Assembly (NCBI GenBank): GCA_030524125.1
Contig: JAUNHB010000013.1
Location: 1 to 38,406, forward strand
Source of the DNA: Eubacteriales bacterium
GTDB lineage: Bacteria > Bacillota > Clostridia > Lachnospirales > Lachnospiraceae
Length of the DNA: 38,406 bases
Direction: 5' to 3'
The position numbers were made by a program, and so were the translations under genes. Below are positions 1 through 38,406 of this stretch, piece by piece. The notes under the pieces were generated by a model. It worked only from the letters and a program-made list of their open reading frames with translations. It was not told the origin of the DNA and did no database searches. Position 1 is the first letter of the stretch. Each line of letters begins with the position of its first letter.

Positions 1-16
1 AAGCACAAAAAGCAGG

Positions 17-52
17 AGCCGTGAAAAAATGATTTCTCATTTTTTCACAGCC
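17..52. repeat. 28-bp perfect palindrome flanked by AGCC direct repeats
   Basis: Positions 21-32 (GTGAAAAAATGA) and 37-48 (TCATTTTTTCAC) are exact reverse complements around a TTTC loop. The palindrome is bordered on both sides by AGCC (17-20 and 49-52). Removing one AGCC plus the palindrome (32 nt) joins bases 1-20 to 53 onward and gives one open frame, reading KHKKQEPLSAVSMLLGM, into the ABC exporter that follows. This looks like a small insertion with a 4-bp target duplication. It introduces a TGA in the upstream frame. The palindrome ends exactly at the direct repeat, which argues against a fold-back assembly artefact but does not exclude one, because it lies at the window edge. Confidence 0.75.
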
Positions 53-62
53 CCTGTCCGCG

Positions 63-1763
63 GTGTCCATGCTGCTTGGCATGGCGCCCTATATCTGCGT
101 CTGGCTGGCGGCCCGGGATCTGATCGCCGTCGCGCCGGAGTGGACGGCGGCGACCGGCGTCACCCGGTATGGATGGCTGGCGTTCGCCTTTGCCGTGTGC
201 GGGATCCTGATCTACTTTGCCGGTCTGATGTGCACCCATCTGGCGGCGTTCCGCACCGCGTCCAACATCCGCAAACAGGGCGTCGCCCACATGATGAAGG
301 CTCCTCTGGGCTTCTTCGACTCCAACGCCTCCGGCCTCATCCGCGGACGGCTGGATGCGGCGGCGGCCGACACCGAGACTCTGCTGGCCCACAACCTTGC
401 GGACATCGTGGGCACCGTCACCCTGTTCGTCGCCATGCTGGTGCTGATGTTCGTCTTTGACTGGCGGATGGGCTGCGCCTGCCTTGTGGCCGCAGTGATC
501 TCGATCCTCTCCATGTGTTCCATGATGGGCGGAAAAAACGCCGCGCTCATGGCGGAGTATCAGGCGGCGCAGGACCGCACGACCAAGGCCGGCACCGAGT
601 ACGTCCGCGGCATCCCCGTGGTGAAGATCTTTCAGCAGACGGTCTACTCCTTCAAGGCGTTTCAGCAGGCTATCGAGGATTACAGCTCCAAGGCCGAGTA
701 TTACCATGCGAAGGTGTGCCGGGTGCCTCAGTCGCTCAATCTGACCTTCACCGAGGGCGCGTTTGTCTTTCTGGTGCCCGCCGCCCTGTTTCTGGCTCCC
801 GAAGCCTATGCCTCCGGGGACTTCGCCGGTTTTGTCACCGATTTTGCCTTCTATGCGGTGTTTTCCGCCATCATCTCCACGGCTCTTGCGCGGATCATGT
901 TCGCCTCCTCCGGGATCATGCTGGCCGGGACCGCTCTTGGACGGATCCGCAAGGTCATGGACGCCCCCACGCTGGAAGCGCCTGAGCATCCGATGACCCC
1001 TGTCGGCAACCGGGTGGAATTTCAGGATGTGAGCTTCATCTACGAGGGCTCGGACATTCCCGCCCTCTCCCACATCTCCTTCACCGCCGAGCCGGGACAG
1101 ACCATCGCTCTCGTGGGTCCCTCCGGCGGCGGCAAGACGACGGCGGCCAGCCTGATCCCCCGGTTCTGGGACGTCGCCTCGGGCGCGGTGAAGGTAGGCG
1201 GCGCGGACGTGCGCCAGATCGATCCGCACGTGCTCATGGACCGGATCGCGTTCGTGTTCCAGAACAGCCGCCTGTTCAAGACCTCCATTCTGGAAAATGT
1301 CCGGGCCGCCCGTCCGGACGCCACCCGGGAGCAGGTGCTGGCCGCGCTGCGGGCCGCCCAGTGCCAGGATATTCTCGATAAGCTGCCGAAAGGCATCGAC
1401 ACGCAGCTTGGGACCGAAGGGACTTATCTCTCCGGCGGAGAGCAGCAGCGCATCGCCCTCGCCCGGGCCATCTTAAAGGACGCCCCGATCGTGGTGCTGG
1501 ATGAGGCGACCGCCTTCGCCGACCCCGAGAACGAGGCGCTGATCCAGAAGGCGTTCACCGAGCTGACCCGCGGACGCACGGTCATCATGATCGCCCACCG
1601 CCTGTCCACGGTGGTCGGCGCAGACAAGATCCTCGTCCTGAACGAGGGCCGCATCGCAGAAGAAGGCTCCCATGCGGAGCTGGTCGCCGCAGGCGGGTTC
1701 TATGCCCGTATGTGGGCGGATTACAACCAGGCGGTCCAGTGGAAGATTGCCCGTGAGCAGTAA
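63..1763 (+). CDS. ABC exporter half-transporter, 5' end disrupted
   Basis: This is a fused permease-ATPase of the COG1132 exporter type, one half of a heterodimeric pump in the cytoplasmic membrane. The visible 566 residues hold a type-1 transmembrane domain (about residues 1-300) and a nucleotide-binding domain with Walker A GPSGGGKT near 351, signature LSGGEQQR near 456, Walker B IVVLDEAT near 476 and the H-loop IAHR near 510. The D-loop reads AFADPENE instead of the usual ASLD, a variant I associate with siderophore-type pairs such as YbtP/IrtA. The GTG at 63 is only the first possible start after the stop in the palindrome and falls inside the expected first membrane helix, so roughly the first 25 residues are missing or encoded upstream in another frame. 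The ORF ends 15 nt before its partner. The gene may be inactive, or may make a shortened product from GTG 63 or ATG 69. Confidence 0.85.
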   Translation: MSMLLGMAPYICVWLAARDLIAVAPEWTAATGVTRYGWLAFAFAVCGILIYFAGLMCTHLAAFRTASNIRKQGVAHMMKAPLGFFDSNASGLIRGRLDAAAADTETLLAHNLADIVGTVTLFVAMLVLMFVFDWRMGCACLVAAVISILSMCSMMGGKNAALMAEYQAAQDRTTKAGTEYVRGIPVVKIFQQTVYSFKAFQQAIEDYSSKAEYYHAKVCRVPQSLNLTFTEGAFVFLVPAALFLAPEAYASGDFAGFVTDFAFYAVFSAIISTALARIMFASSGIMLAGTALGRIRKVMDAPTLEAPEHPMTPVGNRVEFQDVSFIYEGSDIPALSHISFTAEPGQTIALVGPSGGGKTTAASLIPRFWDVASGAVKVGGADVRQIDPHVLMDRIAFVFQNSRLFKTSILENVRAARPDATREQVLAALRAAQCQDILDKLPKGIDTQLGTEGTYLSGGEQQRIALARAILKDAPIVVLDEATAFADPENEALIQKAFTELTRGRTVIMIAHRLSTVVGADKILVLNEGRIAEEGSHAELVAAGGFYARMWADYNQAVQWKIAREQ

Positions 1764-1778
1764 AAGGGAGGGAAAGAT

Positions 1779-3521
1779 ATGTTCAGCAAAAATTTTCAGC
1801 GTAAATATGCTCTGACCGATCAGGGCATACGAAATACCAGAAAGGGCGCTTTCTGGACGGTGATCGTCAATCTGATCGTCATGGGCGGCATGGGAATCCT
1901 GTATCAGATGACGACTGCTTTTATGGATACACTGACCGACGGTCAGCCGCTGCCCGCGGCGCTTCCGTTTATCGGGCTCGCGGTCCTGTTTGTTCTTCTG
2001 TCCTTCGTGACCCATCTGCAGCAGTATCAGGCCACCTACGGCCTGGTCTACAACGAGGTGAAGGCCACCCGCCTCAGTCTCGCGGAACGGCTGCGCAAGC
2101 TCCCGCTTGGGTATTTCGGCAAGCGCGATCTGGCCGACCTGACGGAGACCCTCATGGGCGATGTGAACCGCATGGAGCACGTCTGGTCCCATGTGCTGGG
2201 ATACCTGTACGGCGCTTACATTTCCACAACCGTGATCGCGGTGTGCCTGTTTGTCTACGACTGGCGGCTGGCCATCGCCTGCCTGTGGGGCGTGCCTGTG
2301 GCCTTCGGCCTGCTGTTCGGGACCCGGAAGCTCTCCGCGCGCAGCTCGGAGCGGACGAAAAAGGCCGCTCTGCGCGTCTCCGACGGGATCCAGGAGGCTC
2401 TTGAAAACGTCCGCGAGATCCGCGCCACCAATCAGGAGGACCGGTATCTGGACGGACTTTATCAGAAGATCGACGCGCACGAAAGGGTCACGATCCAGGG
2501 AGAGCTTGGCACCGGCATCTTTGTCAACGCCGCCAGCGTCATCATGCGTCTGGGCGTAGCCACCACGATCCTAGTGGGGGCCAATCTGATCCTCTCCGGC
2601 CAGATCGACTTCATGCTGCTCTTCCTGTTCCTGCTGGTCATCACCCGGGTCTACGCCCCCTTCGATCAGAGTCTGGCTCTGATCGCGGAAATGTTCATAT
2701 CCCAGGTGTCCGCCGACCGCATGAACGAGATCTACGACACGCCCGTCGCCGATGGCGCGGACCACTTCGCTCCCAAAGGCCACGACATCGTATTCGATCA
2801 TGTAAGCTTCGCCTACGATAAGGAAACGGTGCTGGACCGCGTAAGCTTCACCGCCAGAGAGGGGGAAGTGACCGCTCTCGTGGGGCCCTCCGGCTCCGGA
2901 AAGAGCACCTGCGCCCGCCTCGCCGCCCGGCTGTGGGACGCCACGGGCGGGACGATCCGGGTCGGCGGCGTGGATATCTCCACGGTGGATCCGGAGGCGC
3001 TGCTCGCCGACTACTCCATGGTGTTTCAGGATGTGGTGCTCTTTGACGACACCGTGATGGAAAACATCCGGCTGGGCAGGCGCGGCGCCACGGACGAGGA
3101 AGTGCGCGCCGCCGCCAGAGCCGCCAACTGCGACGAGTTCGTCCACCGGCTGCCCAATGGCTACGACACCCCCATCGGGGAAAACGGCGCCAGACTTTCC
3201 GGCGGAGAGCGGCAGCGGATCTCCATCGCCCGGGCGCTTTTAAAAGACGCGCCCATCGTCCTTCTGGACGAGGCCACCGCCAGTCTGGACGTGGAGAATG
3301 AGACGAAGGTGCAGGGCGCGCTCTCCCGCCTGCTGACCGGCAAGACAGTGCTGGTGATCGCCCACCGGATGCGCACGGTGGCGGCGGCCGACAAGATCGT
3401 CGTCCTCGCCGAAGGCCGGGTGGCCGAGGAAGGCTCCCCCGCCGATCTGATGAAAAAAGGCGGCCTCTACCGCCGCATGGTGGAGCTTCAGAGCCAGAGC
3501 GAGAGCTGGAAGCTGGGGTAA
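1779..3521 (+). CDS. ABC exporter half-transporter (partner subunit)
   Basis: This is a 580-residue permease-ATPase, normal length for the family. An N-terminal hydrophilic stretch is followed by six predicted helices (about 25-320) and an ATPase domain: Walker A GPSGSGKST near 369, signature LSGGERQR near 474, Walker B IVLLDEATASLD near 493 and H-loop IAHRMRT near 527. All catalytic motifs are canonical. The start ATG follows a GGGAGGGAAAG ribosome site, and the gap to the upstream half-transporter is 15 nt, so the two should form one operon and a heterodimer. YbtQ/IrtB-like siderophore handling is possible from the partner's D-loop and the tandem arrangement, but substrate and even direction of transport cannot be read from sequence. 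Confidence 0.9.
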   Translation: MFSKNFQRKYALTDQGIRNTRKGAFWTVIVNLIVMGGMGILYQMTTAFMDTLTDGQPLPAALPFIGLAVLFVLLSFVTHLQQYQATYGLVYNEVKATRLSLAERLRKLPLGYFGKRDLADLTETLMGDVNRMEHVWSHVLGYLYGAYISTTVIAVCLFVYDWRLAIACLWGVPVAFGLLFGTRKLSARSSERTKKAALRVSDGIQEALENVREIRATNQEDRYLDGLYQKIDAHERVTIQGELGTGIFVNAASVIMRLGVATTILVGANLILSGQIDFMLLFLFLLVITRVYAPFDQSLALIAEMFISQVSADRMNEIYDTPVADGADHFAPKGHDIVFDHVSFAYDKETVLDRVSFTAREGEVTALVGPSGSGKSTCARLAARLWDATGGTIRVGGVDISTVDPEALLADYSMVFQDVVLFDDTVMENIRLGRRGATDEEVRAAARAANCDEFVHRLPNGYDTPIGENGARLSGGERQRISIARALLKDAPIVLLDEATASLDVENETKVQGALSRLLTGKTVLVIAHRMRTVAAADKIVVLAEGRVAEEGSPADLMKKGGLYRRMVELQSQSESWKLG

Positions 3522-3543
3522 GAGAAGAAAAACGATCATAGTA

Positions 3544-3568
3544 GGGGCTGTCAGGAAAGACAGTCCCC
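3544..3568 (+). terminator. possible terminator hairpin after the ABC pair
   Basis: GGGGCTGTC (3544-3552) pairs with GACAGTCCCC (3559-3568) with one bulged base and a six-base loop, 23 nt after the second ABC stop codon. There is no clear T-run after it, so it may be a weak or factor-assisted terminator, or only an RNA-stabilising hairpin. Confidence 0.35.
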
Positions 3569-3603
3569 TGCTTGATATGAAATGAAGCTGCCAAGAAAAT
3601 ATC

Positions 3604-4090
3604 TTATTCCGTTTTCTGAGCCTTACTTTCCTGCTGCTGAAGATAGAACATTGTCTTTTGCATCTCAATCTCTCCTCGCAGTTCTTCATCTGTCGGCAGG
3701 TACAGTTTATATTTGGAAGCAAATAACTGTTCATTGCCGTGCATAACAGAATATCTTGCAATATCCTCATCCGTATCGGAACAAAGCACAATACCAATCG
3801 TGGGATTATCGCCTTCACTGCGTTTCAGTTCATCATACATTCGGTTTTATCTTCCACCTGCAAAAGTACACGATAATGAGTCCAAGAAAGTATCGCTCCA
3901 GATTGTTGCCTCAGTGAGGCAACAATCTCAGGAAACGTTTTATAAAATTTCAGGCAACGATAAAGAGTGCCTCTGTCATATCCTTTACCATAACGGTCTG
4001 TCAATTCTTTTGACAGTTTTCTGATAATCTGAAGTCCATACTCTGAGCGTTCCTGCTCCTTTTCCCTTTTCGTAACCTCTTCCTTCTCTC
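3604..4090 (-). pseudogene. relic of a YhcG/DUF1016-type PDDEXK nuclease gene
   Basis: Two fragments of the same family lie end to end in different frames. About 4090 down to 3835 encodes part of the N-terminal domain (EYGLQIIRKLSKELTDRYG, then LSWTHYRVLLQVEDK). 3840 down to 3604 encodes the C-terminal end (DNPTIGIVLCSDTDEDIARY, then ASKYKLYLPT). Family members are about 330-380 residues, so the start and an internal piece of very roughly 160 codons holding the nuclease core are missing, and the join is out of frame. YhcG-like proteins often accompany restriction systems; none is present here. Local GC is clearly lower than in the neighbours, which fits acquired DNA. There is no ribosome site or usable start. 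The 5' end overlaps the 3' end of the surface-protein ORF. Confidence 0.8.
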
Positions 4091-7000
4091 CTTGATCAGC
4101 GCCGCCACCAGTCCGGCACAGGAGATTGCCAGCGTACCGGCCCACAGGGCCGGGTCTGCCGGATCGCCGGTGCGGGCCGCAGTATCCGTCGCCACCGGGA
4201 TCCCGGCAGGTTCCGTCTGCCGGACCGTCCGGGCGGCAGAGTGACCGCCATGGCCGCCGCGGCTACCTGTTGTCCCGGAGTCGGACGGGCTTCCCGGCTC
4301 AGGAACAAACTCCGGGATCTCGACCGGAGTACCGCAGAGGCCCAGATCGTGGTGGCGGGATTCATATGTCTGTACATCCATCTCTCTGGCCGCCGGCATC
4401 CCGATCCCCTCGATAACGGCAGCGACCAACTTCCCGTCCTGCATTGCGGCGGCTGCATCGGAATCGATAGTGTCATCTGCTCCCACATTTTCCAGCGTCG
4501 CCGTGCAGTCATCAATCTTCACCCTGCTCCCGCTTTCAAACCTGACGGCAAAATCACCCTCCGGCAGATAATAGAACCCGTAAGCGCCCGCGCCATCCGC
4601 GTGAGCGCTGCTCTTTCCCGTCAGCACATCGATCCCCATGCCGGTCTCCACCGAGACCGCTTTTCCATTCAGCAGATAAGGGGAGTAGGTTCCGTCCCCG
4701 CCCTTCTCCAGCAGGGTGACCTTCACACCGTTCAGAAGAGTCTCTCCGAAGCCGCGCAGACCGTCCCCGTCGGCGTCCAGCCAAACGATGCCCTCCAGCA
4801 GGCGATCCACGATGTAGGTTCTGGCGTTGCTCTCCATATCGCCGCTCCCGAAATTGTTCACCAGAAACTCGCCCGGCCTGCCGTCCGGTACATCGAACGT
4901 AATGTGCATTTTCAGTGTTCTGTTTGGCGGCAAGGTACCCACAGCAGCCACCGCCACGATCCTATGAGTCGCAGAGGGAAGCTCCACCGCTCCAGTCTGT
5001 ACATCCACCGTCAGCTCAGTCCAGCCATTTTCCTCTGTGAAGTCCTCCGCTCTGTAATCCGCCGCTGTTGTATTCCGTTTCGCCGTGTCGGTGGTATAGT
5101 ACAGCTGAAAGTCGCCAATCAGTTCCCCGCTCTGGACGGTCAGCTCCGATACCTCCACCGGCCCGGTGATCTGCGTACCTCTGCCGTCCCCGTTGTAGGG
5201 CAGGAAGTCAATATCCACCACATCGATGGAATTGCTGGAATTGTTTCCGTGGTGGATGGTAAATCCCATCTCGTCCCCCAACTCCACGATCTTCTGATCG
5301 GAGGTCTTTGAAAAGCTCACGCCCCGGTTCTTGCTGATGAGGATGCTCTGCTCGGCATAGTTGCCGTTGGTTGCGACAAAATCCCGCATCTGTTCATCCT
5401 CGCTCCAGATTCTGACCGAGTTCGTAAGCTGCTGTTGGTTTACCACGTCGGTCTCCTCATTGCCGGGCGTACCGATCGTGCAAGAGTAGTAAATCGGCGC
5501 AAGCTGAGTGACCTCCGCCGCCGTGATCGTGACATTTTCCAGTGTAAAGAGCAGAGTGGTGGTGCCATCGGTATTTTTCGTTACCGCAGGAGAAAGCCCC
5601 TGCCCGCCGGTAACCGTTCCGGCCTTCCCCCCGCCGTTAGAAGTATAAGCGCCGCCATAGTAAGCGGAATGGATGATGTAATCCAGCCCTTCTGGCAACG
5701 TGTCCTCCACATACACGGTCGTAGTCCTGCCTGCCCCTCCGGTGACGGATTCTCCCCTGGATCGGATCGCCGTGGGGTAGAGGACATAGTCCGCCTCCCG
5801 CTGGCTGGTGTCCATGTCGTAGGTCAGCTTTTTCCCGCCCTCCCCTGTTCCGGGCTGGTTCGGGCTTTTGGTGATCTGGGTGGCGTAGTCCACCACCAGA
5901 CAGGAGTCGCCTGCCGCCGCGCCTGATGTGCCTGTTACATAACCATTCTCGTCATACTGCGCTTTGACGTAATTTTTCAGGGCTTCCGAAGAATGATAAT
6001 CAATGTTTGTCGACGGAGCAGGATAAGTTCCGGCATACTGAAGGGGTGTTGTTATATCCTTCCGGCTAGGGAAGCCGTCTTGCACATACGAGAGATAATC
6101 CTCCTCCGTCAATTCCGCTTCCGGTTTTTTACACCACTCTGCGGCTGCCGCTTTTATATCGCTGCGGTTCCATGCCGTCCCGGACTGGGTGATCATATAC
6201 GTATTCCCGACCAAAGCGCTGTCGTCTTTTGAGTTGCCAAATATTCTCAAGTGAACGCTATCACTTCCTTCCCGGAATAATCTGCGCGATTCTGTCAGAA
6301 CCGCCACGCAGATGTACCCCTGCTCTTTCAGCTGGTTCAGAGAAGAAAAGAAGATCAGATCGTCTGCGGTTGCCTGCATCATTTCCGCGTCATAGCCGGC
6401 TTCATCCGGCTGCAGACTCCCGTGTTCCCAACCCTTTTTGTCGGTTTTTGCGCCGTAAAGAACGGTACTGCTGTCATAGATTCTTACTCTTTCCGGTTCA
6501 AAAAATGAGTCGTCAAATTTCACCAAGTAATCTGCCGCGATAATCCTTGCCTGGCCTTCAGCATTCCCTTGGCTAAAGTATCCATTTAATCCCAAAGCGC
6601 CGCCTCTTAATATCCAGTCTTTTCCGTTGTCTCTACAGCCTTCCGTTAAAGAGAGCGAACCATCATCTCCCTGTTCTGTGTAAGGTATATACCGGATACT
6701 TAAGCTGGTGCTGCCGGGTTTGGAGAGATACGAAGTCTGCACAGCCCGGTCGTCAGTCTGTACCGATTGATTCAAATTATCGGATACGATTTCAAGCACT
6801 GTGCCGCTCACGCCGGCCATCTGCAGATTTGCATCTTCCAAGGTAATCGAAAAGCTCCCCGAACCATAGTTGTCCGTAATATAGTTCCCCTCACTGTCGT
6901 AAAAAGGCTGCACCACCCAGATCTCTCCGGCCGAAAAGCAGGCGGTCTGTACGTCCCAGTAGCCGCCAATACTGTTAGGATTATAATAACGGTATGTGAC

Positions 7001-8591
7001 AGCCAAATCTACAATATTGTTATATGGAAGCTGCTCTAAATCCACATGATAATCAGAAATGGTTACCTTGATCGTTCCTCCGGTTTGAACGCCTGTCCAT
7101 CGTCCGCCGTCAAAGCATCCCCACCTTGATTGGTCTTCGACCTTGTTTGTCGGAATATTATAGGAACGGGGAACCGTGACCATGCTGAGATCTCGTCCGT
7201 CCGCCTGTGTTGCAGCGCTGTTGCTTCCCATATTTCCGTCTATGCTCCACAGGAGGGGCGCGCAGGAACCTTCCGACGGGATCGTTTCACCTGCATCAGA
7301 CCGATAGCTGCTTGTCAGCGACAGATCGAATGTGATCGGCGAACCGTCAGGCAGCTCGCACCCCCGAAGGCCGTGCTGAGCGCTTTTGCCCACGATCTGG
7401 ATCACTGCGCCAAATGCCTGGATCCGTCCTTCTTTCATACCGGCGTTTTTGTTCTGTGCCAGATCATTTCCTGTGGAAAAATCAAAGGATCCCACGGTCT
7501 GGTTCACACTCGAATGTCCGTTTACGATTTGCACATTGTATCTCGGGGTAGAGGTAACCGTCACATTCGGAGCATCGATGGTCTTGTACTCCACTCCGTG
7601 ATTGTCTGTGTCGCAGGAATTGCCGCTGCCGGTCACAAGCCCTTCCTTCGGCACATCGTTGCCCTCCAGCCAGAAGGTGAAGCGGGGCGCTGCCGTATCG
7701 CCCTGCTTCATGGTCAGCACACGGAGGGCGACGTTTAGCTCCTGATAGCTGTTTCCGATCGCGGAAGGGTTCTCGATGGAGGGCTCTGCCAGGAAGCTAC
7801 CCCGCAGCACCTGCCATGTCTTTCCGCCGTGAGTCTCTTCTGCGATCTCAAACTCCCCCTCGGCCTTGGCGGTCATCCAGCCCATAAATTCCGTTTCGAA
7901 CCGCACCTGATCCTCAGAGCCCTCCGCCACAAATTCGTAGTGGACAGTCCCGGTCTCGTAGTTGCTGTAAGGCGCGTCCTCCCGCACCTGCGTTTCAAAT
8001 GCCGCCGTATACGTTATCACATCAAAGGAACGCACCGTGTTGTTCAAGTCGCTGCTGTCATTGCCGGCGCTGTCATCCTCATCCCATGGCGCGGTGCCAG
8101 TCCTGATCGCCAATCCGGATTCCGTCGCCGGATCCGCCACCAGATAAGCATCCGAAATATAAGCGTAGTCTCCGTCCAGCCTGCCGCCGATGTCACCGGC
8201 GGCATACAAGTCATATACCCGTCCCGCATCCCCCGCGGAACCAGTCAGGGTAAGCGCCACAGTCTCTGCCACATCGGCTTCCCCGGAGGCAGACCCCACA
8301 GTCTCTGCCGCACCGCCTTCCCCGGTTACTGACTCCGCAGTCTCTGTCGCACCGCCTTCCCCGGTATGCTCATACTGGCAAGTCTTTTCCTCCGCCGCCT
8401 CTACATAACCGCAGTCTTCCGTGTGCTCCGGGTGGTGTTCACAGAGTCCGTTCACCCCCCCCCGTGCAGGCCGATGTGCCTTCTGCTGGTTCTTCCGCCG
8501 CGGAGACCACCGCCGCGGAGGGGAGGATCATGCACAGACAGAGCGACAAAGCGACCCATCGGCTTACCAGTTTTTGAATCTTACGTCTCAT
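4001..8591 (-). CDS. large secreted cell-surface protein, frame split at a poly-G tract (probably phase variable)
   Basis: An AGGAGG ribosome site 5 nt before ATG 8591 opens a signal peptide (MRRK, hydrophobic core about 12-29, cleavage near VVSAA). After codon 43 the frame runs into nine Gs (8463-8455) and stops at 8441-8439. One G fewer gives direct read-through, TGGVNGLCEHHPEH, into a 1484-codon frame ending at 4001. The body holds a Cys/His motif (CEHHPEHTEDCGY), 13-residue repeats, long beta-rich regions, a DUF11-like segment (about 5800-5300), an SdrD_B-like domain (about 4797-4390, GIVWLDADGDG) and a C-terminal anchor: ARTGD, a helix (ALWAGTLAIS onward) and RRKRLRK. No classic LPXTG is visible; ARTGD may be a variant sorting site. 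The last 20 or so residues run into the nuclease relic, so the natural tail was probably lost. Function is likely adhesion or surface display (inference). In the sequenced state the protein should be off. Confidence 0.8.
8260..8371 (-). repeat. 39-nt tandem repeat, three copies, in the surface-protein gene
   Basis: Units starting with CAGTCTCTG on the plus strand begin at 8260, 8299 and 8338, an exact 39-nt spacing. The last two units are nearly identical and the first has diverged. 39 nt equals 13 codons, encoding repeats such as TGEGGAAETV in the Ala/Glu/Gly-rich linker after the Cys/His motif. Copy-number change would keep the frame. Confidence 0.8.
8455..8463 (-). repeat. nine-G homopolymer tract (frame switch)
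   Basis: Nine Cs on the plus strand read as GGGGGGGGG in the gene, starting at the last base of codon 43. They separate the signal-peptide frame from the long body frame by one base. Eight (or five, or eleven) Gs would fuse the two. Position and effect match a slipped-strand contingency tract; a homopolymer length error in the assembly is the alternative. Confidence 0.75.
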
Positions 8592-8630
8592 TGCTTCCTC
8601 CTGTTTTCTGTCAGATCAAATACCAACCAT

Positions 8631-8657
8631 GACGCGGGGATCATGAAGCCCCGCGTC
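8631..8657 (-). other. perfect 9-bp hairpin in the surface-protein leader
   Basis: GACGCGGGG (8631-8639) is the exact complement of CCCCGCGTC (8649-8657) with a 9-nt loop. It lies in the untranslated leader between the promoter and the AGGAGG site. No T-run follows on the minus strand, so it is more likely an mRNA-stabilising or regulatory hairpin than a terminator. Confidence 0.6.
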
Positions 8658-8670
8658 TGCTTTATTTTCT

Positions 8671-8698
8671 ATTATATATAATTTTTTGTAAACTTCAA
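8671..8698 (-). promoter_or_regulatory. sigma-A-type promoter for the surface protein
   Basis: On the minus strand -35 TTGAAG (8698-8693) and a perfect -10 TATAAT (8676-8671) are 16 bp apart, in an AT-rich patch directly after the ppdK terminator. It gives a leader of about 70 nt. Confidence 0.65.
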
Positions 8699-8701
8699 AA
8701 A

Positions 8702-8741
8702 GATGAGGGCGTGCGGGGAGAAAGCCTCCCGACGCCCTCAT
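8702..8741 (-). terminator. rho-independent terminator of ppdK
   Basis: ATGAGGGCGT (8703-8712) pairs with ACGCCCTCAT (8732-8741), with further inner pairing (GGGAG with CTCCC). On the minus strand the stem is followed by TTTTT. It lies about 40 nt after the ppdK stop codon. Confidence 0.85.
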
Positions 8742-8782
8742 TTTTATCGACCCGCAGCCTTCACCGGCCGCGCCGCCTGTCT

Positions 8783-11404
8783 TTATTTATTGTTGAGCGC
8801 CGCCTGCGCCGCAGCCAGTCTGGCAATCGGCACGCGGAACGGCGAGCAGGACACATAGTTCAGACCTACCTTGTGGCAGAACTCCACGGAGGACGGATCG
8901 CCGCCGTGCTCGCCGCAGATGCCAAGCTTGATGTCCGGTCTGGTGGAGCGTCCCAGCTCCGCAGCCATCTTCACCAGCTTGCCCACGCCGTTCTGGTCCA
9001 GTCTCGCGAACGGATCGGACTCGTAGATCTTCGCCTTGTAGTAAGCGTCCAGGAATTTTCCGGCGTCGTCTCTGGAGAAGCCGAAAGTCATCTGGGTCAG
9101 GTCGTTGGTGCCGAAGGAGAAGAACTCCGCCTCCTTGGCGATCTCGTCCGCGGTCAGCGCCGCTCTCGGGATCTCGATCATCGTACCGATATGGTACTGG
9201 ATGTCGCTCTCCTTCTCTTTCTTCACCAGCTCCGCCGTCTCCTCGACAATCTGCTTTACAAATCTCAGCTCCTTGCGCTCGCCGACCAGCGGGATCATGA
9301 TCTCCGGCACGATGTCGAAGCCTTCCTCACGCTCCACCTCGATGGCGGCCTCCATGACGGCGCGGGTCTGCATCCGCGCGATCTCCGGATAGGTGACGGC
9401 CAGACGGCAGCCTCTGTGACCCATCATCGGGTTGAACTCGTGAAGCTCGTCGCATTTCGCCTTGACGTCCTCCGGCGTCAGTCCCATGTCGGAAGCCAGC
9501 GCCCTGATGTCCTCCTCGTCGGTCGGGACGAACTCATGCAGAGGCGGATCCAGATAGCGGACGGTCATGGGCCGGCCCTTCAGCGCCTTGTACATAGCCT
9601 TGAAGTCCTCCTTCTGGAACGGCAGAAGCTCCATCAGCGCTTCCTCTCTCGCCTGCTGGTTGTCGGAAAGGATCATCTTGCGGATCTTCGGGATCCTCTC
9701 CGGCTCAAAGAACATATGCTCGGTACGGCAAAGTCCGATTCCCTCCGCGCCCAGACGCACGGCGTTCTCCGTATCCTGCGGCGTGTCCGCGTTGGTGCGC
9801 ACCTTCAGGCGGCGGAATTTGTCCGCCCAGCCCATGATCCTCTGGAAGTTGCCCGTGATCGCAGCCTCTCTGGTGGGGATGTCTCCCTTATAGATCTTGC
9901 CGGTCGTACCGTCCAGAGAGATGTAGTCTCCCTCCACGAAACGGTAGCCGCCCAGCTCAAACCACTTTTCCTCCTCGGAGATCTTGATCTCTCCGCAGCC
10001 CGATACGCAGCAGGTTCCCATGCCGCGGGCAACCACCGCCGCGTGGGACGTCATGCCGCCGCGGACCGTCAGGATTCCCTCGGAAGCGTGCATGCCCTCG
10101 ATGTCCTCCGGGGACGTCTCGAGACGCACCAGCACCACGCGGCTTCCCGCCTCGTGCGCCGCCTTCGCCTCCTCCGCGGTAAAGTACACCTTTCCCGCCG
10201 CGGCTCCCGGAGACGCCGGAAGAGCCTGTCCGATCACCTCTCCCGCCTTCAGCGCGTCCGGATCGAAAGTCGGATGCAGCAGCTGGTCGAGAGATTTCGC
10301 CTCGATACGCAGCACCGCCTCCTCCTGGGAGATCATGCCCTCGTCCACCATATCGCAGGCGATCTGCAGAGCCGCGGGCGCGGTCCTCTTTCCGCTTCTC
10401 GTCTGGAGGAAGTAGAGCTTGCCCTCCTGGATCGTGAACTCCATGTCCTGCATATCGCGGTAATGGCTCTCCAGCTTGTTGGCGATCTTCATGAACTCCT
10501 CATAGCACTCCGGCAGATCTTCCTTCAGCTTCGTGATCGGCTGGGGCGTGCGCACGCCTGCCACCACGTCCTCGCCCTGCGCGTTGATCAGGTACTCTCC
10601 GTAGATGCCCTTCTCTCCGGTGGACGGATTTCTCGTAAAGGCCACGCCCGTTCCGGACGTATCGCCCATATTTCCAAATACCATCGCCTGCACGTTGACA
10701 GCCGTTCCCCAGTCTCCGGGGATGTCGTTCATGCGGCGGTAAACGATGGCGCGGGGGTTGTCCCAGGAGCGGAACACCGCCTTGACGGCTCCCATGAGCT
10801 GCTCCTTCGGATCCTGCGGGAAGTCCTCCTGCTTCGCCTCCCTGTAGACCGCCTTGAATCTGGCGATCAGCTCCTTCAGGTCGTCCGCCGTCAGCTCCGT
10901 GTCATAGTGGACGCCCTTGGCCTCCTTGACCTCGTCGATGATCTTTTCAAAGTAAGACTTCGGCACCTCCATGACCACATCCGAGTACATCTGGATGAAC
11001 CGGCGGTAGGAATCGTATGCAAATCTGGGATTGCCCGTCTTCTTGGCGAAGCCCTCCACAGAAATATCGTTCAGTCCCAGATTCAGGATCGTATCCATCA
11101 TGCCCGGCATGGAAGCCCGCGCTCCGGAGCGGACGGACACCAGAAGCGGATCCTCCGTGTCTCCGAATTTCTTGCCCTGCATTCCCTCCAAAAATACAAG
11201 AGCCGCCATGATCTGTTCCTGGATCTCGTCGGAGATCTTCTCGTCATTCTCGTAATAATCCGTACAAGCCTCCGTCGTCACCGTAAATCCCTGAGGGATC
11301 GGCAGACCGAGATTCGTCATCTCTGCCAGGTTAGCTCCCTTGCCTCCCAGCAGATTTCTCATTCCGGCATCTCCTTCTTTAAAAAGATATACCCACTTTG
11401 CCAT
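8783..11404 (-). CDS. ppdK: pyruvate, phosphate dikinase
   Basis: Cytoplasmic enzyme interconverting pyruvate + ATP + Pi and phosphoenolpyruvate + AMP + PPi. The 873 residues match the usual length (about 875). The N-terminal nucleotide-binding domain begins KWVYLFKEGDAGMRNLLGGK. The swivelling domain carries the phospho-histidine motif GGMTSHAAVVARGMG near residue 450. The C-terminal PEP/pyruvate barrel contains MGHRGCR and ends with CGEHGGDP and SCSPFRVP, the latter holding the catalytic cysteine. I placed the start at ATG 11404 because GGAGG lies 7 nt upstream and MAKWVY is the normal family start; the 12 codons upstream come from the leader. In anaerobes the enzyme often works in glycolysis in the pyruvate direction, using PPi, which agrees with the PPi-type phosphofructokinase nearby. 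It has its own promoter and terminator. Confidence 0.97.
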   Translation of the reverse strand: MAKWVYLFKEGDAGMRNLLGGKGANLAEMTNLGLPIPQGFTVTTEACTDYYENDEKISDEIQEQIMAALVFLEGMQGKKFGDTEDPLLVSVRSGARASMPGMMDTILNLGLNDISVEGFAKKTGNPRFAYDSYRRFIQMYSDVVMEVPKSYFEKIIDEVKEAKGVHYDTELTADDLKELIARFKAVYREAKQEDFPQDPKEQLMGAVKAVFRSWDNPRAIVYRRMNDIPGDWGTAVNVQAMVFGNMGDTSGTGVAFTRNPSTGEKGIYGEYLINAQGEDVVAGVRTPQPITKLKEDLPECYEEFMKIANKLESHYRDMQDMEFTIQEGKLYFLQTRSGKRTAPAALQIACDMVDEGMISQEEAVLRIEAKSLDQLLHPTFDPDALKAGEVIGQALPASPGAAAGKVYFTAEEAKAAHEAGSRVVLVRLETSPEDIEGMHASEGILTVRGGMTSHAAVVARGMGTCCVSGCGEIKISEEEKWFELGGYRFVEGDYISLDGTTGKIYKGDIPTREAAITGNFQRIMGWADKFRRLKVRTNADTPQDTENAVRLGAEGIGLCRTEHMFFEPERIPKIRKMILSDNQQAREEALMELLPFQKEDFKAMYKALKGRPMTVRYLDPPLHEFVPTDEEDIRALASDMGLTPEDVKAKCDELHEFNPMMGHRGCRLAVTYPEIARMQTRAVMEAAIEVEREEGFDIVPEIMIPLVGERKELRFVKQIVEETAELVKKEKESDIQYHIGTMIEIPRAALTADEIAKEAEFFSFGTNDLTQMTFGFSRDDAGKFLDAYYKAKIYESDPFARLDQNGVGKLVKMAAELGRSTRPDIKLGICGEHGGDPSSVEFCHKVGLNYVSCSPFRVPIARLAAAQAALNNK

Positions 11405-11433
11405 CACGTGTCCTCCTACACATAAATAATAAA

Positions 11434-11468
11434 TGCGCATCGTGTACCCCCTCGGTCCTTGATGCGCA
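11434..11468 (-). other. leader hairpin of ppdK
   Basis: TGCGCATC (11434-11441) and GATGCGCA (11461-11468) are exact inverted repeats separated by 19 nt, placed at the predicted 5' end of the ppdK mRNA. It could protect the transcript end or be a regulatory structure; no known riboswitch was recognised. Confidence 0.45.
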
Positions 11469-11475
11469 CATCATT

Positions 11476-11503
11476 ATTGTACCATATTCCAGAATAAAGT
11501 CAA
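11476..11503 (-). promoter_or_regulatory. sigma-A-type promoter for ppdK
   Basis: Minus strand: -35 TTGACT (11503-11498), 16-bp spacer, -10 TACAAT (11481-11476). The predicted start near 11469 leaves a leader of about 65 nt. Confidence 0.65.
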
Positions 11504-11581
11504 CCAAAGCTTGTGCTATTTTTCCAGTTTTACAGTTCTATTTTGTCTTTTATTTAACAATTTGCACAAAGCATTTGCAAA

Positions 11582-11727
11582 CAACAGTTCAGCCAGCCGA
11601 AAGGAGCAGGAACTCCGCCCACATAAGCAGTCTTAGCTCCGAAGGAGCGGAACTGGAGCAACAGTTCAGCCAGCCGGAAGCGGCTGAGCAAAATCGTGCT
11701 CGCACGAATTTTGATCTGCTGCTTTCG
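11582..11727 (-). repeat. palindromic interspersed repeat, copy A, with a partial extra copy
   Basis: 11659-11727 matches 17614-17690 in reverse orientation: both contain CGAAAGCAGCAG, a core ATTCGTGCGAGCACGATTTTG and CTGAACTGTT. The 18-mer CAACAGTTCAGCCAGCCG occurs at 11582 and again at 11659, so a second partial unit lies beside it. Short apparent frames here are translations of the repeat, not genes. The rest of the 11505-11848 spacer holds a GC-rich stretch with self-similar pieces (GCGGACTGAACG / GCGAACTGAACG near 11805 and 11838) and no convincing gene. Confidence 0.65.
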
Positions 11728-11848
11728 ACTGAGGGAGCGCCAGATCATGAGCAAAGGTAGCCGCGTAAGCGGCGGGGAGCGCGTCAGCGCGGCTTTGCGA
11801 ATGGCGCGGACTGAACGTCCACATTTGTGCCCAGCGCGAACTGAACGC

Positions 11849-12610
11849 TCACACGCTGACCCACTCGATCCCCGCCGCCAGCGCGGCCTCCTGCTCCTCT
11901 CCCAGGAGGGAGCCGTCCGAGATCACCGCGCAGTAGTCCGCCAGATTGTTGATCTTAAACAGGGACTGCCTGTGAAACTTGGAATGATCCAACATCATGT
12001 ACGTCCTGCTGGCGCACGACATAAGCTTTTTCCGGAAATAAGCCCTGCTCTCCGTGGAATCATAGAGGTCAAAGCTGTCGTCCACGCACAGTCCGCCCAC
12101 AAACGCCATGTCCATGCGGTAATTTTCCAGCTGCGTCTCCGCCATATGCCCGTGGATGCATCCTAAGCCCCTCTGGATGTTGCCGCCCAGCATGAAGACG
12201 TTGACGTCGCTGTTGACCAGCTCCCCGGCGATCATCACGTCGTTGGTCACCACCGTCACATTCTTCATCCCCGCCATCATGCGCGCCAGCTCCAGCACTG
12301 TGGAACCGGCGTCCAGATAGATGACGCTGTTCTCCTCCACATAGTGCTCCAGACAATACAGGGCGATCTTTTCCTTCGCGTCCATGTGCTCCGCGCTGTG
12401 CCGGTCCGCGGTCTCGTCCCCGGGCTGCTCCGCCGGAAGCACCGCGCCGCCGTGACAGCGCACCAGACATCCGTCCTCTTCCATCCTGTCCAGGTCCCGC
12501 CGGACCGTCATCTCGCTCACGCCGAACCTCCTGGACAGCTCGTCCACCTTCACCAGGCCGTTCTGATGCAGCAGACGGCTGATCTCGCCCATGCGTTCCA
12601 CTGTCAACAT
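11849..12610 (-). CDS. DeoR/GlpR-family transcriptional regulator
   Basis: A DNA-binding repressor of 253 residues, normal for the family. It has an N-terminal DeoR helix-turn-helix (about 5-58, with DELSRRFGVSEMTVRRDL and the following HGGAV) and a C-terminal sugar-phosphate sensor domain of the DeoRC type (VIYLDAGSTVLELA, VVTNDVMIAGEL, VNVFMLGG, MDMAFVGG). I prefer ATG 12610, since MLTVERM is the usual family start and AAGG lies just upstream; GTG 12649 would add 13 residues. It sits between ppdK and PPi-phosphofructokinase with its own promoter, so control of sugar metabolism is likely, but the effector and targets are unknown. The closing codons lie at the edge of the GC-rich repeat region. 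Confidence 0.9.
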   Translation of the reverse strand: MLTVERMGEISRLLHQNGLVKVDELSRRFGVSEMTVRRDLDRMEEDGCLVRCHGGAVLPAEQPGDETADRHSAEHMDAKEKIALYCLEHYVEENSVIYLDAGSTVLELARMMAGMKNVTVVTNDVMIAGELVNSDVNVFMLGGNIQRGLGCIHGHMAETQLENYRMDMAFVGGLCVDDSFDLYDSTESRAYFRKKLMSCASRTYMMLDHSKFHRQSLFKINNLADYCAVISDGSLLGEEQEAALAAGIEWVSV

Positions 12611-12655
12611 TCGCCTTCCCTTTTTGGTCTGTCGTTGTTCAGTATCCACGTTCTA

Positions 12656-12663
12656 CCCCCCCC
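12656..12663 (-). repeat. eight-G tract in the leader of the DeoR-type gene
   Basis: Eight Cs on the plus strand read as eight Gs in the mRNA leader, 6 nt before the alternative GTG start at 12649 and 45 nt before the preferred ATG. Changes in length could affect translation if the GTG is used. Confidence 0.5.
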
Positions 12664-12803
12664 TCAAAAAATCCCAGGATCGTCGACGCTCACACTCCTG
12701 CTTTCCCGTATAGCTGAAGAGTCATCAAAAATCAACAATTTTACACACGGACGCCTTGTTTCCAACGTTCCGGTCATGCAATGAATACAAACCGTTTTTC
12801 TAT

Positions 12804-12831
12804 ATTATACCTTTTTCGCGCTTTTTTTCAA
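12804..12831 (-). promoter_or_regulatory. sigma-A-type promoter for the DeoR-type gene
   Basis: Minus strand: -35 TTGAAA (12831-12826), 16-bp spacer, -10 TATAAT (12809-12804). It implies a leader of about 185 nt to ATG 12610. Confidence 0.65.
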
Positions 12832-13036
12832 CCTGTTTTGCGCATTTTGCCAAATAAAATTAAAATATTTTGTCATGCATAACATTTACTTTTTCTTCTT
12901 TTAGAATACATGCACAACAGATTTTTATTTTTCTCGTTTTTGTTTGATATTTAGCACAAATATGCACACTTTTAATGTTTCGTGTGTTTTTTTGTGTTTA
13001 TTTTCAGCATTTCCCTCCACGTTCCTGTCTCCGCAC
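12832..13036. other. AT-rich non-coding spacer
   Basis: This stretch between the DeoR promoter and the phosphofructokinase terminator is strongly AT-rich with many T-runs (for example 12836-12839, 12845-12848, 12922-12926, 12928-12932, 12937-12941). No start codon with a ribosome site and no family-like protein was found. It is probably upstream curvature or a decayed spacer. Confidence 0.5.
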
Positions 13037-13072
13037 CGAAAAAACAGGCAGCCTTTCGGGCTGCCTGCTTTT
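13037..13072 (-). terminator. rho-independent terminator of the phosphofructokinase gene
   Basis: CAGGCAGCC and GGCTGCCTG form a 9-bp stem with a short loop. On the minus strand it is followed by TTTTTT. It begins about 30 nt after the stop codon at 13103. Confidence 0.9.
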
Positions 13073-13102
13073 GCAGTGCGGAGATCCGCCTGTATTCGAT
13101 TC

Positions 13103-14344
13103 TTATTCTGCGACGACCTTCTTCAGTCTCACGAAACGGGGAAGGGAATTTTCCTTCTTCATCTCGATCTCGCCCTGGATCAGCGGAAGCGCGTAGTTGA
13201 TGAACTCGTCGTTTACGTTGTTGCCTCTCTCGTTGATCCACTCTACCGGAACCTTCTTCTCGTAGTTTGCCACGGAGGACAGGTCCAGAAGCTCGGCCTC
13301 GCACTTGTATCCGCTCTCGTCGCGGGTGCACTTGAAGCCTACCATCTTGTCAGTCACGCCCTTGATCGCCTCGTTGACAGCGGTCTGGCCTGCCATGAAG
13401 GACTCGTCGGAGTCGGTCTGGGAAGCGCAGTGCTCCGCGCAGCGCTGCAGCAGGGAAAGCTCGATGGGACGAACCTTCACGCCCGGGATCGCGTTCTTCA
13501 CGACGTCGCCGAGCTTCGCAGCCAGTCCGCCAAGCTGTGCATGTCCGAATCCGTCGGTCGCGGAGGTCTCCGCCTCGGATACGAATCTGCCGTCCGCATA
13601 GTGGATACCCTCGGATACGGCTACGATCACGTTCTGGTTCTCATCCCAGATCTTCTTCACATCCTCCAGGAACTCGTCCATGTTGAAGTCCACCTCGGGC
13701 AGATAGATGAGATCCGCCGGATATCCGGCCACGCGCGCCAGCGAAGCGGCGCCTGCCAGCCATCCTGCATGGCGTCCCATGATCTCCACGATGGTCACCT
13801 GACCCTTGTCGTACACGTGGGAATCCTGATAAATCTCCACCAGAGAGGTAGCGATATATTTTGCCGCGGAAGCGAAGCCCGGGCAGTGGTCGGTTCCGAA
13901 CAGGTCGTTGTCGATGGTCTTCGGAATTCCCATCACGCGGCAGTCGTAGCCGACTCTCTTCATATACTTGGAAATCTTGTTGCAGGTGTCCATGGAGTCG
14001 TTTCCGCCGTTGTAGAAGAAATAACGAACGTCATATTTCTTGAAGATCTCAAGGATCTTCTTGTAATCGGTCTCATCCACGTCCGGATCTGCGATCTTAT
14101 AACGGCAGGAGCCAAGCGCGGAAGACGGCGTATATTTCATGATCGCCAGCTCCTCCGGATCCTCCTCGTCCATCACGTACAGCTTGTCGTTCAGCACGCC
14201 CACGATACCGTTGGCCGCGCCGTAGACCTTGGTGATGCAGTCCGAATCAAGGCCAGCCTTGATCGCGCCGTAGCAGCTTGCGTTGATCACTGAAGAAGGA
14301 CCGCCGGACTGTCCGATGATCATTGCTCCTTTTAATTCACTCAT
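13103..14344 (-). CDS. pfp: PPi-dependent 6-phosphofructokinase
   Basis: A cytoplasmic 413-residue enzyme that phosphorylates fructose-6-phosphate, here most likely using pyrophosphate. Phosphate-donor loop GQSGGPSSVINA is at 11-22, the donor-site motif GGNDS at 113-117, PKTIDND at 141-147, and MGRHAGWLAGA follows. Asp116 and Lys142 replace the two glycines that mark ATP-dependent enzymes, the established sign of PPi use. The residue before Asp116 is Asn115, where most relatives have an acidic residue. ATG 14344 was chosen because GGAGG precedes it by 8 nt and SELKGAMIIGQSGG is the typical start. The gene is monocistronic, with a promoter and leader palindrome upstream and a terminator downstream. 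Together with ppdK it forms a PPi-linked glycolytic pair. Confidence 0.93.
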   Translation of the reverse strand: MSELKGAMIIGQSGGPSSVINASCYGAIKAGLDSDCITKVYGAANGIVGVLNDKLYVMDEEDPEELAIMKYTPSSALGSCRYKIADPDVDETDYKKILEIFKKYDVRYFFYNGGNDSMDTCNKISKYMKRVGYDCRVMGIPKTIDNDLFGTDHCPGFASAAKYIATSLVEIYQDSHVYDKGQVTIVEIMGRHAGWLAGAASLARVAGYPADLIYLPEVDFNMDEFLEDVKKIWDENQNVIVAVSEGIHYADGRFVSEAETSATDGFGHAQLGGLAAKLGDVVKNAIPGVKVRPIELSLLQRCAEHCASQTDSDESFMAGQTAVNEAIKGVTDKMVGFKCTRDESGYKCEAELLDLSSVANYEKKVPVEWINERGNNVNDEFINYALPLIQGEIEMKKENSLPRFVRLKKVVAE

Positions 14345-14369
14345 TTTTCTAACCTCCAGAAAAGTATAG

Positions 14370-14388
14370 TTTGATGTCACACATCAAA
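14370..14388. promoter_or_regulatory. palindrome at the start of the phosphofructokinase transcript
   Basis: TTTGATG (14370-14376) and CATCAAA (14382-14388) are perfect inverted repeats around a 5-bp centre, just downstream of the -10 box and before the GGAGG site. The position suits a repressor operator or a 5'-end mRNA hairpin. The binding protein, if any, is unknown. Confidence 0.5.
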
Positions 14389-14396
14389 TATACCGC

Positions 14397-14426
14397 ATTA
14401 TACCATAAAAAACAACTGTTTTTCAA
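14397..14426 (-). promoter_or_regulatory. sigma-A-type promoter for the phosphofructokinase gene
   Basis: Minus strand: -35 TTGAAA (14426-14421), 18-bp spacer, -10 TATAAT (14402-14397). A second overlapping option is TTGTTT with TATATT at 17 bp. Confidence 0.6.
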
Positions 14427-14467
14427 CGCTGCGGCAGCTTTTTTGACAGCGGTTCCCCCGCATCCCG

Positions 14468-15217
14468 TCAGACGCTCAGGATCACCCGCCCGCCGCTTCG
14501 GACTGCCCGGAACGGCACCTCGAATACCTCTCCCAACAGCGCCTCGGTCAGCACGGCCTCCGGCTCCCCTTCGCCTCTCACCTCGCCGTCCTTCATGACG
14601 TAGAGGTAGTCGCAGTAGTCCGCCGCCAGGTTCAGATCGTGGACCGTGAGGATCACAAGTCCCCCAAAGCCCTTCAAAAGCCGCATCAGCTCCAGCTTGT
14701 ACTTCACATCCAGATGGTTCGTTGGCTCGTCGAGGATGATCGCGCCAGGCTGCTGGACAAAGCATTTGGCGATCATCGCCCGCTGCGCCTCCCCGCCGCT
14801 CATGGTCCCGAGCCGCCGGTTTTTGAACTCCGAAAGTCCGGTCTGCTCCAGCGCCTCCCGGACGATCCGCTCATCCTCCTCGTCATACTGCTCCAGGATC
14901 CCCTTGTAGGGATACCGGCCCATCCGCACCAGATCCCCCACCGTCAGCCCTTCGTCCGCCTGCGACAGCCGCTGCGCCATGACCGCAACCTTCTGCGCGA
15001 AAATGCGTCTCCCGTAGTCCGACACGTCCTTCCCGTCCAGAAAGACATGGCCCCTCACCGGGATATCCCGGTAAATGTGCCGCAGAAGCGTCGTCTTGCC
15101 GCAGCCGTTCGGCCCGATCACGCCCACGATCCGCCGCCCCTCAAAGGACATACTGACATGGCTTAACAGAAGCTTTTTCCCGATCCGACAGCTCAGATCC
15201 TCAATCTCGATCTTCAT
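14468..15217 (-). CDS. btuD: corrinoid/cobalamin ABC importer ATPase
   Basis: A 249-residue ATPase of the FepC/BtuD type that powers uptake of a metal chelate, here probably corrinoid because the operon is behind a cobalamin riboswitch. Walker A GPNGCGKTT is at 35-43, Q-loop around MAQRLSQ near 80-86, signature MSGGEAQR at 139-146, Walker B IILDEPTNHLD at 160-170 and the H-loop TVHDLNLAADY near 195. ATG 15217 is used: it overlaps the end of the permease gene by 17 nt, typical of coupled translation, and KIEIEDLSCRIG is a normal start. It is the last gene of the three-gene operon. The symbol is by analogy; iron-siderophore ATPases look the same. Confidence 0.88.
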   Translation of the reverse strand: MKIEIEDLSCRIGKKLLLSHVSMSFEGRRIVGVIGPNGCGKTTLLRHIYRDIPVRGHVFLDGKDVSDYGRRIFAQKVAVMAQRLSQADEGLTVGDLVRMGRYPYKGILEQYDEEDERIVREALEQTGLSEFKNRRLGTMSGGEAQRAMIAKCFVQQPGAIILDEPTNHLDVKYKLELMRLLKGFGGLVILTVHDLNLAADYCDYLYVMKDGEVRGEGEPEAVLTEALLGEVFEVPFRAVRSGGRVILSV

Positions 15218-16250
15218 GATAAGTCCTCTTGATAATAAAGATAAAAATCGGAGCGCCCACAAAGGAGGTCATGATCCCGATAGGTACCTCCTGGGGCGCG
15301 AACACCGTCCTGGCGATCGTATCGGCCGCGGCGAGAAAAAGCGCTCCTCCCAGCGCCGAGCTCACGATCAGCGCCCGATGCCGCACTCCGGCAAACTGCC
15401 GCATCACATGAGGGACGATCAGCCCCACAAAGCCGATGACGCCCGACTGGGCCACCACCACGGCCACCGCCGCGGAGGCCGCCGCCACCACGAGAAACTG
15501 AAGCCGCTTGACATGAAGCCCGGTCTGGGCCGCGGCGGTCTGCCCCAGCAGCAGAAGATCCAGCTCCTTGCCGACTACGAAGCAGAAGGCCAGCAGCAGG
15601 ACGAGCACGACGGCCGCCGCCCTCGCGTCCTCCCACGACGCTCCGGAAAAGGAGCCCACCAGCCAGAACATGGCCGATCTGGCCTGCGCCTCGTTTCTGG
15701 CGGAATAGACGATCAGCGTGGTCGCCGCCTGAAAGAAGGCGGAGACGCCCATTCCTGTCAGCACGAGCCGCACCGGGCTTGCGCTCCTTCCCTGGAGAGC
15801 CAGCACCGCGCTGATGGCCAGAAAGCTTCCCAGAAACGCCGCGAAAAACACATTTCCCCGACCGACGAAGGAAAACCACCCGAACACGATGGCCCCCACC
15901 GCGCCGGCGCTGGCTCCGGAGGAGACGCCCAGCACGAACGGCTCCGCCAGCGGATTTCTCGTGATCGTCTGCATCAGGATCCCCACGACGCTCAGCACGG
16001 CTCCCGCCAGCGCGGTCAGCACCACTCTGGGAAAGCGGATCCTCATAATGACGTTCCACGTGTTTCTGTCCTCTGTCTGCGCCCCTGTCAGAGCCGACTT
16101 CAGGATGTCCGCCACCGAGGAGGGCGTCATGTCCACCGATCCGAAAAACAGGGACGCCGCCACGGTCAGCGCCAGCAGCAAAGACAACGTTCCAAACAGC
16201 AAAATGGGGGAAACTCCCCCATTTTTGCCGCTATTCGATGGTAATGCCAT
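15201..16250 (-). CDS. btuC: corrinoid/cobalamin ABC importer permease (FecCD family)
   Basis: A 349-residue integral membrane protein with about ten hydrophobic helices, the permease of a BtuCD-type importer. Family signatures are visible: RFPRVVLTALAGAVLSVVG, NPLAEPFVLGVSSGA, GFVGLIVPHVMRQFAG and the C-terminal EVPIGIMTSFVGAPIF. Length is normal. Its start overlaps the last 20 nt of the binding-protein gene and its end overlaps the ATPase gene, so the three are co-transcribed and translationally coupled. The substrate is inferred from the riboswitch. Confidence 0.92.
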   Translation of the reverse strand: MALPSNSGKNGGVSPILLFGTLSLLLALTVAASLFFGSVDMTPSSVADILKSALTGAQTEDRNTWNVIMRIRFPRVVLTALAGAVLSVVGILMQTITRNPLAEPFVLGVSSGASAGAVGAIVFGWFSFVGRGNVFFAAFLGSFLAISAVLALQGRSASPVRLVLTGMGVSAFFQAATTLIVYSARNEAQARSAMFWLVGSFSGASWEDARAAAVVLVLLLAFCFVVGKELDLLLLGQTAAAQTGLHVKRLQFLVVAAASAAVAVVVAQSGVIGFVGLIVPHVMRQFAGVRHRALIVSSALGGALFLAAADTIARTVFAPQEVPIGIMTSFVGAPIFIFIIKRTYHEDRD

Positions 16251-17313
16251 GGATCTCCTCCGCCAGACGCTCCAGCGCGTCCACGCTTCTCACGCCCGGA
16301 GTGATCTCCGAGAGCTTTACCCGGATAAAGTTTTCATTTTTCACCGCGTCCACGTCGGCCAGCGCCGGGTTTGCTTTCAGATTCTCCACCTTCTGGTCGA
16401 AATCATCCGTATTGCGGGCGCTCACGCCGTAATCGCAGATGATGATATATTCCGGATTCTCCGCCACGATCTCTTCCCAGCTGGCCGTATCCCACGTCTT
16501 GTCCACGCCCTTGCCGGACAGGATGTTCTTCGCCCCGATCAGGTTCAGAAGATTCGTCGTGTAGCCCTCGTAGATCGTGTAGGGCTGATCGTCCTCGGAA
16601 TCATACACAAAGACGCTCTTCTCCGGAAGGTCGGCCAGCTTCTCCTGGATCGCCGCCAGCTTCTCCTTCTGCTCCGCCACGTACGCTTCCGCCGTATCCT
16701 CCACGTCGAAGATCTGTCCGTACATGAGCATATCGTCAAAACAGGTATCCAGCGTGGCGTCGGTCCTCAGCATGGATTCCGGCACATAGATCGGGATGTC
16801 CTGCTCCACGATGGTAGCCGCCTCGATGGCTCTCTTTGTAAACGGCACGGCCCATCCGGTGGTAAAATCCGGATCCGCCGCCATAAACGTCTCGTAGGAA
16901 GGCCACTGCTCCGCCAGCACCGGCACCTTCGCATACTCCTCCGCCAGCGGCTCGTAGATCTCTTCCTCCAAGAAGGCGGTGCCCGCCATCTTGTCGGCAA
17001 GTCCCAGCGTCAGCAGCATCTCCGTGGTGGCCTGCGACATGGAGACCGCTCTCTGCGGGGACTGCTCGATCGAAAAATCATAATCGTTTCCGTCCAGATT
17101 CTGCGAATAGGTGACCGGATACTGGCTCTGCGCCTCCTGCGTCTCTTCCGCAGCCTCCGTCTCCTCCGCGGCCTGTCCGTCGTCCGTCTCCTGCGTCTCT
17201 TCCTCCGCCTGCACGCTCTCCTGCGTCTGCGCCGTTTCGCTTCCTCCGCAGGCGGTCGCCGACATTGCCATCGCCAGCGCCATCAGTAACGTCAATACCT
17301 GTCGTCTCTTCAT
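16231..17313 (-). CDS. btuF: corrinoid/cobalamin ABC importer substrate-binding lipoprotein
   Basis: A 360-residue lipoprotein on the outer face of the membrane that delivers ligand to the permease. It starts MKRRQVLTLLMALAM, with a lipobox ending SATAC and the lipid-modified Cys22. A Glu/Thr/Gln-rich tether (about 25-65) follows, then a periplasmic-binding-protein fold of the BtuF/FepB class (RAVSMSQATTEMLLTLGLADKM near 95, the helical linker, and EYIIICDYG). ATG 17313 is preceded by GGAGGAAAAGGAAG. The longer frame upstream is translated riboswitch and should be ignored. It is the first gene of the importer operon, directly behind the cobalamin riboswitch. Confidence 0.9.
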   Translation of the reverse strand: MKRRQVLTLLMALAMAMSATACGGSETAQTQESVQAEEETQETDDGQAAEETEAAEETQEAQSQYPVTYSQNLDGNDYDFSIEQSPQRAVSMSQATTEMLLTLGLADKMAGTAFLEEEIYEPLAEEYAKVPVLAEQWPSYETFMAADPDFTTGWAVPFTKRAIEAATIVEQDIPIYVPESMLRTDATLDTCFDDMLMYGQIFDVEDTAEAYVAEQKEKLAAIQEKLADLPEKSVFVYDSEDDQPYTIYEGYTTNLLNLIGAKNILSGKGVDKTWDTASWEEIVAENPEYIIICDYGVSARNTDDFDQKVENLKANPALADVDAVKNENFIRVKLSEITPGVRSVDALERLAEEIHGITIE

Positions 17314-17334
17314 CTTCCTTTTCCTCCTTCTACC

Positions 17335-17512
17335 CAAGGGTAATCCGCATCCTGCCGGCCGGTCTCCTGACTTATGGTTCTCCCTCCGGACGCCTTCCCG
17401 CCTGCTCGCAGTGGCCATGTCCTTCGTCCCCAATTACAGTAGAGGCAGCTGTGCCAGACTCTCACTGGCTTCCCATTCCGGCCATTGCCGGAACCGACAG
17501 GATCTCTTTATA
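17335..17512 (-). promoter_or_regulatory. cobalamin riboswitch
   Basis: On the minus strand the conserved features occur in order: GAATGGGAAGCCAGTGAGAG, then CTGCCTCTACTGTAA, then the B12 box AGTCAGGAGACCGGCC close to the 3' end. It ends about 30 nt before the ribosome site of the binding-protein gene. Known members shut off uptake genes when adenosyl- or methylcobalamin is abundant. This is the strongest evidence that the ABC importer downstream carries corrinoid. Confidence 0.93.
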
Positions 17513-17526
17513 AAATTTGCAGGATG

Positions 17527-17555
17527 ATTCTAGCACAGAATCCCGGAAGTGTAAA
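17527..17555 (-). promoter_or_regulatory. sigma-A-type promoter for the B12 importer operon
   Basis: Minus strand: -35 TTTACA (17555-17550), 17-bp spacer, -10 TAGAAT (17532-17527). Transcription would begin just before the riboswitch. Confidence 0.6.
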
Positions 17556-17609
17556 TGCAGATATTGATAAAAAATTGTCAATAGTATAGCTCAGCCCGCA
17601 TCGTTCGCA

Positions 17610-17691
17610 AAGCCGAAAGCAGCAGGACAAATTCGTGCGAGCACGATTTTGTCCTGCTGCTTTCGGCTTGCTGAACTGTTACAGCAGTTCT
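17610..17691 (+). repeat. palindromic interspersed repeat, copy B (60-nt near-perfect hairpin)
   Basis: 17610-17669 is almost a perfect palindrome: AAGCCGAAAGCAGCAGGACA pairs with TGTCCTGCTGCTTTCGGCTT and the centre TCGTGC-GA-GCACGA is itself self-complementary. The right flank GCTGAACTGTT is shared with copy A near 11659. Such REP-like units sit between genes and may act as mRNA ends or be mobilised in trans; no transposase is present. Confidence 0.75.
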
Positions 17692-17725
17692 CTCGTTTTT
17701 CGGGCAAGATAAAGCGGAAGATTGG

Positions 17726-17850
17726 TCATGCAGCCGTCTTTCCGACTATCATGGAGAGCAGCTCAATGATCCGCTGCGGGTTCTTGTTTGTCTCAAAGAT
17801 GGATTTTAGTTCCTCTTCCTCATCAATTTTCCAAGTCCATTTTTACACGT
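17726..17850 (-). pseudogene. possible 3' scrap of an unidentified gene
   Basis: On the minus strand about 37 codons read KWTWKIDEEEELKSIF, then TNKNPQRIIELLSMIVGK, ending in TGA at 17728-17726. The peptide looks like a natural helical C-terminus, but a stop codon lies just before it and there is no start or ribosome site. I do not recognise the family. It may be chance. Confidence 0.25.
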
Positions 17851-17895
17851 TTTTCTGTGTTTTTAACATCATTTTTGCACATTTTTCCAGATTTT
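17840..17895. other. phased T-tracts (probable intrinsically bent DNA)
   Basis: Six runs of four or five Ts start at 17840, 17850, 17860, 17872, 17882 and 17892, that is, steps of 10, 10, 12, 10 and 10 bp. The mean (10.4) equals the DNA helical repeat, the arrangement known to give strong curvature. It lies just beyond the 3' end of the permease gene. Confidence 0.6.
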
Positions 17896-17939
17896 CCGGC
17901 GCAGATTTCGAGATGCATGGCTGAATCGCCGCACCCCGG

Positions 17940-20612
17940 TTACTCACTCTCCCGGAGCCGCTCCACGATCGTCCGCCTTGCCGCGTTCTTATAAGCCGCC
18001 AGCGGAATCAGAACGCCCAGAAGCGCAAACACCGGAAGCGCCAGAAGCACAGGCAGCAATGTGAGCTTATAGGTAAAGAACCAGAACATCCCCTCCAGCA
18101 CGGAAGCCGACAAGGGTCCAAGCACGAGATTCAGGAGCAAGGCCGAGAGCACCGCCGTCAGGGCGTAGAGCAGGCCCTCCCAGACCAGCATGGTCTTCAG
18201 CTGCCTTCCCGTCATGCCGATAGACTGAAGCACGGCAAACTCCCGCTTTCTGGCCAGGATGCCGGTGAGAACGGCGTTGAAGAAATTCAGGACGCCCACC
18301 AGGCCTACGATGAAGCTTAAAGCTCCGCCCATGATCAGGAACATTCCCCGGAAGCTCTCAAACTCCTCCGCGTAGGATTCCTTGCTCTCATAGTCATACT
18401 GCGAATTTCTATTTTCCGTATAATCCGAAAGAAAGGCCTCCATCTGCTCCGTAAGATTGTCCTCCTGTCCCTCCGGCTCCTCCATATCGAAGGCATAGAG
18501 CATCACGCTGTCCGTTCCCGTATCCCTAAGAAAGGTCTCATCGTTCATCACAAACTCATCCGCGCCATAGTAGCGGTAGGAAATGGCGCTGGGCACCGTC
18601 ACCAGAGCGGCTACCTCGTACTCCACATCCTCGTACTCCTTCGCCCTCCACCGGTAGGACGCGGTCTCGGGAATACTCTCCTCGTCCCCGTAGATCTCCC
18701 CGGTCTCGGCGTCGTAGTATTCGTACTCCTCCACATAGCGCAGCGTGACCGTATCGCCCACCTTCGCCCAGTGGCTGTCCTCCCTTACCTGCCCGTAATC
18801 GTCCGTCGCGTACACGGCCGCCACATAGCGTCCGCCCGGCTCATCGAGCTTACTTAAGTCCCCTTCGACTACGCCAAGCTTGCCGAGGGCGAAGGACTCC
18901 ATCCCGTAGATCTGCACGTCCACCGAAAAAACGCCCTCTGCGATATGCTCCCGCGCATCTATCAGCATATCCAGTTCCTCCGGCGTATAGAAATATTTCA
19001 TTATCTGCCGGTAATATTCCTCGGTAATAAATTCCTCCACGGGGGAGGTTCTTCCGTAGACACGGCCGCCCTCCGCCACGCCGGACCGGGCCGAGATTTC
19101 CTCGATCACGTCCTCCGTCACAGCCATATCCTTGTTCCAGACCTCACCCGCCACTTGAAAATAGCCTGCGTCTCCCACAATGAAATCCGCGACCATATCC
19201 CGCAGATATTTGTCCATATCGAAACCGTCTGTGAAGGTAACGGTCAGGTTTAAGAGCACCACCGCCAGAGACAGGGAGGTGATCGTAATCACCGTCTTGC
19301 CTTTATTTCTGCCAAGGTTCGCCCATGCCATGGAAAATACCGAGAAATGCCCTCCGCCCCGCCTCGTTTTCTTTCCCCGAAGGGAGGCTTCCGTGTAGCG
19401 CACGGCCTCCACCGGAGACACCCGCGCGGCCATGCGCCCGGGCCTTCGACAGGACAGGAGCACCGTGACCAGGGCAAAGAGCGCCGATGCCGCGAAGATG
19501 ACGGGACTTACCGACACGGTCTGTCGGATGCCGGAAAGCCGGGCGGCGACGACCGGCGTAAGGGCCGCGCCTGTGAACCAGCCAAGCAGAAGGCCCAGCG
19601 GAATCCCGGCTATACTCAAAAGCAGGGCCTGCTGGCGGATCATCCGCCGGATCTGACGGCCCGTGACGCCGATGGTCTTCAAAAGCCCGTAGAAGCGGAT
19701 GTCGTTGGCCACCGAGATCTGAAACACATTATAGATGATGAGGTAGCCCGTAAAAATGATCAGAAGCAGCACGCCCACGATACCGGCGAGCGTCCCCATA
19801 TCCATGCTGTCTGCAAGCTGCGCGCCGCTGTAGCCCCAGTTTACGCCGGTGCTGATATAATGTTCTCCGGCGCTGTCCTCCCCCTGGTAGCCGTGGCGGG
19901 CGAGGATCGTCTCCAGATCCCCGGCGATATGCAGGCTGCTTCCCAGCATCACATCCAGGTTCCAGGAGCCCGTCATCCCGTCACTGGCCGGCCAGGTATT
20001 TCCGGTCTCCGCGAGAATTTCATCCACCATGGACTCCGCCACCAGCACATGGTTTGCCACCACGACGGAATCGTACTCCCACCAGCCGCAGAGCGTGAAG
20101 GTGCGCGTCACCTCCGTCCCGTTGACCTGAAAGGTCAGGGGAACCTCCGCCCCAAGCTCCGGCTCGATCCCAAGAAGCGCAAGCACCTCCAGATCCGTGG
20201 CCGCCTCGTTCGTTCCCTCCCTTGGAAAACGCCCCTCCATGGGTTCGAGAAACATCCACCGGGCGCAGTTTTCATCGGCCCAGGAAAGCTCCACATGGTT
20301 TTTCTCAAAGGGCGCCTTCTCCGGCATTCCCAGAAAACGGCGCACGCCCCATTCTTTGATGAGCGGATCCTCCCGCAGCTCCTCAAACTGTTCCTTCGAG
20401 AGATATTTGAATCCGCCGTGGGAGATGCCTCCCACCTGACGGAAATTGGACTCCTGAAAGCCTTGATTGATGGACAGGGCGATGGTAAAAAGCGAGGTAA
20501 AGAGCATCGCGGTCAGGGCGATGGCCAAAACGGCGATGAGATTCCGCGTCCGCGACGCCTTCATGCTGCCAAGGCTTAAGCGGCGGATACATTTCCGGTT
20601 CTTCACATTCAT
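17940..20612 (-). CDS. ABC transporter permease, FtsX/MacB-like, 890 residues
   Basis: Membrane subunit of a mechanotransmission-type ABC transporter. Helix 1 is at about 24-47, a large external domain at 48-272, helices at about 275-297, 328-348 and 370-388, then a second half: helix at about 440-461, an acidic Tyr/Glu-rich external domain at 462-760, and helices at about 763-785, 812-832 and 852-874. Cytoplasmic motifs FYGLLKTIGVTGRQIRRM and EFAVLQSIGMTGRQLKTM, typical of FtsX domains, occur once in each half, so it is a duplicated FtsX permease. It overlaps the ATPase gene by 4 nt (ATGA) and is last in a regulator-kinase-ATPase-permease operon, a layout common for antimicrobial-peptide sensing and resistance modules. 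Bce permeases are shorter (about 650) with one large external loop, so this is a different subtype. The substrate is unknown. Confidence 0.88.
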   Translation of the reverse strand: MNVKNRKCIRRLSLGSMKASRTRNLIAVLAIALTAMLFTSLFTIALSINQGFQESNFRQVGGISHGGFKYLSKEQFEELREDPLIKEWGVRRFLGMPEKAPFEKNHVELSWADENCARWMFLEPMEGRFPREGTNEAATDLEVLALLGIEPELGAEVPLTFQVNGTEVTRTFTLCGWWEYDSVVVANHVLVAESMVDEILAETGNTWPASDGMTGSWNLDVMLGSSLHIAGDLETILARHGYQGEDSAGEHYISTGVNWGYSGAQLADSMDMGTLAGIVGVLLLIIFTGYLIIYNVFQISVANDIRFYGLLKTIGVTGRQIRRMIRQQALLLSIAGIPLGLLLGWFTGAALTPVVAARLSGIRQTVSVSPVIFAASALFALVTVLLSCRRPGRMAARVSPVEAVRYTEASLRGKKTRRGGGHFSVFSMAWANLGRNKGKTVITITSLSLAVVLLNLTVTFTDGFDMDKYLRDMVADFIVGDAGYFQVAGEVWNKDMAVTEDVIEEISARSGVAEGGRVYGRTSPVEEFITEEYYRQIMKYFYTPEELDMLIDAREHIAEGVFSVDVQIYGMESFALGKLGVVEGDLSKLDEPGGRYVAAVYATDDYGQVREDSHWAKVGDTVTLRYVEEYEYYDAETGEIYGDEESIPETASYRWRAKEYEDVEYEVAALVTVPSAISYRYYGADEFVMNDETFLRDTGTDSVMLYAFDMEEPEGQEDNLTEQMEAFLSDYTENRNSQYDYESKESYAEEFESFRGMFLIMGGALSFIVGLVGVLNFFNAVLTGILARKREFAVLQSIGMTGRQLKTMLVWEGLLYALTAVLSALLLNLVLGPLSASVLEGMFWFFTYKLTLLPVLLALPVFALLGVLIPLAAYKNAARRTIVERLRESE

Positions 20613-21295
20613 CGCCGCACCTCCCTGTCCCCCGACACGATGCGTCCGTCCTCGATGCGGATGATACGGTCGGCCAGCTGGGCGATCTCCTCGTTGTGGG
20701 TGATCATGACGATGGTCTGGGAAAATCTCTGGCTCGTCACCTTCAGAAGGCTTAATACGTCCTGGGAGGTGCGGCTGTCCAGATTTCCCGTGGGCTCGTC
20801 GGCCAGAATGATGGCGGGCTTGGCGGCCAGGGCCCGGGCGATGGCCACTCTTTGCTGCTGGCCGCCGGAGAGCTGGCCGGGCAGGCTTCTAAGCTTCGAC
20901 TCAAGCCCCAGCATTTCCACGATGCTTTTTACAAACTTCTTATCCACTCTGCCGCCGTCCAGCTCGATGGGAAGCACGATATTTTCGTAGACGTTCAGCA
21001 CCGGCACCAGGTTATAGGCCTGAAAAACGAAGCCGATCTTCCTCCTGCGAAAAATCGTCAGCGCCTCATCCCGCAGGGTGAAAATCTCTTTCCCATCCAC
21101 GATGACGCTGCCCGCTGTGGGACGGTCAAGGCCGCCCAGCATATGGAGCAGCGTGGATTTTCCCGAGCCGGAGGTGCCCACGATGGCCGCGAACTCCCCG
21201 TCCTCCACCTGCAGATCCACGCCGTCCAGGGCGTGTACGGCGTTGTCTCCGCTTCCGTATATTTTCCTTAAATTCTTTGTCTCCAGAATTGCCAT
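20609..21295 (-). CDS. ABC transporter ATPase (LolD/MacB type)
   Basis: A 228-residue ATPase partner of the FtsX-like permease. Walker A GTSGSGKST is at 40-48, signature LSGGQQQR at 142-149, and Walker B IILADEPTGNLD at 162-173; the ADEPTGNLD form is typical of the LolD/MacB/FtsE group. AAGGAG lies 7 nt before ATG 21295. The stop overlaps the permease start. It is 110 nt downstream of the kinase gene, a gap that holds an imperfect CTTTC/GAAAG inverted repeat near 21375-21390 and could contain a regulator-controlled promoter. Confidence 0.94.
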   Translation of the reverse strand: MAILETKNLRKIYGSGDNAVHALDGVDLQVEDGEFAAIVGTSGSGKSTLLHMLGGLDRPTAGSVIVDGKEIFTLRDEALTIFRRRKIGFVFQAYNLVPVLNVYENIVLPIELDGGRVDKKFVKSIVEMLGLESKLRSLPGQLSGGQQQRVAIARALAAKPAIILADEPTGNLDSRTSQDVLSLLKVTSQRFSQTIVMITHNEEIAQLADRIIRIEDGRIVSGDREVRR

Positions 21296-21405
21296 GTCGA
21301 TACTCCTTCCTTTTTTCTATGTCCATTATCGTAACACGGCAGTCTTTCCAGATTCTTTCCCCGCGAAAAAACTTTCTTTCAGTTTTGAAAGATTGTGCGG
21401 AAAGG

Positions 21406-22302
21406 TTACCTTACGCTTCGCGGAAGATACATGGAGAAGACGGAGCCCTCCCCCACCTTCGAGGCCACCTTGATATAGCCGCCCTCCTCCGACAGGATCT
21501 GCCGGGCCAGATAGAGGCCGATGCCTACGCCCTCCTGGGTCTCGTTATCCTGCGTCCGGTAAAACCGGGAAAAGATCCGGGCGTGCTCCTCCTCGGGAAT
21601 CCCCTTTCCCGTATCGCGCACCTCGATGCAGCTATAAAGCTCGTAGGGACGTATCCGCACGGTAATCCCGCCCTGCTCCGTGTATTTGACCGCGTTGTCC
21701 AGCAGATTGCAGAGGGCCTCGTTCGTCCATTTCTCATCAAAGAGGGCTATCGTCTCCTCTCCTTCCATCTCGAGAAACAGCCCCTTCTCCCCGGCTCTCT
21801 CCCGGTACTGGGCGACGGCCTCCCGCACAAGGGCCGACAGATCCCCGCTCTTTGGGCGCACCGCCAGGATCCCAGTCTCAAGCCGCGAGAGCTTCACCAG
21901 GGCTTCTATGAGAAATCTCAGCTTCTCCGCCTGCTGCTGGAGGCTCTCCAGATAGCGCCGTCCCTCCGGCTCCTGCTCAAGCTCTCCCAGGAGCTCCCCA
22001 TAGAGCAGGATATTGGAAATGGGCGTCTTGGTCTGGTGGGAAATGTCCGCGATCAGCGTCTTGATCTTGTCCTTTTCCTTCGCAAGCCTCCTGCCTGAGA
22101 GCTCCGAGGCCTGCAGGTACCGGGCAAGCCGCGTCTCCAGGGCTGAATACCGGCTCTCGGAGAAATCGCTCTCCGTAAAGCTCCCATCCATGGCTCGCTC
22201 CAGCATCCCCTCCAGATTTTTGAGGATTCGGTTCTGCTTCCTTCTGTCCCACAGCACGACGCCAAGGGCCGCCGCTATGCAAAGAAACGCCGCTATGACC
22301 AT
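21406..22302 (-). CDS. sensor histidine kinase
   Basis: A 298-residue kinase with a single N-terminal membrane segment (about 2-18) and no external sensor domain. The dimerisation domain carries His89 in ADISHQTKTP; N-box NEALCNLLDNAVKYT is near 195, G1 DTGKGIP near 235 and G2 GVGIGLYLARQIL near 263. The missing sensor domain fits kinases that read their signal through a partner ABC transporter, as with BceS-type intramembrane kinases; here the neighbouring FtsX-like transporter is the natural candidate (inference). It starts 1 nt after the response-regulator stop codon. Confidence 0.92.
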   Translation of the reverse strand: MVIAAFLCIAAALGVVLWDRRKQNRILKNLEGMLERAMDGSFTESDFSESRYSALETRLARYLQASELSGRRLAKEKDKIKTLIADISHQTKTPISNILLYGELLGELEQEPEGRRYLESLQQQAEKLRFLIEALVKLSRLETGILAVRPKSGDLSALVREAVAQYRERAGEKGLFLEMEGEETIALFDEKWTNEALCNLLDNAVKYTEQGGITVRIRPYELYSCIEVRDTGKGIPEEEHARIFSRFYRTQDNETQEGVGIGLYLARQILSEEGGYIKVASKVGEGSVFSMYLPRSVR

Positions 22303-22303
22303 C

Positions 22304-23029
22304 TCAGTCCTCCTCCCTGACCCAGGTGTAGCCCACGCCGTAGACGGTCTTGATATAAGCCTGGGCCTTCAGCTTGTCCCGCAGCCGCTTCACCGCCACC
22401 GACAGGGCGTTTTCGTCCACATACTCGGCCCCGTCCGTCCAGACGCGGTCGATGAGCCTTCCCCGCTCCAGCGTCTGCCCCCGGTTCTCCACGAGAATCC
22501 GCAGAAGCTTCTGCTCCGTCTTGCTGAGTTCCGCGGCCTCTCCCTCCCGCGTAAAGCGCATGGCCTCAAAATCAAACGCATAGGGGCCGATGCGCAGGAC
22601 GGCGGAGCCTGCCGCGCCCGCCTCCCGGTTCTCCCCGGCTTTCTGCTCCGCTTTGCGAAGCTGTGTGCGGACTCTGGCCCGCAGCACCGCCAGGCTGAAA
22701 GGCTTCGTGATATAGTCGTCGGCCCCAAGCTCCAGCCCCGTCACCACGTCCGTCTCCATGTCGTTGGCCGTCAGCATGACGACCGGAAGGCGCGATGTCC
22801 GCCGAAGCTCTGCCAAAAAGTCGAAGCCGTCGCCGTCGGGCAGATTGACGTCCAGAAGGAGGAGGCTCCACGCCCCGTCCGGGTACGCCTCCCCTTTCGT
22901 CTCTGAGAGTTTCCTCCTGGCCTCCCGGAGGGTTCCGCAAATCTCTGTCTCGATGTCGTCCGCGCGAAGCGCCCTGGAAAGGCCCGCCGCCAGCGTCGCG
23001 TCGTCCTCGATGATCAGTAGTCTGTACAT
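22304..23029 (-). CDS. OmpR-family response regulator
   Basis: A 241-residue regulator. The receiver domain (1-118) has acidic IIEDD at 6-10, phospho-acceptor Asp60 in LLLLDVNLP and KPF near 109. A 25-residue linker is followed by the winged-helix domain (about 140-237) with the family end VKTVYGVGYTWV-like motif. It is the first gene of the operon with the kinase and ABC transporter and probably activates the ATPase-permease genes. GAGGAC lies upstream of ATG 23029. Confidence 0.94.
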   Translation of the reverse strand: MYRLLIIEDDATLAAGLSRALRADDIETEICGTLREARRKLSETKGEAYPDGAWSLLLLDVNLPDGDGFDFLAELRRTSRLPVVMLTANDMETDVVTGLELGADDYITKPFSLAVLRARVRTQLRKAEQKAGENREAGAAGSAVLRIGPYAFDFEAMRFTREGEAAELSKTEQKLLRILVENRGQTLERGRLIDRVWTDGAEYVDENALSVAVKRLRDKLKAQAYIKTVYGVGYTWVREED

Positions 23030-23064
23030 GATTTCTGTCCTCTATTTTCACCTGTTCCTGATAC

Positions 23065-23109
23065 GAAAAGAGGAGCGGGGCCGCCTCCCGCGCCTCCGCT
23101 CCTCTTTTC
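23065..23109 (-). terminator. rho-independent terminator of glyS
   Basis: GAAAAGAGGAGCGG (23065-23078) pairs exactly with CCGCTCCTCTTTTC (23096-23109). On the minus strand the 3' arm ends in TTTTC. It lies just after the glyS stop. Confidence 0.8.
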
Positions 23110-23124
23110 TGCCTGTTATTTATT

Positions 23125-24513
23125 TTAGAACGCGAATTTCTTCTCGAAATAAGCGTCCAGATCCTCGATCTTCACGCGCTCCTGCTCCATCGTGTCGCGG
23201 TCGCGGACGGTCACGGCTCCGTCGGTCTCGGACTCGAAATCGTAGGTCACGCAGAACGGCGTGCCGATCTCGTCCAGACGGCGGTAACGCTTTCCGATGT
23301 TTCCGCGGTCGTCGAACTCGCAGTTGTATTTTTTGCAAAGCTCCGTGTAAATCTTCTCCGCGCCCTCGTTCAGCTTCTTGGACAGGGGCAGCACACCGAT
23401 CTTCACAGGGGCCAGCGCCGGATGGAAGTGGAGCACCGTGCGGACGTCGCCGCCCTCCAGCTCCTCCTCGTCGTAGGCCGCGCACAGGAAGGCCAGTACC
23501 ACGCGGTCCGCTCCCAGAGACGGCTCAATGACGTAGGGAATGTATTTTTCCTTCGTCTCGTCGTCGAAGTAGGTCAGATCCTGTCCGGAGACGTTCTGAT
23601 GCTGGGTCAGGTCGTAGTCGGTGCGGTCCGCGATGCCCCACAGCTCGCCCCAGCCGAACGGGAACAGGAACTCGATGTCGGTCGTCCCCTTGCTGTAGAA
23701 GGACAGCTCCTCGGGAGAGTGGTCTCTCAGCCGCATCTCGTCCTCCTTGATGCCGAGGCTTAAGAGCCAGTCGCGGCAAAAGCCTCTCCAGTACTGGAAC
23801 CAGTCGAGATCGGTGCCCGGTCTGCAGAAGAACTCCAGCTCCATCTGCTCAAACTCGCGGGTACGGAACGTGAAGTTGCCCGGCGTGATCTCGTTCCGGA
23901 AGGATTTTCCGATCTGCGCGATGCCGAAGGGAACCTTCTTTCTGGACGTTCTCTGTACGTTCTTGAAGTTTACGAAGATGCCCTGCGCCGTCTCCGGGCG
24001 GAGATATACGGTGTTTTTCGCATCCTCGGTCACGCCCTGGAAGGTCTTGAACATCAGGTTGAACTGGCGGATATCGGTGAAATCCTTCTTTCCGCATTTG
24101 GGACAGCAGATGTCGTGCTCGTCGATGTAGCGCTTCATCTCCTCCTGCTCCCAGCCGTCCACGCCGCCTTCGTGCTGGATGCCGTGCTCATCCATGTAAT
24201 CCTCGATGAGCTTGTCGGCGCGGAAACGCTCTTTACATGCCTTGCAGTCCATGAGCGGGTCGGAGAAGCTTCCCAGATGTCCGGAAGCGATCCACGTCTG
24301 GGGATTCATCAGGATCGCGCAGTCCACGCCCACGTTGTAGGGGTTCTCCTGCACAAATTTTTTCCACCACGCCCGTTTCACGTTGTTCTTGAGCTCTACG
24401 CCCAGATTGCCGTAATCCCACGTATTGGCCAGTCCGCCGTAGATCTCGCTTCCCGGATATACAAATCCGCGGTTTTTGGCAAGCGCTACGATTTTCTCCA
24501 TTGTCTTTTCCAT
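23125..24513 (-). CDS. glyS: glycyl-tRNA synthetase (dimeric type)
   Basis: Attaches glycine to tRNA-Gly. The 462 residues are typical of the single-chain alpha2 enzyme (GlyQS), not the two-subunit form. Visible are the start [23 protein letters not shown], zinc-like cysteine pairs (CKAC and CPKC) in the insertion domain, class II motif 2 around [22 protein letters not shown], and motif 3 with [14 protein letters not shown]. The C-terminal anticodon domain begins near [12 protein letters not shown] 24513 was chosen; GTG 24516 is an equally spaced alternative. The gap to the lipoprotein gene is 34 nt, too short for a T-box, so the two are probably co-transcribed. Confidence 0.97.
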
Positions 24514-24547
24514 CACTTATTCTCCTTCCACTGTCTTCCAGATTCTC

Positions 24548-25135
24548 TTAATATATAATGTAGGCGTACTCGTCGGCGTCTTCGATCGCCATGATCTGCA
24601 CCGTGTGGTCGTCCAGCACCTCCACGTTGCTGCTGACATATTTTACCGCCTGCTGAAGCTCGATGACGCTTTCTTCCTTCGCCGCGATCACAGAGTTGTT
24701 CTTCTTCTCCGTCGCCTCCGCCGTCGTGTACTCCTCATAATCCTTATCCCGGAAAATCATGTCGAAGGACAAGCCCTGATCCAGCGCCTCCTCCACGGTT
24801 CCCATAAAGAAATACTCCTCATTGTAGAGGCTGTAAGTCTCCGCGTCCTCATACTCCAGAAGCAGATGCAGCGTGTCGTTCTCAAGCTCCACGCTCTGTA
24901 CCCGGATCTTATCCTGACCCAGCCTCTGGTTGTAGGTATCCACTTCCTTCTCCACCATGGAGCGGAACTCGTCCAGACTGTAATACTCTTTTTCAAAGGT
25001 CTCCACGACAGCCTGTACGATCGTGCCGTCCTTCTTAATATACAAAGACGAGGCGGACGGATCGAAGGACGAGCTGCAGCCCGCCGTCATCAGAACGGTC
25101 AGCAGAATGCAGACTGCCGAAATCCACTTTTTCAT
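24548..25135 (-). CDS. small lipoprotein of unknown function
   Basis: A 195-residue secreted protein starting MKKWISAVCILLTVLMTAGC, with a lipobox ending TAGC and lipid-modified Cys20. The mature part is acidic and rich in Glu, Asp and Tyr, with no domain I recognise; it alternates predicted strands and helices. AGGAAGAG precedes the start. It sits 34 nt upstream of glyS and is likely on the same transcript. I suspect a conserved Lachnospiraceae family at this locus, but that is recollection, not shown by the sequence. Confidence 0.8.
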   Translation of the reverse strand: MKKWISAVCILLTVLMTAGCSSSFDPSASSLYIKKDGTIVQAVVETFEKEYYSLDEFRSMVEKEVDTYNQRLGQDKIRVQSVELENDTLHLLLEYEDAETYSLYNEEYFFMGTVEEALDQGLSFDMIFRDKDYEEYTTAEATEKKNNSVIAAKEESVIELQQAVKYVSSNVEVLDDHTVQIMAIEDADEYAYIIY

Positions 25136-25154
25136 ATCTCTTCCTCCTTGTGGA

Positions 25155-25408
25155 ATGCCATGAGGGGGCGCTTTGCCAAGCTCACGGGCTTCGCCCTATA
25201 GCGCTTGGCTCATCACCTCCCGCTTTCATGCAGGCATGACGCGGGAAAGTCACGTGCTCCGTCCCGACACTCCGCAGTGCACGCTTGACAAAGCTTCGCT
25301 TTGCCAAGCTCACGGGCTTCGCCCTATAGCGATTGTCACATCACCTCCCGCTTTCATGCAAGCATGACGCGGGCGCTGACGTGCCAATCGCTGCACTGCT
25401 CATGGCAT
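25155..25408. repeat. 254-bp repeat element with 10-bp inverted ends and an internal duplication
   Basis: The ends ATGCCATGAG (25155-25164) and CTCATGGCAT (25399-25408) are perfect inverted repeats. Inside, an approximately 84-bp unit occurs twice in direct orientation (about 25171-25253 and 25292-25375), sharing GCCAAGCTCACGGGCTTCGC and CATCACCTCCCGCTTTCATG with a few differences. Each unit contains hairpins (CCCGC with GCGGG; GCCAAGC with GCTTGGC in unit 1; AGCGATTG with CAATCGCT in unit 2). No coding capacity. It resembles a small non-autonomous (MITE-like) element. It fills the gap between the recO stop and the lipoprotein start. Confidence 0.7.
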
Positions 25409-25428
25409 ACGTGCACATTATACCTTCT

Positions 25429-26091
25429 TTAGGGGGAAGTTTCAAGTATTTCCAGTGATTTGAAGCGATGATCTACGTAATGTCTGCGGAGCCAGGTGAC
25501 GACGCGGGAGAATTCTTCGAGGACGTCGTCGGTCAGGGTGAAGGTGTAGAGTTTTTCCACCGGGGCGGCGACGACGTACTGGAGGGCGTAGAGAGTGGAT
25601 TCATTTAAGTTCCAGTCGGCGAAGCGCTCGAAGGTCTGCGGGCATTCGCCGCTGTAGGTCATGGCTTTCAGCTCGTAGACGAAACGAACCAGCCTCCTCG
25701 GAAGCGCCGGTACGGACAGCGCCCGAAGAGACTGGTACGACAGCCGCAGAAAATCCGCGCCGTCCATGTTTTCCCTTGTATAATAATCCGCAAATTCCAG
25801 AAAATACTGCCCGTAGCAGGCTCCCTCAAAATCTGTCATCAGCTCGCTGAAATAATTTTTTATGGACGCCTGACTGACGGTATAGGCGGTCCGTCCCTCG
25901 TAGATCTGAAATTCCCCGAAGGCGAACACGTTGGCCGCCGCCATCAGCATACTGCCCTGCCGCCTCGCGCCTCTGGCGAAGGCTCTGAGCTTTCCGCGCT
26001 CTCTGGTCAGCAGTACGAGAAGCTTGTCATATTCCCCGACCGGCGCGGCAGACAAAACGATACCGGTCACGGCACAGGTCTGACTGCTCAT
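25429..26091 (-). CDS. recO: DNA repair protein RecO
   Basis: Recombination mediator that helps RecA load on gapped DNA with RecF and RecR. The 220 residues are slightly short for the family (about 240-250). The N-terminal OB-fold begins CAVTGIVLSAAPVGEYDKLL and contains RGKLRAFARGARRQGS; the helical C-terminal domain follows. The zinc-binding cysteines of many RecO proteins are absent. ATG 26091 was chosen for the family-like start and a GGGAGAGAGAC site upstream. It lies 180 nt downstream of era, a classic pairing. Confidence 0.92.
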   Translation of the reverse strand: MSSQTCAVTGIVLSAAPVGEYDKLLVLLTRERGKLRAFARGARRQGSMLMAAANVFAFGEFQIYEGRTAYTVSQASIKNYFSELMTDFEGACYGQYFLEFADYYTRENMDGADFLRLSYQSLRALSVPALPRRLVRFVYELKAMTYSGECPQTFERFADWNLNESTLYALQYVVAAPVEKLYTFTLTDDVLEEFSRVVTWLRRHYVDHRFKSLEILETSP

Positions 26092-26216
26092 GTCTCTCTC
26101 CCATCTGTCCGGGCTTACATTGCTGCGCCTTGTAGGCCAGATAATCCTGTATCGCTCCGGTGTGTGCAAATCGATTCCAACTGTCCATCCTTCTGCCTCC
26201 GCTTCCTTTGTTCTGT

Positions 26217-26239
26217 CAGGCCGGAGCTTTCCCGGCCTG
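26217..26239 (-). other. hairpin between era and recO
   Basis: CAGGCCGG (26217-26224) and CCGGCCTG (26232-26239) form an 8-bp perfect stem with a 7-nt loop, about 35 nt after the era stop. There is no T-run. It may trim or stabilise the era-recO transcript. The remainder of 26092-26271 shows no gene. Confidence 0.4.
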
Positions 26240-26271
26240 TCTATCCATAGAATCCCCGAAGCGGACAGAGG

Positions 26272-27180
26272 CTATACTTGTTTCTTGTCGTATCCAAAAT
26301 TTTTCATCAGGAAGTCGGAATCTCTCCAGTCCTTCTTCACCTTGACCCACAGACGCAGATTGACCTTTGCGTCCAGCATCCGCTCGATCTCGTAGCGGGC
26401 CGCGGAGCCGATCTTTTTCAGCATCGCTCCGCCCTTTCCGATGATGATGCCCTTGTGGGAATCCCGCTCGCATACGATGGTCGCCTCGATGTCCCACATG
26501 GGCCGGGCGCCCGGACGCTCCTTCATAATGTCGATGGATACGGCGATCCCGTGGGGGATCTCCTCGTCCAGAAGCTTCAGCGCCTTCTCGCGGATCAGCT
26601 CCGACACGATCTGCCGCATGGGCTGGTCCGTCACCGTGTCCTCGTCGTAGAAAAGCGGGCCATAGGGCAGATAGCGGAAGATCACGTCCACCAGCGTCTG
26701 CTGATTCGCGCCCTTCAGCGCCGACACCGGCACCACGTCCGCAAAATCCAGAAGCCCCCGGTATGCGTCGATGGCCGCCAGCACCTCCTCCCGCTTCACC
26801 GTGTCGGTCTTGTTGATCACGAGCACCACGGGCGTGCGCACCGACCGGAGCCGCTCCGCGATCTGCCGGTCCTGCGCCCCCACGCGGGACGAGGGCTCCA
26901 CGAGCCAGAGCACCACGTCCACCTCTCCCAGCGTCTTCTCGGCCACATTGACCATATATTCTCCCAGCTTGTTTTTCGCCCGGTGCATCCCCGGCGTGTC
27001 CACAAACACGATCTGTCCCTGCTCGCAGGTGTAGACCGTCTGGATCCGGTTTCTCGTCGTCTGGGGTCTGTGGGACGTGATGGCGATCTTCTGGCCGATC
27101 AGCCGGTTCATCAGCGTGGATTTCCCCACGTTCGGCCTTCCCACAAGCGTCGCAAATCCCGATTTCTTCTGTTCACTCAT
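26272..27180 (-). CDS. era: GTPase Era
   Basis: An essential GTPase that binds 16S rRNA during 30S maturation. The 302 residues are the usual length. G1 GRPNVGKST is at 14-22, the G2 region around SHRPQTTRNR, G3 DTPGMH, G4 NKTD and G5 SALKG; the C-terminal KH domain contains IIIGKGGAMLKKIG. It starts 17 nt after the protease stop and so is probably co-transcribed with it and with recO. Confidence 0.98.
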   Translation of the reverse strand: MSEQKKSGFATLVGRPNVGKSTLMNRLIGQKIAITSHRPQTTRNRIQTVYTCEQGQIVFVDTPGMHRAKNKLGEYMVNVAEKTLGEVDVVLWLVEPSSRVGAQDRQIAERLRSVRTPVVLVINKTDTVKREEVLAAIDAYRGLLDFADVVPVSALKGANQQTLVDVIFRYLPYGPLFYDEDTVTDQPMRQIVSELIREKALKLLDEEIPHGIAVSIDIMKERPGARPMWDIEATIVCERDSHKGIIIGKGGAMLKKIGSAARYEIERMLDAKVNLRLWVKVKKDWRDSDFLMKNFGYDKKQV

Positions 27181-27197
27181 ATTTGATCTCCGCTCCT

Positions 27198-30176
27198 TTA
27201 TGCTCCGAACAGGCGGAAGGTCGTGTCAAACAGCTCCCGGTCCTTCTCGATCCGGCTCTCGTTTCCCACCGCGCAGAAGCTTCCCTGCGCCAGAAGCTCC
27301 CGCACGCCGTCCGCCAGCGCCCGGATATCCTCCGGCCGGGCGGTCAGCACCTGATCCCGCACTCTCTGCAGATCCTCCTGCGTCGTATGGGTCAGCCACG
27401 CGGACACGCTCCGGCTCCCCTCCATGGAGGGCGTCCGCGGCGTATCCATCTCGCTGATCGTCCCGATAATATATTTTGTCATATCCCGTTCCGAGGCGTC
27501 GAACTGCTCCACATAGTCGGGCGTGCGCTCAAACACCTCGTTGGTGCTGCCAAGGTTCGGGTCCCGGTAGGACACAAGATAGCTGTCCCCGTAAGTCCCA
27601 AAGCCGCTCATGCAGCCGTAGGCCCCGCCCTTGACCCGCACCTGGATCCACAGGTAGTCGTAGCTCAGGATCACCTTCAGGATCCGGTACGCGCCCGTGT
27701 AGCTGCCGATGTGCCCCGCTCTGGCCACATACTGCACGGCGGACGGCGTCTTGATGCCCTCCCGTCCGGCGGGTCTCCTTGTGAGCGCCGACCGGGAACC
27801 GGCGCACGCCGCGCCGCCGGGCAGGGTCTCCGCACCGTCAGACTGCGCCTTCGCGCCGCCTTCCGGAAGCTCCTTCGTACACAGCGCCGCTTTCAGCGCC
27901 GGCAGCTCCCGTCTGACCGCCTCCAGCCCCTCCGGGCCGGAGGTGCAGCTGACGATCAGATTTTCCGGGCGCAGCACATAGTCCATCACCAGACGGAGCT
28001 TCTCCGCCAGCTCCCCTTTTCGCTCCTCAAAGCTCTGCTCCAGCTCCTCGATCATGCCGTAGAACGCGACGCCGTTCATCCGGTCGTTGACCCACGCGGA
28101 CTCCGAGAACGCCGCCATGGCCCGGACGGCCGCCGCCGTGTGTCCCGCCCCGGTCAGAAACATCTGAAGCCTTGATCTTACCTGCGCCACGATCTCATAG
28201 AGCCGTTTTGCGTCGTCCAGCTTCGTGCGGCCGATCATCTCCCGCAGCATGGCGAACGCAAAATCTGTATCCGGGATCAACGTCTTCGTCCGAAGCTCGA
28301 ACATGATCCGGAAGCGCTCCGGCTCCCTCATGTCTCCGTACAGATTTACGGTCGGCGTGATCCCGCCCGTATGGCAGTTGATCTCGTTGAACAGCTCGCC
28401 GTAGCTGTAATTTTCCGTGTCCACATAGCCGAGCACATATTTCAGAAGCCCCAGATACGGGATCAGCTCCTCCGGCACCTGTCCCGCGTCGAACAGAAGC
28501 CGGATATAGCTGATGCCCGACGTAAACAGATTCTGGAAAAGCACCGTCGTCCCGTCCTCGCGAAGCTCCTCGTTGACGAGGGGGGACGCTTCCTTTCGGA
28601 TGTCCTCTCTCGAGAGCATGGGAATCTTTTCCAGATCCTCCTGCGGGGACGGCTCGTCCTGATAATCCTTGAGTACCCGCGTCTCCTGCACGAGCCGTCT
28701 GCGTCCTTCCTCGTCCAGCCCTGCCTTTTGCTCCTGCAGCGCGGCCGAAAGTTCCTCCTGCCGCTTCGCCTCCAGCCCCGCCACAGGCCGCAGCACGAGG
28801 AGCGCTCCGTGGGGATTGTCGAGGAGCCACGTCCGGATCAGATTTTCAAAATACCGCTCCGGAAGCCGCTCCCTCATCCTCGCAAAGCGGTCCAGCGCGA
28901 TCAGGTGGAGAAACGGCCGGTTCTCGTCGTAGAGCCAGCTGTCGAACATCTGGAGTCCGTACATCAGCCCTCTCGGATAATTTCCGAAATCCGCCTCCCG
29001 GTAGCGGAACTCATAGTAGTTGATCCCGGCCAGCAGCGCCTTCCGGTCAAAACCTCTGTCCGCGATCTCCTGAAGCGTCGACCGCACCACCCGCAGGAAC
29101 TCGTCCTTCTGTTCCTCCCTGGCGTGCTTTGCGATCACGGAAAAATACGGCTGCGCGATCCCGTTCTCATAGGAGCTCAGAATATCCTTTCCGATGCCCG
29201 CGTCCAGAAGCGCTTTTTTCAGCGGAGCGCCCGGAGCCGACAAAAGAGCGTACTCCAGCACCTGAAACGCCAGATAAAGATCCGCGTCCAGCGACGTGCC
29301 CACCACCGCGCTGTAGGAAAGATATGCCTGCGGCCCGTCGCTTTCCTCCTCCGACACCGGATAGTCCACGATCCGCTCCGTCGGGTGCGCAAAGGGCTTC
29401 TGAAGCCCGATGGACGAATCCACCGGGAGGTATTCATAGTGACTCAGATAATGCTCGTCGATCCAGACAAGCTTCTCCGCCATGTCCATGTCGCCGTACA
29501 GGTAGAGGTAGCAGTTGGACGGGTGATAATATTTCCGGTGAAAATCCAGAAACGCCTCGTACGTCAGCTCCGGAATGTGGATGGGATCGCCGCCCGACTC
29601 ATGAAAATACGGTGTGTCCGGATACAGCGTCCGCATGATCTCGCTGTCCAGCATATCCTCCGGGGAGGACAGCGCCCCCTTCATCTCATTGTAGACGACG
29701 CCGTTGTAGATGAGCGGCGCGTCCTCCGACTCCAGCTCGTAATGCCAGCCCTCCTGCCGGAAGATCTTTTCCTCCCGGTAAATATTCGGGCGGAACACCG
29801 CGTCCAGATAGACGTGCATCAGATTCTGAAAATCCCGGTCGTTGCAGCTCGCCACCGGATACACAGTCTTGTCCGGATAGGTCATGGCGTTCAGAAAGGT
29901 GTTGAGCGATCCCTTCACCAGCTCCACAAACGGATCCTTCACCGGAAAATCCGCCGAGCCGCACAGCACCGAGTGCTCCATAATGTGCGGCACTCCCGTA
30001 CTGTCGGACGGCGGTGTCCGGAATCCGATGTTGAATACTTTATTTTCGTCCCCGTTGGACAGAAGCGCCACCCGCGCGCCGGTCTTCCTGTGCCGAAGCA
30101 GATACCCCGTGGAATTTAATTCCGGGATCTGCTCTTTTTGTATCAGCTCATAGGCTGTCAGCTGTTCCACTGTCAT
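27198..30176 (-). CDS. M16C metallopeptidase (presequence-protease/insulinase family)
   Basis: A 992-residue zinc peptidase that degrades peptides inside a closed two-half chamber. It carries the inverted zinc motif HIMEH (His64, Glu67, His68), and Glu164 in VVYNEMKG is the likely third ligand. The length and the four-domain layout match PreP-type M16C enzymes. ATG 30176 (MTVEQLTAYELI) was chosen because the upstream codons read into leader. Between about 27890 and 27755 the product contains a Gly/Ala/Arg-rich low-complexity stretch just before SAVQYVARAGHIG, longer than I expect in relatives. It has no signal peptide, so it is cytoplasmic. It precedes era by 17 nt. Confidence 0.93.
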   Translation of the reverse strand: MTVEQLTAYELIQKEQIPELNSTGYLLRHRKTGARVALLSNGDENKVFNIGFRTPPSDSTGVPHIMEHSVLCGSADFPVKDPFVELVKGSLNTFLNAMTYPDKTVYPVASCNDRDFQNLMHVYLDAVFRPNIYREEKIFRQEGWHYELESEDAPLIYNGVVYNEMKGALSSPEDMLDSEIMRTLYPDTPYFHESGGDPIHIPELTYEAFLDFHRKYYHPSNCYLYLYGDMDMAEKLVWIDEHYLSHYEYLPVDSSIGLQKPFAHPTERIVDYPVSEEESDGPQAYLSYSAVVGTSLDADLYLAFQVLEYALLSAPGAPLKKALLDAGIGKDILSSYENGIAQPYFSVIAKHAREEQKDEFLRVVRSTLQEIADRGFDRKALLAGINYYEFRYREADFGNYPRGLMYGLQMFDSWLYDENRPFLHLIALDRFARMRERLPERYFENLIRTWLLDNPHGALLVLRPVAGLEAKRQEELSAALQEQKAGLDEEGRRRLVQETRVLKDYQDEPSPQEDLEKIPMLSREDIRKEASPLVNEELREDGTTVLFQNLFTSGISYIRLLFDAGQVPEELIPYLGLLKYVLGYVDTENYSYGELFNEINCHTGGITPTVNLYGDMREPERFRIMFELRTKTLIPDTDFAFAMLREMIGRTKLDDAKRLYEIVAQVRSRLQMFLTGAGHTAAAVRAMAAFSESAWVNDRMNGVAFYGMIEELEQSFEERKGELAEKLRLVMDYVLRPENLIVSCTSGPEGLEAVRRELPALKAALCTKELPEGGAKAQSDGAETLPGGAACAGSRSALTRRPAGREGIKTPSAVQYVARAGHIGSYTGAYRILKVILSYDYLWIQVRVKGGAYGCMSGFGTYGDSYLVSYRDPNLGSTNEVFERTPDYVEQFDASERDMTKYIIGTISEMDTPRTPSMEGSRSVSAWLTHTTQEDLQRVRDQVLTARPEDIRALADGVRELLAQGSFCAVGNESRIEKDRELFDTTFRLFGA

Positions 30177-30282
30177 GGATTCCTGTAACCTCCGTGTCTT
30201 CTTGTCTCTGTAAGTAGTATGAACATATTTCAAGTCAGTATAACATATTTTTCCGGGAGGGACAAGAAACCAAAAGCCCCTC

Positions 30283-31071
30283 TCATTCTCCCATGGCCGC
30301 CTTCGCGTGCTCCACATAGAGTTTTCGGATCCCTCCGTACTCGCCCAGCCCCTTCAGGACGCAGGTCACCTCAAAGCCCGCCTGCTCGAAGCGGCTCCGC
30401 CACGAGTCCTCGTCGCCGGACATATCGTTGATGGCGTGATCTCCGGCCACCACCATAAACGGAGCCAGCGTCACCTTTCTCACGCCCAGCGCCTCCACCT
30501 GCCGAAGCAGCGTATCGAGAGACGGGTACGCCTCCACCGTGCCGAGAAACACATTGCGGTAGCCCAGATCCTTGCACATATAATCCAGCGCCGCGTAGAC
30601 GGTGTTGGCGTAATGCGTCGTCCCGTGTCCCATCAGCACCAGCGCCTCGTCCGCTCCGATCTCGCCCGCCTCCGCCATGACGGCGCGGATCGCCGCTCTG
30701 GAATCCGCCTCGCTGGTCAGAAGCGGCGTCCCGAAGGTGATCCGTTCAAAATGATCCCGGTATTTCAGCACGTCCTGCTTCATCAGATCGTTCTCCACGC
30801 CGTTGATGATGTGGGTGGGCTGCACCGTCACCCTCGTGACGCCGTCCGCGATCATCCGCTCCATGGCCTCCGCCACCGTGTCGATCCGCACGCCGTCCCG
30901 CTTCCAGAGCTTCCGGATGATCATGCCGCTGGTCCACGCCCGGTACAGCGCATACTCCGGGCAGGCCGCCCGCAGCTCGTCCTCGATGACGTCGATGGTC
31001 TTCTCCCTCGTCTCGTTGACGCTTGTCCCAAAGCTCACCACTAAAAGTCCTTTTTTTCCTGCCTCGTTCAT
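30283..31071 (-). CDS. cbiK: sirohydrochlorin cobaltochelatase CbiK
   Basis: Inserts Co2+ into (precorrin-2/sirohydrochlorin) in the anaerobic cobalamin pathway. The 262 residues match CbiK. Expected metal ligands are present: His149 in LMGHGTTHYAN, Glu180 in GTVEAYPS and His212 in GDHAINDMSGDE. The N-terminus VVSFGTSVNETRE is the family signature. There is no signal peptide, so it is cytoplasmic, unlike the exported CbiK of some sulfate reducers. No other cobalamin synthesis gene is adjacent and no riboswitch was seen upstream. Confidence 0.93.
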   Translation of the reverse strand: MNEAGKKGLLVVSFGTSVNETREKTIDVIEDELRAACPEYALYRAWTSGMIIRKLWKRDGVRIDTVAEAMERMIADGVTRVTVQPTHIINGVENDLMKQDVLKYRDHFERITFGTPLLTSEADSRAAIRAVMAEAGEIGADEALVLMGHGTTHYANTVYAALDYMCKDLGYRNVFLGTVEAYPSLDTLLRQVEALGVRKVTLAPFMVVAGDHAINDMSGDEDSWRSRFEQAGFEVTCVLKGLGEYGGIRKLYVEHAKAAMGE

Positions 31072-31187
31072 CTGTCTTACCTCTCCTTGTCGTGTTTTGA
31101 TAACAGTTTATTACGAAGGCTCCCAAAAGTCCACGGATTTTTTGTCCGGCCGGATCCGGGCGCATTCTTCCGACGCCGGACGTACCG

Positions 31188-31225
31188 AAAAAGCGGCGCG
31201 CGGATGTCCGCGCGCCGCCTTTTTT
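31188..31225. terminator. bidirectional rho-independent terminator
   Basis: GCGGCGCGCGGA (31193-31204) and TCCGCGCGCCGC (31207-31218) form a 12-bp GC-rich stem, flanked by As on one side and Ts on the other, so it works on either strand. It ends the spore coat genes. Confidence 0.92.
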
Positions 31226-31241
31226 CGTCCTTCGCCCCGCC

Positions 31242-31502
31242 TTACAGCATGGACTCCGGCTGAAACAGAGATTTCACATGGGCGATCTCCTCCGCCGTCG
31301 CCTTCGCCGCCGGCACATAGTAGGATTTTTCCCGGGCGATCTGGTAGATCTGCTCCTGCGCGGTCTCCGCCTTGTTCCGCATCTGCTTGAGCGTCTGCTT
31401 CAGCTGCGGGTTCTCGCTCTGCGCGATGCAGTCCGCGTACATTTTCAGTTCGCTGTTGATCCCTGTCAGCGCGTCGCTGACCATCGTCTTCTCATCCATC
31501 AT
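31242..31502 (-). CDS. CotF-family spore coat protein
   Basis: An 86-residue helical protein with MVSDALTGINSELKMYADC at the start, LKQTLKQMRNKAE in the middle and the family-like YQIAREKSYYVPAAKATAEE near the end. CotF-type proteins are deposited in the spore coat. ATG 31502 has GGAGGG 7 nt upstream. It follows the other small coat gene by 12 nt and precedes a strong terminator, so the two form one unit. Confidence 0.85.
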   Translation of the reverse strand: MMDEKTMVSDALTGINSELKMYADCIAQSENPQLKQTLKQMRNKAETAQEQIYQIAREKSYYVPAAKATAEEIAHVKSLFQPESML

Positions 31503-31514
31503 CGTCCTGCCCTC

Positions 31515-31700
31515 CTATTTCAGAAATCCCATAAGCTGCTGCTTATTTTCTCTGGCCGACCGGGCCGCCTGCTGAAAATACTGTTTCACCTGGCTGTCCG
31601 TGGCCTGCTCCGCGTAGGCCGTAAATTTTGCGTGGCACGTCTCGCTTCCCCCGATCAGATGACGCAGGTTCTGAACGTCGAGCTCCGATAACTGTGACAT
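31515..31700 (-). CDS. small helical protein, probable spore coat partner
   Basis: A 61-residue helical protein (MSQLSELDVQNLRHLIGGSE to NKQQLMGFLK). It resembles the N-terminal helices of CotF-like coat proteins and lies 12 nt before the CotF gene, so a shared coat function is likely. ATG 31700 has a strong AAGGAGG 7 nt upstream. An in-frame ATG at 31769 overlaps the glgA stop (ATGA) and would add 23 residues, but the strong internal ribosome site argues for the short form. Confidence 0.75.
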   Translation of the reverse strand: MSQLSELDVQNLRHLIGGSETCHAKFTAYAEQATDSQVKQYFQQAARSARENKQQLMGFLK

Positions 31701-31707
31701 AAAAATA

Positions 31708-31758
31708 CCTCCTTGTTTTTCATACTCGCTGCAACCGTAGTATGTGAAAACAAGGAGG
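31708..31758 (-). promoter_or_regulatory. hairpin ending glgA and covering the coat-gene ribosome site
   Basis: On the minus strand CCTCCTTGTTTT (31758-31747) pairs perfectly with AAAACAAGGAGG (31719-31708), with further pairing of ATACT with AGTAT across a small bulge. The 3' arm contains the AAGGAGG ribosome site of the small coat gene and is followed by TATTTTT. It therefore fits both a terminator for glgA and a structure hiding the coat-gene start. Confidence 0.7.
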
Positions 31759-31765
31759 TTTTCAT

Positions 31766-33205
31766 TCATGCAAGTCCGTCGTACAGCTCCTCGTACTGTC
31801 CCGCCGAATGCTTCCACGAAAAATCGGCTTCCATCGCCCGCTCCGCGATCAGGTTCCATGAGCGTCTCCGGTCGTAGTAGATCCCTTCCGCGTAGCGCAG
31901 CGCGCCCAGCATCTCGTGGGCGTTGTAGTTCAGGAACGAAAAGCCGGTGCCTGTCTCCTCAAACTCGTTGTAGGGCTCCACCGTGTCCCGCAGTCCGCCC
32001 GTCTCCCGCACGATGGGAACCGTACCGTAGCGGAGACTGATCAGCTGGCTCAGGCCGCATGGCTCAAACTGGGACGGCATGAGAAACGCGTCGCACGCCG
32101 CGTAGATCTTGTGGGCCGTCTCCTCGGAATAATAGATGCAGGCCGCCACCTTCCCGCCGTACTTCCACGCGAAATGCCGGAACATATTTTCATACCGTTC
32201 CTCTCCCGTTCCCAGCACGACGATCTGCACCGCGTCCTGACAGATCTCGTCCATCACGCAGTCGATCAGATCGAAGCCCTTCTGCTCCGTGAGGCGGGAC
32301 ACGATCCCGACCAGCATGACCTTTTTGTCCTGCGCAAGTCCCAGTTCTTTTTGAAGCTCCAGCTTGTTTTTCACCTTATCCTTCCGGAAAGTTTTCGCCG
32401 AGTAGTTTTTCCAGATCAGGGAATCCGCCGAAGGATCCCACTCTTCGTAGTCCAGCCCGTTGACGATCCCTGACAGCGCTCCCGCTCTGGCCCGCATGAG
32501 CCCGTCCAGATGCTCCCCGAAGGATGGGGTCTGGATCTCCTCCGCATAGGTGCGGCTGACAGTGGTCACCCGGTCCGCATAGACGATGCCGCCCTTCAGA
32601 TAGTTGGCGTCACCGAAAGCTTCCAGCTTATCCGACGTAAAATAAGACATATCAAGTCCCGTGGCGTCCTGTACGGTCTTAATGTTCCACACGCCCTGAA
32701 ACTTCAGATTATGAATGGTCATCACAGATTTCATGCCGGCGTAAAAGCCTCCCTCATGAAAGCTGTCCTTTAAGTAGACCGGCACGAGACCGGTCTGCCA
32801 GTCATGGCAGTGTATGATCTCCGGCTGATAGTCCACCACCGGCAGGATCGAGAGCGCCGCTCTGGAGAAAAACGCAAACTTTTCCACATCCTCATGAATG
32901 TATCCGTAGGGCTTATCCCCCGCGAAATAATATTCATTGTCGATAAAATAGTAGTGGATCCCCGCATGCTCCAGCTCCATAATCCCCACATACTGACTTC
33001 TCCACGCCATGTCCATGTAAAAGCTCGTCACGAACTGCATGCGCTCCTTCCATTCGGAAGAAATAAATTTGTAATTGGGGATCACGACCCGGACTTCGTA
33101 TTTGTCCTTATCAAAATACTTCGGCAGAGCTCCCACCACGTCCGCGAGTCCTCCGGTCTTGACAAACGGCACACATTCCGACGCAACAAATAATATCTTC
33201 TTCAA
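31766..33205 (-). CDS. glgA: glycogen synthase
   Basis: Transfers glucose from ADP-glucose to a growing alpha-1,4-glucan. The 479 residues match bacterial GlgA. The N-terminal KKILFVASECVPFVKTGGLADVVGALP has the nucleotide-sugar loop (Lys-Thr-Gly-Gly at 16-19). The C-terminal half contains GIVSRLTEQKGFDL and the catalytic MPSQFEPCGLSQL. I chose the TTG at 33205: GGAGGAG is 5 nt upstream and the encoded start is the usual one, while upstream ATGs lack ribosome sites. No other glycogen gene is here. It sits 72 nt downstream of spo0A with its own likely promoter. Confidence 0.96.
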   Translation of the reverse strand: MKKILFVASECVPFVKTGGLADVVGALPKYFDKDKYEVRVVIPNYKFISSEWKERMQFVTSFYMDMAWRSQYVGIMELEHAGIHYYFIDNEYYFAGDKPYGYIHEDVEKFAFFSRAALSILPVVDYQPEIIHCHDWQTGLVPVYLKDSFHEGGFYAGMKSVMTIHNLKFQGVWNIKTVQDATGLDMSYFTSDKLEAFGDANYLKGGIVYADRVTTVSRTYAEEIQTPSFGEHLDGLMRARAGALSGIVNGLDYEEWDPSADSLIWKNYSAKTFRKDKVKNKLELQKELGLAQDKKVMLVGIVSRLTEQKGFDLIDCVMDEICQDAVQIVVLGTGEERYENMFRHFAWKYGGKVAACIYYSEETAHKIYAACDAFLMPSQFEPCGLSQLISLRYGTVPIVRETGGLRDTVEPYNEFEETGTGFSFLNYNAHEMLGALRYAEGIYYDRRRSWNLIAERAMEADFSWKHSAGQYEELYDGLA

Positions 33206-33235
33206 CGCTTCTCCTCCCGTCCTGATTCTATGCAT

Positions 33236-33264
33236 ATTATACATCAAGAAGAAGCTATTTAAAA
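33236..33264 (-). promoter_or_regulatory. probable glgA promoter
   Basis: Minus strand: -10 TATAAT (33241-33236) with a weak -35 TTTTAA (33264-33259) at 17 bp, inside the short spo0A-glgA gap. Confidence 0.5.
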
Positions 33265-33277
33265 GAAGTTTTATCAA

Positions 33278-34078
33278 CTATGCATGCTTTTTATAATCCA
33301 GACGGATCTTGTCCGCGATCAGCGCGATAAATTCCGAGTTCGTCGGCTTGCCTTTTCCCACGCTGACCGTGTATCCGAACAGCTCGTCGATGGTGTCCAT
33401 CTTTCCCCGGCTCCACGCTACCTCGATGGCATGACGGATCGCCCTCTCCACGCGGCTCGGCGTCGTCTGATGGTTTTTGGCGATGGTCGGATAGAGGATC
33501 TTCGTGATGGAATTTAACATGTTCATGTCCTCCACTGCCATCATGATCGCGTCCCTCAGATACTGATAGCCCTTGATGTGAGCCGGCACTCCGATCTCGT
33601 GAATCATGTTCGTCACGTCCATCTCCAGATTGCGCTCCGCATAGTCCGCCTTCGTCTCATAGGGCGTCACCTTGCGGATCTCGGTCTTTCGTTTCTGCCT
33701 GGCCGCCTTCAGACTCTGGATCCGGCTAAGCAGCATATCATGGTCGAACGGCTTCATAATGTAATAGCTCGCTCCCAGCAGGAATGCATCTTCTGTGATC
33801 CGTTCCTGTCCGATGGCGGAGATCACCACAAATTCCGGCTTCTTGCGAAGCGCCGGATCCTGCCCGATCCTCTCCATGACAGACAGTCCGTCCAGCTTTG
33901 GCATAATGATGTCCAGCAGCATGATATCCGGTTCCTTCTCCCGGATGAGCTGGCAGGCCTCTTCCCCGTTTCTTGCGATTCCCACGACCTGAAGCTCCGC
34001 GTCCTGACGCAGGATCCCGTCCAGGATCTCCGTCATTCTTTCGTTATCATCTGCAATGGCAACACTCCATCTGCTCAT
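33278..34078 (-). CDS. spo0A: sporulation master regulator Spo0A
   Basis: Response regulator that starts sporulation when phosphorylated. The 266 residues are the usual length. The receiver domain has Asp10-Asp11, phospho-acceptor Asp56 in [13 protein letters not shown] and Lys in YIMKPFD near 107. The C-terminal DNA-binding domain is intact ([48 protein letters not shown]). ATG 34078 is used with GGAGG 7 nt upstream. The usual upstream neighbour spoIVB is not here; an RND exporter with its own terminator takes that place. It has a sigma-A-like promoter and a 0A-box pair upstream. Confidence 0.98.
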
Positions 34079-34157
34079 GTGCAATCCTCCCCGTTTCCCA
34101 TATGATCTGTCTCCTTTCTACGGCTTCATACAAAACCTTTCATTGCTCACAGTGCAA

Positions 34158-34186
34158 ATTATAGGGAAATTGGTAATTCCTTACAA
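34158..34186 (-). promoter_or_regulatory. sigma-A-type promoter for spo0A
   Basis: Minus strand: -35 TTGTAA (34186-34181), 17-bp spacer, perfect -10 TATAAT (34163-34158), giving a leader of about 75 nt. Confidence 0.7.
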
Positions 34187-34194
34187 GCAAATCC

Positions 34195-34212
34195 TGTCGA
34201 TAGATTTCGACA
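34195..34212. promoter_or_regulatory. inverted pair of Spo0A-binding (0A) boxes
   Basis: TGTCGATAGATTTCGACA contains a consensus 0A box TGTCGAA on the minus strand (34212-34206) and a one-mismatch box TGTCGAT on the plus strand (34195-34201), arranged as a palindrome 8 bp upstream of the -35 hexamer. The placement suits autoregulation by Spo0A. Confidence 0.55.
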
Positions 34213-34216
34213 CGTA

Positions 34217-34260
34217 AGAGAGGGCCGCCCCGCTGCTTCTGCGGCGGGACGGCCCTCTCT
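34217..34260 (-). terminator. terminator of the RND exporter operon
   Basis: AGAGAGGGCCG (34217-34227) and CGGCCCTCTCT (34250-34260) are perfect inverted repeats with extra inner GC pairing. The following T-run on the minus strand is weak. It separates the exporter from spo0A. Confidence 0.75.
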
Positions 34261-34277
34261 TCTGTATCCGGCCGGTC

Positions 34278-37200
34278 TCAGACGTCCGTCTGTCCGGACT
34301 GCGGCTTTTTCGCTCTGCGCAGCTTTCTCAGAAAGCGGCGGTCTCTTCTCTCCTTTTTGCTGGTTCCGTACACCATCAGATAGAAGACGGGCATCAGCAC
34401 CAGGATCAGGATCGTGGAAGCCACCAGACCTCCGATGATGACCAGAGACATACCCTGCATCATGACCGCGCTTCTTCCTCCGATCCCCAGCGCGTTTGGC
34501 ACCATGGCGAACACGGTGGTCAGCGTAGTGATCAGGATCGGACGAAGCCTCGTCTTTCCGGACTGGATCAGCGCGTCCTCCACGGACATCCTGCGGCGCA
34601 GCATATTGACGCCGTCCACATAGAGGATGCCGTTGTTCACCACGGTTCCCACGAGCGTCAGGACGCCCATCAGGCCCACCATGCTGAAGTCCGTTCCGCT
34701 GAGGAACACCAGCCCAAACGCGCCGATCAGACTGAACGGGATGCTCAGCATGACCATCAGGGAGAATTTCGGCGATTCAAACTGCATGGCCATGACGAGG
34801 AATACAAGGAACATGGCCGCCGCGATGGCAAGCCCCATGGACGAATACATATCGTCCTGCATCTCCTCCATCAGACTGCTGGACAGCTCCACCGAATCCG
34901 GAAGCTCTACTGTCTCAAGCAGCGCGTCCATGGCCTCCTGCACGTCGTCCGTGTCGTCGGACAGACAGGTGGCCGTCACCGTCACGGTATATTTTCCGTC
35001 CTGCTTCATGATGGTCTGGGACGCGTCCGTGTACTCCAGCGTCGCGATCTCCGACAGCGGCACGCCGCCCACGCTGGCGTCCATCAGGCTGCTGGCGTTG
35101 TCGTACGTCCCCTCCGGAAATTCCAGATCCACGCTGTACTCGTTTCCGTCCGAGGTGACGGTCATGGCCTCGGTTCCGCTGATCATGCTGTAAAGGCTTC
35201 CGGCCGCCTGCACCGGAGTCATGCCCCGGCTCATGGCGCTTAAGGGATCGATCACGACCCGCACCTGCGTGCTGGAATCCCCCATGTCCGTAGACACGTT
35301 AATCACTCCCGGAATCTGCCACGAGGCGTCCTTGATGGCCTCCGCCGCGTCCTTTACATCCTCCAGATCCACAGACTCCACCGTGAGGCTCGCTCCGGAG
35401 TCGGCGGACATATAGTAGGACATCTGGCTGGTCATGGTAATGTCAAGCTGCATATCCGTCAGATCCTGCGTCGCCGCCACCCATTGATCCACGACCTCCT
35501 GGCTGGTCATATCCCGGTCGTCCTTCAGCGTGGCCGTGATCGTGGCCGATCCGTCGGACGCGGTCAGGGTATAGCTCTCCACATCCCCGTGGGACGCCAC
35601 CATCTCCTCCACGGAGCGGATCTCTTCATCCACCACCTCCAGACGGGTCCCCGGCCGGAACGTGGCTTCCACGCTGATCATTCCCTCGTCCATGGACGGC
35701 ATCAGCACCATGTTGGTCATGGACAGCAGCCAGAAGGACGCGATCAGCAGGAGCACCGCCACCGCCAGGCATCGTTTCTTTTTACAGAGAAGCTTCCGCT
35801 CCATTTTCTCGTAGCGCTCCGTCACCCGCTCCAGAATGCGGTTGATCTTCAGCTCCTTTTTCTCCGTCGGCCGGTACATCTTAAAGAACAGCGGCACCAG
35901 CGCCACGGCCGAGATCAGGGACGCCAAAAGCGAGAATACGATCGTCAGGCCGAGCTGCATGAAGATCTGTCCGGTCAGACCGTCCGCAAAGCAGAGCGGC
36001 AGGTACACCACGACCGTGGTGATCGTGGACGCCACGATGGACGCCGCCACCTCGCTGGCTCCCTGCAGAGCCGCCTCGTGATAGTCCGGGATCCGGTCCT
36101 TGGCCCGAAAGCAGCTCTCCAGCACGACGCTGGAGCTGTCCACCATCATACCGATGGCGATGACCAGACCTCCCAGAGTCATGATATTCAGCGAGAATCC
36201 CATGAGTGCCATGACGATCACCGTCAGGAGCAGGGAGATCGGCATGGAGCAGCCCACGATGACGCTGGCCTTCCAGTCTCCGAAGAAGAGGAACAATACG
36301 ATCATGGACAGGATGACTCCCATGACCAGCGTACTTCCCACCGAGCTCAGCGACTCGACGATCAGCTCCGAGTTGTCCATGGAGACGTCCACGACCACAT
36401 TGTCATTGGAGGCCGCGATCTCGTCCATGACCTCACGCACGTCGTTTACCATGCCGATGGTGCTGGCGCTCTGGTTTTTGGTCATGGACAGGGAGACCGT
36501 ATCCTCGCCGTTGTAGCGGGCCACGCTGTCCGCGTTTTTGACCGACCAGTTCACGTCTGCCACGTCCTCCAGCCGGATCAGACTTCCCGCGGATGTGTAG
36601 AGCGGGATGTCCCGGATTGCCTGCACCGTCTCGTTGTCGGCCGTGCTGATGGCGCTGATGGACTGGCTTCCCTGCGTGAGCGACCCCAGCGGGATCGTGA
36701 AGTCCGTGGCCTGTATGTACTGGGCTACCGCGCTCATGGTAAGCCCGTACTGGTCCAGCGCCTCCTGATCGAGGAGCACGCGGATATGCTGCTCCTGTCC
36801 TCCGGACACCTGCACCTCCGCCACGGTTCCCAGCGCCTCCAGCTCCGGCACCACGTCCTCGTTCACGAAGGCGAGCGCGTCGCTCCCGTCCGTCGTGCTG
36901 ACGGAATACGTGATGCTGGGCATGGCGTTCATATCCATCTCCATGATCACCGGATCCTGACAGTCATCCGGCAGCTCCTGACGGAGCGCGTCTATGGCCG
37001 CCCGCAGATCCAGATAGGCGTCGTTGGTATCCTTGTCGTAATCATACTGCAGCAGCACCATCGACATGTTTTCCGCCGACTGCGAGGTAACCGAATCCAC
37101 GCCGCTTAAGCTGGACACCGAGTCCTCGATGACGCTGGTGACCAGATCGTCCACCGACTCGGAGTCCGCGCCGGGATAGACCGCGTAGACGATCATCATG

Positions 37201-37331
37201 GGCATATCCATGTCCGGCATGAGCTCCAGCCGCAGGGTCGTCAGCGAAGAAAAGCCGAACACTGCCAGGGCCAGCACCGCCAGAAGGGCGGAGACCGGCC
37301 GCTTTAACGCTAATCTTGTCAGTCTGTTCAT
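34278..37331 (-). CDS. RND-family efflux transporter
   Basis: A 1017-residue exporter of the AcrB/HAE1 superfamily. There is an N-terminal helix (about 12-30), a large external porter domain with LELMPDMDMP and YPGADSESV, helices 2-6 (about 330-480, including GMMVDSSSVVLE), a second external domain, and helices 8-12 near the C-terminus. In helix 4 only one of the two aspartates of the AcrB proton relay is kept (VDS instead of VDD), and the helix-10 lysine is replaced by Asn (VNNGILYVD), as in many Gram-positive relatives. The ATGA overlap with the membrane fusion protein gene shows a two-gene operon. No outer-membrane channel is expected in a Gram-positive. The substrate is unknown. Confidence 0.93.
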   Translation of the reverse strand: MNRLTRLALKRPVSALLAVLALAVFGFSSLTTLRLELMPDMDMPMMIVYAVYPGADSESVDDLVTSVIEDSVSSLSGVDSVTSQSAENMSMVLLQYDYDKDTNDAYLDLRAAIDALRQELPDDCQDPVIMEMDMNAMPSITYSVSTTDGSDALAFVNEDVVPELEALGTVAEVQVSGGQEQHIRVLLDQEALDQYGLTMSAVAQYIQATDFTIPLGSLTQGSQSISAISTADNETVQAIRDIPLYTSAGSLIRLEDVADVNWSVKNADSVARYNGEDTVSLSMTKNQSASTIGMVNDVREVMDEIAASNDNVVVDVSMDNSELIVESLSSVGSTLVMGVILSMIVLFLFFGDWKASVIVGCSMPISLLLTVIVMALMGFSLNIMTLGGLVIAIGMMVDSSSVVLESCFRAKDRIPDYHEAALQGASEVAASIVASTITTVVVYLPLCFADGLTGQIFMQLGLTIVFSLLASLISAVALVPLFFKMYRPTEKKELKINRILERVTERYEKMERKLLCKKKRCLAVAVLLLIASFWLLSMTNMVLMPSMDEGMISVEATFRPGTRLEVVDEEIRSVEEMVASHGDVESYTLTASDGSATITATLKDDRDMTSQEVVDQWVAATQDLTDMQLDITMTSQMSYYMSADSGASLTVESVDLEDVKDAAEAIKDASWQIPGVINVSTDMGDSSTQVRVVIDPLSAMSRGMTPVQAAGSLYSMISGTEAMTVTSDGNEYSVDLEFPEGTYDNASSLMDASVGGVPLSEIATLEYTDASQTIMKQDGKYTVTVTATCLSDDTDDVQEAMDALLETVELPDSVELSSSLMEEMQDDMYSSMGLAIAAAMFLVFLVMAMQFESPKFSLMVMLSIPFSLIGAFGLVFLSGTDFSMVGLMGVLTLVGTVVNNGILYVDGVNMLRRRMSVEDALIQSGKTRLRPILITTLTTVFAMVPNALGIGGRSAVMMQGMSLVIIGGLVASTILILVLMPVFYLMVYGTSKKERRDRRFLRKLRRAKKPQSGQTDV

Positions 37332-38406
37332 TCTTCGGCGCCCTCCCCGCTCTGCGCGTCGGAGGTCTCTTCAGATCCGCTCTCCGTTTCCTGCGCGTCT
37401 CCTGTCCCGGACGGCTCTGCGCTCTCCCCGTTGACGGACACGATCTCCGCCTCGGCTCCGTTTCTGAGTCTGGAGGACCAGTTTCCGACCACGAGGCTGT
37501 CCTCGGTCAGTCCCTCCTCGATGACCGCCTGCGTGTCGTCCATCAGCCCCACCGTCACAGACGTGCGGACGAGCATTCCGTCCTCCACGCAGTAGACATA
37601 GGCGTCCCCGCCGGAAAAGTAGATGGCGTCAAAGGGAACCAGAAGCTTGCCCTCCTCCCGCTCGGTGGTGGCGGACACCTTCACGGACACTCCGCTGGGG
37701 AGCGCATCCCCCGCTCCCGCCACGGAAGCCTTGACCTCAAAGAGCTTCGTCTGTACGCCCGCCATGGTGCCGATCTCCGTGACGATCCCGTCGTAGGTGG
37801 CGCCGTTTCTGTCCACCGTCACATGGTCTCCCACGTTCAGCGCGTCTCTGGCCGCCTCCGTCACGCCGAACGTGACGGTCATGGAATCTTTATTGGAAAT
37901 GATGTACGCCGCGTTCCCGGCGGCTGCCATGCCGTCGGCCTCCACGTTGACCGCCTCCACGACGCCGCCGATCGGGGACGTCACTTTGCAGTAGTCAAGC
38001 TGCAGTCTGGCGGAATCGATCCCCACGGCCGCCTGCTCCAGCTGCGCCGCGTAGGTGGCGTCGGTCTGGGGATAGATCTCGTTCTGGGTGATGGCGTAGG
38101 ACTGCTCGGCGGTGCTGATGCTGTCCTCGATTGTGGACTGGCTGGTCTCCAGCTGGTCGATGCCGGATTTCAGCTGTGTCTTCCCGCTGTCGATGGAATT
38201 GACCGCGGCCTGCGCCGTGCTGAGTCCTTGTTTGGCTACCGCCAGCTCCGCGGAGGTCGCCTGTACCTGCGCCTGCGCCGTGTCCCGCTCTGCCTTGGCG
38301 GCGTTCGCCGACGCCTGCGCCGCGGCGAACGCGGCCTGCGCCGCAGTATCATCCGGATCTTTGTCGGCGGCTTCTTTCGCCGCGGTGAGCGCCTCCTCCG
38401 CCGTTT
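37328..38406 (-). CDS. RND membrane fusion protein, 5' end outside the window
   Basis: The frame is open from the window edge (first complete codon 38404) to the stop at 37328, 358 residues. The visible N-terminal part is a long Ala/Gln/Glu-rich coiled coil (about 1-125), followed by the second lipoyl half (CKVTSPIGGVVEAVNVEADG), a beta-barrel (VTFGVTEAARDALNVGDHV) and a C-terminal domain with an acidic Glu/Ser/Gly tail. GTG 38026 inside the coiled coil is not a real start. The protein links the RND pump to the cell wall side. The signal anchor and first lipoyl half must lie beyond 38406. Confidence 0.9.
   Translation of the reverse strand, partial: TAEEALTAAKEAADKDPDDTAAQAAFAAAQASANAAKAERDTAQAQVQATSAELAVAKQGLSTAQAAVNSIDSGKTQLKSGIDQLETSQSTIEDSISTAEQSYAITQNEIYPQTDATYAAQLEQAAVGIDSARLQLDYCKVTSPIGGVVEAVNVEADGMAAAGNAAYIISNKDSMTVTFGVTEAARDALNVGDHVTVDRNGATYDGIVTEIGTMAGVQTKLFEVKASVAGAGDALPSGVSVKVSATTEREEGKLLVPFDAIYFSGGDAYVYCVEDGMLVRTSVTVGLMDDTQAVIEEGLTEDSLVVGNWSSRLRNGAEAEIVSVNGESAEPSGTGDAQETESGSEETSDAQSGEGAEE

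Follow-up and report, generated by a model that had tools for sequence, protein, structure and literature searches.

We consider it likely that uncultured gut Lachnospiraceae lineages carry a Campylobacter-like poly-G phasome of several to about thirty tracts per genome, which would put surface O-acyltransferases, glycosyltransferases, DNA methylases, regulators and giant surface proteins under frame control and would tune secreted-protein promoters by spacer length, with its run-length signature present in several genera, perhaps independently. The locus under study lies in a stretch of 38,406 nucleotides (the window), which belongs to contig C62 of an 80%-complete MAG (95 contigs, 2.39 Mb), where a run of nine Gs (G9) is probably a slipped-strand contingency switch for a large surface protein, sequenced in the OFF state. 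The larger finding of the two is the probable genus-wide repertoire.

The G9 tract of the window and its gene

All elements of the locus lie on the minus strand. The promoter-like site TTGAAG-16-TATAAT (8671..8698) agrees with the consensus at 10 of 12 positions, which is a matter of sequence likeness only, and the scan of 8400-8800 by which it was found returned two sites where shuffles gave an expectation of 0.3. The 5′ leader between this site and the ribosome-binding sequence contains a perfect 9-bp hairpin (8631-8657), which is not terminator-like because no T run follows it. The ribosome-binding sequence AGGAGG (8597..8602) stands 5 bases ahead of an ATG at 8591, with which a 50-codon ORF begins (8439..8591, stop at 8441-8439); by translation this signal ORF encodes a typical export signal, and its stop comes shortly past the G9 tract (8455..8463). 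The tract starts at codon 43 of the signal frame, a homopolymer in the 5′ coding region, and is the point where that frame is lost to a second one of 1,484 codons (4001..8455), which is without stop and otherwise intact, and for which a chance open frame this long has, at the same composition, an ln probability of about -64. The length of the tract decides in which frame the gene, intact apart from this, is read. The preliminary description had seen a ribosome site and signal peptide leading into nine Gs exactly at the loss of frame, had stated that one G fewer would fuse the signal frame to the long one, and had called the sequenced copy off; the elements of the first statement were read directly from the DNA, the frame arithmetic of the second was right, and the two frames do differ across the G9 in the consensus, the single sequence from which the tract length at 8455-8463 is known. 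As a matter of base composition alone a single G9 is unremarkable at the G+C content of this genome, and we rejected that argument. What is remarkable is its position exactly at the frame break and, for the genus as a whole, the length distribution of the G runs.

The nearest genes scanned on either side of the long frame encode pyruvate phosphate dikinase (PPDK) upstream and ABC-transporter proteins downstream, and no pilus operon was seen; the nine window proteins scanned with Pfam included no sortase. A second long G tract of the window, a minus-strand G8 (12656-12663), lies a short distance ahead of a DeoR-type regulator gene (11849-12649), which adjoins a phosphofructokinase gene.

The product of the long frame is probably a large secreted surface protein, anchored to the cell wall. 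Close to the end of the frame it matches the SdrD_B-like domain PF17210 (residues 1283-1340, 4436..4609, Pfam E 2.1e-8), and we recognized by eye a sorting-signal-like end composed of RTGD, a hydrophobic stretch and a basic tail (4052..4174); no NCBIfam wall-anchor model matched the C-terminus at E 0.01. The earlier view of the product as a surface protein is borne out.

Matches were found in ten of the 61 genomes searched, the host genome included, three of them by short stretches only (G003, G016, G035), and the best match outside the host genome was in G007 (63%). Among GTDB representatives two loci were found, one in Candidatus Merdisoma merdipullorum (Lachnospiraceae; a single frame of 2,300 codons, 76% in the best segment) and one in an uncultured Lachnoclostridium, taken as G007 (63% in the best segment, unbroken frame). 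No relative was found in viral contigs. The tract site reads ACA GGG GGA in G007 and ACA GGC GGG in Merdisoma, and the tract is absent in both of these orthologues, the two that share this N-terminus. Because they carry only short or interrupted G codons at the site, the tract must have arisen in the window's lineage, and by this comparison it is young; a conserved switch at this locus was rejected, as both orthologues are without a tract. Comparison of the window with Merdisoma indicates that the long frame evolved under purifying selection (dN/dS 0.147 over 1,331 codons). Lineage-specific changes amounted to 142 synonymous and 67 nonsynonymous in the window and 111 and 35 in Merdisoma, which is no significant excess of amino-acid change on the window branch (67/209 vs. 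35/146 nonsynonymous, p 0.12). This lack of an excess and the low dN/dS make an old pseudogene unlikely, and the sequence data fit a break in the long frame that is recent or reversible.

We infer that the window tract is reversible. Under the proposed mechanism the replication polymerase would gain or lose a G at the tract, so that in some cells the two frames would be joined and the surface protein displayed, and other cells would make the short exported peptide only. Host immunity, phage or binding opportunity might then select among ON and OFF cells.

Long G runs in the genus and the family

A run of at least nine Gs is present in 16 of 17 genomes of the genus, the exception being G003. 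The survey of run lengths comprised 14 of the 17, leaving out G003, which has no G9, and two genomes with extreme counts, G009 and G012; very large numbers of long G runs, for which sequencing artefacts are possible, are seen in these two and in G186. The 14 genomes contain 2,911 runs of six Gs, 171 of seven, 55 of eight, 62 of nine, 17 of ten, three of eleven and one of twelve, which makes 138 runs of at least eight. Extrapolation of the step from G6 to G7 predicts 10 G8 and 0.6 G9 runs, and even a very generous ratio of 0.29 predicts 50 and 14, compared with the 55 and 62 observed. Nineteen of the 138 runs are no more than 150 bases away from a contig end or an N gap (contig-end flags were taken from a hand-made list of end-reaching loci), and the excess stays when these artefact-prone runs are removed (48 G8, 55 G9, 13 G10, two G11 and one G12). 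There is a hump at nine Gs beyond what composition gives. The host genome has ten runs of at least eight Gs, five of which are equally close (150 bases or less) to such a gap or end, and three of its tracts have a clear surface-gene context: the window G9, a G10 in a promoter-like site on contig C13, and an in-frame G9 within an MBOAT O-acyltransferase gene. By virtue of the latter two, the window tract has company in its own genome.

The coding context of the tracts was scored by open-frame length together with a codon score. Scoring by codon usage alone, which called 59 of the 138 tract regions noncoding, probably because glycan genes are AT-rich, was replaced, and the figure became 31. By the combined score 21 tracts are at frame breaks, 22 are in frame, 19 have coding sequence before them only, 45 after them only, and 31 on neither side; the window tract, whose signal piece is short, belongs to the class with coding sequence only after it. 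The split between frame-break and in-frame positions is 21 to 22 among the 138 tracts and 3 to 19 among 37 control G6 runs, all from two genomes, G013 and G014, a significant difference in frame breaks (p 0.0066). Gene junctions inflate the frame-break class, as the three control cases show. Of the 21 frame breaks, 20 have the G run on the coding strand.

Pfam tallies, which cover the first 25 of 109 and the first 25 of 71 families, placed Acyl_transf_3 eleven times and MBOAT four times among 127 tract-side pieces (first 25 of 109 families), and, judged by place, the 40 control pieces include no acyltransferase-3 gene (11 of 127 vs. 0 of 40, one-sided p 0.044). In a stronger, whole-genome count, which assigned a tract to an acyltransferase-3 gene if it was within 60 bases of the match, the 96 such genes of the 14 genomes had nine tracts where 0.29 were expected (P 3e-11); six of the nine break or truncate the gene and three are in frame, and all nine come from three of the 14 genomes (G002, G005 and G015). 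Glycosyltransferase, MBOAT, surface-protein and DNA-methylase genes of the genus also bear tracts. The two halves of a tract-split pair matched consecutive parts of one Pfam family in four of the 17 pairs scanned, namely two acyltransferases (L181, L185), a C5 DNA methylase (L186) and a glycosyltransferase (L101, whose short half scores just under the curated Pfam cut-off). Another pair (L102) matches an integrase core and not a surface gene, and the remaining pairs have a Pfam match on one side or none. The methylase gene (L186, G005:C2, at 2544) is split at a G9, with profile positions 3-132 before the tract and 137-321 after it, and here a phase-variable methylome is possible. A cysteine/histidine-rich motif, LCEHH..H...CGY, follows the export signal of surface proteins from several genomes (L008, L015, L021, L023 and L024) and is repeated in some of them.

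Tracts are clustered in two genomes: a 50-kb stretch of G002 contains eight of them, and a 62-kb stretch of G015 nine. Pairs of tracts no more than 20 kb apart numbered 12 in G002 (0.83 expected), 20 in G015 (1.65 expected) and four in G005 (0.87 expected), and between 0 and 3 in the other eleven genomes; in most of the 14 genomes the tracts are without clustering.

When the G strand is read, 6 of the 138 tracts lie in a promoter-like spacer, as do 2 of 480 G5/G6 runs of the same loci (one-sided p 0.002); on the C strand two more tracts matched, as did 1 of 480 G5/G6 runs. The three best of these tracts precede secreted-protein genes, one in the host genome and two, which are paralogues, in G013. 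On host contig C13 (L001, G000:C13) a G10 is embedded in TTGACT-18-TATATT (6243-6272), ahead of the frame of another large surface protein, of about 1,450 codons (1764-6122) with DUF7601, SpaA and Fibro_Slime matches, and a 10-N scaffold gap lies between them; in the present assembly the export-signal frame of this locus has no ATG at its start. The G013 paralogues (L121, G013:C36, at 2517 and 8199) have near-identical consensus promoters, with a G8 in TTGACA-17-TAAAAT before a 254-codon frame and a G9 in TTGACA-18-TAAAAT before a 1,852-codon frame. The C13 G10 and this G013 G9 count as artefact-prone because of an N gap at a distance of 67 bases and a contig end at 44 bases, respectively.

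Alignment of tract flanks across genomes, with one genome per species, gave five cross-genome pairs that align through the tract, and the lengths differ in four of them, the fifth having G9 in both genomes. The four are a membrane protein without a Pfam match (G10 in G007 vs. G9 in G006; its homologue in G005 is tract-free), an MBOAT enzyme (G8 in G011 vs. G9 in G008, on a contig that stops 50 bases beyond the tract), a BTAD-type regulator (G9 in G015 vs. G8 in G004) and the region of a Wzz chain-length gene, 97.4% identical (G9 in G013 vs. G8 in G011). With each species represented by a single genome, these differences come as close to allelic variation as the data allow. The halves of what looks like a single MBOAT gene are found on two G008 contigs that end at the G9 tract (L083 end and L082 start; G008:C67 and C120), and it looks as if length variation or poor coverage of the G run broke the assembly there. 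Two further cases concern single genomes: a 98.5%-identical repeat in G005 (L191 and L193, G005:C5 and C12) exists as a G9 copy and a G8 copy, and two contig termini in G011 (L145 and L147; end of C91 and start of C110) have about 65 bases in common up to their G8 and G9 tracts and then diverge.

Outside the genus we surveyed 149 family genomes, one per genus, by run counts alone. Runs of at least nine Gs occur in 95 of them, and ten have five or more such runs and at least as many of these as of G7 runs, among them G100 (33 vs. 2 G7), G069 (26 vs. 5) and G116 (15 vs. 4). Many runs of at least nine Gs and few G7 runs are also seen in G032 and G028, from other Lachnospiraceae genera. The other 138 family genomes together have 272 runs of at least nine Gs and 2,171 G7 runs, compared with 83 and 171 in the window's genus; G186 (126 runs, 68% complete) was dropped before these totals. 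The run-length signature is patchy across the family.

Alternative explanations for the window locus

The gene might be a recent plain pseudogene, dead since a frameshift that arose by slippage in a mutation-prone G run became fixed, with no reversible switching. The two intact orthologues without a tract, by which the tract is new here, are in line with this, as is the slightly higher nonsynonymous share in the window lineage. Against it are the lack of a second lesion across 1,484 codons, the dN/dS value, the retention of promoter-like site, AGGAGG and export signal alike, and the presence of such tracts in many other genes of the genus, both in frame and at frame breaks, and we regard it as unlikely. 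We give still less credence to an error of sequencing or assembly, by which the true tract would have another length and the gene would simply be intact. The source is a MAG, G runs are hard to sequence, and nearness to N gaps or contig ends is seen for a share of the genus runs and for half of those in the host genome. However, the window has no N, some 8 kb separate its tract from the nearest contig end, the 10-N gaps of sister contigs suggest a short-read assembly, in which indel errors at a G9 are presumably uncommon, and the G-run excess remains without the artefact-prone runs; the same consensus could also come from a mixed population.

A homopolymer where two frames overlap is the usual geometry of recoding, and the G9 fits it. 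Programmed ribosomal frameshifting or transcriptional slippage would yield a small, constant amount of full-length protein from a fixed genotype, but the orthologues are plain single frames, and G tracts of the genus are found also in promoter-like spacers and deep inside enzyme genes, so that a mechanism based on DNA length is favoured and recoding is highly improbable. Slipped-strand phase variation, as the preliminary description proposed, is the best reading of the locus given the genus-wide pattern, but not as a long-standing switch at this site, in view of the tract-free orthologues. In related genomes, where that description had suggested testing tract length, the tract is absent in both orthologues that share this N-terminus; tracts are common to homologues at five other loci of the genus.

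Comparison with known phase-variable systems

In Neisseria, poly-G length sets promoter spacing in the porA spacer switch, and nadA has a promoter-distal spacing switch; here the promoter-like tracts stand ahead of Gram-positive secreted-protein genes. The poly-G contingency loci of Campylobacter form a phasome, with many G tracts per genome that turn genes ON or OFF by frame. These tracts are described as concentrated in surface-glycan genes (PMC6437147). The genus studied here consists of Gram-positive anaerobes with acyltransferases prominent among the tract-bearing genes, whereas Campylobacter is Gram-negative. Phase-variable surface O-acetylation is reported for the Salmonella acyltransferase-3 gene oafB (PMC9558356), an enzyme of the same family, but the switching described there is epigenetic, while here the acyltransferase-3 genes themselves bear G tracts. 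In Clostridioides difficile, which is also of the class Clostridia, the phase variation described for surface and regulatory genes is by DNA inversion (PMC11868660, PMC7241687) and not by the homopolymer slippage proposed here.

The survey of homopolymers in 99 prokaryote genomes by Orsi et al. (2010) puts its stress on poly-A and poly-T (PMC2831843). Poly-G switching in Lachnospiraceae was the subject of no paper among the matches listed from open-licence literature, in agreement with the earlier remark that it is little described in gut Clostridia; the mechanism, a random on/off switch, is known, mostly from pathogens, and a multi-locus poly-G repertoire in Lachnospiraceae was not found among those matches. 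A review from 2025 names as a major question why many-locus phase-variable genomes seem restricted to pathogens, with database bias as one possible answer (PMC11868660). If true, the poly-G repertoire of many loci in uncultured gut Clostridia would be a direct counter-example to this restriction. Surface proteins and glycan acetylation of common gut anaerobes may then vary from cell to cell, a matter of relevance to strain engraftment, immune recognition and phage susceptibility, and consensus MAGs may misreport tract-bearing genes as broken.

The closest precedent for the window locus, absent from the preliminary description, is provided by bbr_0113 and bbr_1889 of Bifidobacterium breve UCC2003, sortase-dependent pilus genes with G tracts (Penno et al., 2022; PMC9187656). 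Replication slippage was shown there by deep sequencing and so was measured, whereas the window locus is known from one consensus sequence; likewise, the long ORF of B. breve is described as wall-anchored, and the anchor of the window protein is a motif recognized by eye. B. breve belongs to the Actinobacteria and its genes to a pilus operon with its own sortase, whereas the window gene is from a Lachnospiraceae genome and lies between PPDK and ABC-transporter genes. Both are found in Gram-positive gut commensals, and in both, as far as the B. breve arrangement is described (PMC9187656), a signal ORF leads into a G tract that is followed by a long ORF in another frame.
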